Shown one piece after another: positions 1-64,000 of a stretch of DNA of 64,000 bases. The DNA lies in NCBI GenBank assembly GCA_026417375.1, contig JAOADJ010000025.1, positions 62,001 to 126,000 of the forward strand. Direction: 5' to 3'. The position numbers and the translations under genes are program-made. The notes below the pieces were generated by a model. That model saw only the letters and a list, made by a program, of their open reading frames with translations, ran no database searches and was not told the origin of the DNA. Source of the DNA: Melioribacteraceae bacterium. Its GTDB lineage: Bacteria > Bacteroidota > Ignavibacteria > Ignavibacteriales > Melioribacteraceae. How positions within the stretch are numbered: the first letter of the stretch is position 1; every line of letters starts with the position of its first letter.

Positions 1-599
1 ATTACACTTTCTAATTTCCATTTCTGAACAAATTCTTCAGCATCATCTTTCAGATGAACAATAATTGTTGTTCCTCTTTTTATATTTTCATCAAGCTCAG
101 ATATTTCATAATCACCAAGACCATCACTTTTCCATTCTACTGCTGGTTCATCTTTTTTATATGATTTTGTTTTTATAACAACTTCTTTTGCAACCATAAA
201 TACTGAGTAAAAGCCGACTCCAAATTTTCCAATTATATTACCAATATCACCTTTAACTTCTGAAAGCATTTTTGCAAATTCTTCTGTACCAGATTTAGCA
301 ATTGTACCAATATTTGTAATTACTTCAACATGCGACATTCCAATTCCTGTGTCTGAAATTGTTAATATTTTATTTTTTTCATCAAATGTAATTTTTATTT
401 CTAATGGTAATTCGTTATCAATAATTTCTGTTCCACGATTTTGTTCAAATCTCAATTTATCTAGTGCATCTGATGCATTTGAAATTAATTCTCTTAAAAA
501 GATTTCTCTGCTTGTATATAAGGAATGTACAAGAATATCTAATAATTTTTTAACCTCAGCTTTGAATTCATATTTTTTAACATTTTTAACTTCAGACAT
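1..599 (-). CDS. htpG: Chaperone HtpG (Hsp90), N-terminal part; gene runs off the left edge
   Basis: About 199 N-terminal residues are visible, starting MSEVKNVKKYEFKAEV; the rest lies beyond base 1. The GHKL ATP-binding fold is clear: EIFLRELISNASDALDKLR carries the catalytic Glu and the Mg-binding Asn, followed by DTGIGM, GTIAKSGT and GKFGVGFYS, the standard Hsp90 nucleotide motifs in order. Hsp90 of bacteria is a cytoplasmic ATP-dependent foldase of stress-damaged proteins. The ATG at 599-597 is preceded by a strong Shine-Dalgarno GGGAGGT. The gene appears to be transcribed separately from the tatA operon to its right, from a promoter at about 631-662. No CIRCE-type inverted repeat is visible upstream. 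Confidence 0.95.
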   Translation of the reverse strand, partial: MSEVKNVKKYEFKAEVKKLLDILVHSLYTSREIFLRELISNASDALDKLRFEQNRGTEIIDNELPLEIKITFDEKNKILTISDTGIGMSHVEVITNIGTIAKSGTEEFAKMLSEVKGDIGNIIGKFGVGFYSVFMVAKEVVIKTKSYKKDEPAVEWKSDGLGDYEISELDENIKRGTTIIVHLKDDAEEFVQKWKLESV

Positions 600-630
600 A
601 TAAACCTCCCATAATTGAATTTTATTACTG

Positions 631-662
631 CAAAAATATTTTCTAAATTAAATCAACTCAAA
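631..662 (-). promoter_or_regulatory. Bacteroidota-type promoter of htpG
   Basis: Read on the minus strand, TTTG (662-659), a 20-base spacer and TATTTTTG (638-631) match the -33 TTTG / -7 TAnnTTTG consensus of Bacteroidota. The predicted start of transcription lies a few bases beyond 631, about 25-30 bases before the htpG ATG. This is a pattern match only. Confidence 0.5.
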
Positions 663-664
663 TT

Positions 665-832
665 TTAGGATTTAGTAGATGAATCGTTTTTGTCATCTCC
701 TTTTAATCCTTTCTTAAATGATTTAATTCCTTCGGCTAATCCTTTTGCAATTTCAGGAATTTTTTTACCACCAAATAAAAATATTAGTATAAATATGATT
801 AAGATTATTTCTGTAAATCCTATATTTCCCAT
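665..832 (-). CDS. tatA: Sec-independent protein translocase subunit TatA/TatE
   Basis: Short gene of 55 codons: a start MGNIGFTEI, one hydrophobic helix (IILIIFILIFLF), a GGKK hinge, the amphipathic helix KIPEIAKGLAEGIKSFKKG and a charged tail. This is the normal TatA/E layout and length. The protein would oligomerise in the inner membrane to pass folded twin-arginine substrates. Two ATGs are adjacent (835 and 832). I prefer 832 because GAGG then sits six bases upstream. It is the last gene of the sprA-porX operon, 15 bases after the glycosyltransferase stop. No tatC is in this window. Confidence 0.88.
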   Translation of the reverse strand: MGNIGFTEIILIIFILIFLFGGKKIPEIAKGLAEGIKSFKKGLKGDDKNDSSTKS

Positions 833-847
833 CATCAACCTCGTTTT

Positions 848-2821
848 TTAATTTTCATAAATTTCTTTAATCGCATTTGGAGAAATCTTTTTTAGTTGTT
901 CAAACATTTTTTCTGCATTTTTAATTTCATTTAATTTGGTATATGTATTTATCAAATAAAATAAAGAAATAGAATTCATAGAATCTTGAATGATTGAATT
1001 TTCAAAATATTTTTTTGCAATATTATAATTACCTGAATGATAAAACGACATACCTTTAATAGCATTTATTTCAGAAATTCTTTTTGGACAATATTTTGCT
1101 GCTAAATCTGCTTCATTTAAAATTTGATTTAACAATTTTCTATTTTTTGTTTTCGTCAAAGATAAAAACAAATTATTTGCATTAATATAATGTGCTAAAA
1201 ACTTTGGGTTACAATTAGTTTCATCTTTTCTTTTAATTTTTCTGAGAGTAAAAATCGGGAGCAATTGATTAAACCCATCAGAATAAAATAATTGCAAATA
1301 ATAATTCTTTAAAAAATCATCATTAATAAAAATTGCACATTCAGCAAATGCACTTGGCTTTGCTCCTGCTGGGAAAATAATATAATCCGGTTTTCTACTC
1401 ATTACATAACTTGTATTATAATGCCTTTCTTTCCAAATAACTGGTAATTCTTCATTTATTCCTTTTTCTTCTTTTGGATTATGAGCAATATAACTATCAG
1501 TCAATCCTACAATGTCAATTATTTTTGCATCAGTGTAAAATGAAAAAGCACCTATAGTTGATAATGCAACTGTAACATTTTTAGAATTATTCTTATTTAT
1601 CCATTTAGCATAACTTTTCATTTTAGTTACTAACCCAATTTCATAAGATCTTTTTTCAATCATCTCATCATAATTTTTATTGTAGTTATTCAATGAAAAT
1701 AAAAGTATTATAATTGTAATGAATAAAAAATATTTTACATTGATTTTTACATTATAATAATTCAATAAACTGATTAATGAATAGATAAAAATAATATAAA
1801 CCAAAGATGTTATTGGAATATAAAATCTTCCAATTGGTAATACATCTCCACCGATTATAATTGTTAATACAATATATTTTAATGAAAACAAAAATATTAT
1901 AAACTCAATTCGGTCATACTTTTTCACTAAGAATCTTATAATTGTAGGTAAGAATAATACACCATAAAATAAATCTGTGGAAAAATATTTTATAAAATAA
2001 TCTAACCCTCTTAAAATAAAATTAAATGAATATTCAGTTTTAGCATAATATGTGTTTGGAAGTGGATAACCAAAATATATTAACCTAAAACCAATGTAAA
2101 AGAATTGAATAATTACAAAGTATATTAAAACTTTTTTCAATTTAGCAGGTAAAGAGTTTTTTAATCTTGAAATAATTTTTATTTCTTTATTGTTATATAA
2201 ATTATAAACAATTTCAATTACTAATAAGAGAATAAAAAAGACTAATCCTTCAGGTCTTAAAAAAGAATTTAATGTTGATATTAATAAAAACACTAAATAG
2301 TTCTTACCTTTATCAAATTCATTGAAATAATAAATTGATAAAATTGTTAAAGTTGCAAAAAGTGAAGTTTCCATTCCACTAAAACTCCAATAAATAAATG
2401 GAGTTGTAAATAATATCATAAATGGAATTAAGAGTGGTAATAATTTTTTAATGAAATTATAAGAATTGAAATGTGAAAATAATTTTTGTGCAATAAAATA
2501 CGAAATAATTAACTGAACAAATCCAAAAAGAGAAGATAAATATAGAGTTAAATTTTCTAGTTCAATATTAAAATTAAAAATGTTTGATAATGAATAAATT
2601 CCACTTAAAATCAGTAGCCATAGAAAATTTGTATAACCTTCGACTCTTTCATTTAAATTAAATACTAATCCATTTCCTTGAATAAAATTTTTAACATATC
2701 GTAAAGTTGTAAAAGCATCATCTTGAATAAATTTTGTTTCTAAGTATAATTTAAAGTAAATAAATAAAATTATCCCCCAGAAAATTAAAGCTGTAAAATA
2801 TTTTTTTATAAACCTCAACAA
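848..2821 (-). CDS. Polytopic GT-C fold glycosyltransferase-like membrane protein with C-terminal TPR-like tail
   Basis: The protein has 657 residues. An N-terminal membrane helix is followed by [17 protein letters not shown] and [11 protein letters not shown]. This DDA/GYTNFLW pattern is seen in bacterial GT-C membrane glycosyltransferase-like proteins, including relatives of arabinofuranosyltransferase AftB. The acidic pair in the first periplasmic loop is where GT-C enzymes bind the lipid-phosphate sugar. Roughly ten further hydrophobic segments fill residues 85-400. A soluble part (about 405-555) and two TPR-like helical repeats near the end follow. The likely role is transfer of a sugar from a polyprenyl-phosphate donor to an envelope glycan or protein; the substrate is unknown. 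It lies 13 bases after accD in the same operon. Confidence 0.65.
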
Positions 2822-2834
2822 TTATATTTTGTTA

Positions 2835-3683
2835 TTACTTTGTATTATGAAGGTAGTCAATCACAAGCGATAATTTTTCCTTCATTTGTTTACGAGTAAC
2901 AATGAAATCGATAAACCCATTTTCGAGTAAAAACTCTGAACGTTGAAATCCTTCAGGTAAATCTTTTCCAATTGTCTGTTTAATAACTCTAGGTCCAGCA
3001 AAACCAATTAAAGCTTTAGGTTCAGCTATTATAATATCGCCAAGCATTGCATAGCTTGCAGTTACACCACCTGTAGTTGGATCAGTCAAAATTGAGATGA
3101 AAGGAATTTTAGCTTCAGCTAAACGTGCAAGCCGAGCGCTTGTTTTAGCTAATTGCATTAATGAATAAGCACCTTCCATCATTCTTGCACCACCGCTTTG
3201 ACGTATAATTATCATTGGAATTTTTTCTTCTAAAGCTACATCAATTGCTCGTGATATTTTTTCTCCTACAACGCTACCCATACTTCCACCAATGAAACCA
3301 AAATCCATACATGCAAATGATACTTTTTTATTATTTATTTTACCTGTTCCGGTTCTTACTGCATCATATAAACCAGTTTTTTTAATAGTGGATGTAATTC
3401 TTTCTGTGTACTTTTTTGTATCTACAAATTCCAAAGGATCTGCAGATTTCATTTTTTTGTCCATTTCTTTGAATGAACCCTCATCAAAAAGAAAAGAAAT
3501 ATATTCTTTACTGCCAATTCTAAAATGAAAATTACACTTTGGACAACACCAAAGGTTTAATTCTAATTGTTTGTTGTAGATTATTTCACCACAATCTTCA
3601 CACTTTTGCCATAAACCATCCGGCAAATCACTTTTTTTACTTTCTTTAGATATATTTTCTTTTTTTCTTGTAAACCAGCCCAT
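2835..3683 (-). CDS. accD: Acetyl-CoA carboxylase carboxyltransferase subunit beta
   Basis: This subunit forms the carboxyltransferase with AccA and moves the carboxyl group from biotin to acetyl-CoA, giving malonyl-CoA for fatty-acid synthesis. The 282-residue length is typical. The N-terminal zinc ribbon is complete, with C28-x2-C31 and C47-x2-C50. The crotonase-like core carries [16 protein letters not shown] and [19 protein letters not shown], the acyl-CoA binding and oxyanion loops, and [17 protein letters not shown]. The ATG overlaps the last base of the upstream DUF1573 stop (TAATG), so the two are translationally coupled. accA is not in the window. Confidence 0.96.
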
Positions 3684-4405
3684 TATTTTCTCTTTAATAT
3701 GTTTGCGTTTAATGTAATTACTTGATTTGGTCCTTCCGGATCATTTGAATAAATTATTATTGTTCTTGTAAGTTTTCCTTCTCTACCATTTGTATCTAAT
3801 TCTATTCTTATATTGCCACTTTCACCTGGTTGTAATTTTTTACTACTTAACAATGCAGCAGTACAACCACAAGATGTTTTCACTTCACTTATAATTAATT
3901 CTGCATTACCAACATTTTTAAAACCAATTTTTGTATCTACTAATTTTCCTTCTTCAACATCACCAAAATCATGTTCACTTTTATTCAATTTTAATTTGGG
4001 AAGTTTTGTATTAACATCTTTTGCAACACTTTTATCAACTACAACACATTTAAATGATAATCTTAATTCTTTATTAACAGGATCATTGGACATTACATAA
4101 ACATATTTTTCTTGTGGTCCTAATCTGCCGGTTGAATTAAAATCAACTTTAATCAAAGTTTTTTCACCTGGTTTAAGTACATTTTTTGTTGGAGCTGCTG
4201 CAGTGCATCCACAGGATGCATTTACTCTATCAATTTTTAATTCACCTGAACCATTATTTATGATTTCAAAATTTGTACTTACTACTTGTCCTTCAACAAT
4301 AGTTCCGAAATCATGAGTGCTTTTTGTTGCTTCAATTTTTGGTTGATTAAATTGAGCAAATATAATATTTGAAATTACTAACCAAATAAAAATTTTTATT
4401 TTCAT
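3683..4405 (-). CDS. Exported protein with two DUF1573 domains
   Basis: The 240 residues comprise a signal peptide ([18 protein letters not shown]) and two tandem copies of the Ig-like DUF1573 unit. Each copy contains HDFG, then a D/E-E-G run, then ASCGCTAA or TSCGCTAA, then L(K/Q)PGE, then a SNDP strand. The CGCT cysteine pair is conserved in both copies. DUF1573 proteins are common in Bacteroidota and are thought to be periplasmic or surface Ig-like adaptors; the biochemical role is not established. It shares ATGA with the tsaB stop upstream and one base with accD downstream. There is no C-terminal T9SS sorting domain. Confidence 0.85.
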
Positions 4406-5058
4406 TTTTTTATCCTTCCAACAAATTGTTTTACATATTCAGGTTCTAAATTTTCATAGTTGAAAGTTAATAAATCCTTACCAAATATATTAGACCATTT
4501 AGCAATTGATAGAGCTGAAGGAAATATTTTTCTTATTGTTAATTCTGGTAACTTTCCATTTCCAAAAACTAAATCACCATTTATTATAAAATTAAAAATG
4601 GTTGATTTATCAACAAGATTACAATTAATAATTTCTAAAATTTCACTTTGATTTAATTTATACTTTCCGTAATAAAAATCATCAATACTTGCCTGGAACA
4701 AAATTGAAAATTCTTGCTCATGTTTAACATAGTTACTTATTTGAAAAGCTAATGCATTGAAAGTTGGAACAGGACAAATAGGTAAATTTGCACCAAATGC
4801 AATTCCTTTTGCAGCTGATAATCCAATTCTTAATCCGGTAAAAGAACCTGGTCCTATTGAAACTGCAATTGATGAAAAATCTTTTATATCAATTTTTGAT
4901 TCTTCTACAACCTGTGAAACCATATTCATTAATTTTTCTGAATGAATATGTTTTGCCAAATAATTAATTTCAATATAATTATTATCATTAAACAGAACAG
5001 CAACACTGCATAAATCTGAAGTTGTTTCTATTGCTAATATCGGGAAATTCTTATTCAT
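4402..5058 (-). CDS. tsaB: tRNA threonylcarbamoyladenosine biosynthesis protein TsaB
   Basis: TsaB is the inactive ASKHA-fold partner that scaffolds TsaD and TsaE in making t6A37 on ANN-decoding tRNAs. The protein opens FPILAIETTSDLCSVAV (phosphate-1 loop of the fold). It then has IGPGSFTGLRIGLSAAKGIA, the most conserved TsaB signature, followed by PVPTFNALAFQ. The frame is open to an ATG at 5094, but the ATG at 5058 puts the first beta-strand at the usual distance from the N terminus. That start overlaps the tsaE stop by eight bases, as usual for coupled genes. tsaE lies immediately upstream; tsaD is not in the window. Confidence 0.93.
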   Translation of the reverse strand: MNKNFPILAIETTSDLCSVAVLFNDNNYIEINYLAKHIHSEKLMNMVSQVVEESKIDIKDFSSIAVSIGPGSFTGLRIGLSAAKGIAFGANLPICPVPTFNALAFQISNYVKHEQEFSILFQASIDDFYYGKYKLNQSEILEIINCNLVDKSTIFNFIINGDLVFGNGKLPELTIRKIFPSALSIAKWSNIFGKDLLTFNYENLEPEYVKQFVGRIKK

Positions 5059-5482
5059 GTTTGTTGATTGTAAATTCTCTTTTTGCATCATCAATTATTT
5101 TAATATTTATTTCATAATGTTTTTTAGGGATAATTTCTTGAAACATATTTGCCCATTCGATAAAAATAATTGTATCATTTCTCAAAATATATTCATTAAA
5201 CCCTATATCAAAAAGCTCTTCAATTTTTTTAATTCTGTAAAAATCAAAATGTAAAATATTAGCATCACCAAAATATTCATTTACAATTGAAAAACTGGGA
5301 CTATTTACATTATTTATTTTATAATTTTTGCAAAACTCCTTAACAAAAAAAGTTTTGCCCGTTCCAAGATTTCCATTTAAGCAAATTATATCACTTAATT
5401 CCACTATTTTTGAAAACTCATTTGCTAAAATTGTAGTGTCATCTTCTGAATTAATTATTTTTCTTAAAGGTAATTCTATCAA
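5051..5482 (-). CDS. tsaE: tRNA threonylcarbamoyladenosine biosynthesis ATPase TsaE
   Basis: A P-loop ATPase of 143 residues, the usual size. Walker A is GNLGTGKTFFVKEFCK at about residues 38-53. Then come NSPSFSIVNEY (switch I-like, with the conserved SPTF-type element) and LHFDFYRI (Walker B-like), with IIFIEWANM near the end. TsaE resets the TsaB-TsaD complex during t6A synthesis. The start is TTG at 5482, which overlaps the porX stop TGA as TTGA and has GGAG nine bases upstream. There is no in-frame ATG alternative at a sensible position. Its place directly after porX and before tsaB makes one translation-coupled block. Confidence 0.93.
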   Translation of the reverse strand: MIELPLRKIINSEDDTTILANEFSKIVELSDIICLNGNLGTGKTFFVKEFCKNYKINNVNSPSFSIVNEYFGDANILHFDFYRIKKIEELFDIGFNEYILRNDTIIFIEWANMFQEIIPKKHYEINIKIIDDAKREFTINKHE

Positions 5483-7044
5483 AATTTTTTCTCCATTATA
5501 ACTATTGGTAAAATCATTTCTTCCATAGATATACCACCATGTTGAAATGAATCTTTATAATAACTTAAATATTTATGATAATCAGTTGGATATACAAAAT
5601 AAAAATCTTCTTTTGCAATAATATAATTTGCAGCAATTCCTCTTTTGGGCAATTTATAATCAATAGGATTTTTAATAAAGATTGCATGTTTTTCATCAAC
5701 TTTCAAATTTCTTCCATATTTAAATCTCAAATTGGAAGATGCTTCTTTATCGCCTAATACTTTTGCTCCTCTTTGTGTTCTAATACTTCCATGATCAGTT
5801 GTTAAGATAATTTTTGCATTTGGAATTGTAGCAATTGCTCTAAATGTATTCAACAATGATGAATGTTGAAACCATGTATTAGTTAATGAACGATATGCTG
5901 ATTCATCCGGAGCAATTTCTTTTAATATTTCGGAATCGCTTCGTCCATGTGCTATCATATCTAAAAAATTTACTACAACAGCCATAAAATGTGTTTTTCT
6001 ATGTGATAAAACATTTTGCTCAAATGCTCTTCCAACATCCGGATCAATTATCTTCATGTATTTTAATTCGTTTTTAAGATTTACTTTCTTTCTGTTGAGC
6101 AATAATTGTATCAAATCTTTTTCATATTTGTTCATTGAATTTTCATCATCACTCATCGAATTCCACAAATCGGGATAATGTTTTTCTATTTCGCTTGGAA
6201 ATAAACCTGCAAAAAGAGCATTTCGGGCATAAGTTGTTGCAGTGGGAAGTATTGAATAATAATATTCTTTTCTTATATTAAAAATATCTGAGAGATGTTT
6301 TTCCAAAACAATCCATTGATCTAATCTTAAACAATCAATAACAAAAAAGAACAGTGGACCATCAAATTTTATTAATTCCGGTATAACATATTTTTCAATG
6401 ATGTTAGTAGAAAAACTTGGGACATCATCATTTAAATTGTTAATCCAATTTTTATAATTCTTTTCAATAAATTTTGAAAATTCCTGATTACATTCTTTTT
6501 TTTGTTCATTTAACATCTGGCGTAATTCAGTTGCAGGGTGTTCATCTAATTCAAAATCCCAATTAACCAGCTTTAAATAAATATCAATCCATTCATCATA
6601 AGTCGGACCAAGATTAACTAATCTTGAAATTTCATTAAAATCGTTAAGATAATCTTTTTGTACATACTCACTACTGATTTTTTTACTTTCAAGAAATTTT
6701 TTACACACTAATAAAATTTGAGAAGGTAAAACTGGTTTAATCAAATAATCACTAATTTTACTTCCAATTGCATCGTGCATTAAACTTTCTTCTTCACTTT
6801 TTGTAACCATTACAACAGGAACATTTGGAGAAATATCTTTTATTAATGACAAAGTTTCCAATCCACCTAAACCGGGCATCATTTCATCGAGAAAAATCAA
6901 ATCGTAGTTTTTATTTTTAATTTCAGAAATTGCATCTTCTCCATTATTTACAGTATCAACATCATAACCTTTTTCGTTAAGAAAAATTATATGTGAACGA
7001 AGAAGTTCTATTTCGTCGTCCACCCAAAGAATTTTTTTATTCAT
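5479..7044 (-). CDS. porX: T9SS regulator PorX: CheY receiver fused to PglZ-type phosphatase domain
   Basis: In 521 residues, residues 1-120 form a CheY receiver with the acidic pair D9-D10, phosphoacceptor D53 (LIFLDEMMPG), the T of VVMVTKS and the K of YLIKPV. A helical linker follows. From about residue 230 there is a PglZ/alkaline-phosphatase superfamily domain: FFVIDCLRLDQW (metal Asp), ATTYARNALFAGLFP (nucleophile Thr region), LTTDHGS (metal Asp-His) and QHGGISMEEMILPIV. This architecture is that of PorX, which with PorY and sigma factor SigP controls type IX secretion and has nucleotide phosphodiesterase activity. It starts eight bases after the sprA stop and overlaps tsaE. No PorY-like kinase is in the window. 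Confidence 0.93.
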   Translation of the reverse strand: MNKKILWVDDEIELLRSHIIFLNEKGYDVDTVNNGEDAISEIKNKNYDLIFLDEMMPGLGGLETLSLIKDISPNVPVVMVTKSEEESLMHDAIGSKISDYLIKPVLPSQILLVCKKFLESKKISSEYVQKDYLNDFNEISRLVNLGPTYDEWIDIYLKLVNWDFELDEHPATELRQMLNEQKKECNQEFSKFIEKNYKNWINNLNDDVPSFSTNIIEKYVIPELIKFDGPLFFFVIDCLRLDQWIVLEKHLSDIFNIRKEYYYSILPTATTYARNALFAGLFPSEIEKHYPDLWNSMSDDENSMNKYEKDLIQLLLNRKKVNLKNELKYMKIIDPDVGRAFEQNVLSHRKTHFMAVVVNFLDMIAHGRSDSEILKEIAPDESAYRSLTNTWFQHSSLLNTFRAIATIPNAKIILTTDHGSIRTQRGAKVLGDKEASSNLRFKYGRNLKVDEKHAIFIKNPIDYKLPKRGIAANYIIAKEDFYFVYPTDYHKYLSYYKDSFQHGGISMEEMILPIVIMEKKF

Positions 7045-7052
7045 AAATTTAC

Positions 7053-10000
7053 CTATGGTTGAATTGCAATTCTTACATCCACACCAGCTTCATTTGTTTT
7101 TGAAGGTGGTACGTGAGATGCTCCTTTTGGTTCAATACTTGTTCTTCTATAAAATATTGAAAGTGTAACACGTGAACTCATAACATATCTTATTTTTGGT
7201 TCAATTGTAGTTGTTGTTTTTCCATCTTGCGGAGTACCGCCATCTTTAAAATCATCCATTAAATAAATTATGCTTGAAGTTTGACCACGTGTAAATGAAA
7301 GTGATATTTCAATATCATTCTTTAATGAAATTCCAAATAAAGGTAATTCAAAACCGGATTTACTATAACTTGCCGTTACATTTATATCTCGTGAGAATGC
7401 TTCTGTAATATTTCTTGTAGTTACACCTAAACTATAAGAAGTTTTTGCAGTATATCTTACACTACTTTGAAAATTGCCACCAAATAATTCATCGAAGTTA
7501 AATGTTAAACCAAGAAGTGGATTAAAACCATAATCAACTTTTTGAGATTGAATTTCCTGATTTCCATCCGGATTAATTTTCCACCCTTCGCTGTATTGTG
7601 AATCATAAGAATGATTTATTGAAACTCTTTTTGCAAAACTGAAAAGTGATAATTGCTCTAAACCACTCCAATTAAAACTCCAATTTGGTCTTGGAATATA
7701 ACTCATTACCTTAGCTAAGAAAGGAATTTTTGATAACAATGAAAAAGATTCAAATCCTTTTTTAAAAGCATCTGAAAGATTTGCACTTGGATCTTTTGAA
7801 GTCTTATCATAAAATTCATTTACCTGTTTAATACCACTTTTAAAGAATAAAAATGGAGGTAAACTTAAAAATGAACGATCAACTGTTCCTGTTGAAAGTT
7901 GATTTGCAATTTTAGGAACTCCGATTGAATCAGTTTGAATTGTTACTGATTTATTAATACCCCAACCAACACGCCAACGAATATCAATTTGAGCACCTTC
8001 CCATAATTGCCGAGATGTTTTCAAATCTAAATCATTTCTATGTGTGTAATTATCTTGCATATTTCCAAGTGGTGCACGTTTACCAACATTGTTTGAAAGT
8101 CCCAACATAAATAATCTACTTGGACCTTTATTGTCATTATACTTTGCACCCCAAAAATTATTAAAACCTGTTCCTTCACCTAAAATTCCACCACCTGTGT
8201 ATGAACTTGATTGTGAAAAATTCAAACTTATCTGTTCATAATCAAAAAGAATATATTTTATTGCTAGTTTGAGATAATCAAATGAATATTTTAAATAATT
8301 AATACTTTCAACAGAATCTTCTTTTGCAACATCCATTGAATCATCAATAACAGTTTTTTTAGCAAGTGAATCAACTGCAGTTTTAAGAGAATCAACAACT
8401 GGAATATCCCTTTGTTGTTCTAAAGTATTTCTATCAGCACCACGATTAGATCTTCTACCACCTGTTCTTTGTTGAGGAGTTTGTTGAGGAATACCGATAA
8501 CTGGTTTTTTAACTTCTGTTGATTCGAAAAGTGGAGCAAAAATTGATTTTAATCTTACATTCAAACTTCCACTTAATTTACTTGAATAACCTGCAGCTCT
8601 TCCAAGTTCACCTTGTGAAAAATTATTTTGCCATTGGTAACCTGAGCTGTAATTTGCACTTACACTAATAAATCTATTTAAATCAAAAATTGAAGGAAGT
8701 TTTGGATTAGTTCTTAAATCGAATGATTGTCTGTAGTTAAAATCTTTTCCAAAAAAAGCTCCTCTAAAAATTTCTCTCCAAATTTGTCCTTCAGTTCTTT
8801 CAATATTATTTTCAACTAATAAATAAGCCAATGTTGACTGAATATCAACATTATAGCCGAGCGATAAATTTAATAATCCACCTTCAGTAAATGTCCAATT
8901 AAATCCTGCACTTCTTGTAGCACCAAAATCCCTCATAATATCAGGCTTATCCGGGTTAGTTCTTGTTTTTGTAAAATCTCTCTTTCTGGTTAGTGATAAT
9001 GAACTATTAAAAGATTGTGGTGTGAAAAATATTTTAACATCTCGGTAGTCGGTAAATAAATCAATTAAATCGCCAATTAATGGAATATCTTTTGGCTTAA
9101 AGAATAAATCTCTACTTAATGAAACCGTATAATTGGCATTAGCCCCCCAATTCCATTTATCCATTTGAAGAATTGTAGGACTTCTTTGATAAGATTTTGA
9201 GTAATTAAAACCAAAACTTAAATTGTTAAAAATATCTCTTATGTACCAAACTTCTGTTGGTATCTTAAATCTTATGTTAGAAACATTCCAGATATCACTT
9301 GTACTAACTGTTTGAGTGGAATTTTTTAGAGCATTTACTCTTTCTTCTATTTCTTCATCTTTAAAACCTTGACTTTTTAAAGAACGACGTAATTCAATTT
9401 GTGCATCATCAACTTTAACATCTGTGCCGGGTAAATAAAGTGGTTTTGATGAATTTTCAGAATGGGTATAACTTACTCTTAAATTGCTACCGGATAAATT
9501 AACAGGAATTAATTTTAATACATCAAAATCAATTGCAGCAGACCAACTTTTTGAATCATCACGAGTTCCAAATCTATCTGCTAATGCATGGAAATATGGA
9601 TTTTTCTGATTGGAGGTTACACTAACATTAAATAAATCTGCAACTTTTAACGATGCATTTGCTAAATAAGCCCAACCTGGAGTTTGTTCAGCTTCCAGAA
9701 CTCTTAGTTCATTAATCCAAATACTTCCACTTGCACTTCTGTTTTTTTCTCCCTTATTTGATGGATTTTCAACTCCAATTAAAAAGAAAGAAATACGTGT
9801 TAAAGTAGGGTTACCTCTTACTCCATAAAAACTGCCTGGCATATCCGGAGCAGGAATATAATATGTATTTTTTAACGTATCCGGTCTAACTTGTTTAATA
9901 GCTGTTAATTCGGAAAATTTTAAACCAATATCCTGCCAATTTGGTTTTACTGGTTGTCTGTATTCATAAAAGTTTAAGGAATCAGAACCAAACCTAACAT

Positions 10001-13000
10001 AAACTTCAGTTGTATAGTTATTATCATTTACATAATGGGAAACTGAACCGCTATGATCTTTTAAATCTCCATGAATAAAAAATTTCATTTCTTTATAATT
10101 AAAAACATCAAGTGGTCTTGGTAGATAATGAACTGTTTCACGTTTATCACCATCTTTTAATTCTTTGATAATAAGATCAAGTGACTGTTCATTCTTGTAA
10201 ATTGTGTATTGAGTTTGAGTTCTATCTCTTTCTCTTTGAACGCCTGGTGGTGAATAGTAATCCGGATTATCTTCAATATTTACTGTTGAAATTGTTAATA
10301 CAGTATCTTCGAGTGTAACTTTCTGATTAAGAACTTTTTGCCATTGATTACCAACTAAATTCATTTCTGCAAATCTTAAATGAACAGGATTATTTACATC
10401 AGAAATCCAAATTCTAAAAAATTCAACTACAGAAAAGCTTGGGCTTCCAACTTTTTCAATAAAATCTTTTAATGGTATTCTATATAAATACCAACCTTTA
10501 TTTCCACCGCCTTGAACAAACGGATTTGCTTTTGATGTATCCAAAGGAATTTCGTATCTAAAGAAACTGTTTGTTCTATCCAAAGTTTTATTATGATTTA
10601 AATCTTCGCTATCAGGAATTCTACCCAAATCAATTGAAACTGCATTTCCTTCAGTACCATTAATTTTTTCATAGTCACTTATTGACATTTCTTTTTTTAA
10701 TTGAAAAGAATAATTATCGTTGTTCGGGTCTGGATTATTTGCACTATTATAATTTGGTTCTTCTGTGTCTTTGAATCCATCTAAACCTGTATCTTCACCC
10801 TGATCAACAAGGTCGTTGTTATTTTTATCTTCTGTATCAAGCTTTCTGTTTGGAATTACATCTTCACTAATTTGACCAATATCAATATGAATTTTTGTAT
10901 TTGGTGGAGCATCATAAATATTCATCCAGAACTCAATAAACTCAATGTTTTCTTCAATCAGATTATTTGCAGTTGAAGATAGATTTTTCATAATACCAGC
11001 CCAATTTTTATATGGGGTACTTAAAAGTGGATCATAATTATAATATCCCTTTTTAGCCGGATTATAATAAAAGTCTAAAGTTGTAATTTGTTGACCATCC
11101 GGAGGTGCTTGTTTTCTATCTCCATAAATATCTTTAATATTAACATCACTAGGTAGAATATTAAACCAATAAGCTAAACCTTTGTAACGCATTTGTTCTT
11201 CTTCGGGAAGATTTCCGATATAAGGAAGATTAACAGGAATACTTATATCTTTCCACGAACCATAAGCTTCACCTAAAGGAATTGTTCTTTTAGCTCCTTC
11301 AAAATCATCAATGTAAGCTATGCTTCTGCTTCCATCACCACTAATTGTACTTTTCTTTGTATTTGGATCCGGATTTATATACGCAAGTTCACCACTTAGT
11401 GAAAATGATGATGGGGCACTTGTTGAAATTAATTTATCTAATGTTTTAGTTATAAATGGTAAATCAACATTTGTTTTAAAATCCAAACCCATAATTGTAT
11501 TATTAAGAGGTTCTTCACCAATCCGAACTTTATCGCTGAGTGTTTGTTGATTCAAATTAAGTAAAGAAAAACCTAAACTGGTTTCTCTATTAAATTCATA
11601 CAAACCACGAAAGCCTAACATTGTTTTTGAAGCTAAACTAAACAAATCATTTTGTTCATAGGTAATTTTTAAATCGGCACCGGGGACTAAGGCATTATCA
11701 TTTCTTATAACAATTTGTCCCAGATTATAATCAACGATGTAATCAACACCGGCGGTTAATGTTTGTCCATTTAATATTACTTTTACAGAATTTTCAACTA
11801 CATTAAAACCGATATTAAAATTTGCAGAAACATCAGCAGAATATTCACCGGTAATAATAAATTTATCTTTTTCTCTATTTTGTTTTGCAAATGTTGCAGT
11901 TGTATCATAAACAGCAGGATACTTTAAATCCTGTGGTAAATCTAATGGGAAATCACGATTGAATGGTTGCAATACAGGAAAAATAATTTCACCTGTTTCT
12001 GGCAAAATTGTTCTATCCGGGAAAAAGTCAAACGTTCCATCCGGATTTGCACTTGTTTTACTTTTATCTGTTTTATCAAATCCGAATGCCTGTAATAATT
12101 TTACACCCTGAATATTATCTTGTGGTTCCTGACCTTCAATCCGATATTTAATATCTAGTACAAATCCTTCTTCTTTTATTCTGCGTCCACCAATTGGATA
12201 AATATTTCTTAATTGTAATTTCCATGCATCTTTAAATTGTGGTTGAAGATTTGGTGGTTTAACAAGTTTTAAGACTAATCTTGCTGTTGAATCCCCAACG
12301 GCATCACGAGTAAATTCTCCAACAAATATATCATCATTCGAACTTTCTGATTTTCCTTCCCATCTAAATGAAACAGCAATAGCATCCTGATCCTGTATTG
12401 AAGTTTTAAAACTAATGAACCCGGTAAAAGGATTTACAATGTAATCGGTCCCTTCAGTTAATAAAATAAATCTTCTATCAATCTCCCGAATTCCGGGAAT
12501 GGATTGTAATGTACTATCTCTTAATTGTTTATCGTATGGAATTCCTTCTTTTCTTGTTGGAAGGTATAAATAAGCATTAGCTTTTCTTTCTGTTGGGTTA
12601 TACAATCCGGTTGTTGATTTCCAAACTTGAATATCTTTAATACGAAACTCATTATTAATTCTTGGTACAGGATTTCCGTAATAATTATTGAAAATGTTTA
12701 GTGATCTATTGTAATAAATTGAATCTACAAAGAAATGATTTGGAGAATAATCATAAGCATGAATTTCAAATTTATTAGCTTTTGATCCACCGGTTAATGC
12801 AACTTCTTTAATTTCACTTTTCTTTTGAGATGCTAAAGTAGTTAATGTAAAAGGACCCATTTTGAAATGAGCTTTAATTCCAAAAAGAGCTTCGCTACCA
12901 CCAACCAATGGAGAAGTTTGAAGAGAAACATTTCCAGCTTCAACACTTTGAACAATTTCATCTTCGTAACCAGTGTATTTTAATTTCAATTGATTTTCGT

Positions 13001-13928
13001 ATTGAAATTGTCTTTCTGTATTCCAATCTGCACTTAAATTTAATTTATCTCCAATTGTTCCGCTTAAATTGATTTGAACCTGTTGTTTAAAATCGGGTTC
13101 ATTTCTGGTATTTCCTAAAGCTGAAGTAGTTATACCTTCTGTTGTTTCGTTTCTCCATGCACCATGAATATCAACCTGACCACTTATTCTTAAATTGATT
13201 TTTGGTGGACCAAAAATGCTCAAAATTGGATTTGATGGAAGTGGAATATCGATATTAGTAATATCTGTTATCAGTTGAGTTAAATCTTTTTTGGAATCTT
13301 TAATTGTGTATTGATATCCAAGACTTTCCCAACCATCTCTTTTAATTGCATCAAGTCTTAGTTTAATATATTCATCAAGTGGTATTTCAAGTTTGGGGCG
13401 AATTTCTTGTCCGGCAATTTTTTCTTCAATTATTACTTTGGTTCCGGATGAATCCATTCTTACAAATCTTTGAGCATAAACTTCATTTGGTTTTACAAAA
13501 AATGCTGACAATTTTTTTGGACGAAATGGAATGTAATGTAAATCTTCTCTTGAATGTTTAAAATATTTTAATCTTGCAGTTGAATCTTTTGCACTTGCTT
13601 CAATTCTGGCTAAAGAATCTTGTTTAGCTTTTAATTTTAAAGAATCGGCTTTAGAAAGTTTTACTTTAATTGTATCATCAGGAGCTTTTTTATTTTCGAT
13701 TGAATCTGGAATTGATTTAGAATTTAATTCTTTTTGATTTGATTCAAATAAATTTTGTGAAGATTTAAAATTTGGTGAATAATTAAAATCAGAAAGATAT
13801 AATAAGCCAGTTTTAGCAGTAAGATTATTACTACTTTCAAAAACTAATAAATAGATAATAATAAAAATTAAGATTGGAAATAGAATTTTATTTCCTAAAC
13901 TGAAAATATTTTTATGCTTGGAAGAAAT
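7053..13928 (-). CDS. sprA: T9SS outer-membrane translocon protein SprA/Sov (start unresolved, possible frameshift)
   Basis: SprA is the very large outer-membrane barrel through which type IX substrates pass. The frame gives about 2290 residues, close to the family's 2300-2500. Recognisable parts are YFKHSREDLHYIPFRPKK and AFFVKPNEVYAQ near the N terminus, SISGQVDI-like repeats (RISGQVDIHGAWRNET), IAYIDDFEGAKRTIPLG, and alternating beta-strands to the C-terminal AGVDVRIAIQP. The first in-frame ATG/GTG/TTG is a TTG at 13511, but that falls inside conserved sequence. The frame stays open upstream to a stop at 13964-13962. It encodes a basic, then hydrophobic signal-like segment (KILFPILIFIIIYLLVF) and a DS/KA-rich linker. 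An ATG at 13941-13939 is one base out of frame. I give the in-frame ATT at 13928 as the boundary, without believing it is certainly the start. Confidence 0.9.
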   Translation of the reverse strand: MSSKHKNIFSLGNKILFPILIFIIIYLLVFESSNNLTAKTGLLYLSDFNYSPNFKSSQNLFESNQKELNSKSIPDSIENKKAPDDTIKVKLSKADSLKLKAKQDSLARIEASAKDSTARLKYFKHSREDLHYIPFRPKKLSAFFVKPNEVYAQRFVRMDSSGTKVIIEEKIAGQEIRPKLEIPLDEYIKLRLDAIKRDGWESLGYQYTIKDSKKDLTQLITDITNIDIPLPSNPILSIFGPPKINLRISGQVDIHGAWRNETTEGITTSALGNTRNEPDFKQQVQINLSGTIGDKLNLSADWNTERQFQYENQLKLKYTGYEDEIVQSVEAGNVSLQTSPLVGGSEALFGIKAHFKMGPFTLTTLASQKKSEIKEVALTGGSKANKFEIHAYDYSPNHFFVDSIYYNRSLNIFNNYYGNPVPRINNEFRIKDIQVWKSTTGLYNPTERKANAYLYLPTRKEGIPYDKQLRDSTLQSIPGIREIDRRFILLTEGTDYIVNPFTGFISFKTSIQDQDAIAVSFRWEGKSESSNDDIFVGEFTRDAVGDSTARLVLKLVKPPNLQPQFKDAWKLQLRNIYPIGGRRIKEEGFVLDIKYRIEGQEPQDNIQGVKLLQAFGFDKTDKSKTSANPDGTFDFFPDRTILPETGEIIFPVLQPFNRDFPLDLPQDLKYPAVYDTTATFAKQNREKDKFIITGEYSADVSANFNIGFNVVENSVKVILNGQTLTAGVDYIVDYNLGQIVIRNDNALVPGADLKITYEQNDLFSLASKTMLGFRGLYEFNRETSLGFSLLNLNQQTLSDKVRIGEEPLNNTIMGLDFKTNVDLPFITKTLDKLISTSAPSSFSLSGELAYINPDPNTKKSTISGDGSRSIAYIDDFEGAKRTIPLGEAYGSWKDISIPVNLPYIGNLPEEEQMRYKGLAYWFNILPSDVNIKDIYGDRKQAPPDGQQITTLDFYYNPAKKGYYNYDPLLSTPYKNWAGIMKNLSSTANNLIEENIEFIEFWMNIYDAPPNTKIHIDIGQISEDVIPNRKLDTEDKNNNDLVDQGEDTGLDGFKDTEEPNYNSANNPDPNNDNYSFQLKKEMSISDYEKINGTEGNAVSIDLGRIPDSEDLNHNKTLDRTNSFFRYEIPLDTSKANPFVQGGGNKGWYLYRIPLKDFIEKVGSPSFSVVEFFRIWISDVNNPVHLRFAEMNLVGNQWQKVLNQKVTLEDTVLTISTVNIEDNPDYYSPPGVQRERDRTQTQYTIYKNEQSLDLIIKELKDGDKRETVHYLPRPLDVFNYKEMKFFIHGDLKDHSGSVSHYVNDNNYTTEVYVRFGSDSLNFYEYRQPVKPNWQDIGLKFSELTAIKQVRPDTLKNTYYIPAPDMPGSFYGVRGNPTLTRISFFLIGVENPSNKGEKNRSASGSIWINELRVLEAEQTPGWAYLANASLKVADLFNVSVTSNQKNPYFHALADRFGTRDDSKSWSAAIDFDVLKLIPVNLSGSNLRVSYTHSENSSKPLYLPGTDVKVDDAQIELRRSLKSQGFKDEEIEERVNALKNSTQTVSTSDIWNVSNIRFKIPTEVWYIRDIFNNLSFGFNYSKSYQRSPTILQMDKWNWGANANYTVSLSRDLFFKPKDIPLIGDLIDLFTDYRDVKIFFTPQSFNSSLSLTRKRDFTKTRTNPDKPDIMRDFGATRSAGFNWTFTEGGLLNLSLGYNVDIQSTLAYLLVENNIERTEGQIWREIFRGAFFGKDFNYRQSFDLRTNPKLPSIFDLNRFISVSANYSSGYQWQNNFSQGELGRAAGYSSKLSGSLNVRLKSIFAPLFESTEVKKPVIGIPQQTPQQRTGGRRSNRGADRNTLEQQRDIPVVDSLKTAVDSLAKKTVIDDSMDVAKEDSVESINYLKYSFDYLKLAIKYILFDYEQISLNFSQSSSYTGGGILGEGTGFNNFWGAKYNDNKGPSRLFMLGLSNNVGKRAPLGNMQDNYTHRNDLDLKTSRQLWEGAQIDIRWRVGWGINKSVTIQTDSIGVPKIANQLSTGTVDRSFLSLPPFLFFKSGIKQVNEFYDKTSKDPSANLSDAFKKGFESFSLLSKIPFLAKVMSYIPRPNWSFNWSGLEQLSLFSFAKRVSINHSYDSQYSEGWKINPDGNQEIQSQKVDYGFNPLLGLTFNFDELFGGNFQSSVRYTAKTSYSLGVTTRNITEAFSRDINVTASYSKSGFELPLFGISLKNDIEISLSFTRGQTSSIIYLMDDFKDGGTPQDGKTTTTIEPKIRYVMSSRVTLSIFYRRTSIEPKGASHVPPSKTNEAGVDVRIAIQP

Positions 13929-13992
13929 AGTTAACTCGCATTTTGTTAGAAATAGTAAAAATTAAACTTAATAACCTCCATATTTTCTTATG

Positions 13993-14025
13993 CAAATTTT
14001 AATAAAATTTAACTATTTGGCAAAA
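13993..14025 (-). promoter_or_regulatory. Candidate promoter of the sprA-porX operon
   Basis: On the minus strand TTTTG (14025-14021), 19 spacer bases and TAAAATTTG (14001-13993) resemble the Bacteroidota -33/-7 pair, with one extra base in the -7 box. It lies in the only non-coding gap (about 13965-14036) between nfeD and sprA, so it is well placed to drive the sprA operon. Confidence 0.4.
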
Positions 14026-14036
14026 CTTAATTTTAA

Positions 14037-15350
14037 TTAATTATTTTTAACAACGACTACTTTAGAACCTTCAATTTTTTTAACAATAACTTCAACATTT
14101 TTTTCGATATAATCACCTTCAGTAACAACATCAATTCTTTCGTTATCAATTACAATAGAACCCGCTGGGCGTAAATCTGTAATTGATTTACCAATCTTAC
14201 CAACTAATTTTTCAATATCGGGTGTTGCTGCATAGCCGGATTTAAAATTTAAATTTTCACTCAAAATTAATTTATTAAATGTTTGAGATTTAGGTAAAAA
14301 CTTCCACAAGAAATAAATTATAATACCCGTTAATACAAAAGTTGAAGCAAGCTGAATAATTGCAACTGAGATTGCATTTGTTGTTGCAATATCAATGTCA
14401 GTTATTAAACCAAAGAAGAGTGCAGCAATCATTAATATTATTCCCATAATTCCAGCAATTCCAAAACCTGGAATAACAAATATTTCAACAATTAATAAAA
14501 TGACTCCAATAATAAATAATATGATTTCCCAGATAGTTGCTAATTCTAAAATGTAACTTGTTCCAAAAAATAATGATAAGGCAATTAATCCTGCAGTACC
14601 AGCTAATCCCCATCCAGGTGTTTTTATTTCAGTGAATAAACCAACTAAACCAATCATAATTAATAATGAAGAAATAATTGGATTACTTAAAAATCTCACA
14701 ACATCTTCAGCCCAGTTAGATGAAATTGTCTTTGTTTCTGCATAAGAAAATCCAAAATAATCTTTCACTTCCTGAATTGAAGCTAATATTGTATCAGCCA
14801 TTTTATATTTAACTGCTTCTTCAGCAGTTAAAGTAACAAGTTTAGTACTATCATCTTTTAGATCTGCAATAACAATTGTTTCATCAACCATTGCCTGAGC
14901 AATATCAGTTCTTCTTCCATTTTTTTCTGCAGTTGCTCTCATTTCTGAACGCATATATGACTGATATTTTTCTGCTTGTTTTTTACCTTCTTGATCAACA
15001 ACTGTTGAAGCCCCCATTGAAGCACCAGGAACCATTATAATTTTTTCACATGATAAAGCAATTAAAGCTCCCGCAGAAATTGCTCTTTTATCAATGAATG
15101 CAATCGTTTTTACTTTACTATTTAATATTGCATCTTTTATTTGTGTTGCTGCATCTACTCTTCCACCAAAAGTATTAATTCTGAAAATTATTGCCTGAGC
15201 TTTATTTTCTTCTGCTTCTTTAACAACTCTTTTTACATAAGGTGCTATTCCAAGATCAATATCTCCAACTATATCACCAATATATATTACTTGCGAATAA
15301 ATATTTGATGATAAAAATAAAATGAATAACAAATAAAATATTTTTTTCAT
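14037..15350 (-). CDS. NfeD-family membrane-bound ClpP-class serine protease
   Basis: The 437 residues are in the long NfeD1b architecture. A signal peptide (FYLLFILFLSSNIYSQ) comes first. A ClpP/crotonase protease domain (about 25-210) follows, with FRINTFGGRVDAATQI and AISAGALIALSCEKI, where the Ser of ISAGA is the expected nucleophile of a Ser-Lys dyad, and GASMGAST. Four to five membrane helices span about 215-345, and an OB-fold NfeD domain (LVGKIGKS...EVIVKKIEGSKVVVVK) closes the protein. Family members cleave stomatin-like partners in the membrane; no stomatin/SPFH gene is adjacent here. It follows the ureohydrolase-like gene by 20 bases and probably shares its transcript. Confidence 0.9.
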   Translation of the reverse strand: MKKIFYLLFILFLSSNIYSQVIYIGDIVGDIDLGIAPYVKRVVKEAEENKAQAIIFRINTFGGRVDAATQIKDAILNSKVKTIAFIDKRAISAGALIALSCEKIIMVPGASMGASTVVDQEGKKQAEKYQSYMRSEMRATAEKNGRRTDIAQAMVDETIVIADLKDDSTKLVTLTAEEAVKYKMADTILASIQEVKDYFGFSYAETKTISSNWAEDVVRFLSNPIISSLLIMIGLVGLFTEIKTPGWGLAGTAGLIALSLFFGTSYILELATIWEIILFIIGVILLIVEIFVIPGFGIAGIMGIILMIAALFFGLITDIDIATTNAISVAIIQLASTFVLTGIIIYFLWKFLPKSQTFNKLILSENLNFKSGYAATPDIEKLVGKIGKSITDLRPAGSIVIDNERIDVVTEGDYIEKNVEVIVKKIEGSKVVVVKNN

Positions 15351-15370
15351 AACACCCTCTCTTTTGAGGA

Positions 15371-16219
15371 TTATTTAATAGCATAATTCATAATTTTATA
15401 AAGTAGCTTAGCAATAAAATAATTTGAATTACTTCTTTTTATAGATTTTATTCCACATATATCAACGCCAATAATATTTTTATCCTGTCCAATGATTTTA
15501 AATAAATAAATTAAGTCGTTCCAATTCAAACCAAATGGTTCAGGTTCTGAAATATTATCTAAATAATATGGTTCAAATACATTTATATTAAGAACAATCA
15601 AAACATTTTGTTTTAAGTTTCTTACAACTAATTCCTGCCAATCGTTTCCATACATTCCTAAATTTATTTCGCATGCTAAAAATTGTTTAACCAAATTTTC
15701 TTTTTTATAATTTTCTTCATCTTTACTTAATGAGCGAATTCCAACTTGTGTAATATCAATTTTATTTATTGTTAAATTTCTAATAACACTTTCTGATGAA
15801 TGATTTTCTTTCATTCTGGATTTTGCATCAAGATGTAAAATTGAATATTCATTTTTTGTATTTCTAAAATATTCAGCTATAAAATTAAGTGTATTAACAT
15901 TATCTGAAATTGTAAAAATAATTTTCTGACTAAACTCATTTAATAATTTATTTGTTACAATCCCATTTTTATTTGAATCAGTAAAAACTTTTATTGGTGG
16001 TAATGAACAGATTCCATATTCTTCAGCAATATTATGTTGCATTTCTTCATCATATCTTTCTAAATTTTTAGAAACATCGAAAATAAAACGATAAGGATGA
16101 ATTTCGTTTTTCTTTTTATTATCAGAAAAACTAAGAGGAAGAACTATAATTTTAGAATTATAACCGGAATGCTCTTCTTCTAATTGTAAAAAATTATTTT
16201 TTGGTTTTAATATTTTCAT
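15371..16219 (-). CDS. Ureohydrolase (arginase/agmatinase)-fold protein lacking metal ligands
   Basis: The 282 residues can be lined up by eye with agmatinases. ILHLDAKSRMKEN stands where DAHxD occurs, ITQVGIRSLSKDE matches the agmatinase strand VQVGIRSxSxEE, and VLNINVFEPYYLDN then EPEPFGLNWNDL matches SxDxDxxDP then GTPxPGGL. The metal-binding residues are largely gone: DAHxD reads DAKSR, DIDxxDP reads NINVFEP, and the GGDH motif appears replaced around FTISDNVN. I therefore infer a catalytically dead paralogue, perhaps a structural or regulatory protein. The ATG at 16219 is preferred to a GTG at 16234, because that GTG lies inside the yajC terminator hairpin. nfeD follows at once. Confidence 0.72.
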   Translation of the reverse strand: MKILKPKNNFLQLEEEHSGYNSKIIVLPLSFSDNKKKNEIHPYRFIFDVSKNLERYDEEMQHNIAEEYGICSLPPIKVFTDSNKNGIVTNKLLNEFSQKIIFTISDNVNTLNFIAEYFRNTKNEYSILHLDAKSRMKENHSSESVIRNLTINKIDITQVGIRSLSKDEENYKKENLVKQFLACEINLGMYGNDWQELVVRNLKQNVLIVLNINVFEPYYLDNISEPEPFGLNWNDLIYLFKIIGQDKNIIGVDICGIKSIKRSNSNYFIAKLLYKIMNYAIK

Positions 16220-16229
16220 AATAAAAAGA

Positions 16230-16257
16230 ATCACTCTCAGAATAAACTGAGAGTGAT
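16230..16257 (-). terminator. Intrinsic terminator after yajC
   Basis: A perfect 11-base-pair inverted repeat (ATCACTCTCAG / CTGAGAGTGAT) with a six-base loop. Read on the minus strand it is followed by TTCTTTTTATT. It begins nine bases beyond the yajC stop and ends eleven bases before the ATG of the next gene. Confidence 0.8.
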
Positions 16258-16266
16258 ATAAAAAGT

Positions 16267-16575
16267 TTACTTAACAACAGAAGTTATAGCACTTCTTTCA
16301 AATTTAATTTTAACATTATTACCAACATCAACTAAAACAGTTTTATCTTCAATACCTGCAACAGTTCCATGAATACCACCACTCATTATAACTTTGTCTC
16401 CTTTTTGAAGAGCATCTAACATTTTTTGATGTTCTTTTTGTCTTTTTTGTTGCGGACGAATAATCATAAAATAAAAAATTGCAAAAATTGCACCGAACAT
16501 AATTAAAGTGCTAATCATTCCGCCACCGCCACCTTGTCCATCTGGAGGTGGAGCCATTGCTAATAAGAAATCCAT
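16267..16575 (-). CDS. yajC: Preprotein translocase accessory subunit YajC
   Basis: A small 102-residue inner-membrane protein. It has a glycine-rich lead (GQGGGGGM), one membrane helix (TLIMFGAIFAIFYFMII), then RPQQKRQKEHQKML, the defining YajC motif, and a short soluble beta domain (GDKVIMSGGIHGTVAGI...VKIKFERSAITSV). YajC associates with SecDF and the Sec holotranslocon. The gene follows tgt with no gap, the classic tgt-yajC arrangement. secD/secF are not found downstream; instead transcription appears to end at a strong hairpin. Confidence 0.95.
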   Translation of the reverse strand: MDFLLAMAPPPDGQGGGGGMISTLIMFGAIFAIFYFMIIRPQQKRQKEHQKMLDALQKGDKVIMSGGIHGTVAGIEDKTVLVDVGNNVKIKFERSAITSVVK

Positions 16576-17754
<1,179 letters not shown>

Positions 17755-17776
17755 CTAAAGAAAAGCTTAATTACTT

Positions 17777-18115
17777 TTAGCCTTGTTCAGTTTCCCCTTC
17801 CCAGGATATAATTCCATCTTTTAAATTATAAACTTTGGAGAAACCTAATTTTATCATTTGCTGGCAAGCTGTTAAACTACGCACACCACTTCTGCAATAA
17901 ACAAAATATGGTTTATTTTTATCCAGTTCATTTATTTTATCAAGAAAATTTTGTTCATAAATATCAATTAAAATTGCATTTGGAATTCTGACTTCTTTAA
18001 ATTCTTCAAGTGTTCTTACATCAATTATTATTGAATTATTTTCTGATTTTATTTTTTCTTCAAAAGAAAAACAATCAAGATTTTTTACCATTATATCACC
18101 ATAATAAGAATTCAT
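17777..18115 (-). CDS. Rhodanese-like domain protein
   Basis: A single rhodanese domain of 112 residues: IIIDVRTLEEFKEVRIPNAILID, then the active-site loop YCRSGVRS with the persulfide-forming Cys, then LGFSKVYNLKDGIISWEG. Such stand-alone GlpE/PspE-like domains carry sulfane sulfur; the acceptor is unknown. A TTG at 18130 would extend it by five residues, but AAGGG sits five to six bases before the ATG at 18115, so I use that. No signal peptide is visible, so it is likely cytoplasmic. It directly follows the CorC-like gene. Confidence 0.88.
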   Translation of the reverse strand: MNSYYGDIMVKNLDCFSFEEKIKSENNSIIIDVRTLEEFKEVRIPNAILIDIYEQNFLDKINELDKNKPYFVYCRSGVRSLTACQQMIKLGFSKVYNLKDGIISWEGETEQG

Positions 18116-18130
18116 TTTTTCCCTTTCCAA

Positions 18131-19357
18131 CTAGATTTGTATTTTTTTCAATTTAACTAAATCAATTTTAGTTTTATCTGAACGTAATATTAAAAATTGG
18201 TTATCCTCAATTTGGAATGATTCACCTTTCAATGGAATTCTTCCAAGCTTAAACATTATATAGCCAGCAATCGTTTCATAATCACCTTCAGGAATATTCA
18301 GCTCATACTCATCATTTAAAGTATCAATTTCTACTTTACCATTCAGAATGAATGAGCCATCATTTGTTTTTCTAATCATTTTTTCTTCAGCATCATCATA
18401 TTCATCTCTTATCTCACCAAAAAGTTCTTCAATTAAATCTTCAACTGTTATTAATCCGGCTGTACCACCAAATTCATCAACAACAACAGCAATAGAAAAT
18501 TGATTTTCCAAAAATTCGTTTAGCATTTCTAAACTTTTTTTTGTTTCGGGGATGAATAAAACTTCACGGATAATAGTTTTCCAATCATCTGGTTTTTTGA
18601 AAAAATCTTTTGTAAAAAGCCAACCTTTTATATTATCTAAATTTTCATCATAAACTAAAATTTTGGAATATCCGGAATTAATGAATGTATCAAGCACTTC
18701 ATCCATAGAACTTTCAATATCAACACCAACAATTTCTGTTCTTGGAGTCATAGCTTCGTAAACTCTTTGCTCTCTTATATCTATTACTTTACTAATAATT
18801 TCTGTTTGCTCTTCATCCATCTTACCTGCTTCTGAACTTTCTTCTAACAATTCCTGAATATCTTCCTTTTTAACAAAATCTAAAATGCCTTCTTCACTTT
18901 CTAAATTTGATTTTGTTAATGTATGAGAAATTGATGAAATCATTTTTCCGATAGGCAATAAAATAAAGTTTATAATTCTTAATGGAGTTGAAGAAATTAA
19001 AACCAAAGTATCAGCCAATTCACTTCCAACAAATTTTGGAATTACTTCTCCTACAATTAATAAAAGTAAAGTAGAAATTATTAGAATTGTAAACTCTGAG
19101 AATCCAAATAACTCAAAAAGCAGAACAGAACTAATTGATGCGAAAGCGATATTCACAATATTATTTGAGATTAATATAGTAGAAAAAAATATATCCGGAT
19201 TTTTAACAAAATAATTTGCATTAATAGCAGCAAAATTTTTCTTTCTTGCTCTAATTTCAATTTTAATTTTGTTAGATACAATGAAAGCAATTTCTGAAGA
19301 GGAAAAAAATCCACTAAGCATCAACAGGAAAACAAGTATTATAAAATCAGTTAACAT
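18131..19357 (-). CDS. CNNM/CorC-HlyC family membrane protein with CBS pair
   Basis: The 408 residues comprise an N-terminal CNNM (DUF21) membrane domain with four hydrophobic segments (LLMLSGFFSSSEIAF, VNIAFASISSVLLFELFGF, LLLLIVGEVIPK). Two CBS motifs follow (AMTPRTEIVGVDIESSMDEV; FIPETKKSLEMLNEFL...AVVVDEFGGTAGLITVEDLIEELFGEI). A C-terminal CorC_HlyC transporter-associated domain ends the protein. These proteins are implicated in Mg2+ or cobalt homeostasis across the inner membrane; the old 'hemolysin' label is not informative. The ATG overlaps the last eleven bases of the UbiA-family gene upstream. Confidence 0.9.
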   Translation of the reverse strand: MLTDFIILVFLLMLSGFFSSSEIAFIVSNKIKIEIRARKKNFAAINANYFVKNPDIFFSTILISNNIVNIAFASISSVLLFELFGFSEFTILIISTLLLLIVGEVIPKFVGSELADTLVLISSTPLRIINFILLPIGKMISSISHTLTKSNLESEEGILDFVKKEDIQELLEESSEAGKMDEEQTEIISKVIDIREQRVYEAMTPRTEIVGVDIESSMDEVLDTFINSGYSKILVYDENLDNIKGWLFTKDFFKKPDDWKTIIREVLFIPETKKSLEMLNEFLENQFSIAVVVDEFGGTAGLITVEDLIEELFGEIRDEYDDAEEKMIRKTNDGSFILNGKVEIDTLNDEYELNIPEGDYETIAGYIMFKLGRIPLKGESFQIEDNQFLILRSDKTKIDLVKLKKIQI

Positions 19358-20228
19358 AAATTTTATGATAAATAATTATTAACGAAACTAAAACATAAAA
19401 AATAATATTTATAATCATTGGAATATCTCTGAACAATACATCAACAATATTTTCACCAATGTTTTTTCTTATTACCAAAAACATATATCTAAATATACCA
19501 AACACAACAAATAAAGTTGTAATTACAAAATATTCAGAACCGAACATTATAATTGTTCTATCAGCAACAGTATAAAGTGCATAACTAATTATTACACCGG
19601 CACCTGTAATTGCAGAAATCTGATCTATGAAGTTTATTGAATAATCTTCGAGAACTACTCTTTGTTTTTGTGAAGATAATTCAGAAGATAATTCTGCACG
19701 TCTTTTCATTACCGCTAAAAAAAGTGAAAGGAATAATGTAGTTAATATTAACCAACTTGAGATATAAACAGAAATAATTACAGCCCCACCAATTATTCTT
19801 AACATAAATCCAATTGCTATACAGAAAATATCAACAATAACAATATTTTTTAATGTTTTTGAATAAAAGAAATTAATTAATAAATAAACTAAGGTGATAA
19901 AAATAAAATAATTGTTTTGTGAAATTATAAGTAAAGGGATTAATAATATTAAAATAAATAGGGCAAAATTGAATGCTTGTTTTTTTGAAACAATTCCACT
20001 TGCAATTGGTCTGTTTTTTTTAGTTGGGTGATGAAAATCTTTTTCTGCATCATAAATGTCATTAATTATATAAACAAAACTTGCAGCAAATGAAAAAGAA
20101 AAAAATGCGATTAAAGTTTTAACAAAAAAATCAAAATCAAACAAATGTTTTGAAAAAACTAAAGGAACAAAAACAAAAATATTTTTAACCCAATTTGTAA
20201 CTCTTAATAATTTAATATAGTGTTTCAT
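19347..20228 (-). CDS. UbiA-family prenyl-phosphate phosphoribosyltransferase (DPPR synthase-like)
   Basis: An integral membrane protein of 293 residues with about eight hydrophobic helices. The first Asp-rich motif NDIYDAEKDFHHPTKKNRP followed by IASG is the form seen in decaprenyl-phosphate phosphoribosyltransferases (Rv3806c type) rather than in quinone prenyltransferases. The start RVTNWVKNIFVFVPLVFS also fits that subgroup. It would transfer phosphoribose from PRPP to polyprenyl phosphate, the first step toward polyprenyl-phospho-pentose donors. None of the later enzymes (DprE1/DprE2) is in the window. It lies one base from the mutase stop, so the genes are probably co-transcribed. Confidence 0.78.
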   Translation of the reverse strand: MKHYIKLLRVTNWVKNIFVFVPLVFSKHLFDFDFFVKTLIAFFSFSFAASFVYIINDIYDAEKDFHHPTKKNRPIASGIVSKKQAFNFALFILILLIPLLIISQNNYFIFITLVYLLINFFYSKTLKNIVIVDIFCIAIGFMLRIIGGAVIISVYISSWLILTTLFLSLFLAVMKRRAELSSELSSQKQRVVLEDYSINFIDQISAITGAGVIISYALYTVADRTIIMFGSEYFVITTLFVVFGIFRYMFLVIRKNIGENIVDVLFRDIPMIINIIFYVLVSLIIIYHKIYVN

Positions 20229-20229
20229 T

Positions 20230-21885
20230 TTAAAAGATTACAGATTCCTCATAAATTCCAAAATGTTTTTTAAGTTCGGCTACCATTTCACCAAGAGTAG
20301 CATAATTATTTGCTGCATCAATTAAAACAGGCATAATGTTTTTGCCATCAATCGCAGCCTGAGAAATTTCCTTCAATGATTTTTCAACGGCTTCTTTATT
20401 TCTACTTTGTCTTAATTCTGCTAATCTTTTCTTTTGTTTAATTTCTACTTCAGGTGAAATCTGCAAAATCGGTATATCAATTTTTTCATCTTCTTCAACA
20501 AATTCATTTACACCAACTATAAATTTTTCTTTTCTTTCCAATTCTTTCTGATAACGATAAGCTGAATCAGCAATTTCTTTCTGAAAATATCCAACTTCAA
20601 TTGCATTTATTACTCCACCGAGTGAATCAATTTCATCAAATATTTTGTTTGCTTCTTCTTCCATTTTATTTGTTAATGATTCAATAAAATAACTTCCACC
20701 TAATGGATCAACAGTATTTATTACACCGGTTTCAAAAGCTAAAAGTTGTTGAGTTCTTAAAGCTATTTTAACAGCTTTTTCACTTGGCAATGCTAAAGTT
20801 TCATCCATTGAATTTGTGTGTAGAGATTGAGTACCACCGAGAACTGCTGCCAATGCCTGATAAGCAGTTCTTACAATATTATTTTCTGGTTGCTGAGCAG
20901 TCAATGTGCAACCTGCAGTTTGAGTATGAAATCTTAACCACCATGAACGTGGATTTTTTGCTCCATATTTTTCTTTCATTCTTTTAGCATAAATTCTTCT
21001 GGCAGCACGAAACTTTGCTATCTCTTCAAAAAAATCTAAATGAGAATTGAAAAAGAAAGAAATTCTTGGAGCAAATGAATCAATATCCATTCCTCTCTCC
21101 AAACATGCTTCGATATAAGCAAAACCATCTGCTAATGTATAAGCAAGTTCTTGAACTGCAGTTGAACCAGCTTCACGAATATGATAACCACTAACCGAAA
21201 CAGGATTCCATTGGGGGACTTCGTTTGTTGTGAATTCAATCATATCAGTAATAATTCTCATTGATGGTCTTGGAGGGAAAATATATTCTTTTTGAGCAAT
21301 GTATTCTTTTAATATATCGTTTTGTAAAGTTCCTCTTAATTTATCAAATGTTATCCCTTGTTTTTTTGCAACTGCTAAGTAAAAAGCAAAAATCATAGCT
21401 GCCGGGGAATTGATTGTCATAGATGTGGAAACTTGATCTAACGGAATTCCATCAAAAAGAATTTCCATATCTTGAAGTGAAGAAATTGCAACTCCGCAAA
21501 TTCCAACTTCTCCTTTACTCATCTCGGCATCTGAGTCCCAACCCATTAAAGTTGGTAAATCGAAAGCAACTGATAATCCAGTTTGACCATGTGAAAGTAA
21601 GTATTTAAATCTTTCATTTGTATCTTCTGGTGAACCGAAACCTGCGAATTGTCTCATTGTCCAAATTTTTCCACGATAACCATTTGGATGAATGCCACGT
21701 GTAAAAGGAAATTCGCCCGGGAAATTTAATTCATTTAAATAGTCAAAATTTGGAATATCATCCGGTGTGTAGAGAGTTTTGATTGGCTCTCCTGATACTG
21801 TTGTATATTTCATTCCAGTATCTTTTGTGCTTTTCAGTTTTTCTTCATATTTATTTTTATGGTTTTTGAATTCTTCCGAATTCAT
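20230..21885 (-). CDS. Methylmalonyl-CoA mutase large (catalytic TIM-barrel) chain, no cobalamin domain
   Basis: A 551-residue member of the acyl-CoA mutase alpha family. The substrate-binding region reads [16 protein letters not shown], followed by [58 protein letters not shown] and [19 protein letters not shown]. The B12-binding DxHxxG domain is absent, so a separate small subunit is needed; it is not in the window. Tyr in NGYRGK is kept where methylmalonyl-CoA mutases have the active-site Tyr, but isobutyryl-CoA or another acyl-CoA mutase cannot be excluded. In Bacteroidota-like organisms the usual reaction is (R)-methylmalonyl-CoA to succinyl-CoA exchange. Confidence 0.88.
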
Positions 21886-21927
21886 ATCATCCTCATTTCT
21901 TTTTTATAAATATTAATAAAGATATTA

Positions 21928-23757
21928 TTAAGTTCTACCAAATCTTTTATCAAATTCTTCTAAAGGAATTTTAATTATTATTGGTCTTCCGTGTGGACAA
22001 ACATAAGGCATTGAAGTAGCAAAAAGTTTATCAACTAAAATTCTCATTTCATTTTCAGTTAAAGAATCGCCGGCTTTAATTGCAGCTTTACATGAATATG
22101 ATTTTGCAAGATTATCTCTTACATCTAGCTGTTTAAATTGTTGATTTTTTCTATACTCATGTAATATTTCTAAAAATGTTTCTACTTCATGTTCTATTTT
22201 AACATCAGAAGGAATTCCAAATATTTCAACTACATTTTTTGTTTTGAATTTAATTTCAAATCCAAGATTGATAAGATATGGTTCTAACTCCTTGGCTAAT
22301 TGATAATCAGCAGGGTCAAGAGAAATATTTTGAGGAAATAATAATTGTTGTGAAAAAGGAATATTTGCTTCAAAAGAATTTAATGCTTGTTCATATAAAA
22401 TTCTTTCATGAGCTACATGAGCATCAATAATCATCAATCCACTTTTTATTTGAGAAAGAATATATTTATTATGCAACATTACAATAAATGGAGTATAAAC
22501 ATTTTTGTTCTGATGCTCAAAGAAATTTTCAGTTTCATTTTTTTCAAAAGGTGTTTCAACGGGAGTTTCTGGCGCACTTGATTTAATTGGAATATTAAGT
22601 TCATTGAATAATCTGTCAATATCATCATCAGTAAAATGAATTTTGTTTTCTTTACGTTCTGTAAAATCAGGTCTATCGCTAAAATCATTTCTTTCAGTTC
22701 TACTTTGTGAAAATATTAAACTTTCATTCAGATTGTTAATATCTGCAAATGTAACTGTGGGAACCAAATCGTAACTACTTATAGTTTTTCGAATAACTGC
22801 ATTAATAAATGAATAAATTTCTTTTTCATCATCAAATTTAACTTCTAATTTAGAAGGATGAACATTCACATCAACTTTATGTGGATCAACATATAAAAAC
22901 AAAACAAAAAAGGGATAATCCCCTTTTTCTAAAATATTTTCGAATGCGCTATAAACTGCGTGATTAACAATTTTACTGTTTATGAATCTATTATTTAAGA
23001 AAAAATATTGTTCCCCTTTGCTTCTTTTTAAATAATTTGGTTTAGTAACATAACCACTTAAACTCAAATATTCTGTTGGTTCATTTACTTTTAATACAGC
23101 ATCTAAAATATTATCAGCAAATACCTGCTTCATTCTTTCATCTAATGAAGAATAATGAAAATCAAAAACTAAATCATCATCATTGTAAAATTTGAAACTA
23201 ATTTCAGGATGGCTTAAAGATATTTTCTTAAATGTTTCAATTATATGTTTTAATTCAGTTGAGTTACTTTTAAGAAAATTTCTTCTGGCTGGAATATTAT
23301 AAAACAAATTTTTAACTGAAATGGTTGTTCCAAATTGAATATTAATTTTTTCTTTTATGATTTGACCATTTTCTTCGATTTTAATTATTGTTCCAAGTTC
23401 ATCTGATAATTGCTTTGTTTTTAATTCAAATTGAGAAACAGCAGCAATTGATGCTAAAGCTTCACCCCGGAAACCAAATGTTTTAATAGATTCTAAATCA
23501 TCAATAGTTGAAATTTTGCTTGTTGCATGTCTTTGAATTGAAAGAATGGCATCTTCTTCACTCATGCCAAAGCCATCATCAATAACCTGTATTAAAGTTT
23601 TACCAGCATTTTTAATTACTACTTCTATATTTTTTGCATTCGCATCTATTGAGTTTTCTAGTAATTCTTTAACAACAGATTCAGGTCTGTTTACCACTTC
23701 ACCAGCAGCTATTTTATTAGCTAAATTTTCGGGTAATATTTTTATTCTTTGTGCCAA
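21928..23757 (-). CDS. mutL: DNA mismatch repair protein MutL (endonuclease type)
   Basis: The 609 residues hold an N-terminal GHKL ATPase: ELLENSIDANAKNIEV, DDGFGMSEEDA, RHATSKI and FGFRGEALASIAAVS. A transducer domain (to about 330), a variable linker and a C-terminal dimerisation/nuclease domain follow. The nuclease motif reads DAHVAHERILYE (about residues 440-455), with Ala where the consensus has Gln (DQHAxxE). The metal-site companions SCKAAIKAGDSLTENEM and VCPHGRPIII are present, so nicking activity is likely. Translation starts at TTG 23757, the base next to the folA stop. No mutS is in the window. Confidence 0.95.
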   Translation of the reverse strand: MAQRIKILPENLANKIAAGEVVNRPESVVKELLENSIDANAKNIEVVIKNAGKTLIQVIDDGFGMSEEDAILSIQRHATSKISTIDDLESIKTFGFRGEALASIAAVSQFELKTKQLSDELGTIIKIEENGQIIKEKINIQFGTTISVKNLFYNIPARRNFLKSNSTELKHIIETFKKISLSHPEISFKFYNDDDLVFDFHYSSLDERMKQVFADNILDAVLKVNEPTEYLSLSGYVTKPNYLKRSKGEQYFFLNNRFINSKIVNHAVYSAFENILEKGDYPFFVLFLYVDPHKVDVNVHPSKLEVKFDDEKEIYSFINAVIRKTISSYDLVPTVTFADINNLNESLIFSQSRTERNDFSDRPDFTERKENKIHFTDDDIDRLFNELNIPIKSSAPETPVETPFEKNETENFFEHQNKNVYTPFIVMLHNKYILSQIKSGLMIIDAHVAHERILYEQALNSFEANIPFSQQLLFPQNISLDPADYQLAKELEPYLINLGFEIKFKTKNVVEIFGIPSDVKIEHEVETFLEILHEYRKNQQFKQLDVRDNLAKSYSCKAAIKAGDSLTENEMRILVDKLFATSMPYVCPHGRPIIIKIPLEEFDKRFGRT

Positions 23758-24261
23758 TTAGTTTTTTCTATTTTTTCTTTTTCTAATATAAGTATGAACT
23801 ATAAAATCATCATAATATTTTGTTTCAATTAAATTCCATTTTGAATCAATTTTCGGAAAATACTTATCACCACTTACTTTTTTTGAAACTATGCTTAAAA
23901 TTATTTTATCAGCAAATTTAATTGCATGATTATAAACTTTTTCACCACCAATTATATAACATTTTTCAAATTTATTACGTTCACAATATTCAATTGCTTT
24001 TTTAAATGAATTAAATGTAATTATTTCTTCAGATTTGTTTTTAAGTTTTCTTTTGCTAAGAATAATATTAATTCGTTTTTCGAGTGGCTTAGATAGTGAT
24101 TCCCATGTATTTCTTCCCATGATTACCGGAAATCCGATAGTAGTTTTTCTGAAGTGTTTTAATTCATCTTTAATCAACCAAGGAATTTTATTCCCTCTTC
24201 CAATAACAAAATTTTTTGAAACAGCAGCTATTATAATTTTTTCCAAATTATTTTTTTTCAA
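23758..24261 (-). CDS. folA: Dihydrofolate reductase
   Basis: Reduces dihydrofolate to tetrahydrofolate with NADPH. The 167 residues hold the usual elements: IIAAVSKNFVIGRGNKIPW (Met20-type loop), LIKDELKHFRKTT with the catalytic acidic residue, PVIMGRNTWESL, and CYIIGGEKVYNHAI (NADPH-binding Gly pair). No ATG precedes the fold. I use TTG 24261; a second TTG at 24246 is the alternative, and a TATATTTG box overlaps the first one. It abuts mutL. It sits beside thyX, whose reaction does not generate dihydrofolate. Confidence 0.92.
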   Translation of the reverse strand: MKKNNLEKIIIAAVSKNFVIGRGNKIPWLIKDELKHFRKTTIGFPVIMGRNTWESLSKPLEKRINIILSKRKLKNKSEEIITFNSFKKAIEYCERNKFEKCYIIGGEKVYNHAIKFADKIILSIVSKKVSGDKYFPKIDSKWNLIETKYYDDFIVHTYIRKRKNRKN

Positions 24262-24336
24262 ATATAATTAATACCGCTCTCTTTTAAATTTTTTATTACT
24301 ACAATTTAATTACTAATAAATCTACTGAATTAATTT

Positions 24337-25254
24337 TCACCAACTAAATTTTATTCCAATCCTATTTAATTTTAATTCAAATTCCTGACCTTCTCTATTA
24401 AATTTAATTTTATTATCCTCTTTTTTAATAAATCCAAATTCAATTGCTTTTTGAATTGCTTTTTCTTTTTCATTCATTACAATTAATTTAAGAATTTCAA
24501 TATCAATAGCAGAAAGTTCCAATGAGTTAATTCTGTAATCTAGAAATGCTTGCCATGCAATTGGAACCCAACGAGAAACAATTTCATTTCCAATAACATT
24601 TGCATAAGAACGTATTTCAAATTGAGCATGATGATCCATTCTTAATGCAAGAAAATTTAAAAGATTATGCAAATCAATTTTCCAGTATGCTTCTGTGTAT
24701 GTTGAAAGTGGTAAATCTTTTCTTGCTTGCTCGCGGGCAACACCAAGATTTAGTCTCTCATTATAAATTTCTCTTACAAAATTTTGAAGTTCATTTTCTC
24801 TTTCAGAAAGTTTACTACCAATTTCTTCCGGAAAAAATCCTTCGCTACCTTGTTTATTATCTTTTGATTGAAATCTCCATTCATCAATTTTTGTTTTTTG
24901 CATTGAATCAATTGCTAAAGAATATCTTGTCGAATATTCATTTACATTTGCAGTCCGATGACGAATCCACTGACGCCATGTATCCATTGGTACGCGTACG
25001 TGAAGTTTAATTTCGCACATTTCAAATGGTGTAGTATGTCGATTTCTTAATAAATATCTTATTAATCCTCTATCTTCAGAAATTTTTTTTGTTCCTTTTC
25101 CGTATGAAACTCTTGCAGCCTGAACAATTGATTCATCCGAGCCCATATAATCTATTACACGTACAAAACCATCATCTAATACAGGGAATTTTTTGCCAAG
25201 TATGTTATCAAGTGATTCGACTTTTACTTTTTCTAATTTTTCAAATTCATTCAT
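24337..25254 (-). CDS. thyX: FAD-dependent thymidylate synthase ThyX
   Basis: Makes dTMP from dUMP using methylenetetrahydrofolate and reduced FAD. The signature RHRTANVNEYSTRY (RHRx7S) lies at about residue 95, preceded by FEMCEIKLHVRVPMDTWRQW. NFLALRMDHHAQFEIRSYA carries further FAD/dUMP-binding residues. At 305 residues it is longer than the 220-250 of many ThyX proteins, with an added C-terminal stretch of about 60 residues (ILKLIVMNEKEKAIQKAIEF onward) of unknown role. A TTG at 25299 would add 15 residues overlapping the upstream gene; the ATG at 25254, four bases after that gene's stop, is more credible. Confidence 0.95.
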   Translation of the reverse strand: MNEFEKLEKVKVESLDNILGKKFPVLDDGFVRVIDYMGSDESIVQAARVSYGKGTKKISEDRGLIRYLLRNRHTTPFEMCEIKLHVRVPMDTWRQWIRHRTANVNEYSTRYSLAIDSMQKTKIDEWRFQSKDNKQGSEGFFPEEIGSKLSERENELQNFVREIYNERLNLGVAREQARKDLPLSTYTEAYWKIDLHNLLNFLALRMDHHAQFEIRSYANVIGNEIVSRWVPIAWQAFLDYRINSLELSAIDIEILKLIVMNEKEKAIQKAIEFGFIKKEDNKIKFNREGQEFELKLNRIGIKFSW

Positions 25255-25258
25255 ATAA

Positions 25259-26437
25259 CTATTTTCTTTGTTTAAATTGATTAATGATTTCTTTGGCAAT
25301 TTTTTTTGTCACTAATTCAATACCTTTATCGATGTTTAAAATTGATTCTTCTTCGGAATTAAAATACTCAGATAAATCTAAAACATGAAGATTTGGAACT
25401 TCTGGTAAATCATCTTCACTCTGACCACAAATAAAATAAATTGGAATATCTTTTTCTTTAAATGCATTAACAACTAACATTGCCCCTTTATTCATGTACG
25501 ATTTATAATCTAGTTTACCTTCTCCTGTAATAACAAGGTTATAAATTTTGTTTTGGGTATCTTTTAATTTTAAGTCATCAAGAATAAATTCATTACCCAA
25601 TTTAATATTAACATCAAAGAATAATTCAAACGCAGCTGTCAATCCACCACCTGAACCATTTAATAAATCAATCTTTTTTTCTGGTATTCCAAGAACAGAA
25701 AGAACTTCTTGAAATCCTTTATCCATTTCTTCGGCTTCTTTTAAAGTTGCTCCTTTTTGTAATGAAAATACTTTACTTGCACCCTGATCACCAATTAAAG
25801 GATTATCAACATCAACAACTAATTCTACTTTAAAAGGAGTTTCAATTTTTTCGCCTTCAAATCCTTTAATTTTCATAAAGTTTGCCGGGATTGGAACAAT
25901 CTCATTTTTATTTTCATCAAAAAATTTCCAGCCAATTGTTTTCAACATTCCCAAACCAAGATCATTAATTCCTGTTCCACCAATTCCTATAATAATTTTA
26001 TCAACTTGTAAATTATCATTTTCAATGGAATCCACTATTTGAATAAGTAAATCTCCCAATCCTTTTGAAGACAAATTCATAGGATCACGATGCTCTTTAG
26101 GTATTAATTTCATTCCAAGAATTTCAGCAGATTCTATATAAATAGTTTTATTTTCAAAAGAATAACCTACAGGACAAAAGAATGTTTCTTCATTATAAGG
26201 ATAGGAAATTTCATATTCTAAAATTTCTAAATCGAAATTATTTTTACATACCTGTAAGAAACCGTCACCACCATCAGATATTGGTATTAAATCAAAATTA
26301 ATTTGTTCTCTAATTTCAGAAGGCAAATAATTTCTTAAAGTCAGTTTTATAAATTTTGCTATATCAACTGCTTCAACACATTCTTTAAAACTATTTGGAG
26401 CTACTAAACAATTAAAAGTAATATTATTCATTTTCAT
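25259..26437 (-). CDS. Glycerate kinase (GarK/GlxK family)
   Basis: Phosphorylates D-glycerate, feeding it into glycolysis. The 392 residues match the type I family: APNSFKECVEAVDIAKFI at the N terminus, PISDGGDGFLQV, IGIGGTGINDLGLGMLKTIGW, DVDNPLIGDQGAS, GSGGGLTAAFELFF and ITGEGKLDYKS. These are the nucleotide- and substrate-loop motifs of the family, and all are present. The N terminus overlaps the 3' end of the HIT gene by 14 bases. Whether the product is the 2- or 3-phospho acid is not visible. Confidence 0.9.
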   Translation of the reverse strand: MKMNNITFNCLVAPNSFKECVEAVDIAKFIKLTLRNYLPSEIREQINFDLIPISDGGDGFLQVCKNNFDLEILEYEISYPYNEETFFCPVGYSFENKTIYIESAEILGMKLIPKEHRDPMNLSSKGLGDLLIQIVDSIENDNLQVDKIIIGIGGTGINDLGLGMLKTIGWKFFDENKNEIVPIPANFMKIKGFEGEKIETPFKVELVVDVDNPLIGDQGASKVFSLQKGATLKEAEEMDKGFQEVLSVLGIPEKKIDLLNGSGGGLTAAFELFFDVNIKLGNEFILDDLKLKDTQNKIYNLVITGEGKLDYKSYMNKGAMLVVNAFKEKDIPIYFICGQSEDDLPEVPNLHVLDLSEYFNSEEESILNIDKGIELVTKKIAKEIINQFKQRK

Positions 26438-26942
26438 TTCTTTTTATTAATTCATTGAAAGAGTTAATTAAATTTTTTTTTGTTATTAATAAATCTTGTG
26501 AAATTATTTTAACTTCACCAAGCACAGGCATAAAATTAGTATCACCATTCCATCGTGGCACAATGTGAAAATGAATATGCTCATCAATTCCGGCACCTGC
26601 GGCTTTACCTAAGTTTGCACCAAAGTTATATCCTTGCGGTTTCATTGTTAATTCTAATGCATCCATTGAAAGTGAAACAATTTCCATCATCTCATTTAAT
26701 TCATTTTTAGATAATTGCTTTAATGATGAAACATGATTATAAGGAATTACCATTATGTGACCAGAATTATACGGATATAAATTCATCATTACATAACAAT
26801 TATTAGATTTAAAGACTATCAAACAATCATCATCATTTATATTTTTATTCTTAGCTTCACAAAAAACACAAGTTTCTATTTCTTTTTTCTCTTTGAAAGA
26901 TTCAATATAGTTAGATCGCCATGGAGACCAAAGTTTTTCCAT
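26424..26942 (-). CDS. HIT family nucleotide hydrolase/phosphorylase
   Basis: The 172 residues start MEKLWSPWRSNYIESFK, typical of the AP4A-phosphorylase-like HIT branch. CVFCEAKN (half of the N-terminal zinc site) follows, then MNLYPYNSGHIMVIPYNHVSSL and the histidine triad HIHFHIVPRW at about residues 120-130. The enzyme is likely cytoplasmic and acts on dinucleoside polyphosphates or AMP-lysine-type substrates. It is first in a three-gene run with glycerate kinase and thyX. I cannot identify a clear promoter in the short gap between it and the EF-G terminator. Confidence 0.88.
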   Translation of the reverse strand: MEKLWSPWRSNYIESFKEKKEIETCVFCEAKNKNINDDDCLIVFKSNNCYVMMNLYPYNSGHIMVIPYNHVSSLKQLSKNELNEMMEIVSLSMDALELTMKPQGYNFGANLGKAAGAGIDEHIHFHIVPRWNGDTNFMPVLGEVKIISQDLLITKKNLINSFNELIKRNENE

Positions 26943-27029
26943 AATATTATTTCTTTGTTGTTTCTAATTTATAATGGTTGGAACTAAAAAGAAACTTTTA
27001 ATAAAAAAACTTTTTTGCAATGATTCTTT

Positions 27030-27073
27030 TTTAGAAAAAAAATATGTCACTCTTTGAAAAAAAAGAGTGACAT
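27030..27073 (-). terminator. Intrinsic terminator after the EF-G-2 gene
   Basis: A 12-base-pair perfect hairpin (27044-27055 with 27062-27073; arm sequence ATGTCACTCTTT). Read on the minus strand it is followed by TATTTTTTTTC. It sits about 30 bases past the EF-G-like stop codon. Confidence 0.85.
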
Positions 27074-27104
27074 TTTAATATTTTATTAAAAATTAATGTT
27101 TAGC

Positions 27105-29201
27105 TTATTCTTCTTCAGATGCTTTAGATTTTTGATATTCTTCAATAATCTTAGTTTCAACTTCTTTTGGCACTTCTTCATAATGTGAAAAAGTCATTGA
27201 AAATTGTCCACGTCCCTGAGTCAAACTACGAAGTTGAGTTGAATATTTATGTAATTCAGCAAGAGGAACTTTAGCTTTTATAATCTGGAAAGGACTTTCA
27301 GAATCCATACCTTGAATTTTACCACGACGTGATGAAATATCACCCATTACATCACCCATATATTCTTCAGGTATTTTAACTGTAATATCATAAATTGGTT
27401 CAAGAATCACAGGCTTTGCTTCGAGAAATCCTTTCTTAAAAGCTTGAGAAGCTGCAATTTTAAATGAAACTTCATCGGAGTCAACATCATGATAAGTACC
27501 ATCGAATAAAGTTACTTTAACATCAATTACTTTACTACCAGTAAGAATACCTTTAGCCATTATTTCTTTAAGTCCTTTTTCAACTGCAGGAATAAATCTA
27601 CCTGGCACAACACCACCAACAATTGCATCAACAAATTCATAACCAGCACCACGTGGTAGTGGTTCTAATTTTAAATGAACATGACCATATTGTCCACGAC
27701 CACCAGATTGTTTTTTGTGCTTATACTCAGCATCTTCACACTTGCCTTTTATTGTTTCTCTATATGGTATTCTTGGTTCAACTAAATCAACATCAACACC
27801 ATAACGATCTTTTAATAACTTAATTGCTAAGTTCAATTGCAATTCACCTTGTCCGGCAACAATAGTTTGAGAAATTTCGGGATCATATTTAGAAGTTAAA
27901 GTTGGTTCTTCTTCATGTGCAGTATGTAAAGCAGCAGAAATTTTATCTTCATCTCCTTTTGCTTTTGGTTTTACTGCAAAACGAATTACAGGTTCGGGAT
28001 ATTCCATCGAAGGAATTACTACTGTGAAATTTTTAGAACAAAGAGTATCACCAGTATGACTATCTTTTAATTTTACAACTGCACCAATATCACCAGCATT
28101 TAATTTTGTAACTTCTTTTCTATTTCTACCATTTAAAATAAAAACCTGACCAAATCTTTCAACTTTATCTCTGTTTGTATTCATCAAATCCATACCTGCA
28201 ATAATTGAACCTGAATAGACTTTGAATATAGAAAGTTCGCCAACATGTTTTTCTGATAATGATTTAAAAATGAAAAGAACCGGCTCACCATTTTGAGTGC
28301 AAGGAATATCAACAGGAGAATTCGAATCTTTAATTTTTGCTTTGGTTGCTGGTAAATCTGAAGGAGCTGGAAAATATTTAACAATAAAATCAAGTAATGA
28401 ATTCGAACCTACACCTTTTGTAGCAGCAAATGGAAAAACAGGAACTAAAGCACAATTGAGAATTGATGTTTTTAATCCTTTTAATAATTCATCATCAGTT
28501 AAAGTACCTTCTTCAAAAAATTTATTCATTAAAGCTTCATCACTTTCAGCAACTTTTTCGATTAATTCTTCTCTTAATTTATTAGCTTTTTCCTTAAGGT
28601 CGGCTGGAATTTCTTCTTCAGTAATTTTTTTAGATCCAGCATCGCCATAAGTTATCATTTTCATTTTTACAATATCAACAATAGAATTAAAATTAATACC
28701 TTCTTTAACAGGAAATGCAACAATAGTAGCATCTGAACTCAAACGATTTTTAACTTGTTGGAAAGTTTCAAAATATTTTGAATGTTCATTATCAACTTTG
28801 TTAATAATAATAGCTGAAGACATTTTTCTTTTCTTTACAAATTCCCAAGTTTGTTCAGTTCCAACTTCAACACCTTCTGCACTTTTTACAACTGAAATCG
28901 CTACATCAGCAACGTGTAATGATGAAATAACCTGACCGATAAAATCCGGAAATCCAGGTGTATCAAGAAAATTTACTTTTACATTATTCCACTCCAAATG
29001 TAAAGGGGAAGTTTGAATTGAAATTTGTTTTTCAATTTCATTTTGGTTAAAATCGGAAGTAGTATTGCCTTCTTCAACTTTACCTATTCTGTTAATTTCA
29101 CCAGCGGTAAAGAGTAAAAGTTCTGATAAAGAAGTTTTACCACTTCCTCCATGCCCAATGAGCGCAATGTTCCTAATAGCTTCTGCTTGATATTCTTTCA
29201 A
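27105..29201 (-). CDS. Elongation factor G-like GTPase (EF-G-2 type)
   Basis: The 698 residues are in EF-G domain order. G1 is GHGGSGKTS (16-24), G3 is DTPGFPDF and G4 is NKVD. Domain IV has GGRGQYGHVHLKLEPL and GGVVPGRFIPAVEKGL, and domain V ends with SSRRGKIQGMD and HYEEVP. The switch I/G2 segment (TTSDFNQNEIEKQISIQTS) and DTPGFPDF differ from canonical FusA (which has the RGITI and DTPGHVDF forms). This places it with the EF-G-2 paralogues whose role in translation is less clear. Start is TTG 29201 with AAGGAG seven bases upstream. It follows the DUF948 gene by 27 bases and ends at a strong terminator. Confidence 0.88.
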   Translation of the reverse strand: MKEYQAEAIRNIALIGHGGSGKTSLSELLLFTAGEINRIGKVEEGNTTSDFNQNEIEKQISIQTSPLHLEWNNVKVNFLDTPGFPDFIGQVISSLHVADVAISVVKSAEGVEVGTEQTWEFVKKRKMSSAIIINKVDNEHSKYFETFQQVKNRLSSDATIVAFPVKEGINFNSIVDIVKMKMITYGDAGSKKITEEEIPADLKEKANKLREELIEKVAESDEALMNKFFEEGTLTDDELLKGLKTSILNCALVPVFPFAATKGVGSNSLLDFIVKYFPAPSDLPATKAKIKDSNSPVDIPCTQNGEPVLFIFKSLSEKHVGELSIFKVYSGSIIAGMDLMNTNRDKVERFGQVFILNGRNRKEVTKLNAGDIGAVVKLKDSHTGDTLCSKNFTVVIPSMEYPEPVIRFAVKPKAKGDEDKISAALHTAHEEEPTLTSKYDPEISQTIVAGQGELQLNLAIKLLKDRYGVDVDLVEPRIPYRETIKGKCEDAEYKHKKQSGGRGQYGHVHLKLEPLPRGAGYEFVDAIVGGVVPGRFIPAVEKGLKEIMAKGILTGSKVIDVKVTLFDGTYHDVDSDEVSFKIAASQAFKKGFLEAKPVILEPIYDITVKIPEEYMGDVMGDISSRRGKIQGMDSESPFQIIKAKVPLAELHKYSTQLRSLTQGRGQFSMTFSHYEEVPKEVETKIIEEYQKSKASEEE

Positions 29202-29228
29202 TGTAGTTCTCCTTACTTATCAAATGAA

Positions 29229-29600
29229 TTATTTTCTAAACTCTTGCCAAAAAGCAGAAATGCCTCTTGATAAAGCTTTTATATTTTGAATAAAATTACC
29301 AGCGGGATTTTCCACGCTATCGTTTCTTACTGCACCTGTTAATCTTGAAAATTTATACCTGACATTTTCAATTGAACGCTCAATTCCATCCCAATAATCT
29401 TCGGCAGAGGAGACTATTCGGTTTGCTTTGAGTGTAACATCATTTATGTTTTTTAAAACAGGTATTGTATTATCTACTAATTCTTTTATGTCTTTATTTA
29501 ATTGTTCAATTTGTAAAACAATTTTTTTTAATACTAATATTAAATAAACACAAAGTATAGTGGCTGCAACTGAAAGAATAATTAAAAATATTTCTAACAT
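29229..29600 (-). CDS. DUF948 membrane-anchored protein
   Basis: The 123 residues consist of one N-terminal membrane helix (IFLIILSVAATILCVYLILVL) and a helical coiled-coil-prone region (VLQIEQLNKDIKELVDNTIPVLKNI), as in DUF948 proteins. A short tail ends SRGISAFWQEFRK. DUF948 and YtxH genes often travel together and are sometimes called general-stress-like proteins, but no function is proven. The two genes here are two bases apart, consistent with one small operon leading into the EF-G-2 gene. Confidence 0.75.
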   Translation of the reverse strand: MLEIFLIILSVAATILCVYLILVLKKIVLQIEQLNKDIKELVDNTIPVLKNINDVTLKANRIVSSAEDYWDGIERSIENVRYKFSRLTGAVRNDSVENPAGNFIQNIKALSRGISAFWQEFRK

Positions 29601-29602
29601 AT

Positions 29603-30022
29603 TTAAGATTCCTTTTCGGATTTATAAGCATCAATACCAGCTTTTACAGCAGATTTTAATTTTTCACTTTCCCTTTCAATTTTTTCTTTACTTGATTGAG
29701 CTAAATTTGTTGCTTTATCTTTTGCTTCTGCTAATATTTTTTCAGCTTCATCAAGTAATGAATCAACTTTAACTTTAGCTTCTGCTACTAAACGTTCGGA
29801 CTTTTTTTTTCCTTCGTTAATTAATTCAGTTGCTTTTTCTTTAGCATTTGAAACATAATTTTCTGCATCTTCCATAAATTCTTGCGATTTATTCTTAATA
29901 TCAGCACGCAATTCTTTACCTGATTTAGGAGCAAATAAAAGAGCAATTATAGATCCTACAGCTGCGCCGGTTAAAAAACCTATTAATAAACCTTTTCCTA
30001 AATTATTCTCTTCACGTGCCAT
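29603..30022 (-). CDS. YtxH domain protein
   Basis: The start MAREENNLGKGLLIGFLTGAA runs into one glycine-rich membrane helix (GAAVGSIIALLFAPKSGKELR), the YtxH signature. A long Lys/Glu/Ala-rich helix with heptad-like repeats (SNAKEKATELINEGKKKSE and similar) fills the remainder. It is probably anchored in the inner membrane with a coiled-coil stalk. The ATG at 30022 has GGAGGT five bases upstream. A TTG at 30034 would place the start inside the Shine-Dalgarno, so I reject it. A candidate promoter lies about 30-60 bases further upstream. Confidence 0.82.
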   Translation of the reverse strand: MAREENNLGKGLLIGFLTGAAVGSIIALLFAPKSGKELRADIKNKSQEFMEDAENYVSNAKEKATELINEGKKKSERLVAEAKVKVDSLLDEAEKILAEAKDKATNLAQSSKEKIERESEKLKSAVKAGIDAYKSEKES

Positions 30023-30052
30023 TTTTACCTCCAAATTTTAGTTTATGCAGTG

Positions 30053-30083
30053 CCAAAATAGTGAGCTTGGGAAGTAAAATCAA
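30053..30083 (-). promoter_or_regulatory. Candidate promoter of the ytxH-DUF948-EF-G-2 transcript
   Basis: TTG (30083-30081), a 20-base spacer and TATTTTGG (30060-30053) on the minus strand. The match to TAnnTTTG is imperfect, with the TTTG shifted by one base, so confidence is low. It is the best candidate in the 30023-30111 gap. Confidence 0.3.
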
Positions 30084-30111
30084 GGATAGTAATGTCTAAA
30101 AGTATGAAATA

Positions 30112-30717
30112 TTATTTTGAATGACGTGATTTTAACTCTTCAACAATATCTTCTAACAAAATATCTTTCTGATTAAGCATTACAAATAAATGATAAATCA
30201 GATCCGATACTTCCATAATTATTTCTTTTTTGTTATTGTTTTTTGCGGCTATTATTGTTTCGATTGCTTCTTCACCAACCTTTTGAATTATTCTGTTTTC
30301 ACCACTTTTGAATAATTCAGTTGTGTATGAATTTTTTGGTAATTCGTTTTTTCTATTTTTAATTAATTCATACAAATCTTCAAGAAATTTTAACGACTTG
30401 TTTTCAACATTGAAGCATGAATAATTTCCTGTATGGCAAGTTGGTCCGTTTGGTTTTGCAAATATTAATAGTGAATCATTATCGCAATCAACTTTAATAT
30501 CAATAAGATTCAGGAAATTTCCACTTGTTTCCCCTTTTGTCCATAAATTATTTTTAGTTCTACTAAAGAAGGTAACTAATTTTGTTTGTAAAGTTTTTTC
30601 TATTGATACTTTATTCATGAAACCTAACATTAAAACTTTTTCAGTTGAAGAATCAACAATAATAGCTGGAATTAATCCATTAAATTTTTCAAAATTTAAT
30701 TTATCAATTTGAATCAT
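30112..30717 (-). CDS. hisIE: Bifunctional phosphoribosyl-AMP cyclohydrolase / phosphoribosyl-ATP pyrophosphatase
   Basis: Catalyses steps 2 and 3 of histidine synthesis. The 201 residues are a fusion. The HisI part (1 to about 110) has IPAIIVDSSTEKVLMLGFMN, FSRTKNNLWTKGETSGN, the metal-binding VDCDNDSLL and GPTCHTGNYSCF. The HisE part (about 115-201) has KVGEEAIETIIAAKNNNKKE and EVSDLIYHLFVML with the Glu/Asp side chains of the all-alpha pyrophosphatase fold. It is the last gene of the operon and overlaps hisF by four bases. Confidence 0.96.
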   Translation of the reverse strand: MIQIDKLNFEKFNGLIPAIIVDSSTEKVLMLGFMNKVSIEKTLQTKLVTFFSRTKNNLWTKGETSGNFLNLIDIKVDCDNDSLLIFAKPNGPTCHTGNYSCFNVENKSLKFLEDLYELIKNRKNELPKNSYTTELFKSGENRIIQKVGEEAIETIIAAKNNNKKEIIMEVSDLIYHLFVMLNQKDILLEDIVEELKSRHSK

Positions 30718-31469
30718 AAACGAACCTCAATTCCATTTTCATGTAAGTATTTTTTTAAATCAATAATTTTTATTTCATCATAATGAAATATTCCAGCAGC
30801 AAGACATGCATCAACTTTTGCAATTTGAAATGCATTTAAGAAATGGTTCATATTTCCTGCACCACCACTTGCTATAACAGGAATTGAAACTTTTGACTGA
30901 ACAATTTTAAGAAAATCAACATCAAAACCATTTCTGGTTCCATCATTATCCATTGAAGTTAAAAGAATTTCACCGGCGCCAAGTTGTTCAACTTGTTGAC
31001 ACCAGGTTAAACCATCAATATCTGTTTCTAATTTTCCACCATTAACAAAAACTTTTTTTTGATTATTAACTTTTTTTAAATCAATAGCTGCTACTATTGC
31101 TTGATTACCAAATTGTTTCGATGCTTCTTTAATCAGTTGTGGATTTTTTACTATAGCAGAATTTAGTGATACTTTATCAGCACCAGCTTTTAATAATTGT
31201 TCAATATCATTTATTGTAGAAATTCCACCACCTACGGTAAACGGAATTCTAATTACTTTTGCAACTTCTTCAACAAGATGCACTAAAGTTTTTCTTTTTT
31301 CTTCAGTTGCGGTTATATCAAGAAAAACTAATTCATCAGCAAATTCTTTATAATATCTAAAGGATAATTCAACAGCATCGCCGGCATCTTTCAGATTTAT
31401 AAAATTTATTCCTTTGACAACTTTGCCATTTTTAACATCAAGACATGGTATAATTCTTTTAGCTAACAA
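30714..31469 (-). CDS. hisF: Imidazole glycerol phosphate synthase cyclase subunit HisF
   Basis: A (beta/alpha)8 barrel that, with HisH, forms imidazole glycerol phosphate and AICAR from PRFAR and ammonia. It starts [20 protein letters not shown] (catalytic Asp of CLDV), with [40 protein letters not shown] (second catalytic Asp) and [12 protein letters not shown] as phosphate loops. Two TTG codons are possible, 31478 and 31469. The second leaves ten bases after AAAGGAG and gives the usual family N terminus (251 residues), so I choose it. It overlaps the hisA end by eleven bases. Confidence 0.95.
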
Positions 31470-32178
31470 TTTTTGCAAGCTCCTTTAAATTAATTTTGTT
31501 TTCATAAATTGCTTTTCCAATTACAGTTGCGTATAAATTTAATTCATTTAGTTTCATTACATCATCTAAATTTGAGATTCCACCTGAAGCAATAAATTTT
31601 GAAGTTGGAAAATTTTTAATTAATTCTTTGTAAAGATTAAAATTAGGACCGCTTAAAGTTCCATCTTTATCAACATCAGTTGAAAGGAAATAACTAATAC
31701 CTAACGATAAACAATAATTTATATGTTCAAATAATTCAACTTTACTTTCTTCTAACCAACCTTTGATTAATATTTTTTTATTTTTTGAATCAGTTGCCAC
31801 AATTATTTTTTCACAACCAACTTTGTTGATAATTTTTTCAAATTCATTTTTATTATTAACAGAAATAGAACCGATAATAATTTTATCAACTCCTAAATCA
31901 ATTAATTCATTTACAATTTCAAAATTTCTAATGCCACCACCAAACTGAATTTTTAACCCAGTATAATTTTTTATTTCTTTAATAAAATTTATGGTTGAAA
32001 TAACTCCAGTGGTTGAAGCTTCTAAATCGACAATGTGAATAGTATTAAAATTATTTTCATAAAAAGAAATTGCATATTCTATTGGGGTAAATTCATAAAA
32101 TTTAACTTCATCAAATTTACCTTTGAATAAACGAGCAACTTTATTTTTGTATATATCTATTGCAGGTATTACTAACAT
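31459..32178 (-). CDS. hisA: Phosphoribosylformimino-AICAR ribotide isomerase HisA
   Basis: Isomerises ProFAR to PRFAR (Amadori rearrangement). A 239-residue (beta/alpha)8 barrel. [19 protein letters not shown] holds the first catalytic Asp, and [18 protein letters not shown] the first phosphate loop. [10 protein letters not shown] holds the second Asp, and [18 protein letters not shown] the second phosphate loop. [20 protein letters not shown] is also typical. There is no trp-type PriA fusion signal. It overlaps both hisH (seven bases) and hisF. Confidence 0.95.
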
Positions 32179-32759
32179 TTTTCAATAAAATTTTTTAAAA
32201 GTTTTATTCCTGCTTCACCAGATTTTTCCGGATGAAATTGAACACCATAAAAATTATTTTTTTGAATAGCAGCAGAAAATTCATTGCCATAAACTGAAGT
32301 TGCAATAGTAAATTCATTAATCGGCATATAATAAGAATTAGCATAGTAGAAAAATGATTCGTCATTAATTTCATCAAACAAAATATTCTTTTTTATAATT
32401 TTTACTTTGTTCCATCCCATTTGTGGAACTTTATTTTTTTCATCTTCAAATTTTTTACAAACTGTTGGAATGACTGATAAGCAATTTGTATTTCCTTCTT
32501 CAGTTTTATCGGAAAGTAATTGCATTCCAAGACAAATGCCTAATAATGGTTTTTTTGTAATTCTCAGTAATGTGAAAAGATTTGTTAAATGCAATTTTCT
32601 AATTGCAAAAGATGCTTCACCTACACCAGGGAAAATAATTTTTTCCGATTTATTAATATCAGTTTCACGTGAAGTTACAATGAATTCTACTTTCAACTCT
32701 TCTAAAACATTTGTAACTGATTTTGTATTACCAGCACCATAATCAATAATTGCTATCAT
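32172..32759 (-). CDS. hisH: Imidazole glycerol phosphate synthase glutaminase subunit HisH
   Basis: Class I glutamine amidotransferase that supplies ammonia to HisF. In 195 residues it has IIDYGAGNTKSV at the N terminus, FPGVGEASFAIRKL (oxyanion strand), LGICLGMQLLSDKTEEG with the nucleophilic Cys, and YGVQFHPEKSGEAGIKLLKN with the catalytic His-Glu pair. All triad residues are present. It starts at an ATG that overlaps the hisB stop by four bases (ATGA-type) and runs into hisA by seven bases. Confidence 0.95.
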   Translation of the reverse strand: MIAIIDYGAGNTKSVTNVLEELKVEFIVTSRETDINKSEKIIFPGVGEASFAIRKLHLTNLFTLLRITKKPLLGICLGMQLLSDKTEEGNTNCLSVIPTVCKKFEDEKNKVPQMGWNKVKIIKKNILFDEINDESFFYYANSYYMPINEFTIATSVYGNEFSAAIQKNNFYGVQFHPEKSGEAGIKLLKNFIEKC

Positions 32760-33343
32760 ATAATTCCTTTTGTTGATGGTAAATTACCTTTATTTCTGGA
32801 ATCAAATTTTAACGCCATGTTTAATGATTTTGCAAAAGATTTAAAGAGAGCTTCAGCTTTATGATGATCATTTTCTCCTGAGCATTTTAAATGAATATTT
32901 GCCTTTAAACCGGATGACAATGCTCTGAAAAATTCATGAAATAATTCTGTCGGGAAATCACCAATTTTTTCTCTTTTGAATTTGCATTTAAAAGATAAAT
33001 AACTTCTTCCACCTAAATCTAATGCACAATATGATAAAGATTCATCCATTGGAAGTAAAAAACCAAAACGTTCAATTCCTTTTTTATCGCCAAGAGCAAA
33101 ATTAATTGCTTCCCCTAATGCTATACCAACATCTTCAACTGTATGATGTTCATCAACGTGTAAATCTCCTTTTGCAATAAGTTCAAGATCAATATTTGAA
33201 TGTTTAACAATTTGTTCAAGCATATGATCAAAAAATCCAATTTTAGTTTTTATTTTGGATTTACCTGAACCATCAAGATTAATTTTAATTTTTATATCTG
33301 TTTCATTTGTTTTTCTTTTATGTATAGCAATTCTTTTTTTCAT
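32756..33343 (-). CDS. hisB: Imidazoleglycerol-phosphate dehydratase HisB
   Basis: A monofunctional dehydratase of 195 residues; the histidinol phosphatase domain of enteric HisB is not attached. Metal-binding motifs are FFDHMLEQIVKHSNIDL, HVDEHHTVEDVGIALGEA, and later HEFFRALSSG and ENDHHKAEALFKSFAKSL, as in the Mn-dependent family. The histidinol-phosphate phosphatase needed for the pathway is therefore elsewhere in the genome. The gene lies one base after hisC and overlaps hisH by four bases. Confidence 0.96.
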   Translation of the reverse strand: MKKRIAIHKRKTNETDIKIKINLDGSGKSKIKTKIGFFDHMLEQIVKHSNIDLELIAKGDLHVDEHHTVEDVGIALGEAINFALGDKKGIERFGFLLPMDESLSYCALDLGGRSYLSFKCKFKREKIGDFPTELFHEFFRALSSGLKANIHLKCSGENDHHKAEALFKSFAKSLNMALKFDSRNKGNLPSTKGII

Positions 33344-33344
33344 A

Positions 33345-34391
33345 TTAACCTTTAAAGTTTTTTAATTCATTAATGAATCTATCATTTTCATAAGTTGTAC
33401 CAATAGAAACTCTTAAATAACCGGAAAAATTATATTGATTACTCCTATCACGAATAATTATTCCTTTACTTTCCAGATAGGAAAAAACTTCTTTTGGTTT
33501 TTCAACTTTAAATGAAATAAAATTTGAATCACTTGGTAATATTTTTAATACAAACGGAATATTATTTAATTCATTTTCTATTCTTTTTCTTTCTTCAATT
33601 ATTTTGTTTACAAATAAGTTACGTTTTTCAAAATTATTTAATGCATTTAATATTACATCTGATGTTAATTTATTAATGTTATAAGGTAATTTTACTTTAA
33701 ATAACAGATTTGTTATTTCACTACTTGCAACAGAAAAACCAGCACGTACACCAGCAAGTCCCCATGCTTTTGAAAATGTTCTGGTAACAACAAGATTTGA
33801 TAATTCAACTGCATGTTTTATCAACCCTTCATCGTTAGCAAAATCAATATATGCTTCATCAACAACAACTATTACATTCAGTTTTGTCAATTCTATAATT
33901 TTTTCTTTTGAAAGTAAATTTCCTGTGGGATTATTTGGTGAACATAAAAATATAATTTTTGTTTTATTATTAATTGCATTTTTTATTTTTAACAAATCAA
34001 TATCATATTGTAAATCGAGCAGCACATTACAAACTCTGACATTATTTATATCGCAACAAACTTTATACATACCATATGTAGGTTCACAAATAATAACTTC
34101 ATCTTCACTTGGATTGCAAAATATTTTAATTAGTAAATCAATTATTTCATCAGAACCAACACCAAAAAATAAATTTTCTTTTGGGAGTGAAAGAAGCTGA
34201 GACAATTTTTCTCTTATTTTATTTTGATTTGGATCCGGATAACGATTTAACTCTAATCCATTCAATTCAACTACACTTCCTAAAGAATTTTCATTTGCAT
34301 CTAATAATATTCCATTTAGATGCGATTCCCTTGCAGAAGTATATGGCTTTAGTTTTAGAATATTTTCACGAACCAAATTATTTATATTCAT
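33345..34391 (-). CDS. hisC: Histidinol-phosphate aminotransferase HisC
   Basis: PLP enzyme of fold type I, 348 residues. It has GVGSDEIIDLLIKIFCNP, CSPNNPTGNLLSKEKII (Asn of the PLP site), VVVDEAYIDFAN (Asp pairing with the pyridine N), VVTRTFSKAWGLAGVRAGF with the Schiff-base Lys at about residue 205, and LRVSIGTTYENDRFI with the carboxylate-binding Arg. Its position between hisD and hisB fixes its specificity. It shares four bases with hisD upstream. Confidence 0.96.
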   Translation of the reverse strand: MNINNLVRENILKLKPYTSARESHLNGILLDANENSLGSVVELNGLELNRYPDPNQNKIREKLSQLLSLPKENLFFGVGSDEIIDLLIKIFCNPSEDEVIICEPTYGMYKVCCDINNVRVCNVLLDLQYDIDLLKIKNAINNKTKIIFLCSPNNPTGNLLSKEKIIELTKLNVIVVVDEAYIDFANDEGLIKHAVELSNLVVTRTFSKAWGLAGVRAGFSVASSEITNLLFKVKLPYNINKLTSDVILNALNNFEKRNLFVNKIIEERKRIENELNNIPFVLKILPSDSNFISFKVEKPKEVFSYLESKGIIIRDRSNQYNFSGYLRVSIGTTYENDRFINELKNFKG

Positions 34392-35668
34392 TTTAATCTC
34401 ACTTTTATTGCATTTGCATGTGCCTGTAAATTTTCAGCTTCTGCCATTTCAATTACAGTTGATGATAAATTTTTTAAACCTTTTTTTGTCAACTTTTGAA
34501 AAGTAATTGATTTCATAAAAGATAATACATCAACACCACCAATTGATTTAGCATATCCATAAGTTGGTAAAGAATGATTAGTGCCACTTGCATAATCACC
34601 AACACTTTCTGGTGAATAACTTCCTAAAAAGACAGAACCGGCATTTTTAATTTTTGTTTTAACCGAATTAATATTCTTAACATTAATAATTAAATGTTCA
34701 GGAGCATAATTATTTGAAAGTTTAACAGCATCATTTAAATCATCAACTATTAAAATGAAAGATTTTTTTAAGCATTTATTTGCAATTTCTTTCTTTGGAA
34801 GAGTTTTTAATTGTTTATTGATTTCTGCTAAAACATTTTTTGCTAAGTTTATATCATCTGTTAATAAAATAACCTGTGAATCAATTCCATGTTCAGCTTG
34901 TGAAAGTAAATCAGCTGCAACAAATGAAGGATTTGCAAATTTATCAGCAATTATTAAAACTTCACTAGGTCCAGCTGGCATATCAATAATGCTACCATCA
35001 TTATCTATGCTTATTAATTGTTTTGCTAAAGTTACAAACTGATTTCCGGGTCCGAATATTTTATCAACTTTTTTAACTTGTTCTGTTCCATAAGCAAGCA
35101 TTGAAATTGCATGAGCACCACCAACAGAATAAAACTCTTCAATACCAATTTTTTTTGCAACATATGCCAAAGCCGGATCAATTTCATTTTTGACTGGAGA
35201 ACAAACAACAATTCTTTTACAACCAGCAATCTTTGCCGGAATTCCTAACATTAATAATGTTGAAAACAAAACAGCACTTCCACCCGGAATGTATAATCCT
35301 ACACTTTCAATTGGTAAATATTTTTTTTCACAAACTATTCCTTTTTGTGTTTCAACATTAATTGTTTTTGGAATTTGTTTAATATGGAATTTGTAAATGT
35401 TATTATATGCTACATCAATTGCTCGCTCAAGTTTAATATCAATAATTTTTGATTGCTCATTTAAATATTTTTTTGTGATTAAAATTGAATCACTATTTAA
35501 TCCGTCAAACTTTTTAGCATATTTTAATACAGATTTATGACCATTTTTTTTCACATCATAAATAATTTTACTGACCTTTTCTTTAATTGAATTATTGTTT
35601 TGTGCAGGTCTTTTAAATAATTCAATTAATTTTTTTTGACTTAAAGAATTTTTAATAATTATTTTCAT
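34388..35668 (-). CDS. hisD: Histidinol dehydrogenase HisD
   Basis: Zn- and NAD-dependent enzyme of the last two steps, histidinol to histidine. The 426 residues are full length. It contains PIESVGLYIPGGSAVLFSTLLML, FYSVGGAHAISMLAYGTE, KIFGPGNQFVTLAKQL, DMPAGPSEVLIIADKFANP, LSQAEHGIDSQVILLTDD and the C-terminal YASGTNHSLPTYGYAKS. These motifs carry the Zn ligands (Gln/His/Asp/His) and catalytic Glu-His. It overlaps hisG by four bases. Confidence 0.97.
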   Translation of the reverse strand: MKIIIKNSLSQKKLIELFKRPAQNNNSIKEKVSKIIYDVKKNGHKSVLKYAKKFDGLNSDSILITKKYLNEQSKIIDIKLERAIDVAYNNIYKFHIKQIPKTINVETQKGIVCEKKYLPIESVGLYIPGGSAVLFSTLLMLGIPAKIAGCKRIVVCSPVKNEIDPALAYVAKKIGIEEFYSVGGAHAISMLAYGTEQVKKVDKIFGPGNQFVTLAKQLISIDNDGSIIDMPAGPSEVLIIADKFANPSFVAADLLSQAEHGIDSQVILLTDDINLAKNVLAEINKQLKTLPKKEIANKCLKKSFILIVDDLNDAVKLSNNYAPEHLIINVKNINSVKTKIKNAGSVFLGSYSPESVGDYASGTNHSLPTYGYAKSIGGVDVLSFMKSITFQKLTKKGLKNLSSTVIEMAEAENLQAHANAIKVRLK

Positions 35669-36534
35669 AGTATCATATTCTCAATTGGTAATAATAAAAT
35701 TCCGGAAGCACCTGCTTCCTTTAATTTTTTATAAATGTTCCAGAATTCATCAGAAGGGATAACTGCATGAACTGCAACCATAGTTTCATCCGCAAGTGGA
35801 ACTATAGTAGGACTTTTTAATGATGGAACAATTTTTTTAATAATCTCTAATGAATTTTTTGGTGCATTCATCATCAAATATTTTGATGTTTTTGCTTTCA
35901 GAGCTGATTCTATTCTGAAAAGAAAGTCTTTAAGAATATTATACTTTTCAGCATTTTCAATTAAATTTTTATTCATAATAAGTGCTGCCTGCGAATCAAA
36001 AACATCGAATGATTTTTTTAATTTATTTAGTTTAAGTGTGTTACCGGTAGAAACTAAATCACAAATTAAATCAGCAACTCCAAGCGAAGGGGCAATTTCA
36101 ACTGAACCACTAATTTCAATAATCTTTGCTTTGATATTATTTTTCAATAAAAAATCATTTAAAATATTCGGAAATGAAGTAGCAATTTTTTTCCCGTTTA
36201 ACTCATTAATATTTTCTAATGAATTATTTTCTGGTAGTGCTAAAGATAAACGGCATTTTCCAAAACCAAGTTTTTTCAGTATTTCAACATCAGCTTTTTT
36301 TTCAAAGATTATATCTTCTCCAACAATACCAATATCAGCAACCCCATCTTGAACATATTCTGGAATATCATCATCTCTTAAAAAAAGAATATCAAGTTCA
36401 TAATTTCTTGCAGAGATTATTAACCTTTCAGAATAGTCTTCAATCTCTAACCCACTATTCTTTAGTAACTGTAAAGATTTTTCCGTAAGTCTTCCTTTTT
36501 TTTGGATTGCAAGTTTTAAATTTCCATTTAGCAT
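35665..36534 (-). CDS. hisG: ATP phosphoribosyltransferase, long form HisG-L
   Basis: First and feedback-inhibited step of histidine synthesis, joining ATP and PRPP. At 289 residues it is the long, HisZ-independent form. It has NLKLAIQKKGRLTEKSLQLL, DIPEYVQDGVADIGIVGED, GSVEIAPSLGVADLICDLVSTGNTL (the PRPP loop) and a C-terminal ACT-like regulatory domain (about 215-289, with AVHAVIPSDEFWNIYKKLKEAGASGILLLPIE). The ATG at 36534 has AGGAG five bases upstream, just past the attenuator hairpin. It is the first structural gene of the operon. Confidence 0.97.
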   Translation of the reverse strand: MLNGNLKLAIQKKGRLTEKSLQLLKNSGLEIEDYSERLIISARNYELDILFLRDDDIPEYVQDGVADIGIVGEDIIFEKKADVEILKKLGFGKCRLSLALPENNSLENINELNGKKIATSFPNILNDFLLKNNIKAKIIEISGSVEIAPSLGVADLICDLVSTGNTLKLNKLKKSFDVFDSQAALIMNKNLIENAEKYNILKDFLFRIESALKAKTSKYLMMNAPKNSLEIIKKIVPSLKSPTIVPLADETMVAVHAVIPSDEFWNIYKKLKEAGASGILLLPIENMIL

Positions 36535-36549
36535 AAATTCTCCTATAAA

Positions 36550-36577
36550 ACAAAAAACCCCGACATTCGCCGGGGTT
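36550..36577 (-). terminator. Attenuator terminator of the his operon
   Basis: Read on the minus strand AACCCCG, an eight-base loop and CGGGGTT form a GC-rich stem followed by TTTTG, 16 bases before the hisG ATG. Its 5' arm (AACCCCGGCG) can instead pair with GGTT plus CGCCGG near the end of the leader reading frame (36608-36618), forming a competing antiterminator with a three-base bulge. Confidence 0.85.
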
Positions 36578-36602
36578 CAATGATAAAAATTAATAAATAT
36601 AT

Positions 36603-36674
36603 TTAAACCAAACCGGCGCCTCTTCGAGGAATTCTATGATGCCAATGATGATTTACGCCGATTATTAAATTCAT
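36603..36674 (-). CDS. hisL: Histidine operon leader peptide
   Basis: A 23-codon reading frame MNLIIGVNHHWHHRIPRRG plus AGLV, with the codons CAT CAT TGG CAT CAT in the middle: four His out of five residues. It lies between a good promoter and the terminator in front of hisG. By analogy with classical attenuation, stalling at the His codons when charged tRNA-His is scarce would let the antiterminator form and expose hisG to transcription. The peptide itself has no expected function. The start ATG has no clear Shine-Dalgarno. Confidence 0.85.
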   Translation of the reverse strand: MNLIIGVNHHWHHRIPRRGAGLV

Positions 36675-36696
36675 TTTAATTTCAAAAATTTTGTTG

Positions 36697-36728
36697 CAAA
36701 AGTAGTTAGTGAAATATTTAAATGCAAA
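36697..36728 (-). promoter_or_regulatory. Promoter of the his operon
   Basis: TTTG (36728-36725), a 20-base spacer and TACTTTTG (36704-36697) on the minus strand match the Bacteroidota -33/-7 consensus. Transcription should start near 36690, about 16 bases before the leader ATG. The box lies directly after the tRNA-Gln 3' end. Confidence 0.55.
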
Positions 36729-36739
36729 ATTTTTTTTGC

Positions 36740-36810
36740 TGCCCCATCAGGGGTCGAACCTGAAGTCTTCTGATCCAGAGTCAGACGTGTTGCCAATTAC
36801 ACCATGGGGC
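36740..36810 (-). tRNA. tRNA-Gln (anticodon CTG)
   Basis: The cloverleaf folds by eye. The acceptor is GCCCCAT/ATGGGGC with discriminator A. The anticodon arm is TCTGA-CTCTGGA-TCAGA with CTG at 34-36. The T arm is TCAGG-TTCGACC-CCTGA. CCA is not encoded (AGC follows). The gene begins only five bases after the stop of the large lipoprotein gene on the same strand, so it may be excised from a longer transcript. Confidence 0.93.
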
Positions 36811-36815
36811 ATTAT

Positions 36816-39800
36816 TTATTTTTTAATCACATTTTTTTCGTTTTTATTTTCTATTACCTTTCCACCAACTTTTTTAATGTTTAAATAAAATGGAATATCA
36901 TTTGTATCCCAAATTTTTCCATCAGATGAATCAACAATTTTAATTAATCCTTGTGAAGAAATTCTTGGTTCTGCCAAAGCTCCAAAAACAAAGTCCCAAC
37001 CAAATGCACCCGTTGATTGATAATTTGTTACTAACGTATTCCAGCTAACCCCATTATCTAAACTATAATAAATATTTACGTTACTTACTGCATAACTTGT
37101 CCATTCAATTAACATCGGCCAGTTTTCTGATACTTGTGGATTTGTTAAATCATCTGGCGGATAAAAATCTTCACCATTGTTTGGATATTTAACACGAATC
37201 TTTTTACTAGCATGAATTGAGAATGGTTTATCACTTACATCAGAAGGACCGCTTAAGCTAGAGATTCTAATCAAACAATTATCAGAACTATCAGGTCGAA
37301 CTGTTTCAGATCTTCCAGGCGCCCAAACAAATAATCCATCACTTTCTGTTGAATCTGCACCGGGTACAGTGTACCACTTTCCGCCACCATTTGTTGACCA
37401 CTCAATTTTTACTTTTGATACATGTGTTGATGTCCATTTAATTTCATAAGGATGATAGTTATTTATATCATTTGTTGGAACATTTGGTTTGCTGGCTAAC
37501 CATTGTTCATTTCCATTTGGGTAAATAACTGAAATTGTTGGTGGCGGTGTTACATAAAATGATCCACTCATTAATGAAGCACTTCCATCTGTTGCTGTTA
37601 TTCTTACAACATAAGTTGATGCATTTTGATCATATTTAAAACTGGTTGTATAAGAACCTGTATTATCAATACTATCAACTAAAGTGAACCAATCTGCCGG
37701 CACATTAATATTGTTTCTGTTGTATTCTATTTTAACTTTTTTAATTCCTTTTGATTCCCAGCGAATTACAACAGTTTCACCAGCTATAATTGAAGCTCCT
37801 GAATATGGATAAATAATTTTTGAAATTTCCGGAGTAACTAAAATTGAAAATGGTGAATTACTTTCGTCGTTTGGTTCTCCAGTTTCTGCATTGCTAATTC
37901 TTACTTTACACTGTGATGAATTAATATTCGCAGGAATTTGCCAATCGTAAGAACCTGTACTTGGTAAATCTTTAACAATTGAGCTCCAATTAATTCCATT
38001 ATTTATTGTGAAATCAATGTTCACTTTGTTAATTCCTTTGGAGTCCCAAGTTATTGTTTTTGTTTGTTTTTCTCTCCAAACTTCGCCACCATTGGGTGAA
38101 ATAATTCTTAACGTTTGTACAATTTGATTTGTGATTGTAAAGTTATTTGAAGAAATGGCATAAGGATTACCATCTGAAGCATCACTTATTTTAACTTTAC
38201 ATTGCAATGAATTTATACTTGGTATATTAACCCAGGTGTAATAACCAATACTTGGTGTTGATTGAATTATAGCGTTCCAGTTTGCACCGCCATCAGTTGT
38301 ATATTCAATTTTTACATTTGCAACATTTTCACTTGTCCAACGAATTTCTTTACTTGTACCTGATGACCAGACTTCTCCTCCGTTTGGAGTTATTATTTTA
38401 ATTGATGGTTCTGGTTGAATACTAAAGAAGGAATCACTTTCATCAGAAGGAGAATTATCTTTTGCATCACTAATTCTTACTTTACAATTTGTAGATGATA
38501 CTGCTGGTAATTGAGACCAAGTGTAAAAACCAGTGCTTGCTGTTGAATTTGTTATTGTATTCCAATTAATTCCATTATTAGTAGTGTATTCAATTTTAAC
38601 ATCAGAAATTCCAGCGGCATCCCAAGTAATAACTTGAGTAGAACCAGCAATCCATTCTTCTCCACCATTTGGTTTTGTTACTCTTATTAATTGTGTTCCT
38701 TGATTTACAATTGTGAAATTGTCATCACTAATATCTGAAGGTATTCCATCTAAAGCATCACTAATTCTTACTCTGCATTGTAACGAGCTTACATTTGGAA
38801 TAGGATTCCAATTATAAACACCATTACTTGGTGTGCTTGATGTTATTAAATTCCAAGTTGCACCATTATTTGTAGTGTATTCAATTTTGACATTTTCAAT
38901 GTTAGTTGATTTCCATTTAATGCTATTAGAAGATCCGGCAAACCATTCTTCATTTCCATTTGGTGAAAGAACTGTAATTTTAGGTTCTTCAGTTACAGAG
39001 AAAGTACCATCACTTTCATCTTGGGGAGAACCATTTTCTTTATCGATAATTCTGATTTTATATTGATTTGATGGTGCGGTAAAACTTGTTAGATATGTAC
39101 CACTTGATGGTGTTCTATCAACAATTGTAAACCAATTTGTTCCATTATTTGGTGAAAATTCAATAAGAACATTTTCAACACCGGTTGAATACCATTTAAT
39201 AGTATCAATTTTTCCGGCAACCCATGTTTCACCACCATTTGGTTTAATTATTTTCAATTCTGCTTTTGGTACAATTCTAAAATTACCATTACTTTGATCA
39301 GCAGGATCACCATCATTTGCATCACTTATTTTTATTAAACACTGAGTAGAAAATGTGTTTGGAACATTCCATTCATAAGCGCCGGTGTTTTGTAATTGAT
39401 CAATGATTGTATTCCAGGTTAAACCATTATTTGTTGTGAATTCTAATTTCACTTTAGATATACCAGAAGAACTCCAGGTAATTTGTTGATTTGTTCCTGC
39501 CTGCCATCTTTCTCCACCATTTGGAGATGTAATTTCTAAAGTTTGTGTTATTTGATTTGTAATTGTGAAAGTGCTATCAGAAACATCATTTGGTTCTCCA
39601 TCTTTTGCATCATAAACACGAACTTTACAAAGTTGTGAATTTATATTTGGAACATTATCCCAAATGTAAAATCCAGTTGATGGAGTAGATTCTTTAATAG
39701 TTATCCATGAAAAACCATTATTTGTAGTATATGCAAGTTTTACATTTTCAATATTTTCTGATATCCATTCAATTTTTCTATTTGTTCCTGAAAGAATTTT

Positions 39801-40511
39801 TTCGCCACCATTGGGTGAAATGACTTTTATTTTTGGTTCTGGCAGAATTGTAAAGATTGAACTTTCAGTTGACGGTACTCCTTCTTTTGCGTCCATTATT
39901 CTTACTTTGGCTAAAGTAGATGGTGTATTAGGAATTGGCTCCCAATAATAAATGCCTGTATTTTTTTTATCAACGGTAATTAGATTCCATCTGTTTCCAT
40001 TATTTGTAGTGTATTCAAGTTTAACTGAATCAATTCCAGAACTGAACCATTTAATTTCTTTAGCAGTGCCTGCTTCCCATTCATCTCTTTCTTTTGGTGA
40101 AATAATTTTTAAACTTTTGTTAGAATTACGAATTATTGCAAAAACATTATCACTTATATCAGAATATTTTCCATCAAGCGTAGCAACTAAAATTCGACAT
40201 TGATTTGAAATTACGTTTGGAATTGGGAACCAATTATAAACACCAGTATTTGCTAAGCTATCAACAATAAGACTCCATGATGTACCATTATCCGGACTAA
40301 ATTGAATTTTAACTTTTGATGTACCTGTGCCGCTCCACTTAATTTGAAATGATGATCCTTCTGAAATCGATTCGCCACCATTTGGTGATAAAACTTTTAT
40401 TGAAGTTATCTTTAAAGAATCGGCCGGATTAACAATGCTTTCATCATCTTTTAATTTGCACGATGATAAAAATGCAATCAAAATTAAAATTGAGAGAACT
40501 ATTTTTTTCAT
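36816..40511 (-). CDS. Large lipoprotein of twelve tandem Ig-like/Kre9-KNH-type repeats
   Basis: The 1231 residues have a lipoprotein signal (KIVLSILILIAFLSSC, lipobox LSSC). About twelve units of roughly 95-100 residues follow. Each opens with a version of I.SPNGGE.W.AG, then ITWSS.GI..VKIEYTTNNG..W..I, STG.Y.W..P, QCKVRISDA.DG.P.D.S...F.I. This pattern fits the Ser-Thr-rich/Kre9-KNH-like Ig domains common in FCB surface proteins. The last two or three units are most diverged, and the C terminus is a charged Lys/Asn tail. There is no T9SS sorting domain; anchoring would be by lipid. The ligand is unknown. It is separated from the plus-strand NHL gene by a divergent gap. Confidence 0.82.
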   Translation of the reverse strand: MKKIVLSILILIAFLSSCKLKDDESIVNPADSLKITSIKVLSPNGGESISEGSSFQIKWSGTGTSKVKIQFSPDNGTSWSLIVDSLANTGVYNWFPIPNVISNQCRILVATLDGKYSDISDNVFAIIRNSNKSLKIISPKERDEWEAGTAKEIKWFSSGIDSVKLEYTTNNGNRWNLITVDKKNTGIYYWEPIPNTPSTLAKVRIMDAKEGVPSTESSIFTILPEPKIKVISPNGGEKILSGTNRKIEWISENIENVKLAYTTNNGFSWITIKESTPSTGFYIWDNVPNINSQLCKVRVYDAKDGEPNDVSDSTFTITNQITQTLEITSPNGGERWQAGTNQQITWSSSGISKVKLEFTTNNGLTWNTIIDQLQNTGAYEWNVPNTFSTQCLIKISDANDGDPADQSNGNFRIVPKAELKIIKPNGGETWVAGKIDTIKWYSTGVENVLIEFSPNNGTNWFTIVDRTPSSGTYLTSFTAPSNQYKIRIIDKENGSPQDESDGTFSVTEEPKITVLSPNGNEEWFAGSSNSIKWKSTNIENVKIEYTTNNGATWNLITSSTPSNGVYNWNPIPNVSSLQCRVRISDALDGIPSDISDDNFTIVNQGTQLIRVTKPNGGEEWIAGSTQVITWDAAGISDVKIEYTTNNGINWNTITNSTASTGFYTWSQLPAVSSTNCKVRISDAKDNSPSDESDSFFSIQPEPSIKIITPNGGEVWSSGTSKEIRWTSENVANVKIEYTTDGGANWNAIIQSTPSIGYYTWVNIPSINSLQCKVKISDASDGNPYAISSNNFTITNQIVQTLRIISPNGGEVWREKQTKTITWDSKGINKVNIDFTINNGINWSSIVKDLPSTGSYDWQIPANINSSQCKVRISNAETGEPNDESNSPFSILVTPEISKIIYPYSGASIIAGETVVIRWESKGIKKVKIEYNRNNINVPADWFTLVDSIDNTGSYTTSFKYDQNASTYVVRITATDGSASLMSGSFYVTPPPTISVIYPNGNEQWLASKPNVPTNDINNYHPYEIKWTSTHVSKVKIEWSTNGGGKWYTVPGADSTESDGLFVWAPGRSETVRPDSSDNCLIRISSLSGPSDVSDKPFSIHASKKIRVKYPNNGEDFYPPDDLTNPQVSENWPMLIEWTSYAVSNVNIYYSLDNGVSWNTLVTNYQSTGAFGWDFVFGALAEPRISSQGLIKIVDSSDGKIWDTNDIPFYLNIKKVGGKVIENKNEKNVIKK

Positions 40512-40549
40512 TTTTTTCTCTTTATTTATTTAATTGGTTTTACCCAAAA

Positions 40550-40557
40550 CAAATTTA
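40550..40557 (-). promoter_or_regulatory. Possible -7 box for the repeat lipoprotein gene
   Basis: TAAATTTG on the minus strand matches TAnnTTTG and lies about 40 bases before the ATG. The upstream -33 element is weak (TATG, 21-base spacer), so this is tentative. For the divergent plus-strand gene at 40640 I find only TAATTTTA near 40605. Confidence 0.3.
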
Positions 40558-40639
40558 ATAAAAATCATTATTTTAATTCATAGATTTCTTTCAGAAATTA
40601 TGCCTAATTTTAGATGTAAAAATAAGTTAGAACAATATA

Positions 40640-41488
40640 ATGCATTTCGTAAATAAAAAATATTACATGTTATTTTTACTTTTATTAGTATCGTTTAATT
40701 ATGCGCAAAGTTTAGTTTATAATTATGAATTTGGAAACTTTAAAGATGCTTGTAGATTCAGTTATAATTATTCAGGTTATTTTTATGTTTCTGACTGTGG
40801 AAGCAATGAAATAATTAAGATTGATACATTAGGAAATGTTTCAAAAATTATTGGTGGTTATGGCTGGAATGAATCCTTATTTGATTATCCAATTGATATT
40901 TCTACTAACATTTTAAATGTTTATGTAACAGATTATAATAATAACCGTATTCAAATATTTGATAAAGACCTTAATTACATTTCTGAAATCAGAAATAGTG
41001 AGAAATTAGATTTTAAATATCCAACATCTTCTCAAATTTCAAATCAAGGTGATATTTTTGTTCTTGATTCAGATAACAAAAGAATTTTGAAACTTAACAG
41101 AAATGGAAATTTAATTACAACTATTGGCGGATTTGATGCCGGCTCATATCAATTAAATTCACCTTCAAAATTTTGTATTGATAATAATTCTAATTTGTAT
41201 GTTATTTCTAAAAATTATTTATTCATTTTCGATCAATTTGGTAATGGCTTAAAAAAAATAAAATTAAATTTTCATCCAAGAAACATTAACATAATTAATA
41301 ATATAATTTCATTAGTTAATGAATCACAAATACTTTTGGCGTTTTCAATAAATAAAAATGAACTGTTCAAAGAAGATAAATTTTTTACATTAGAAAACGT
41401 AAATGATATTAAAGATGCTGTTCTTATTAATAATAAATTATTTGTATTAAGAAAAAATATTATTCAGGTTTTTGATTTAGTAAATTAA
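40640..41488 (+). CDS. Exported NHL-repeat beta-propeller protein
   Basis: The 282 residues have a signal peptide (YYMLFLLLLVSFNYAQS) and about five to six NHL-like blades: FYVSDCGSNEIIKIDTLGN, VYVTDYNNNRIQIFDKDLN, IFVLDSDNKRILKLNRNGN, LYVISKNYLFIFDQFGN and so on. The pattern of hydrophobic-D-x-x-N-x-R-I-x-x-F followed by a G-N turn is the NHL signature. The protein is likely periplasmic or surface exposed and a binding scaffold rather than an enzyme. It is first of a four-gene plus-strand set, one base before the DUF2085 gene. No lipobox is visible. Confidence 0.8.
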   Translation: MHFVNKKYYMLFLLLLVSFNYAQSLVYNYEFGNFKDACRFSYNYSGYFYVSDCGSNEIIKIDTLGNVSKIIGGYGWNESLFDYPIDISTNILNVYVTDYNNNRIQIFDKDLNYISEIRNSEKLDFKYPTSSQISNQGDIFVLDSDNKRILKLNRNGNLITTIGGFDAGSYQLNSPSKFCIDNNSNLYVISKNYLFIFDQFGNGLKKIKLNFHPRNINIINNIISLVNESQILLAFSINKNELFKEDKFFTLENVNDIKDAVLINNKLFVLRKNIIQVFDLVN

Positions 41489-41489
41489 A

Positions 41490-41951
41490 ATGACTTATCC
41501 TCTAAGACTTATAATTTTTATTTTTGTTTTTATTTGGTTTACCGGAATTTTTTTTGAGTGGATAATTTCATTTAATAATAATTTGATTTTCATTTTCCCA
41601 TTTGCAGAAAGAACTTATTCTTTAGTTTGTCATCAAGATTCAACTAAATTAATCGGATTCAATAATCATCATACATTTGTTTGCGCCAGATGTACAGGAA
41701 TTTATTTTGGAGTATTAATTTGTTCATTTTTGAATTTAGTAAAGAATTTCAAAATTTCATTAAATAATAATTTTATCTATATATTTTTTTCAATTCTTTT
41801 GCTGGATGTTTTTGCAACAACAATTGGTATTTATGAATATTCAAAAATAATTTCATTTTTGACAGGAGTTTTTTTTGGTTCAGTTGCTTTTTCATATTTT
41901 TACTATGGTTTGAATAAATTATTCGAAGAAAAAATAGGTTTAAAAAATTGA
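41490..41951 (+). CDS. DUF2085 membrane protein
   Basis: The 153 residues have about four hydrophobic helices. The block SLVCHQDSTKLIGFNNHHTFVCARCTGIYFG, split around the first loop, shows the conserved CHQ and CARCTGIY elements of DUF2085. The function of that family is unknown; the Cys/His pattern suggests metal or heme binding or a redox site, which is only inference. The stop overlaps the next start (TTGA at 41948-41951), so translation is coupled to the following unknown membrane gene. Confidence 0.82.
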   Translation: MTYPLRLIIFIFVFIWFTGIFFEWIISFNNNLIFIFPFAERTYSLVCHQDSTKLIGFNNHHTFVCARCTGIYFGVLICSFLNLVKNFKISLNNNFIYIFFSILLLDVFATTIGIYEYSKIISFLTGVFFGSVAFSYFYYGLNKLFEEKIGLKN

Positions 41952-42460
41952 AAAAATATATTTCACCATTTATTATTGGATTTGCAGCAGGGGTTTTGCA
42001 AGTTGTTCCATTTATAAAAAGTTTCGCTTGTTGTTTAATTATTCCTTTTGCATCATATATCTCTTTATCACTCGATCAAAAAGCAAACAAAGATTACTCT
42101 AAAATTTTAATGAGTAAAGCATTTATTTTTGGAATTGTTATTGGTTTAACATCAGCATTTTTTGGTACTGTTTTCGAGATATTAATTACTTTTATAACAA
42201 AGCAGAATGATTTAATTGCTTCTTTACCAGAATTAATTAAAATGGTTGATAATTTTCCAGTCGATGAGAATATTAAAAAAGAAGTTATAAGTTTATTTGA
42301 TAATGTTAAGAATGATTTAATTAATAAAGGATTTTCGTTGTTTTATACAGTTACAATTTTATTAAATAATTTAATAGTAAATACGATTTTTGGAGTTGTT
42401 GGAAGTTTAATTAGTGCATCATTTATTAATAACAAAAATAAAAATTTGGATTTTCAATGA
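41948..42460 (+). CDS. Unrecognised four-helix membrane protein
   Basis: The 170 residues contain two hydrophobic helices at the N terminus (FIIGFAAGVLQVVPFI, CCLIIPFASYISLSL), another pair (AFIFGIVIGLTSAFFGTVFEIL) and a C-terminal helix (TVTILLNNLIVNTIFGVVGSLI). They are separated by an amphipathic charged segment (ELIKMVDNFPVDENIKKEVISLFDNV). The layout loosely recalls DUF4199 proteins, but I do not claim membership. It starts with TTG overlapping the DUF2085 stop and overlaps the next gene by four bases (ATGA). Its job must be read from its neighbours, which are also uncharacterised. Confidence 0.65.
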   Translation: MKKYISPFIIGFAAGVLQVVPFIKSFACCLIIPFASYISLSLDQKANKDYSKILMSKAFIFGIVIGLTSAFFGTVFEILITFITKQNDLIASLPELIKMVDNFPVDENIKKEVISLFDNVKNDLINKGFSLFYTVTILLNNLIVNTIFGVVGSLISASFINNKNKNLDFQ

Positions 42461-42753
42461 TTTCAGCAATAATATTTGCAGGACATTTATATTTTGTAGC
42501 TTATATATTCACTAAGAAGTGGCAAGAAGAATCACTTTCTTCCGCATTAATAAATTTCGCATTGATTACAATATTATTTGCAGTTGGTTGGTCAATAACA
42601 TCATCACTTACATATTTAATTTTCGATGAAAAGGGATTAGGGATTCATTTTGATGGAGCAACAATTTCATTAACTTTTTTAACAATAATTGAATACTTCT
42701 TTTACAAATTTTATTATAAAGAAGAAACTATTGAAGCCGGAAAGGAAATGTGA
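42457..42753 (+). CDS. Unrecognised small three-helix membrane protein
   Basis: The 98 residues include ISAIIFAGHLYFVAYIF, a second helix (LINFALITILFAVGWSITSSLTYLI) and a third (ISLTFLTIIEYFFYKFYY). A short loop with DEKGLGIHFDGA lies between the second and third. There is no signal beyond the first helix and no known motif. It is coupled to the gene before by ATGA. Its last 26 bases overlap the 3' end of tonB on the other strand, and no terminator hairpin separates the two convergent transcripts. Confidence 0.62.
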   Translation: MISAIIFAGHLYFVAYIFTKKWQEESLSSALINFALITILFAVGWSITSSLTYLIFDEKGLGIHFDGATISLTFLTIIEYFFYKFYYKEETIEAGKEM

Positions 42754-43399
42754 TAACAACTGTTTGTTCAATTTGTTGAGCGGATGAAGGAAGCGGTTCA
42801 AATCTCCATTGTCTTAATGAATTTATTGCAGCACTTTCTAATCTTGCATCAGCTTTAATTAAAGGGAAAATTTTACCAACTGTTCCATCGGGACGAATTG
42901 TAAATCTTAATTTCAAATCAATTTCTTTTGCAACACCTTCGGGATACTCTGGTAAAATATAGCTTGAAATACGACGTATTCCTTTACCACCAAAATCTAA
43001 TTCAAAACCAAAGCCACTTGTTCCGGATCCCGGTTCTTCACTTTCTTTACCTTTACTTTCTCCTGTATTAATTGGTTTAACTTTATTTGGTGGTGTTTCT
43101 TCATTTTGTTTCTTGTTTGATTTTTCTAATACATTATTTTCATCTTCATTTTTTGCTTTTGGAAGATCAACTTTTTTTTCTTCTTCATTTTTTTTAACAT
43201 CAGGTTGCTTTAATTCTTCACTATCACTTTTTGAAAAAGAAGATGGACTTCCAAAACCGGTTCCTGAACCAAAACCAATTAAAACATATTGTTCTTTTAT
43301 TTCATCTCCATTAATTGTAACAAAATAAAAAATAATTGCAAGTAAAAGATGCAATAAAAAGGAAGATATATATGAAATATTTCTAGGTTCTTTCCACAT
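42728..43399 (-). CDS. TonB-family energy transducer
   Basis: The 223 residues are an N-terminal anchor (SYISSFLLHLLLAIIFYFV), a long charged periplasmic linker rich in Lys, Glu and Asn (about 55-125), a Gly-rich piece (SGTSGFGFELDFGGKG) and a C-terminal TonB domain. That domain has YPEGVAKEIDLKLRFTIRPDGTVGKI then LESAAINSLRQWRFEPL, a normal TonB fold. It would carry proton-motive energy from ExbB-ExbD to outer-membrane partners. It is last in the exbB-exbD-tonB trio, sharing one base with exbD. The gene name is withheld because a genome of this kind probably has several paralogues. Confidence 0.9.
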   Translation of the reverse strand: MWKEPRNISYISSFLLHLLLAIIFYFVTINGDEIKEQYVLIGFGSGTGFGSPSSFSKSDSEELKQPDVKKNEEEKKVDLPKAKNEDENNVLEKSNKKQNEETPPNKVKPINTGESKGKESEEPGSGTSGFGFELDFGGKGIRRISSYILPEYPEGVAKEIDLKLRFTIRPDGTVGKIFPLIKADARLESAAINSLRQWRFEPLPSSAQQIEQTVVITFPFRLQ

Positions 43400-43803
43400 C
43401 AGAATGAAACTTTTTCTGTCTGAATTGTAAATTTATCGATACCAACACCTTTTGCTTCATCAATCACTTTTATAACTAAATCAATTTTAACAGATTGATC
43501 TGCTCGTATAGTTAAATTTTCGAGTTGACCTTTTAATTTTAACTGAGATAATTTTCCTGCAAGAGTTAATAAATTAACTTCTTCACTACCCAAATAAATT
43601 CTACTTTGATCTGTAATTGTAATTGCATTATTAACTAGTTGTGTTGGTTCATTATTTTTTGCTCCGGGTAATTTTACTTTTACACCAGTTTGCAATACAA
43701 ATTGTGATGTTAATAAAAAGAAAATCAAAAGCAACATTACAATATCCGTAAGCGAAGAAAAATTAAATGCAGTTATTGGTTTATGTACTGATTCAAATTT
43801 CAT
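43399..43803 (-). CDS. ExbD/TolR-type biopolymer transporter subunit
   Basis: The 134 residues have a single N-terminal membrane helix with the proton-carrying Asp (SSLTDIVMLLLIFFLLTSQFV), followed by a periplasmic domain (VKVKLPGAKNNEP...LENLTIRADQSVKIDLVIKVIDEAKGVGIDKFTIQTEKV). This is typical of ExbD/TolR. Lying between ExbB- and TonB-like genes, it is more likely ExbD than TolR. The distance to exbB is seven bases. Confidence 0.92.
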   Translation of the reverse strand: MKFESVHKPITAFNFSSLTDIVMLLLIFFLLTSQFVLQTGVKVKLPGAKNNEPTQLVNNAITITDQSRIYLGSEEVNLLTLAGKLSQLKLKGQLENLTIRADQSVKIDLVIKVIDEAKGVGIDKFTIQTEKVSF

Positions 43804-43810
43804 TATTCAC

Positions 43811-44458
43811 CTATTCTTCAATTTCTTCTTCGTCTGAAAAATCTTTTTCGGTATCATCAAGCACATCTAAAACTTCAGTGGCAATTCTTTCCATTTCTAA
43901 TACATTTTTATTTACACGCGAGAGAAAATAATTATAAAGAGCAAGAGCAGGAATTCCAACAATCAACCCAAATGCAGTTGTAATTAAAGCTTCCCAAATA
44001 CCACCAGCTAAATCCGCAGGACTAGCACTTCCTTGCAATTCCTGAATTCTCATAAATGCAGTTATCATTCCAGTAACTGTTCCAAGAAATCCAAGCATTG
44101 GAGCTGCACCAGCAATAGTTGCTAAAGTAGATAACCCTTTTTCCATTTTTCCTATTTCTATTTTTCCTGCTGCTTCAATTGCTTCAATTACTCTTTTTCT
44201 TCCGAACTTATATTTTTTAAGTCCACGACGAATAATATTTGCAATTGGTGATTTTTCTTCCATGCAATAATTAATTGCTCCGGTTATATCTTTCTTTTTT
44301 AGAATTCCTCTTATTTTGATAGTAAATGTTGCAAGATTTACTTTTGATTTTTTGATGGATAGAAATTTTTCAATTGTAATTGCAACAGCTATGATTGAGC
44401 CAAGTAAAATTGGCCACATCATAAATCCACCTTTAAAAAACATTTCAATTAGATTCAT
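43811..44458 (-). CDS. MotA/TolQ/ExbB proton channel family protein
   Basis: The 215 residues have three membrane helices: FKGGFMMWPILLGSIIAVAITIEKF, LSTLATIAGAAPMLGFLGTVTGMI and WEALITTAFGLIVGIPALALYNYF. The last two are the conserved ExbB/TolQ pair that surrounds the ExbD helix. An acidic tail (DDTEKDFSDEEEIEE) ends the protein. It works with the following ExbD and TonB genes to use the proton gradient. It begins 17 bases after the HU-SPOR gene, so both are likely on one transcript. Confidence 0.93.
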   Translation of the reverse strand: MNLIEMFFKGGFMMWPILLGSIIAVAITIEKFLSIKKSKVNLATFTIKIRGILKKKDITGAINYCMEEKSPIANIIRRGLKKYKFGRKRVIEAIEAAGKIEIGKMEKGLSTLATIAGAAPMLGFLGTVTGMITAFMRIQELQGSASPADLAGGIWEALITTAFGLIVGIPALALYNYFLSRVNKNVLEMERIATEVLDVLDDTEKDFSDEEEIEE

Positions 44459-44475
44459 AATTTTTCCTTATAAGA

Positions 44476-47178
44476 TTAAAAATTATTCTTTTTCATAAAG
44501 TCGTATGCTTCTTTTTCTGAATTAAAATATCCAATTCTAACACGATACCAAGTTCCACCTTTTTGTGGCAAATAAGCTTCAGTAATAAAAGCATTAAAAC
44601 CTAAAGAACGTAATCTATTTACTTCAACTTCAGCAAGAGATTTGTTTTTCCATGATGACGTTTGGAAACTATAATTTTTTCCATCATAGAAAATCATGTT
44701 GCTTAATCTAATCTCATTATTAGAATTTCCTTTTTGAACATTCTTATTTTCAATTGCTGGTTTTAGTTCCCTGTTTTCATTTTTTTGAACAATTAATTTT
44801 TCATTTTCTTTTTTACTTTCAACTGGAGTTATTGTTTTAGTCGGAATATTATTTTCTTTTGGAATAATTTGTTCAATATTAATTTCATTACCACGTTGAA
44901 TGGGTTTTGGTGGTGTTGCTGAAATAGGAAAATCACTATACTCTTCTAATGTTAATTCAGAAGTTGTTTTATCTGTTTGTTGTTCAAATGAATTTGTTTG
45001 TTCTGCTATTTTACCCTGTGAATTTTCAGATTTTATTTCATTGGTTTGTTCTTTATTAGTAATTTCTTTTGATTTCTGATTAGAAAATATTCCAATAGAA
45101 AAATAAGCAACTACACTTAATACTAACAAACTACTTAAAATGATTGCAACATATTTCCAATAATTTTTCTTTTCTTTCTCAACTTTAATTATTTCGATTT
45201 CTGTATCAGAGTTTTCAATTGTTTTAGAAATTGTTTTTTTCTCATTGAGGTTTTCTTGTTCTTCCGGAGAAAGAATTATTGTAATTTTTTTTGGAGGTTT
45301 TAATAAAGGTTCAGTTTGTGTTTCAATTATAGTTTTATTTTCAACAGGTTTTTCCTCTATAAATTCATATTGAGGTGGTGGAGTTTTAAAATCTAAAATT
45401 ACTTTTTCATCTTTTATTTCAAAATCATTTCTGGATTCATTTAGTATTTCTTCGAAATCATTTATTTCTTCTTTGGGGTTTACTTCTGGTTTTTCAAAAA
45501 CAGTTTCTTCATTTTTTACATCAATTTCATTTTTAAGAAAATCAATTTCTTTTTCAAGAGTTTCTTCAAGTTTTGTAAAAAGATCAACTCTTGTTTTACT
45601 TAATTCTATTGTAGGTGAATCTTCATACTTTTCTGGAAATTCATTTTCAATGTCAAAGTTATCTGTTGTATCTTCATTTTTGGTTTCTTCAACATATTCA
45701 ATATCAATTTTTTCCAAATTACCAATACCAAATTCTTCTTTTAATTCATCTCCCCAATTCCATTCAATTTTTGTTATTGGAATTTCAGATTCAATTTGAT
45801 TTTCAAATTCATCTTCAATTTGATCTTCTTCTTTATTTATTTTTTTTAATTGATCTTCGGTAAGTAATTTGTTTAAAACATCTGAATTATTTTCATCACT
45901 TGTATTTTTTTCAAGGTTCGAAATTTCACTTTGAACAATTTGCTTTAGTTCACTTTCTTCAATATTTATTATATCATTGTTAAAAAAAGAAATATCATCA
46001 AATATCAATTCTTTTGATGAAGCAGGTGGTTCTATTTTAATTACACTTTCATCTGAATTATTAATATCATTTTCTAATAACTTATTCAAATCGATTTTTT
46101 CATTTGAAATATTTTCTTCAACAATATTTGTATTGCCTATAGTATTTTCATTATTATCATTTTGATTTTCAGCAGTATTAATATTTTCATTAATATCAAT
46201 AATTAATGAATTGAACTCTTCCGGCTTATTATCAATTTGATTTGACTGCTCAACTATATCTTCGCCTTTACTTCTTATAATTTCTTCACCAAATTTTTCA
46301 AGTTCTTCAATTTGATTTTTTAATTCTTCCGCAAATGAAGAAATTTCATTTATTCTTTCGTTTTCAAGTCTTTCAAAATGTTCAACATTTTTTTCATCTA
46401 TATTATCATCAATTCTTTGCTCTTCGTTATTATTAATTTCTATATGTTCTGTTGGTCCTTCTAAAAGATTTTCTACTGAAATATTATTTGATAGTGTAAT
46501 TTCAATACTATTAATTTCATCATCAATTTTTTGGTTTAACAATTCATTGCTTATATCATTTTCTTCGAAATCATTTTCAATTTTAAAATCATGGTGTTTT
46601 AATAATGTATCAATTAAGTTCTCACCAACTTTATCATTTGTAGTTATATCAGGTTCTTCATCATCATAATGATATTCGCTTAAAATATTATCATCTTTTT
46701 CATCTTCATTTATAAATTCATTCCAGATATTATAATTAGGAATTTGGTCTGAATCCGCAATTAACTCTTTAGCTCTTTCTTCAATTGATTTTCTAAGGAT
46801 TTCATATGAAGCTTCGGAATTTTTTTCAGCTTCACTTTGAACAAGAGGTAATAATGGTTTACCAACTCCAATACTAAAAACTTGAGAATCTATTTCATAG
46901 TTATTTTTGTTTTTGTTTTGTAATTCCAAAGCGAGATAAAAATTCTTTGAAGAAGATGTATAATCTTCAGGTAAACTTGCGAATAAAATTTTGTTTGATG
47001 ATTTAGATTCATCTGAATCTTTAATTTGGAAATAGCCAATTCTTGGAACTTTTAAGGTAATTCCAAAGCTTATTGCCTGAAATATTTTTTCTAAAAATAT
47101 TTCATATGCAAGATCGCTTTGGGTTGAAGAAACACCTAAAACGTCTGCAATTCTTTTTTTTAATTCGGCTGTGTTCAT
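44476..47178 (-). CDS. HU-like (CCDC81-type) domain protein with acidic linker, membrane helix and C-terminal SPOR domain
   Basis: In 900 residues, residues 1 to about 130 resemble the prokaryotic HU-CCDC81 domains seen in Bacteroidota (LKKRIADVLGVSS and AISFGITLKVPRIGYFQI). A very long Glu/Asn/Asp/Ile-rich, low-complexity segment fills about 160-670. A membrane helix (WKYVAIILSSLLVLSVVAYF) lies near 676, then a periplasmic linker. A SPOR domain from about 832 (YSFQTSSWKNKSLAEVEVNR and TWYRVRIGYFNSEKEAYDF) would bind denuded peptidoglycan strands at septa. The topology places HU in the cytoplasm and SPOR in the periplasm. It follows the beta-barrel gene and precedes ExbB-ExbD-TonB. Confidence 0.82.
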   Translation of the reverse strand: MNTAELKKRIADVLGVSSTQSDLAYEIFLEKIFQAISFGITLKVPRIGYFQIKDSDESKSSNKILFASLPEDYTSSSKNFYLALELQNKNKNNYEIDSQVFSIGVGKPLLPLVQSEAEKNSEASYEILRKSIEERAKELIADSDQIPNYNIWNEFINEDEKDDNILSEYHYDDEEPDITTNDKVGENLIDTLLKHHDFKIENDFEENDISNELLNQKIDDEINSIEITLSNNISVENLLEGPTEHIEINNNEEQRIDDNIDEKNVEHFERLENERINEISSFAEELKNQIEELEKFGEEIIRSKGEDIVEQSNQIDNKPEEFNSLIIDINENINTAENQNDNNENTIGNTNIVEENISNEKIDLNKLLENDINNSDESVIKIEPPASSKELIFDDISFFNNDIINIEESELKQIVQSEISNLEKNTSDENNSDVLNKLLTEDQLKKINKEEDQIEDEFENQIESEIPITKIEWNWGDELKEEFGIGNLEKIDIEYVEETKNEDTTDNFDIENEFPEKYEDSPTIELSKTRVDLFTKLEETLEKEIDFLKNEIDVKNEETVFEKPEVNPKEEINDFEEILNESRNDFEIKDEKVILDFKTPPPQYEFIEEKPVENKTIIETQTEPLLKPPKKITIILSPEEQENLNEKKTISKTIENSDTEIEIIKVEKEKKNYWKYVAIILSSLLVLSVVAYFSIGIFSNQKSKEITNKEQTNEIKSENSQGKIAEQTNSFEQQTDKTTSELTLEEYSDFPISATPPKPIQRGNEINIEQIIPKENNIPTKTITPVESKKENEKLIVQKNENRELKPAIENKNVQKGNSNNEIRLSNMIFYDGKNYSFQTSSWKNKSLAEVEVNRLRSLGFNAFITEAYLPQKGGTWYRVRIGYFNSEKEAYDFMKKNNF

Positions 47179-47183
47179 CTATT

Positions 47184-48770
47184 TTACCACCGATATTCAA
47201 TACCGGCTATATAATCAAAAGGTTTTTCTTTATAATAATGCCAAACAAAGTTACTTCTATTTAAAATATTTTGAAAATCAATTTTAAATTTTAATCCGTA
47301 TAGTAATTCATATGAAAAACCAATGCTTAAGTTAGAATAATTATCAAATTTATTTTTATTCATTAAGTCAGAGTAATATTTTCCAAAATATAAATAACCA
47401 ATACTTGCATTTAAACCATTTTGAAAATTATAACTGTATTCAAAATTAATTTTCCAATTTGGTTCAAAGGGAATTGTTTTATTATTGGGATCCTCAACAA
47501 TTTGATAAGATATTTCTGAAAATAAATTTCCATAAATATTGTTGTATAAATATAAACTTGATGAGATTAAAAATTTGGTAACATCATTTCTAGTCAGAAT
47601 TGAATAATTTCTGTTTAATAAAACATCTTCATAGTAAACATAATTATCAATTTGAGCTAAGTTAAATGTGATTGAATTAGAAAAACTTTTTTTGTAGTCA
47701 AATTTGAAATTTAGTTTTAAATCATTTTTATATTTAACAAATGAATTATCTATCGTTAAATCTGCAAAATTATTTTTGTTTATAAAATCATATGTTGAAA
47801 TATATTCTACATGTGGATTGAACAATAAAGATAGACTTAAATTATTATCAAATTTAAGTTCTCCGAAAGCAAAAGGTGAAAAGAAATTATATTTTGAATT
47901 TGTATTGAAATTTAATCCCGATTCAACATTTAGAAAATTAAATGGAGTAATCTTTACAAAAGCAATAATATCTAAAAAGTTGTAGGATCTTTCTTTTTTT
48001 AAATCATCATTAATTGTTTCGTTGGTTATTTTAAGTTTTCCACCTAAGTTAAAATCTTTCAAAGATATTTCCGCAAATGAATTTGAATTAATTTTTACAC
48101 TTTTAAAGTTATCAGAATTTATTTTATATACATTTCCATCTATATCAAAACCAAAATGAAAATAATTTATATAATTATTTGCTAATGAAAATTTTGTGGT
48201 TAAATAGTTTGTTTCTCTTTTATTAGAAGGTAAATTTGATCCATATAAATTGTATGAATCTCTAAAATAAGTTCCACTTAAATTAATTTTAGTTCCTGGT
48301 AAAAAACCCGATTTAGTACTTATGTGAAAATCATTATTTAAAGTAATTCCAGAGTTATTGTAACCTGAATAAGGTAAATATTCTTTTAAATTATTTCCCC
48401 ATACATTTAAATTGAATAAATAGTTATCAAAACTCTTTGTTAAAAATAATTCACCTAATGGGAAAGTATATCTTCCGAGCATAAAATTTAATTTACCGGT
48501 AAAATAATCTTGAGATAATTTGATACTCGGTAATTTTTGAACAGGTTCAGAAATAAAAAATAATGGTAATTCTTCAGTTGAATATTTTGGTGTGAAAAAA
48601 TCCTTTGAAAGAATTGATATTAATTCAATTTTTGGTTTTTGTGCAAGTTGCACTTCAATACTTTGTTTACCAGTTATTACAAAATCGGGAAGTTCAATAC
48701 TTTGTTGTTCACTTTGAGAAAATAAATTGATAAAACAAATAAGAAATAAAATCAAAAATTTTTTCATCAT
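47184..48770 (-). CDS. Outer-membrane beta-barrel protein (TonB-dependent-receptor-like)
   Basis: The 528 residues have a signal peptide (MKKFLILFLICFINLFSQS), then IELPDFVITGKQSIEV, a short N-terminal segment resembling the end of a TonB box/plug lead. About twenty alternating amphipathic strands follow, ending FDYIAGIEYRW, with the aromatic last residue expected of a barrel assembled by Bam. No full plug domain is visible, so I do not call it a complete TonB receptor. It overlaps the TPR gene stop as ATGA and lies five bases before the HU-SPOR gene. The operon also encodes ExbB, ExbD and TonB. Confidence 0.72.
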   Translation of the reverse strand: MMKKFLILFLICFINLFSQSEQQSIELPDFVITGKQSIEVQLAQKPKIELISILSKDFFTPKYSTEELPLFFISEPVQKLPSIKLSQDYFTGKLNFMLGRYTFPLGELFLTKSFDNYLFNLNVWGNNLKEYLPYSGYNNSGITLNNDFHISTKSGFLPGTKINLSGTYFRDSYNLYGSNLPSNKRETNYLTTKFSLANNYINYFHFGFDIDGNVYKINSDNFKSVKINSNSFAEISLKDFNLGGKLKITNETINDDLKKERSYNFLDIIAFVKITPFNFLNVESGLNFNTNSKYNFFSPFAFGELKFDNNLSLSLLFNPHVEYISTYDFINKNNFADLTIDNSFVKYKNDLKLNFKFDYKKSFSNSITFNLAQIDNYVYYEDVLLNRNYSILTRNDVTKFLISSSLYLYNNIYGNLFSEISYQIVEDPNNKTIPFEPNWKINFEYSYNFQNGLNASIGYLYFGKYYSDLMNKNKFDNYSNLSIGFSYELLYGLKFKIDFQNILNRSNFVWHYYKEKPFDYIAGIEYRW

Positions 48771-51727
48771 AAACCTTTCATTTTCTTTTTAGCTTCATCA
48801 GCAAATAAATCATTTGTGTGTCTCATTAAAACAGCACGAAACATTTCTCTTGCTTGTTTTTTGTCATTAAGTTTAATAAAACAATCTCCTAATCTTAAAA
48901 GTGATTTAGTGTACCATTCATCGTAAGCAGCAAATACACTTCTTGTTCTTACAAATTGTGTTATAGCTTCTTCAATTTTATTTTGATTAAAAAATACTAA
49001 CCCTAAATTATATTGAGCTTCTGCTCCAATATCATCAAGTCTGTTTTCTGCAATTTCTTTAAAGTAGATTTGAGCTTTGTCAAAATTATTTCTTGCTAAT
49101 TCTATTTTTCCAATTTCAATTTTTGACTTTGAAGAAAAAATTGAAGTGCTGTAATAATTTGCAACTTGTTCGAATGTTAAAACAGCATCATTAATATTTC
49201 CAGATTTATTTTCAGTTATGCCTTTTAAGTATAGTAATTCAGGAATTCTGTTTGATGATGAATTTAGTGCAATTGTTTCTTCTAATATTTTATTTGCTTC
49301 AGAATAATTGTTGGTTAAAAAATATATTTGAACAAGTTCAACTGTTGATGAAATACCAATATCATTTTTCATTGCAATTGATCTTGACAAATTAAAATTA
49401 GAAATGGCTTCATTATAATTTTTTAAATTAGCTGATGACTTACCAATCCAATAGTAAGCATTTGAAACTAAATTACTTTTAGGATAACGTGAAATAAAAT
49501 CTTTGTATGAATTTACAGCATCGCTATAATTTTCTAAACTATAATACAAATCACCTTTCTTAAAATAAATTTGGTCACTGAACTTAGAGTTCGGATTGTT
49601 TGCTATAAATTCATCAATAAAAGAAATTGCTCTTTCTGGTTGATCTAGTGCAACAAAAGAATATTGAATTCCATTTACAGCATCAAAAACATATTGCGAA
49701 TTAGGATAATTTTCTATTACTCTTGAATAATAAACAATTGCAGAATCGTAACTCCCTTTATTGAAATATGCATCACCAATTGAGTATTCAACAATTGGAC
49801 GCAAATCTGAACTTGGATATTTTTTTAATAGAAGGTTGTAAGAATAAATTGCGTCATCAAATTTATTTTGTTGGAAATTTATCCAACCAATTACATATTG
49901 TGATTCATCAACATATTTTGATTTTGGAAATCTAACTTGAAGTTCTTCAAAAGTTTTTTTTGCTTCATCTGTTTTTTCTGCTTTAAAAAGTGATTGTGCA
50001 AATTGATAGAATGCATTGTCGTTATTAATATTTTTGTCATTTAATATTAACTGTTGATAAAGAGATGCCGCTTTTTCAAAATTCTTGGAAGCAAAATAAC
50101 TGTCAGCAAGTCTTAACTTTATTTCATTTATATTTTTGTCATTCGGATAAAGTGTTATATAATCATTAAAACTATCAATTGAATTTCGAAAATCTTTGGA
50201 ATTAAAAAATGTATAAGCTTTGCCCAGTAAAGTTTGTCTGTTTATTAATTTATCATTTGACTTTACCAAGTTATAATGTTTCAATGCAGCAACATATTTA
50301 CCTTGATAAAAATAAACTTCTGCTAAATAAAAATTTACTTTATCTGATTCAAATGTTTTATCATTTTTAATTACCTGCTCTAAAAACTTTTCAGCATCTG
50401 AATAATTTTTTAGATAATAATTTGAAACGCCTAAACCAAGATTGATTCTATTTTGTACTTCTTGAGAAATGAAATCCAAATTTTTTGCTTCATTAAAATA
50501 TCTTCTTGCTTCAGAAAATAAATTATTATTAAGTCTTAATTCTCCTAAAAGAATTAATGCTTTAATTTTTGTTTGTTTATCATTTGAAAGGATTGCATTC
50601 TGCAGAGATTCCTCTGCAATTTTAGAATTTGCTTCGTTAACAAAAACCACTCCTCTACTTAGTTGCGCTTTAGATGCCAATTTATGTTCAGGATAATCAT
50701 CAATAAACTTTTTAAATATTTCATCAGCTTTTTTGTTATTGCCTAAATATCTATAACATTCACCAGACCAAAACAATGAAAGAATTTTTATGGTATCGTT
50801 TGAAACTTTATATAAACTATCAAATACAGTCAACGCATCTTGATATTTATTTTGTTGAAAATCAATCCATGCTTTGCTAAATAAAATTCTATTTAAAAAA
50901 TTTTTATCCTTTGCTGAATTAATTAACTGAGATAAAATTTCTTTTGCATCAGATAATTCATTTAATCGGGCATGAGAAATAGCTAAAAAATATTTTACTT
51001 CATTTTGTTTTTCATCATCTAAAAGCTTTGTCAAATTATCACTTAATTCCAAAATCGCATTATCATAATCACCAAGATTAAAATAACAAATACCAATTCT
51101 AAACTGAGCTAATGGTGCCAGCTCACTTTGTTTAAAGTAAGTTAATATTTCATCATAATATTCAATCGCTTTTTTAAATTCATTAGTTTTTTCATAAACC
51201 TGAGCAAGTGAATAAAGAGAATTTACATAAAACTGATTTGTTCTTTTATTAGAAATTGCATCTTTAAAATATTCTTCAGCATCAACAAATTTATTTTCTG
51301 AAAGGTAAGATTCACCCAACCAATACAATGAAGATCCGTAATTTTCATTAAAAGGAAAAAGTTTAATTAAATTAAAAAATCTTTCTCTTGCTTTTCTATA
51401 TTCTCTTTTCTGATTATAAATTACTCCAAGTTTATAGTATGCTGATGATATTAAATCACTTGTAAAATTATCTTGTATAAATTCTTCAAATTCAATAGCT
51501 GCTCCATCCAATTGATCTAAATTTAATAAACAATCTGCAATGTAAAATTTTGAAATAGATTTAGTTCGCTGATCAATTTTGTCATTTACTTTTACTTGTT
51601 GAAATAATTTTAATGCAGCTCCATAATTGAAATCATTGTATTCTTTAAATGCCTGATCAAATAAATGATTTACCTTTTGACCAAATATTAAATTTGAAAT
51701 TAATAAAAGAAGAAAAATTTTTTTCAT
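48767..51727 (-). CDS. Large exported TPR-repeat protein
   Basis: The 986 residues have a signal peptide (KKIFLLLLISNLIFGQ) followed by more than twenty tetratricopeptide units of about 34-36 residues. Examples are AAIEFEEFIQDNFTSDLISSA, ARERFFNLIKLFPFNENYGS, AIVYYSRVIENYPNSQYVFDA, and AVNSYKDFISRYPKSNLVSN. The FP-x-S spacing (YPNS, YPKS) resembles YbgF/CpoB and BamD-like periplasmic TPRs. The likely place is the periplasm or outer-membrane inner face, as a scaffold for envelope complexes. It is the first gene of the envelope operon that continues through barrel, HU-SPOR and TonB genes, nine bases after the DUF92 gene. Confidence 0.85.
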   Translation of the reverse strand: MKKIFLLLLISNLIFGQKVNHLFDQAFKEYNDFNYGAALKLFQQVKVNDKIDQRTKSISKFYIADCLLNLDQLDGAAIEFEEFIQDNFTSDLISSAYYKLGVIYNQKREYRKARERFFNLIKLFPFNENYGSSLYWLGESYLSENKFVDAEEYFKDAISNKRTNQFYVNSLYSLAQVYEKTNEFKKAIEYYDEILTYFKQSELAPLAQFRIGICYFNLGDYDNAILELSDNLTKLLDDEKQNEVKYFLAISHARLNELSDAKEILSQLINSAKDKNFLNRILFSKAWIDFQQNKYQDALTVFDSLYKVSNDTIKILSLFWSGECYRYLGNNKKADEIFKKFIDDYPEHKLASKAQLSRGVVFVNEANSKIAEESLQNAILSNDKQTKIKALILLGELRLNNNLFSEARRYFNEAKNLDFISQEVQNRINLGLGVSNYYLKNYSDAEKFLEQVIKNDKTFESDKVNFYLAEVYFYQGKYVAALKHYNLVKSNDKLINRQTLLGKAYTFFNSKDFRNSIDSFNDYITLYPNDKNINEIKLRLADSYFASKNFEKAASLYQQLILNDKNINNDNAFYQFAQSLFKAEKTDEAKKTFEELQVRFPKSKYVDESQYVIGWINFQQNKFDDAIYSYNLLLKKYPSSDLRPIVEYSIGDAYFNKGSYDSAIVYYSRVIENYPNSQYVFDAVNGIQYSFVALDQPERAISFIDEFIANNPNSKFSDQIYFKKGDLYYSLENYSDAVNSYKDFISRYPKSNLVSNAYYWIGKSSANLKNYNEAISNFNLSRSIAMKNDIGISSTVELVQIYFLTNNYSEANKILEETIALNSSSNRIPELLYLKGITENKSGNINDAVLTFEQVANYYSTSIFSSKSKIEIGKIELARNNFDKAQIYFKEIAENRLDDIGAEAQYNLGLVFFNQNKIEEAITQFVRTRSVFAAYDEWYTKSLLRLGDCFIKLNDKKQAREMFRAVLMRHTNDLFADEAKKKMKGL

Positions 51728-51736
51728 TTAGCTTTC

Positions 51737-52555
51737 TTAAATATTTAATAAAATAATAATTAAAATAGTTCCTGATAATCCGGCAATAAAATTCACAACA
51801 TCATTATTAATAAAACTAATTCCTCTGTAAAATTTTGTTTCTTCGCCACAGTGAAAATTTCTTTCTGTAATTTTATTGCAAACAGAACATTCTTTTTGTA
51901 GTTGAATAGTAGCACCTAAAATGCTATCTATGAAACTTCCAAATAAACCTGAAACAATTATTAAAATAAAATAAAAAGCGTAATTCATTTCTATCCAATA
52001 AATTCCGGAAAAAGAAATAGCAACAGTACCGGCTATTGCTCCTAAAGTACCAATAAAAGAAATTCCACCTGAAACACCTTGCTCTACTTCTTTAAATGTT
52101 AAAATATTATACGTTTTTGTTTTATTCCATGTTCCTAATTCAGTTGCCCATGTATCTGCACAAACAGCAGATAGTGAAGCTAAGTAAAGCAAGTAATAAA
52201 AATCACTATCATATAAAAAATAAAGTATAACTAATACTCCACCCAAACCACCATTAGCTAAAACTTGAAAATAATCTCGAGTTCCACTTTTTTCAAAAAA
52301 TAATTCTACTTCATCATTTTTCTTTTTACGAAGCTTTGAAATTAAACTTGAAAGGATAAAAAAGGTTAAAATTGGAATACTCCATTTAATTCCACCGAGT
52401 GTAAAAATAATACCTGCTAAAAAAAAAGTTGCGATTGAACCACTTAGAGTAAGAAATTTTAATCTATATGAAATAAAAACAATAACAAAAGCGATTAATA
52501 AACTTATAAGTGCTTGATTAATAAAAGAGATGTTGAAAATAGAACTAATTAACAT
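51737..52555 (-). CDS. DUF92 integral membrane protein
   Basis: The 272 residues have about seven hydrophobic segments. Family marks are GGLGGVLVILYFLYDSDFYYL, ADTWATELG (a strongly conserved DUF92 block), GVSGGISFIGTLGAIAGT, GSFIDSILGATIQLQ and NNDVVNFIAGLSG. A cytoplasmic CSVCNKITERNFHCG lies near the end, a likely zinc cluster also seen in relatives. Plant VTE6, a phytyl-phosphate kinase, belongs to this family, so a polyprenyl-phosphate kinase role is possible but unproven. tRNA-Leu is upstream on the same strand, and DUF92 may be read from that promoter. Confidence 0.82.
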   Translation of the reverse strand: MLISSIFNISFINQALISLLIAFVIVFISYRLKFLTLSGSIATFFLAGIIFTLGGIKWSIPILTFFILSSLISKLRKKKNDEVELFFEKSGTRDYFQVLANGGLGGVLVILYFLYDSDFYYLLYLASLSAVCADTWATELGTWNKTKTYNILTFKEVEQGVSGGISFIGTLGAIAGTVAISFSGIYWIEMNYAFYFILIIVSGLFGSFIDSILGATIQLQKECSVCNKITERNFHCGEETKFYRGISFINNDVVNFIAGLSGTILIIILLNI

Positions 52556-52620
52556 TAATAAAATCTCGAATAATTAGAAACGAATATAAACAAATGCAAA
52601 AGAAGTTGAAAAAGAATTGG

Positions 52621-52704
52621 TGCGGAAGGCGGGACTTGAACCCGCACGCCCTAACGGGCACTACCCCCTCAAAGTAGCGTGTATGCCAATTTCACCACTT
52701 CCGC
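52621..52704 (-). tRNA. tRNA-Leu (anticodon GAG)
   Basis: A class II tRNA. The acceptor is GCGGAAG/CTTCCGC with discriminator A, the anticodon arm CTACT-TTGAGGG-GGTAG gives GAG, the long variable arm is TGCCCGTTAGGGCG, and the T arm is GCGGG-TTCAAGT-CCCGC. CCA is encoded at 52620-52618, unlike tRNA-Gln in this window. Confidence 0.95.
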
Positions 52705-52716
52705 AAAAAACCGTTG

Positions 52717-52748
52717 CAAAAATATTTATGCTTGGTTTGAAATGCAAA
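52717..52748 (-). promoter_or_regulatory. Promoter of tRNA-Leu
   Basis: TTTG (52748-52745), 20 spacer bases and TATTTTTG (52724-52717) on the minus strand. The tRNA 5' end lies 12 bases past the -7 box. The gap 52705-52787 holds only this promoter. Confidence 0.6.
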
Positions 52749-52787
52749 TATTTATATTAAATATTAACAGAACTTCTGAAAATTTAA

Positions 52788-54503
52788 TTACTCATCTTCC
52801 TTTTTTAATAAATATCTTTTGATTTTTTGTGTTGTTGTTTTTTCAAATTCTTTTTCACGGATATAAAACTTCTTTATTTGTTTATAAGGTGCTAGTTCTT
52901 TGTTGACTTTTTCAATTTCTTCAGATATTACTTTATTAATCAATTCATCATTTATTTGTACATTTTTTGTTTCAGATAATTCAATAAATGCTTCTGCATC
53001 AACAACTATTTGAGCAGAAATTATTTCTCCTTGTTTTGAATCTTCTTCACCAAAAACTATTGATTCCAGAATAAACGGAGAACGATTCAGAACATCTTCA
53101 ATTTCTTCCGGAAAAACATTTTTACCACTTTTTGAAATTATAACATTTTTCTTTCTACCATTTATATGTAAAAAGCCATCTTCATCAAAATAACCTATAT
53201 CTCCTGTTTTAAACCAACCATTTTCGAATGCATCTTGAGTTGCTTTTTCATTTTTATAATAACCTAACATTACGTTTGGACCTTTTGCCCAAATTTCACC
53301 ACTTCCATTTTCATCTGGGTTGTTTATTTTAATTTCGACTCCTGGTAATGGTAAACCGGCAGCATCATCTTTAAAAGCATCTAAACGATTTAAAGCTAAA
53401 ATTGGTGCTGTTTCTGTTAAACCATATCCTTGTACAAAATTAAATCCGAATTCTCGTAACCCTTTTGCAACTAATGGATCAGGTGCTGCACCACCAGCAA
53501 TAAATAATCTTATTGCTCCACCAAATTTTTCATGTAATTCATGGAATAATTTTTTCTTCACATCACTTAATCCAACTATAGAAAGAACGTTTGTTAATTT
53601 AACTAATGGAGGGACTACAATTGATTTAACTTTATTTTCATTTATTCCTTTTACAATTCGTTTAAACATTTTATCATAAAGAAGAGGAACCGCTAATAAT
53701 AAAGTTGCTTTTACTTTTTGTAAATCATCAACTACTGTTTTCAATGAACGTGCATAATGTACAGAAGCTCCGCAATATAATGGGCATAACATTCCACAGG
53801 TGCATTCATATGTATGATGAATTGGTAATACAGAAAGAAATCTGTCTTGCTCAGTAATTAATATCATACTTACCATTGCTACAAGATTAGCAGCAAGATT
53901 TTTCTGAGATAGCATCACACCTTTTGCCCTACCTAGAGAACCTGAAGTAAAAATTATTTCTGCAAGATCATTTGAATTTATCATTGGTAATTGATTTTCA
54001 TTTATTGGTTTTGCCCTGTTCATTAAATCGATCATGTAATGAAATTCTTTATCTTCATGTGTTTCATCCATACAAATAAATTTCTTTAATCTTTTTAATG
54101 AATTTTTTGATTCTGCCATTAATGACGCAAAATTTCCGGAGAATATTATAGCTTCAGAATCAGATTCGTGAATTATGTTAATAATTTCATTTGGAGTAAG
54201 ATTTTTATCAATTGGAACAACTACATAATTGAAAGCCATTAAAGTCAAATAACTCAATGACCATTGAACTCTATTTTCACCTATTAAAGCAATGTGAGTT
54301 CTTTCTTTTAATCCAAGTTCTTTCAATGCTGAACCTAATAACAATATTTTATCAAGTAATTCGCGAAATGTTAATTTTCGCATAGGTGTTTCATTTAAAT
54401 CTTCCAGTGCTAATTTCGGTCCAAATTTTTTTGCAGATTGTAAAATCATTTCCTGAATTGATTCAATTCTTGGTACATCATAAAGTTTGTAATTATTCTT
54501 CAT
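52788..54503 (-). CDS. AMP-forming acyl-CoA synthetase (long-chain fatty acid-CoA ligase family)
   Basis: The 571 residues belong to the ANL superfamily. The P-loop is EIIFTSGSLGRAKGVMLSQ, with Leu-Gly-Arg-Ala where TTGxPKG is usual. GYGLTETAPILALN is the A5 motif, NGWFKTGDIGYFDEDGFLHI the A7/hinge, and GRKKNVIISKSGKNVFPEEIE the A8. TTTQKIKRYLLKK contains the C-terminal adenylation Lys. It activates a fatty acid via acyl-AMP; chain length is not visible. Translation from an upstream codon at 54596 is possible, but AGAGGA sits before the ATG at 54503 and the protein then starts at the usual place. Confidence 0.92.
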   Translation of the reverse strand: MKNNYKLYDVPRIESIQEMILQSAKKFGPKLALEDLNETPMRKLTFRELLDKILLLGSALKELGLKERTHIALIGENRVQWSLSYLTLMAFNYVVVPIDKNLTPNEIINIIHESDSEAIIFSGNFASLMAESKNSLKRLKKFICMDETHEDKEFHYMIDLMNRAKPINENQLPMINSNDLAEIIFTSGSLGRAKGVMLSQKNLAANLVAMVSMILITEQDRFLSVLPIHHTYECTCGMLCPLYCGASVHYARSLKTVVDDLQKVKATLLLAVPLLYDKMFKRIVKGINENKVKSIVVPPLVKLTNVLSIVGLSDVKKKLFHELHEKFGGAIRLFIAGGAAPDPLVAKGLREFGFNFVQGYGLTETAPILALNRLDAFKDDAAGLPLPGVEIKINNPDENGSGEIWAKGPNVMLGYYKNEKATQDAFENGWFKTGDIGYFDEDGFLHINGRKKNVIISKSGKNVFPEEIEDVLNRSPFILESIVFGEEDSKQGEIISAQIVVDAEAFIELSETKNVQINDELINKVISEEIEKVNKELAPYKQIKKFYIREKEFEKTTTQKIKRYLLKKEDE

Positions 54504-54599
54504 TTTTATTTTCCTCTTACTTTTAATTTGAAAACAATTTATAAATTGCTTTTCATTTGCAATATCTTTTGGATATGCAAATTTTTTATATATCAATTA

Positions 54600-56069
54600 T
54601 TACTTTATTAAGTCGTGAATCAATATCTTCAAGAAATTATAAAATTTATCAACGCTATTAATATTTACTCTTTCAGTTGGAGAATGTGCCCCCAAAATAG
54701 TTGGTCCGAAAGAAATAACATCAATTCCCGGGTATTTATCTATTAATATTCCACATTCTAAACCAGCATGAACAGCTTTAATTGATGGTTCAACCCCAAA
54801 AGTTTTTTGATAAATATTTTTTGCTTTTTTTAGAAGTTCAGAATCGATGTTTGGTTGCCAACCCGGATATCCATCACTCGTTTTTACTTTTGCATTTGCA
54901 AGTTCAAAAATTGATTGTACAGTTTTGGATATGTTTCTTTTTGCATTTTCAATTGAACTTCTTTGACTTGTTCCAATTATTAATTCATATGAGTCATAAT
55001 TAACATTAGCTAAATTTGTAGATGTCTCAACTAACCCACTTATTGAATGACTCATAGAAATTACACCATGAGGAAGTGCATTTAAAGTATTTATTATTTT
55101 TTTAGAAAATTTTTTTTCAAATGCATTTTTAAAACTAGTTGATTTAGGATCAAGTTTTTCGAGTGTGAACTTTATTTCGGGGTCAGTTTTTTTGTATTCT
55201 AAACTTGTTTCAATAGCAAGCTCATTTAACAATTCTCTAATTTGAGCTTCATCTTTTTCATTAATGTAAATAACTGCTTCAGCTTCACGTGGTATTGCAT
55301 TTCTTTTTGAACCACCATGAATGTATGCTAATTGATAATCAATATTTTCTAAACGTAAAAGTAAATAAGCAAGTAATTTAATTGCATTTGCTCTTCCTTC
55401 GGAAATATCTACTCCACTATGACCACCTTTACATCCATTAACAAAAATTCTATATGGTGAATAATCTTTTTTTAATTCTTCAAATTCTACTTTAAAATAA
55501 CCAGCCGTATCAATTCCGCCCGAACAACCAATATAAAAAGTTCCATCTTCTTCTGTATCAAGATTTAATAATATTTTACCTTTAATAAAATTTGGTTTTA
55601 ATGTATTAACACCAGTTAAACCTGTTTCTTCATCAACAGTAAATAGTAATTCAATAGGACCATGCAAAAAATCATTTTCTTCAGCAATAGCAAGCTGAGC
55701 GGCAACACCAATACCGTTATCAGCTCCAAGTGTTGTTCCGTTTGCTTTAATCCATTCACCATCTTTTATAAGTTCAATTCCATCTTTCAAAAAATCATGT
55801 TCTTTTTCTTTATTTTTTTCACATACCATATCAACATGACTTTGTAAAACTATTGTTGGATAATTTTCAAATCCATCTGAAGCTTTTAATTCAATTACAA
55901 TATTACCTGTTTCATCTTCGTTGTAATTTAAGTTATAATTCAATGCAAAATTTTTAAGATATGTTCTAATTGCTTCTTCATGTTTAGAACATCTTGGTAT
56001 TTGGCTTATTTCAGCAAATCTATGCCAAAGTAATTTTGGCTCTAATCCTTCAACAACTTTTAGATTCAT
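54600..56069 (-). CDS. pepD: Aminoacyl-histidine dipeptidase PepD (M20 family)
   Basis: The 489 residues match PepD. IPRCSKHEEAIRTYLKNFA and VLQSHVDMVCEKN carry the first metal His and Asp. GADNGIGVAAQLAI has the bridging Asp, DEETGLTGVN has the catalytic and metal Glu, HSGVDISEGRANAIKLL belongs to the dimerisation lid, and HAGLECGILIDKYPGIDVIS holds the last His. It hydrolyses Xaa-His dipeptides such as carnosine, mainly for nutrient recovery. The gene lies between the ligase and the YchF-like GTPase, 12 bases after the latter. Confidence 0.93.
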   Translation of the reverse strand: MNLKVVEGLEPKLLWHRFAEISQIPRCSKHEEAIRTYLKNFALNYNLNYNEDETGNIVIELKASDGFENYPTIVLQSHVDMVCEKNKEKEHDFLKDGIELIKDGEWIKANGTTLGADNGIGVAAQLAIAEENDFLHGPIELLFTVDEETGLTGVNTLKPNFIKGKILLNLDTEEDGTFYIGCSGGIDTAGYFKVEFEELKKDYSPYRIFVNGCKGGHSGVDISEGRANAIKLLAYLLLRLENIDYQLAYIHGGSKRNAIPREAEAVIYINEKDEAQIRELLNELAIETSLEYKKTDPEIKFTLEKLDPKSTSFKNAFEKKFSKKIINTLNALPHGVISMSHSISGLVETSTNLANVNYDSYELIIGTSQRSSIENAKRNISKTVQSIFELANAKVKTSDGYPGWQPNIDSELLKKAKNIYQKTFGVEPSIKAVHAGLECGILIDKYPGIDVISFGPTILGAHSPTERVNINSVDKFYNFLKILIHDLIK

Positions 56070-56081
56070 AATTTACCTTTA

Positions 56082-57161
56082 TTAATTGTGACGAATATTT
56101 AATATATCACCATCTTTAACAATATATTCTTTGCCTTCAAGTCGCCAAACACCTGCATCTTTACACTTTGAGAATGAACCATATTTAATAAAATCATCAT
56201 AGTGAACAACTTCAGCCCGTATAAATTTATTGTAAAAATCTGTATGAATAACACCTGCTGCCTGCTGAGCTGTAAAATTTTTTTTGATTGTCCAAGCACG
56301 GCATTCATCTTCTCCTACTGTAAAAAATGATTGTAATCCAAGCATTTGATAACTTGTTCTTAAAATTTTTGATAAAGCCGATTCTTTTATTCCATAATCT
56401 TGCATAAATATTTTTCTATCATCTTCATTCATTTGCGATAATTCATATTCAATCTTAGCAAAGAATGGAATAAACTCTGCCCCAATTTTAGAAAATTTAT
56501 TTTTTAACTTTTCAATTTCGTTATCAACATTTTCAATTGAACTTTCATCATAATTAACAGCAATTACTAATGGTTTTAATGTAAGTAATTGATATCCTGA
56601 AAGCATTTTAACTTCAAAATCATCGAGTTGTAATGTTCGTAATGGTTGTTCTTTTTCAGCATGATGAAATAATTTTTCAATTAATGGAAGCTCTTTTTTT
56701 AATCTATCATCTTTGGATTTTAAAATATCCTTCTTAATCTTTTCTAATCTGTTTTCTAAAAAAGCTATATCAGAAAAAAGAAATTCCGTTTCTAAAAACT
56801 CAATATCGCGTGATGGATCAATTGAATTCATCGGATGAATGATTGATTCATCTTTAAATGCTCTTACTACATAAAACAAAGCATCATTATTTCTAACTGC
56901 ATTTAAAAAAGTATTAGTAATTTTTACTTTATTGTCATCGGACATTCTTAATCCCGGAATATCAAAAACTTCTATTGTTGCATTAACCTGTTTTTTAGGA
57001 TTAAATATTTTGGAACAATTATCTAACCTTTCATCCGGAACTTTAACAACTTCAATTGCAGCTTCTTCTTTATTTGTATGAGTTTGTGATGAATTTGAAG
57101 ATAATGTATGAAATAAAGTTGTTTTTCCTGAAAATTGTAAACCCACTAAACCTATTTGCAT
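56082..57161 (-). CDS. ychF: YchF-like Obg-family ATPase/GTPase (divergent G1)
   Basis: The 359 residues have the YchF layout: an N-terminal G domain, helical insertion and C-terminal TGS domain. G1 reads GLQFSGKTTLF in place of the usual GLPNVGKST. G3 is FDIPGLR, and the base-specificity loop is VIAVNYDESS (the YchF NxxE-like form, not NKxD). The TGS region FFTVGEDECRAWTIKKNFTA with QQAAGVIHTDF closely matches YchF. YchF hydrolyses ATP, binds ribosomes and is linked to redox stress. The divergent G1 makes this a looser homologue; function is inferred. Confidence 0.85.
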   Translation of the reverse strand: MQIGLVGLQFSGKTTLFHTLSSNSSQTHTNKEEAAIEVVKVPDERLDNCSKIFNPKKQVNATIEVFDIPGLRMSDDNKVKITNTFLNAVRNNDALFYVVRAFKDESIIHPMNSIDPSRDIEFLETEFLFSDIAFLENRLEKIKKDILKSKDDRLKKELPLIEKLFHHAEKEQPLRTLQLDDFEVKMLSGYQLLTLKPLVIAVNYDESSIENVDNEIEKLKNKFSKIGAEFIPFFAKIEYELSQMNEDDRKIFMQDYGIKESALSKILRTSYQMLGLQSFFTVGEDECRAWTIKKNFTAQQAAGVIHTDFYNKFIRAEVVHYDDFIKYGSFSKCKDAGVWRLEGKEYIVKDGDILNIRHN

Positions 57162-57210
57162 TTAACACCTTTTTAAATTTATGAATATGAATAAGAATTC
57201 AATGTGGAAT

Positions 57211-57498
57211 TTAAGAAACAATTTGCGTTCTCAAAGAAATTTCTTCGAGAATTGAAGAAACTTTTAAACACTTTTGTAATTCTCCATTATAAACAACTGC
57301 TTTTCCATTAACATGAGTTTCAAAAGCATAATCTCTTGCTTTTTCATAAGAACAATTTATTGCTTTTATTAATTGTGCAATTACTTCATCAAACGTATGT
57401 TCATCATCATTGAATAAAATTACTTTGAATGGATTTTTTACAATTGTGGTATTATCATTTTGTTCTATATTTTTTTCTATAGGTTTGATGTTTTCCAT
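57211..57498 (-). CDS. clpS: ATP-dependent Clp protease adaptor ClpS
   Basis: The 95 residues are an N-terminal tail (about 20 residues, disordered) and the ClpS fold: NPFKVILFNDDEHTFDEVIA, with NDD of the N-degron pocket, then YEKARDYAFETHVNGKAVVY with the conserved His, and SILEEISLRTQIVS. ClpS delivers N-end-rule substrates to ClpAP/ClpCP. The gene is divergent from etfB; its own promoter is in the shared gap. No clpA or clpC is adjacent. Confidence 0.95.
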   Translation of the reverse strand: MENIKPIEKNIEQNDNTTIVKNPFKVILFNDDEHTFDEVIAQLIKAINCSYEKARDYAFETHVNGKAVVYNGELQKCLKVSSILEEISLRTQIVS

Positions 57499-57514
57499 AA
57501 AAGCATTCTTTTTT

Positions 57515-57544
57515 CAAAATTAATTTATGAAATTGTATAACAAA
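57515..57544 (-). promoter_or_regulatory. Promoter of clpS
   Basis: TTTG (57544-57541), an 18-base spacer and TAATTTTG (57522-57515) on the minus strand fit the Bacteroidota consensus and lie just before the clpS ATG at 57498. Confidence 0.5.
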
Positions 57545-57554
57545 AATAAATTTG
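57525..57554 (+). promoter_or_regulatory. Candidate promoter of etfB-etfA
   Basis: TAAATTTG (57547-57554) on the plus strand matches the -7 box; the -33 element is a weak TTATG (57525-57529) with a 17-base spacer. It would give a leader of about 45 bases before the etfB ATG, with AGGAGG at 57596-57601. Confidence 0.4.
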
Positions 57555-57605
57555 TTTATATTTCGTTTACTATCAATAAGATTTTAAAATTTTATAGGAG
57601 GATTG

Positions 57606-58352
57606 ATGAAAATTGCAGTCTGTGTAAGCCACGTTCCAGACACTGCTTCAAAAATTAATATAGCCAGTAATGGAAAAAATATTGACCAAAGTGGTATTAC
57701 TTACATAATTAATCCATATGATGAATTTGCAATTGAAGAAGCACTTAAGACAAAAGAAAAACATGGTGGAGAAACAGTTGCTATTAGTTTAGGATCAGAT
57801 GCAAATAAAGAAACTTTAAGAAAAGCACTTGCAATGGGAATTGATAATGCAGTTTTGTTAAAAGATGATAAGTATCGTGATTCACTTTCAGTTGCTAAGG
57901 CATTGGCAGAAGAAATAAAATCTCAAAATGCAGAACTTGTTTTTTTTGGAAAACAATCTGTTGATTTTGATAATTCAGTTGTTGGACAATTAACTTCAGA
58001 ATTACTTGGTTACAATTGTATTTCAGTTGTTGTTTCTTTTTCATTAGATGGAAATAAAATAATTTGTGAAAGAGAAATTGAGGGCGGTAAAGAAGTAGTA
58101 GAAACAACTTTACCTGCGATAATAACCGCACAAAAAGGGTTAAATGAACCTCGATACGCATCTTTGAAAGGAATAATGGCAGCAAAGAAAAAAGAAATTT
58201 TAGAAAAACCTGCACTTGAAGCTGAAAATTTTGTTGAAGTGATTTCAATGAAAAAACCTCCTTCTAAACAAGCTGGAAGAATTATTGGAAATGATGTATC
58301 TGCAGTTCCAGAATTAGTTAAAATTCTTCATGAAGAAGCTAAAGTAATTTAG
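57606..58352 (+). CDS. etfB: Electron transfer flavoprotein subunit beta
   Basis: Binds AMP and, with EtfA, carries electrons from acyl-CoA dehydrogenases to the ETF:quinone oxidoreductase. The start MKIAVCVSHVPDTASKINI, then YIINPYDEFAIEEALKTKEK, then FGKQSVDFDNSVVGQLTSELLG and the long C-terminal arm KKKEILEKPALEA are standard EtfB. I use the ATG at 57606; a TTG at 57603 lies only three bases after AGGAGG, too close. etfA follows after nine bases. Confidence 0.96.
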   Translation: MKIAVCVSHVPDTASKINIASNGKNIDQSGITYIINPYDEFAIEEALKTKEKHGGETVAISLGSDANKETLRKALAMGIDNAVLLKDDKYRDSLSVAKALAEEIKSQNAELVFFGKQSVDFDNSVVGQLTSELLGYNCISVVVSFSLDGNKIICEREIEGGKEVVETTLPAIITAQKGLNEPRYASLKGIMAAKKKEILEKPALEAENFVEVISMKKPPSKQAGRIIGNDVSAVPELVKILHEEAKVI

Positions 58353-58361
58353 GAGGAAATT

Positions 58362-59324
58362 ATGACAAAAATTTTAGCATTTATCGAACAAAGAAATGGA
58401 CAAATAAAAAAATCATCTTTTGAAGTTGCCAAAACTGCTTTTGATTTATCAAATAAATTAAATGCATCTGTTGAAGCTATTTGTTTTGGAAATGAAATTA
58501 ACAATTTGGAATCAGTTGGCGGATACGGAATTTCAAAAGTTACTTTATTAAAAAATCCACTTCTAGAAAATTATTCATCACACTATTTAAGTTTATTAGT
58601 AGATTTTATAAATCAAAATAATTTTGATGTTATAGTATTTTCTGCAACTTCATTAGGAAAAGATTTATCTCCAAAAGTTTCTGCAAAATTGAATTGTGGT
58701 TTAGCAATTGATTGTATTGATTTGCAAGTTACAGATGATTCAATTATAGCAACAAGACCTATATATGCTGGTAAAGCTTTACTGGATATTAAAATTAATT
58801 CCCCTAAAAAAGTATTTTCATTAAGACCAAATGTATTTAACGCTGGTATTCCTAATGAAAATAAAGCAGAAGTAAATATTCTTAATGTTGAATTAGACTC
58901 ACCAAAAGTAAAAGTGATTGAAGTTAAAAAGTCTGAAGGGAAAATTGATGTTGCAGAAGCAGATATAATAGTTTCAGGTGGAAGAGGAATGAAAGGACCA
59001 GAAAATTTTAAAATGATAGAAGAACTGGCTGAGCTTTTAGGTGGCGCTGTTGGAGCTTCAAGAGCAGTTGTTGATGCCGGTTGGCGTCCACATTCTGAAC
59101 AAGTTGGACAAACAGGAAAAACAGTTTCACCAACTTTATATTTTGCTTTAGGAATTTCCGGAGCAATACAACATTTAGCAGGTATGCGTTCTTCAAAATA
59201 TATTGTAGCAATTAATAAAGATAAAGATGCCCCAATTTTTCAAACTGCAGATTATGGAATTGTTGCAGATGTATTTGAAATATTACCAGCATTAATTGAA
59301 GAAATAAAAAAGATCAAACAATAA
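58362..59324 (+). CDS. etfA: Electron transfer flavoprotein subunit alpha
   Basis: The 320 residues form the FAD-binding subunit. The N-terminal domain reads KILAFIEQRNGQIKKSSFEV. The C-terminal FAD domain has GRGMKGPENFKMIEELAELL, GASRAVVDAGWRPHSEQVGQ, TGKTVSPTLYFALGISGAIQ, and INKDKDAPIFQTADYGIVAD, the typical FAD contacts. The start ATG has GGAGG close upstream. It is co-transcribed with etfB, and its stop abuts the nuclease gene's ATG. Confidence 0.97.
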   Translation: MTKILAFIEQRNGQIKKSSFEVAKTAFDLSNKLNASVEAICFGNEINNLESVGGYGISKVTLLKNPLLENYSSHYLSLLVDFINQNNFDVIVFSATSLGKDLSPKVSAKLNCGLAIDCIDLQVTDDSIIATRPIYAGKALLDIKINSPKKVFSLRPNVFNAGIPNENKAEVNILNVELDSPKVKVIEVKKSEGKIDVAEADIIVSGGRGMKGPENFKMIEELAELLGGAVGASRAVVDAGWRPHSEQVGQTGKTVSPTLYFALGISGAIQHLAGMRSSKYIVAINKDKDAPIFQTADYGIVADVFEILPALIEEIKKIKQ

Positions 59325-59936
59325 ATGAAAAAAGTACAAGTTGAAATATTAGGATTATCAGCAAGTCCATCGGCAGGCGGTGCTTATGCATTGTTATTGA
59401 AAGAAGTTTATGGAACGCGCCGCCTTCCTATTATCATTGGTTCTTTCGAAGCTCAATCAATTGCGCTTGAAATGGAAAATATTAAACCTCCAAGACCTTT
59501 AACTCATGATTTACTTGCTAATATTATTGAAAACCTTGGAGCAACAGTTGTTGAAGTTATTATTGACGAACTTCGTGATAATACTTTTTTTGCAAAAATT
59601 AAATTAGAAGTTTCAACAATGACAAACGAGATCGATTCGCGTCCAAGTGATGCAATTGCTTTGGCTGTTAGAACAGGGGCTCCAATTTTTGTTGCTGAAG
59701 AAGTTATTAGCGCAGCAGGTTTTGTTCCTTCAACTGAAGATGTTTATGATAAAAATTCAGAAAGCGATGAAGAAGAGTTTGATCAGAATGAAAATGAGTT
59801 AAAATCTTCAAACATAACTGAAACTAAAATTGCTAACCTTCAAAATCAGTTAAGAGAAGCAATTGAAAAAGAAGATTATGAAAGAGCTGCCAAATTGAGA
59901 GATGAAATAAATAAAATTTTAGGGAAGAATAATTAA
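59325..59936 (+). CDS. Bifunctional nuclease (BFN/DUF151) domain protein with C-terminal UVR motif
   Basis: The 203 residues split into a BFN domain (about 1-135), with YALLLKEVYGTRRLPIIIG and EAQSIALEMENIKPPRPLTHD and RPSDAIALAVRTGAPIFV, and an acidic linker (about 140-155). A UVR/UvrB-C-like helix pair (NLQNQLREAIEKEDYERAAKLR) follows. BFN proteins have reported nuclease activity on both DNA and RNA, although their role is poorly defined. The ATG follows the etfA stop directly. Its last bases overlap the convergent DUF2851 gene by four. Confidence 0.85.
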   Translation: MKKVQVEILGLSASPSAGGAYALLLKEVYGTRRLPIIIGSFEAQSIALEMENIKPPRPLTHDLLANIIENLGATVVEVIIDELRDNTFFAKIKLEVSTMTNEIDSRPSDAIALAVRTGAPIFVAEEVISAAGFVPSTEDVYDKNSESDEEEFDQNENELKSSNITETKIANLQNQLREAIEKEDYERAAKLRDEINKILGKNN

Positions 59937-61414
59937 TTAAAAACTATTTTCCCTATTTCACATTCTAAACATTTATTTTTAGAACACCAATTTCTGAAAA
60001 GCTCGATTAATCCTTGAGTAATCAGTGCTTTTCTGGCTTCTTCTTTTACATCCATTGCTGTAATCATATTATTAATAATCTGATTCTCTTCCCTATGTTC
60101 AAAAATCGAAAAAACTTTTAATATTTTTTTAGATAAATCTTTTTTACCAAATACTTCAAAGTAAACAGAAAATATTGGTAAAATTACATTAACTAAAATT
60201 TCATCAGCACGGGATGCCCCGACAAAATAATTAACTTCTATTTTTGATTTTTCTCCAAACACAAAATGATTTTTCCAATATCCATCAGCTTTAACAATCA
60301 TCATAGTTCTTAATGAATTGATTAAAACTTTTGGATTATGAATTTCTGTTATCTTTTTTTCTATTTGTGAAATTAAATCGTTGAATATTAACTGATACAA
60401 TAATCTTGCTCCACCTGCAATTCTAATTGTAGGAAAATTTTGTGGTCTCTGTTTGAAAAAATTCCATTCTGTTTCATTCATGAATTTATTATCATATAAA
60501 CTACGGTAAGAATTCCAATTTAATTTTAATCGTTCTATATATTTTTTTGTTTCTTCATCTTCATAATTAATATTTTCATTTAATAAACCTGCAACATGAA
60601 AAAGAATTGATTCATATTTATCTAAAATAATTCCATCTTTATCTAATTTTAATAAAAAATTAATATTTGCATGCTTTGCAAGATTTGTCATTTGAACTTT
60701 ATTTTGTGAATAGCCAAGTGCTTCAAAAACGAACTCATAGAAAAGTTGTTTCCAAATATTTTTGTCATAAAAATCTTTATGTTCAAAATTTCTTTCGTGA
60801 AACTGTTGAGTTAATTCATAAGTAATTATTGGTTCCTTTAAATCAAGTTCTTTTACAAATTCTAATTCTTTAAGACGATTATAAATTTTCAAACATTTTT
60901 TTTGAAATCTTTGGAATCCAAGTTCTGTAATAAATTTTATTTTTGAATCATATGAACTTCCGTTTATTAATGTTTGACACTTTATAAATAAATTTTCGTT
61001 TGCAGTTAAATTATCTTGTTCTGTTTTTAACTTATCCAATTGTTCTTTATCAATGAAAGAAGATAATTTAATAGAAGGAATCTTTCTTCCATCTCGCGTG
61101 AAAACATGAGTATAATTGTTAGGATTACTTAATGCAATATGAAGTATAACCTTGTTATACTTATTATCAAGGTTATGACCATGAGCTTTCCAATCGGAAT
61201 ATGAATTATCAATTTCAACATCACCAACAAAAGTTAAATTTCCGATACGTATTCTTGCATTTTTAAAATCTGGTCCTGCCAACTCTTCATTTAAAGTACC
61301 GCAGTTAAGAATTGTAATTTCATCACCATTTAATGTTGTTAAAGGATGAATAAAATTCTGACTTTTCCAAATATTGTAGAGAAAGCCCTCTTTGATTTTT
61401 GTCTCTCTAGCCAT
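59933..61414 (-). CDS. DUF2851 family protein
   Basis: The 493-residue protein opens KIKEGFLYNIWKSQNFIHP with LTTLNGDEITILNCGTLNEE and GPDFKNARIRIGNLTFVGDV, the DUF2851 N-terminal block, and continues DNSYSDWKAHGHNLDNKYNK. RIAGGARLLYQLI appears in the second half. The C terminus has CSKNKCLECEIG, a Cx4CxxC cluster that could bind metal. No enzymatic function is known for the family. The gene is single, with a short gap before pyrF and its stop overlapping that of the convergent BFN gene. Confidence 0.85.
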   Translation of the reverse strand: MARETKIKEGFLYNIWKSQNFIHPLTTLNGDEITILNCGTLNEELAGPDFKNARIRIGNLTFVGDVEIDNSYSDWKAHGHNLDNKYNKVILHIALSNPNNYTHVFTRDGRKIPSIKLSSFIDKEQLDKLKTEQDNLTANENLFIKCQTLINGSSYDSKIKFITELGFQRFQKKCLKIYNRLKELEFVKELDLKEPIITYELTQQFHERNFEHKDFYDKNIWKQLFYEFVFEALGYSQNKVQMTNLAKHANINFLLKLDKDGIILDKYESILFHVAGLLNENINYEDEETKKYIERLKLNWNSYRSLYDNKFMNETEWNFFKQRPQNFPTIRIAGGARLLYQLIFNDLISQIEKKITEIHNPKVLINSLRTMMIVKADGYWKNHFVFGEKSKIEVNYFVGASRADEILVNVILPIFSVYFEVFGKKDLSKKILKVFSIFEHREENQIINNMITAMDVKEEARKALITQGLIELFRNWCSKNKCLECEIGKIVFN

Positions 61415-61498
61415 CTATAACCATTAATGTTTATGATTAGAGGTAAATAAAACTATTCTAAACTTAAATTACTATTTGGGATGAATAATTACAACAGT

Positions 61499-62308
61499 TT
61501 ATATATCTATTTTTTGAATTAATTCGTTGTGTTCAATAATTATTTTCTTAATAAAATTTCCAAAGTTTATTGTATCATCAGAATAAATTAATCCCCTGCT
61601 AATATTTATTAAGTAGTTATTCATTTTATTTTTATTAAAAACAGAAACAACTTCATCTAAGCTTCCTCCTTGTGCTCCAACTCCCGGTAATAAAATAAAT
61701 AAATCATAGAAAGAATTTATATTTTCTTTAAGCTCTTCAATTTTTGTGGCACCAAAAACAATTCCTAAATTTTTATTTTTATTCCATTCATTCGTTTTTT
61801 TAATAACATGTTGAAAAACAAAATTTCCATCTATTGTTTTTAATTTCTCAAAATCTTCAGCTCCATTATTGGATGTTAATGCTAAGAGAAAATTTATTTT
61901 ATCTTTATAACTAAAAAATGGATTTAATGAATCATAACCCATGTAAGGATGAAGAGTGATAGCATCAAAACTTAGTTCATCAAAAATTGCTTTTGCATAC
62001 ATTTCACTTGTGTTTCCAATATCACCTCTTTTTGCATCGGCAATAGTTAAAATATTATCCGGAATAAATTCTAAAGTTTGTTTAATAATTTCAAAACCTT
62101 TAGCCCCATATTTCTCATAAAAAGCAAAATTAATTTTATAAGCAGCAGCAAACTGATATGTATTTTCAATAATAATTTTATTGAACTCTAAAATAGGTTC
62201 ATTGTAATTAAGTAAATGTTTTGGAATTTTTTCAATGTCAGAATCTAATCCAACACAGATATGCAAATTTTGATTTAACCTAGTTATAATTTTTTCTTGT
62301 GCATTCAT
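61499..62308 (-). CDS. pyrF: Orotidine-5'-phosphate decarboxylase (type 2)
   Basis: Last step of UMP synthesis. A 269-residue (beta/alpha)8 barrel of the longer type: HICVGLDSDIEKIPKHL at the N terminus, ADAKRGDIGNTSEMYAKA with the catalytic Lys-Asp pair at about residue 91, DAITLHPYMGYDSLNPF, and ILLPGVGAQGGSLDEV near the phosphate site. All catalytic residues are present. The start ATG overlaps the rodA stop (TAATG). Other pyr genes are not nearby. Confidence 0.95.
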   Translation of the reverse strand: MNAQEKIITRLNQNLHICVGLDSDIEKIPKHLLNYNEPILEFNKIIIENTYQFAAAYKINFAFYEKYGAKGFEIIKQTLEFIPDNILTIADAKRGDIGNTSEMYAKAIFDELSFDAITLHPYMGYDSLNPFFSYKDKINFLLALTSNNGAEDFEKLKTIDGNFVFQHVIKKTNEWNKNKNLGIVFGATKIEELKENINSFYDLFILLPGVGAQGGSLDEVVSVFNKNKMNNYLINISRGLIYSDDTINFGNFIKKIIIEHNELIQKIDI

Positions 62309-63537
62309 TAAGTATGAGTTTTTCTATTTTTATAAATATTAAGAACTATTCCAATTAAAATCATATTGATAATTAATGAACTTCCACCATAACTTAAAAA
62401 TGGTAATGGAATTCCAATTACTGGTGTAATTCCCAAATTCATTCCAATATTCAAAGCAAAATGAACAAAGTACAAAGTTAAAATTCCTACAACAACTAAC
62501 ACACTAAAATTATCTTTAGCAGTGTTTGCAATATTAAGCAATCTTAAAAAAAGTATTAAAAAAAGAATAATAACAATTACACTTCCAATAAAACCAAATT
62601 CTTCACCTATAACACAATAAATAAAATCTGTCCATTGTTGAGGAATAAATCTTAACTGCGTTTGATTACCTTGTAAAAATCCTTTTCCGAATAAGCCACC
62701 GGAACCAACAGCAACTTTAGCTTGAAGTGCATTATAACCGGAACCAAGTGGATCTGCTAAAGGATCAATAAAAGATTCAATTCTTTTTTGTTGATGTGGT
62801 TTTAATATTTTGAATATATAATCGAAAAAAAATCCTGAGGCAAGATTAACAACAAATATTACAATACTGTTAAACAAATCTTTTTTAAAAAAGAAAAGAG
62901 CTGCAAGAACTAATAATAAAGTAAAAATCAAAGCAAATTTTCCAAACACAGAAGAAAAAACTACAATACCGGGTGAAAGCACAACAAAAATTCCAAATAA
63001 ACTAATACCACTCCAAAAAATCATAACAAGAGTAATGAAAGCAAACACAATTGCTGTGCCCATATCAGGTTCCAGTAAAATTAAAAAGATTGGAACTATT
63101 CCAATTGCTAATGAAACCGCTAAATCTTTAAAGTTATTTATATCTCTGCTTTTATAAGTTAACCAATAAGAAAGCATAAATATTGTACCAAGTTTAGCAA
63201 ATTCAGAAGGTTGAAAACCAAACCCACCAATGCCAAACCAACTTTTAGCTCCATAAATTGTTTTACCAACAACTAAAACAGCAATTAAAAAAAAGAGAGA
63301 AATTAAATAAGAAGGAATTGCTAACATTTTAATAGTTTGCTGAGGTAAAGAATAAACTATAAAGAAAATAAAAATGCCAACGAAAAAGAAAATTAGTTGC
63401 TTTGAAAAATTTCCCGATGCCACAGGATGATTTAGCGTAGAGCTATAAATTGCAAGAAGACCAAAAATAATTAATCCTAAAACCGGGATAAAAACTGCAA
63501 AATCAAATCTATCTTGTAAATGATATTCTATTTTCAA
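62308..63537 (-). CDS. rodA: Peptidoglycan glycosyltransferase RodA (SEDS family)
   Basis: The 409 residues have about ten membrane helices. They include FAVFIPVLGLIIFGLLAIYSS, YGAKSWFGIGGFGFQPSEFAKLG (the catalytic-region signature), LLEPDMGTAIVFAFI, and the C-terminal GITPVIGIPLPFLSYGGSSLI, the SEDS hallmark. RodA polymerises lipid II for sidewall growth with its partner PBP2, whose gene lies directly upstream. The start is TTG 63537 with AGGTAAG upstream and no alternative ATG nearby. Next to a PBP2 gene, RodA is a better call than FtsW. Confidence 0.95.
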   Translation of the reverse strand: MKIEYHLQDRFDFAVFIPVLGLIIFGLLAIYSSTLNHPVASGNFSKQLIFFFVGIFIFFIVYSLPQQTIKMLAIPSYLISLFFLIAVLVVGKTIYGAKSWFGIGGFGFQPSEFAKLGTIFMLSYWLTYKSRDINNFKDLAVSLAIGIVPIFLILLEPDMGTAIVFAFITLVMIFWSGISLFGIFVVLSPGIVVFSSVFGKFALIFTLLLVLAALFFFKKDLFNSIVIFVVNLASGFFFDYIFKILKPHQQKRIESFIDPLADPLGSGYNALQAKVAVGSGGLFGKGFLQGNQTQLRFIPQQWTDFIYCVIGEEFGFIGSVIVIILFLILFLRLLNIANTAKDNFSVLVVVGILTLYFVHFALNIGMNLGITPVIGIPLPFLSYGGSSLIINMILIGIVLNIYKNRKTHT

Positions 63538-63543
63538 TTTTTC

Positions 63544-64000
63544 TTACCTAATCTTTGATAAAGCTAAATCTTGATTTTTAATTTCACTTGGTTTTTCTTT
63601 TATTAAGTATGCTTTAATTACATCTCTAGCAATTGGAGCCGCAGCAGTACTTCCAAATCCAGCATTTTCAACAATTACTGCAATTGCAATTTTAGGATTA
63701 TCATAGGGTGCAAAACCAACAAACACAGCATGATCTTTTCCGTGTGGATTTTGTGCCGTTCCGGTTTTTCCTGCAATATTTAGTTTCGGATCTTTTATAT
63801 TAACAGCCGTACCAGCTCCGTTAACCACAAGCCACATAGCTTTACGAACAACATCAAATGTTTTTTTACTAATTCCAACGTTTATATACTTCGGTTGAAC
63901 TTCGCTTCTTTTGTTCGTTTTAGTATCAACATATGCTTTAAGAAAATGTGGTTTTGCTGATTTTCCATAATTAGCAATTAAAGCTGCATACTGAGCCATT
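63544..64000 (-). CDS. mrdA: Penicillin-binding protein 2, C-terminal part; gene continues past the right edge
   Basis: About 151 C-terminal residues of a class B transpeptidase are visible. NIAGKTGTAQNPHGKDHAVF contains the KTG(T) active-site triad and the AVFVGFAPYDNPKIAIAVIVENAGFGS strand, with GSTAAAPIARDVIKAYL after it. The catalytic Ser-x-x-Lys is beyond the window. Its place in front of rodA makes it PBP2 of the elongation complex. The stop lies six bases before rodA, so the two are one operon. Confidence 0.9.
   Translation of the reverse strand, partial: MAQYAALIANYGKSAKPHFLKAYVDTKTNKRSEVQPKYINVGISKKTFDVVRKAMWLVVNGAGTAVNIKDPKLNIAGKTGTAQNPHGKDHAVFVGFAPYDNPKIAIAVIVENAGFGSTAAAPIARDVIKAYLIKEKPSEIKNQDLALSKIR

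Follow-up and report, generated by a model that had tools for sequence, protein, structure and literature searches.

A predicted ribosome-mediated attenuator of the histidine operon in a Melioribacteraceae bacterium and its conservation across Ignavibacteriales

The his operon and its surroundings

The window analysed here, a stretch of 64,000 nucleotides from a Melioribacteraceae bacterium (contig JAOADJ010000025.1), harbors a complete his operon on the minus strand (30112-36534) within a genome of 2.83 Mb and 58 contigs. Judged by HisG, the closest named relative is Stygiobacter electus, with 89% identity across the whole protein, which NCBI assigns to Melioribacteraceae, Ignavibacteriales, Ignavibacteriota. 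The operon consists of eight frames that overlap or almost abut one another. Its first gene, and the first under the proposed control, is hisG (35665..36534, minus strand; Pfam PF01634, PF08029), encoding the long form of ATP phosphoribosyltransferase with a HisG_C domain. Based on Pfam matches and frame layout, hisD, hisC, hisB (dehydratase), hisH, hisA, hisF, and hisIE make up the remaining operon (30112..35668, minus strand). The matches following hisG comprise histidinol dehydrogenase, an aminotransferase, imidazoleglycerol-phosphate dehydratase, a glutamine amidotransferase, two His_biosynth domains, and PRA-CH/PRA-PH; gene names follow from these families and from gene order, with hisC and hisH named by position.

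Directly upstream of the his leader lies a tRNA-Gln (CTG) gene (36738-36811), and next to it, at 36816-40511, a frame for a repetitive, secreted-looking protein of 1231 residues that matches the Pfam models Reelin subrepeat B, Kre9_KNH, and BNR. We considered tRNA-Gln as a component of the switch described below and rejected it, as the gene is absent at the 29 other hisG loci scanned.

Architecture of the leader

The region between tRNA-Gln and hisG includes a predicted leader RNA of about 140 nt and contains the parts of the proposed attenuator. At its upstream end, a promoter-like sequence of the Bacteroidota type, TTTG-N20-TACTTTTG (36697..36729, minus strand), precedes a leader peptide frame of 23 codons, MNLIIGVNHHWHHRIPRRGAGLV, which terminates with TAA (36603..36674, minus strand). 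The frame carries the putative regulatory codons CAT CAT TGG CAT CAT, encoding His-His-Trp-His-His (36636..36650, minus strand). Four arms, a small hairpin, and a T run make up the remaining parts. Arm 1, AATCGGCG (36656..36663, minus strand), pairs with arm 2 in the minimum free energy (MFE) fold of the full-length leader. Arm 2 (36606..36618, minus strand) constitutes the 5' strand of the antiterminator, reads CGCCGG-TTT-GGTT with TTT as the bulge, and overlaps the end of the leader frame from the end of codon 19 through codon 23. Just 5' of arm 2 sits a small hairpin, CCTC-GAA-GAGG (36619..36629, minus strand). Arm 3, AACCCCGGCG (36568..36577, minus strand), is common to antiterminator and terminator, and arm 4, TGTCGGGGTT (36556..36565, minus strand), forms the 3' strand of the terminator, which runs into the T run TTTTTTGTTTT (36547..36557, minus strand). 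Arms 2 to 4 are backed by folding and alignment, and arms 3 and 4 also by the terminator scan. The hisG ATG is located at 36534, with an AGGAG directly 5' of it that lies 3' of the T run and outside the terminator hairpin.

Folding of the individual states is consistent with two mutually exclusive structures. The terminator was picked up by the terminator scan with 10 pairs, and for its segment a folding energy of -17.7 kcal/mol (z -4.3) was obtained, which none of 200 shuffles reached. When the RNA ends at arm 3, RNAfold returns the antiterminator with its three-base bulge at -19.8 kcal/mol (z -2.6), a value that 5 of 200 shuffles match. The full-length leader has an MFE of -35.6, in a fold in which arm 1 pairs with arm 2 and the terminator is present; as a whole, this fold is just mildly better than its shuffles, of which 16 of 200 equal it (z -1.6). 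The initial annotation of this DNA had proposed a complete his attenuator with a Bacteroidota-type promoter, a 23-codon His-His-Trp-His-His frame, a terminator with T run, and a competing antiterminator with a three-base bulge. Every one of these parts was recovered at the locus and, as detailed below, is conserved across the order; arm 1 and the small hairpin go beyond that description.

Conservation of the leader across the order

A search for hisG in 164 genomes of the order returned a match in 102, and 97 upstream regions were examined, each read over 320 bases upstream of hisG or less at contig ends. Left out were partial hits (G014, G005, G071, and G107), a weak hit (G028), and, in G117, a weak second hit. 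The 62 genomes lacking a hisG match are uninformative with respect to the leader. Considering genomes of good quality only, the match is absent in 34 of 109; organisms without a match are possibly histidine auxotrophs or possess another type of HisG.

A leader frame with at least three His within seven codons precedes hisG at 96 of the 97 loci, the window's among them; the background is 2 cases among 97 reverse complements and 9 among 485 dinucleotide shuffles. With a stricter cluster of at least four His within seven codons, 79 loci are retained, while neither the 97 reverse complements nor the 485 shuffles contain a single case. The His-cluster leader before hisG is thus present beyond chance. 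Apart from the cluster, the leader peptides are highly diverse, although both helices are retained. At 60 of 94 loci, the 140 nt upstream of the His codons contain an exact TANNTTTG box, which is the case in 207 of 1880 single-base shuffles; this lends weight to reading the promoter-like sequence as a Bacteroidota-type promoter.

A terminator fulfilling our rule, which includes at least five T within the eight bases after the hairpin, is found between leader and hisG at 94 of the 97 loci. The three remaining loci comprise L082, which also lacks the leader, L036, where a GC-rich hairpin is followed by a T run that is too short, and L084, which has a weaker hairpin only. These numbers bear on the possibility that the hairpin merely terminates the upstream tRNA-Gln or a lipoprotein-like gene, the His-rich frame being a product of chance. 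The -7 box indeed follows the end of tRNA-Gln (36738) after about 34 nt, and the scan found no terminator belonging to tRNA-Gln itself. Furthermore, the AACCCCG...CGGGGTT form of the stem also serves as an ordinary gene-end terminator in the same genome, so the form alone proves nothing. However, tRNA-Gln is situated upstream at the window's locus only, among 30 hisG loci scanned, whereas leader and terminator recur at nearly every locus of the order, and we consider this explanation extremely improbable. A covariance model (R1) run on the window's own genome scored the his site at E 3.7e-9, with none of the next sites below 0.03 among 22 matches; the seven next R1 sites (L226-L232) are gene-end terminators at which no comparable leader is visible. 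Across 39 genomes, including this one, R1 found a match at E ≤ 0.1 in 31, many weaker ones lying elsewhere in the genome.

The same data address the level at which control would be exerted. Translational designs of attenuation are known in general, as the accessible text of PMC9413887 describes, and a hairpin that masks the ribosome-binding site of hisG could regulate without stopping transcription. Since the AGGAG of hisG lies outside the hairpin, transcriptional control is favored; together with the T-rich tract of at least five T in eight bases behind the hairpin at all 94 loci accepted by the rule, this makes translational attenuation very unlikely. We also weighed whether a T-box specific for His, or else a metabolite riboswitch, acts on the same terminator. 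T-boxes govern his genes in Firmicutes, according to the accessible part of PMC9413887, yet within the window Rfam gathering scores are reached by tRNA genes only, and a permissive scan of the leader returned no T-box or metabolite riboswitch family. Given in addition that the leader RNA spans just some 140 nt and that its conserved element is the frame of His codons, the probability of such a sensor appears almost negligible.

We next turn to pairing between the arms. At the 94 loci, arm 3 pairs with the locus's own arm 2 at a mean of -11.4 kcal/mol, compared to -9.5 kcal/mol with the arm 2 of other loci and -6.4 kcal/mol with shuffled sequences; the own pairing beats the shuffled mean at 92 of 94 loci and the swapped mean at 78 of 94. 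Alignment A1, consisting of 43 of the 94 loci picked because their arms can be aligned in one register, provides a view of individual columns. In this selection, the terminator has 91.0% of cells paired and 11 cells with both sides changed, and the antiterminator 94.6% and 19, respectively. For both helices, paired cells, double-change cells, and covariation score lie above all 500 column shuffles and above every slid version. Paired changes are exemplified by terminator columns 85/102, where C-G becomes U-A in four rows, and by antiterminator columns 37/91, which are occupied by U-A (15), C-G (12), A-U (3), and U-G (3). Counted as pairs that contain double changes, the terminator has three (29 of 500 shuffles as high), and the antiterminator has two, which is not above shuffles (216 of 500 as high). 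Of the comparisons named in the initial annotation, conservation of the leader frame in relatives came out in its favor, and the two helices persist with some paired substitutions.

Pairing of arm 1 with arm 2 behaves differently, as the own pairing is better than the shuffled mean at 52 of 94 loci and better than the swapped mean at 49. As an order-wide feature, the arm 1-arm 2 helix was consequently rejected, its conservation across the 94 loci not exceeding chance. Because this pairing is strong in the window and unconserved above chance, the behavior of the untranslated leader may differ among species.

Ribosome positions and proposed mechanism

The positions that a translating ribosome would occupy were modelled at the 94 loci. 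For the stalled state, the ribosome was placed on the second His codon with an assumed 11 nt covered downstream of the A-site codon, and the RNA was folded through arm 3. Under these settings, at least five antiterminator pairs form at 79 loci and fewer than five at 15. With footprint lengths assumed in the same manner, a ribosome at the stop codon would cover the arm-2 partners at 77 of those 79 loci, while one on the last His codon would still leave arm 2 free at 76 of 79. When the ribosome is placed at the stop codon, the finished state, folding yields the terminator at 93 of 94 loci. The most telling pattern is that the putative sensor codons, the arm, and the stop codon hold their spacing while the letters change.

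Taken together, the leader displays the hallmarks of a his-type attenuator: a frame with clustered codons, a terminator, an exclusive and conserved antiterminator, and the corresponding geometry. We conclude that it is very probably a ribosome-mediated transcription attenuator of the classical kind, which controls the his operon by sensing His-tRNA. From the parts, their conservation, the paired changes, and the geometry, all established by sequence and comparison, we infer stalling, early termination, and a response to histidine as follows. Transcription would start about 15-20 nt ahead of the leader frame, as the promoter-like sequence suggests, and a ribosome would follow on the leader. When His-tRNA is short, the ribosome would stall at the four CAT codons and leave arm 2 free to pair with arm 3; no terminator could then form, and the polymerase would continue into hisG-hisIE. 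When His-tRNA is ample, the ribosome would reach the stop codon and mask arm 2, so that arms 3 and 4 form the terminator and transcription stops in the T run, at approximately 36550. In the absence of a ribosome, the window's arm 1 could sequester arm 2, making the terminator the predicted default at this locus.

A small hairpin next to arm 2

The hairpin adjoining arm 2 was assessed at the 74 of 94 loci that carry the arm-2 motif. Within the window's family (f1), a hairpin of four to six pairs abuts arm 2 at 28 of 41 loci versus 4.0 expected from shuffles, and outside it at 7 of 33 loci versus 3.3 expected; in these counts, the abutment condition was set after inspecting the sequences, and loop length was left free. 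The stems vary in sequence, including CCTC/GAGG, CTTC/GAAG, CTAC/GTAG, and TTCCTT/AAGGAA. A fixed-register test on A1 did not support the small hairpin, with 52.9% of cells paired and some slid versions equal, perhaps owing to varying loop length. We regard the putative hairpin in f1 as a lead; its role may lie in stacking on the antiterminator or in acting as a pause hairpin.

The tryptophan codon within the His cluster

The initial annotation had called the Trp codon within the His run odd, and odd it is. The pattern HHxHH is found in 25 of the 94 leaders, and its middle position is taken by nine different residues (N 5, A 5, S 3, I 3, W 2, T 2, L 2, R 2, F 1), and HHWHH is confined to the window and its nearest relative. 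On this comparison, the middle Trp has no conserved role. In and beside His clusters, Trp is nevertheless enriched, filling 11 of 291 non-His positions as against 10 of 1404 in the rest of the leaders (p 0.0002, uncorrected for relatedness), which would accord with a his operon that, in addition to histidine, senses Trp starvation through this codon. As HHWHH is restricted to two of 94 leaders and the position varies freely, such an additional function is improbable. Tyr is likewise enriched in and beside the clusters (35 of 291 versus 50 of 1404). Tyr codons are one base away from His codons; the Trp codon is not.

Occurrence in other families and leaders of trp genes

Outside the order, 40 hisG loci were hand-picked from the listed matches in the phylum, sometimes several per family. 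Clusters of at least three His precede hisG at 29 of these 40 loci and clusters of at least four at 26, compared to 1 and 0 of 40 reverse complements and 23 and 0 of 400 shuffles, respectively. Clusters of at least four His in seven codons were present in 13 of the 19 other families of the phylum that were sampled. A HisG tree with 33 rows places two groups from the window's order, G002/G007 and G029/G030/G031, among other families (support 100/98 and 100/99), at a distance from nine further rows of the order, which cluster with the window (98/95). The attenuators of these two groups (L093-L097, L171-L175) match the type found in those families, with AACCCGTCTGAGTAAAT...-like terminators. In the simplest reading, with HisG alone on the tree, hisG and its attenuator seem to have passed jointly from one lineage to another.

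A comparable arrangement is found ahead of trpE in the window's own genome (contig C53, minus strand, approximately 2955-3095), where a Trp-rich leader, MKKFNLTYRSNSLNQNWWWCNLYILTR (WWW), is followed by a terminator. A tRNA-Asn gene and a hairpin immediately precede this trp leader. A trpE search matched 112 of 113 genomes, many just to TrpE relatives, and the best 30 loci of the order were read; all 30 contain at least three Trp in six codons, and 28 have a terminator by rule. The lineage seems to use attenuation for at least two operons. For ilv, leu, and thr, no attenuator was seen in the scanned stretches of the own genome, which missed some operon starts.

In light of these leaders, we cautiously lean towards the view that attenuation mediated by the ribosome is of old standing and in general use in the Bacteroidota-Ignavibacteria lineage. 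On this view, hisG is preceded by His leaders and trpE by Trp leaders throughout the order, His leaders reappear in many further families of the phylum, the his attenuator moves along with its hisG, and a single family has gained a small hairpin, possibly one stacked on the antiterminator. Classical attenuation needs a ribosome that keeps pace with RNA polymerase, so widespread His and Trp leaders would imply tight coupling of transcription and translation at the starts of these operons. To our knowledge, such coupling has hardly been tested in the phylum, and the roughly one hundred natural variants offer material for doing so.

Comparison with known attenuators

The initial annotation was right to place classical attenuation in a lineage distant from Proteobacteria, but the novelty that it implied is weakened by earlier work on Firmicutes (PMC2965389, PMC9413887) and by clues from Flavobacterium (PMC9723704), as far as the accessible parts of these papers go. 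In 2010, leader-peptide systems had, to the knowledge of the authors of PMC2965389, been shown just in Proteobacteria and Actinobacteria, and the available text of that study adds Firmicutes. His attenuators were later predicted in the Bacillus cereus group, Peptostreptococcaceae, and Erysipelotrichales (accessible part of PMC9413887, 2022). These resemble the window's leader in combining a His-codon leader, an antiterminator, and a terminator; they belong to another phylum and, in the text available, to few species, whereas the window's type is almost universal among the loci examined in its order.

In Flavobacterium psychrophilum, clues of leader-peptide attenuation before amino-acid operons were reported in 2021, and a structured element upstream of hisG was noted that also occurs in other genera of Flavobacteriaceae (PMC9723704, accessible part). 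It shares with the window the gene, a transcribed 5' region, and a neighboring lineage; it differs in family and class, and the available text describes it for hisG without leader peptide or arms. A treatment of the his genes of the superphylum mentions attenuation, in its accessible portions, solely in the general introduction (PMC8305728). The literature searched, from which subscription papers were mostly missing, yielded no description of a his attenuator in Ignavibacteria. Vitreschak et al. reportedly included attenuators in some Bacteroidetes/Chlorobi cases in 2004 (FEMS Microbiol Lett). The Bacteroid-trp RNA is linked to trp genes and attenuation. This RNA (RF01692) is a candidate cis-regulatory element of Bacteroidetes in the accessible part of PMC2864571, and the Rfam scan gave no match to it in the window.

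Among the nearest known counterparts is hisL of Escherichia coli and Salmonella (RF00514, His_leader), with which the window shares a His-codon peptide, an exclusive antiterminator and terminator before hisG, and an arm covered by the ribosome. The enteric leader peptide contains seven His in a row, and the enteric leader has a larger number of conserved alternative helices than that of the window. In contrast, the window has four CAT codons around Trp, a promoter-like sequence of the Bacteroidota type, and a family-specific small hairpin, and its leader scores 20.3 bits against RF00514, whose gathering score is 49. In its logic it corresponds to enteric hisL, yet by sequence it falls outside the Rfam His_leader family, and since no Rfam family is reached, standard annotation pipelines would miss the leader. 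The enteric-type mechanism as such is known, and its presence in a distant order is the news; added to it are near-universality within an order, arms with paired changes, and apparent transfer together with the operon.

Follow-up and report, generated by a model that had tools for sequence, protein, structure and literature searches.

A plugless TonB-dependent-transporter-type barrel encoded with a SPOR protein and a dedicated ExbB-ExbD-TonB motor: a candidate trans-envelope system of Melioribacteraceae and their phylum

In the current model of the Ton system, TonB draws on the box of a TonB-dependent transporter (TBDT) and so unfolds its plug (review PMC12905483). The operon analyzed here shares with that system ExbB, ExbD, TonB, the barrel fold and, judged by sequence, a TonB box, but its barrel is plugless, its motor is a dedicated one besides the canonical motor, and its partners are a TPR and a SPOR protein. 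Its likeness to Tol-Pal would lie in a 5:2-type motor with a transducer acting on the outer membrane and in a TPR partner that is CpoB-like in kind only; on the other hand, the operon has neither TolB nor Pal, its outer-membrane target is an integral barrel rather than a lipoprotein, and its transducer resembles TonB and is paired with a protein that carries a putative TonB box. The available part of PMC12204202 reports that tol-pal loci are not identifiable in Bacteroidetes and that PorE, a CpoB-TolB-Pal-like fusion, is proposed for an outer-membrane tethering role; it makes no mention of this operon, for which we propose the same job, whereas PorE consists of one lipoprotein that includes an OmpA-like domain. 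Some class-level members of the operon's SPOR family share with FtsN/DedD-type proteins a short cytoplasmic part, one transmembrane (TM) helix and a periplasmic SPOR domain, but they belong to a fixed operon with a barrel and a motor, and the protein of the window (the whole 64,000-nucleotide stretch analyzed here) has a long, HU-bearing cytoplasmic part. In several phylum-level loci the SPOR gene of the operon carries the HU domains of HU-CCDC81-SPOR proteins (PF18174/PF18175), for which Burroughs, in 2017, is said to have predicted a role in chromosome partition without placing them with a plugless barrel and a motor.

All parts of the operon come from known families, and neither their combination nor a plugless TonB target was found in the literature searched, which covered few subscription papers and no preprints and gave no description of this operon. 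We class the system as a variant of the Ton/Tol type, neither a TBDT system (no plug) nor Tol-Pal (no TolB, no Pal). As far as that literature shows, its barrel would be the first plugless TonB target to be described, and such a target would uncouple nutrient gating from the force exerted on the outer membrane. We put at about even the chance that this is an undescribed Ton/Tol-type trans-envelope system by which the outer membrane is drawn in and tethered at division; the operon gives direct candidates for the machinery with which Bacteroidetes pull their outer membrane inward and keep it in place at that stage.

The original prediction of six same-strand genes with gaps of 17 bp or less was borne out, all ORFs lying on the minus strand, and its assignments of TPR, SPOR (2e-10), ExbB, ExbD and TonB domains held. 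Together with the DUF92 gene upstream, which had lain outside its view, the genes are:

51737-52555, minus strand, DUF92 membrane protein, 9-bp gap to the TPR gene
48767-51727, minus strand, TPR gene, 986 aa, secreted TPR solenoid with many TPR domains matched
47184-48770, minus strand, barrel gene, 528 aa, plugless TonB-dependent-transporter-type outer-membrane barrel
44476-47178, minus strand, HU-TM-SPOR gene, 900 aa, bitopic protein
43811-44458, minus strand, ExbB/TolQ motor stator, domain match 8e-34
43399-43803, minus strand, ExbD/TolR motor rotor, domain match 2e-24, proton-site Asp20
42728-43399, minus strand, TonB, TonB_C match 1e-7, S13 and H17 in the TM helix, conserved C-terminal domain

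The junctions from the TPR gene to tonB are, in order, a 4-bp overlap, gaps of 5, 17 and 7 bp, and a 1-bp overlap. Since DUF92 lies 9 bp from the TPR gene and immediately upstream of it in many relatives too, it is probably the seventh, and first, gene of the same operon. Promoter and terminator scans gave signal no better than shuffled sequence, and a PHROGs search gave no match. The TPR protein, whose mean column identity is 53% (26 orthologues aligned), begins with a signal-peptide-like stretch, and no lipobox Cys was seen in its N-terminus.

That the second of the six genes encodes an outer-membrane barrel also stood, and the barrel can be further specified as a plugless TBDT-type protein with a putative TonB box that had escaped the first analysis:

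48669-48695, minus strand, putative TonB box at residues 26-34 of the barrel protein (ELPDFVITG), within its disordered N-terminal tail
47187-48509, minus strand, beta-barrel domain, residues 88-528, about 22 strands (DSSP on the model)

The 528-aa window protein matched no family in Pfam/NCBIfam searches. Its AlphaFold2 model (pLDDT 88) has a confident barrel over approximately residues 88-528, preceded by residues that are mostly disordered or of low confidence and without strands. Foldseek matches of the model are TonB-dependent transporters (E 2.5e-16), and VIA-align against the FhuA/BtuB barrels gave Z 24.2 and rmsd 2.8 over 419 residues; with both programs the alignment begins right after the plugs of the transporters (FhuA 158, BtuB 134). 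Sequence profiles agree weakly with this identity. The Pfam transporter barrel is matched by 11 of 79 family members, and the Plug domain (PF07715) was found in 0 of the same 79. Of the TBDT features, the 22-strand fold is present, the TonB box is present by sequence and the N-terminal plug is absent, and the protein is predicted from its model to be a TonB-dependent-transporter barrel that has lost its plug and kept its TonB handle. Of the 58 genomes of the order, 56 have a relative of the barrel, present as a single copy bar split contigs and two marginal extra matches. Profile matches were obtained in 227 of 296 phylum genomes, the weaker ones including ordinary transporters; L151 was rejected as an operon barrel for this reason, its sequence being of the plug type.

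No other nine residues in a row of the barrel protein are as conserved as ELPDFVITG (mean 0.965 versus 0.425 in alignment A1, 45 rows), and 2000 column shuffles reached a maximum of 0.80. Only A1, gathered independently of the motif, was counted for this purpose; alignment A3 was left out because its loci had been chosen by the pattern ELP[DE]FVIT. Plug-bearing transporters of the same genome have the boxes NEIVISG, DEVVVTG and NEIIVTA directly before their plugs, and from its resemblance to these ELPDFVITG is judged to be a TonB box. Class and phylum orthologues of the barrel have related hydrophobic strands at the box position.

In the window and its order the features of a Ton motor are all present: ExbB, ExbD with the proton Asp, and TonB with S-x3-H and the C-terminal domain. 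S13 and H17 of the operon TonB are invariant across 43 orthologues, and identity to the window protein is 34-84% across 42 relatives. The window's genome has a second, canonical ExbB-ExbD-ExbD-TonB cluster and 25 Plug matches. Although the operon motor scores higher with TolQ/TolR than with ExbB/ExbD, this was rejected as a sign of a Tol motor since the canonical Ton motor of the same genome gives the same pattern. S-x3-H is missing from some class and phylum operon TonBs, including phylum-level ones that adjoin ExbBD; in several class-level lineages neighbouring ExbBD is lacking as well, so that proton coupling may not be universal. At L113, L116, L118, L119, L120, L122, L126, L127 and L128 the operon TonB has neither neighbouring ExbBD nor S-x3-H; these proteins have a common N-terminal motif like PWDxxTARGF, and the barrel box is retained. 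A TonB of this kind is possibly a passive tether, and lineages without neighbouring ExbBD or S-x3-H suggest that the TonB link itself may matter even without force. In the window's genus the operon ExbD is absent from two loci, where the TonB-like gene (L036:11586-12167, L037:10981-11562) has an ExbD-like start (MKFES...), lacks the Asp and S-x3-H, keeps a TonB-type C-terminus and looks like a degenerate ExbD-TonB chimera; an intact ExbB-ExbD-TonB set is encoded elsewhere, in the case of the L037 genome at L298. G001 and G004 were rejected as motor-less genomes since a complete ExbB-ExbD-TonB set was found elsewhere in them.

The functional connection between the genes was at first drawn from gene order. 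A link beyond gene order is given by the putative TonB box of the barrel, which is absent from barrels of lineages that lack the operon TonB and its ExbD. At L112 (genome G066) the barrel tail is kept and the box is missing; at L123 and L301 (G109 and G291, one genus) the barrel N-terminus has no box, a box-like strand being present in all 18 other class-level loci of L113-L131. The operon-type TonB is absent from these three genomes or represented by E 1e-5 matches only, and they have two ExbD genes, the tandem canonical pair, compared to three elsewhere. The co-loss is a count over lineages, with box loss in two. Since both lineages retain TPR, barrel and SPOR proteins without motor and box, the core may work without force. 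In G045, G054, G225 and G309 the barrel, the operon TonB and a full-length TPR orthologue are all absent, but G045 is not clean support for motor loss because it keeps three ExbD genes. Physical coupling within the system is well supported, and we hold it with high confidence.

The third of the six genes encodes the following parts:

46993-47178, minus strand, HU-like cytoplasmic domain, residues 1-62 of the 900-aa protein
45085-45144, minus strand, single transmembrane helix, residues 679-698 of the 900-aa protein
44488-44682, minus strand, SPOR domain, residues 833-897 (PF05036, 1.8e-10)

With both TM helix and SPOR domain present, a periplasmic SPOR arrangement is predicted. Class and phylum relatives have one TM helix between the N-terminal region and SPOR, and a SPOR protein with a single TM helix occupies this slot in nearly all loci examined. 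The HU-like domain claimed by the original prediction is weak in the window protein (21.0 bits for the whole protein against a cut-off of 22.4), yet PF00216, the HU family of Pfam, was hit by 45 of 46 members (best 2e-20), and the domain model has an HU-like topology, helix-helix-strands, with weak PDB fold matches (best E 0.28). HU is found in order members and in G109/G291, and HU or HU-CCDC81 in L134, L138, L139, L140, L144 and L149. Since it is absent from short TM-SPOR proteins of the same slot (e.g. L114, L115, L124, L125), HU is an optional cytoplasmic module, a variation that the first analysis could not see. The HU-SPOR protein has the lowest mean column identity (16%) among the operon proteins aligned. 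The connection to the nucleoid suggested earlier was not sustained: with HU divergent, and missing from the short proteins that fill this slot in other lineages, the system's core role cannot be to tether DNA. The one pointer to septal targeting by this protein is the SPOR domain, from which such a role may be suggested.

The gene order is not confined to this genome, being found across the order, class and phylum, and its recurrence across the phylum upholds the earlier idea of a conserved, undescribed, motor-powered trans-envelope system. It is nearly constant in 52 loci of the order, and the exact complete gene set, with or without DUF92, is present in 55 of the 80 loci of the named set. 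G065 and G136, rejected as cases of operon loss, are two further loci with the operon and have a diverged barrel. Order-level synteny proves little, and its weight as evidence was reduced, since the convergent flanking genes used as a control are syntenic at the same level (43-48 of 52 order loci). Across the class and phylum, however, the flanks are lost (0/40 loci for three of the flanking genes, 4/40 for one), whereas the TPR gene is ahead of the barrel gene in 36/40, a SPOR-slot protein follows the barrel in 29/40, and ExbB and ExbD are both present in 15/40. This recurrence of the operon order with loss of the flanks is not chance. The four convergent genes, syntenic with the operon across the order, lie at 40640-42753 of the window on the plus strand and encode an NHL repeat protein, DUF2085, a DUF4199-like protein and a 98-aa ORF; the last of these shares 26 bp with the 3' end of tonB and was also seen at four class-level loci.

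TolB (PF04052) was not found in the window's genome or in any of 18 sampled phylum genomes, and among relatives 3 of 39 gave marginal matches only. The operon has no Pal lipoprotein; the Pal model stayed below its cut-off in all 39 genomes, which have OmpA-like domains elsewhere. We propose that ExbB-ExbD would convert the proton gradient to force and that the operon TonB would bridge the periplasm, its C-terminal domain binding ELPDFVITG on the flexible N-terminal tail of the barrel. Without a plug to unfold, the pull would be felt by the barrel, and through it by the outer membrane or by the TPR protein bound at that site, and would not open a nutrient gate. The TPR protein may sit beneath the barrel as a periplasmic scaffold or cap, and the inner-membrane-anchored SPOR protein would recruit the assembly to denuded septal peptidoglycan. 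The most likely function would be to draw in and tether the outer membrane during division, as Tol-Pal does elsewhere. A Tol-Pal-like tethering or constriction role is our leading reading, held at slightly below even confidence, from the force on a plugless barrel, the SPOR domain, the near-universal presence and the lack of TolB in a phylum reported to be without tol-pal. More tentatively still, the system could be what Bacteroidota have in place of Tol-Pal: driven by protons, present throughout the phylum and placed at the septum by SPOR, it would draw the outer membrane inward at division through the tail of a plugless barrel. Against the division reading, a plugless 22-strand barrel points to a channel, a component that Tol-Pal does without, and PorE is already proposed for the Tol-Pal role in Bacteroidetes in the available part of PMC12204202.

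The main alternative is a TonB-gated conduit through the outer membrane. The TPR protein would dock inside the plugless barrel or beneath it, acting as its gate or as an adaptor for cargo; TonB, by its pull on the barrel tail, would open a path along which a polymer, protein or lipid is exported or imported, and SPOR would serve only for wall fixation. With no plug of its own, a wide transporter barrel has to be closed by a partner, and the overlapping TPR and barrel genes are the most persistent pair in the class and phylum loci (36/40). PgaA and AlgK/AlgE are TPR-plus-barrel export machines and count in favour of such a conduit. So does the M. xanthus transporter Oar, which is required for protease secretion according to the available part of PMC6434023. 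A conduit nevertheless seems less likely to us, since the operon has no cargo gene, its near-universal, phylum-wide spread is unlike that of substrate-specific systems, and the constant SPOR protein would be left unexplained.

Even less probable is a chromosome-to-wall tether coordinating segregation with division, in which HU would hold the nucleoid, SPOR the septal peptidoglycan, and the barrel and motor would be the outer anchor. HU in nearly all order members tested and HU-CCDC81 in the same slot of phylum-level loci would fit this arrangement, but HU is divergent where present, short TM-SPOR proteins in the slot do without it, and the 16% identity is the lowest of the aligned operon proteins. 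It is highly improbable that the barrel is an ordinary TonB-dependent nutrient receptor lying by chance beside a Ton motor: it has the barrel fold and putative TonB box of a nutrient transporter, but without a plug it has no known gating or substrate site, it is near-universal in the order, and the same genome has a separate canonical Ton cluster and the 25 Plug matches. The barrel has not proved to be such a receptor, the outcome that would have told against the original prediction, and the tethering or constriction role remains our preferred reading.

Some loci have additional genes in or near the operon. A 144-aa gene lies between the TPR and barrel genes in one class-level locus (L130:6033-6467). 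At the phylum-level loci L295 and L296 a NAD-kinase-like gene is found downstream of the motor genes, which may connect these loci with other Ton clusters of Bacteroidota. In the window itself, 36816-40511 on the minus strand encodes a putative 1231-aa lipoprotein with many SPNGGExW-type repeats.
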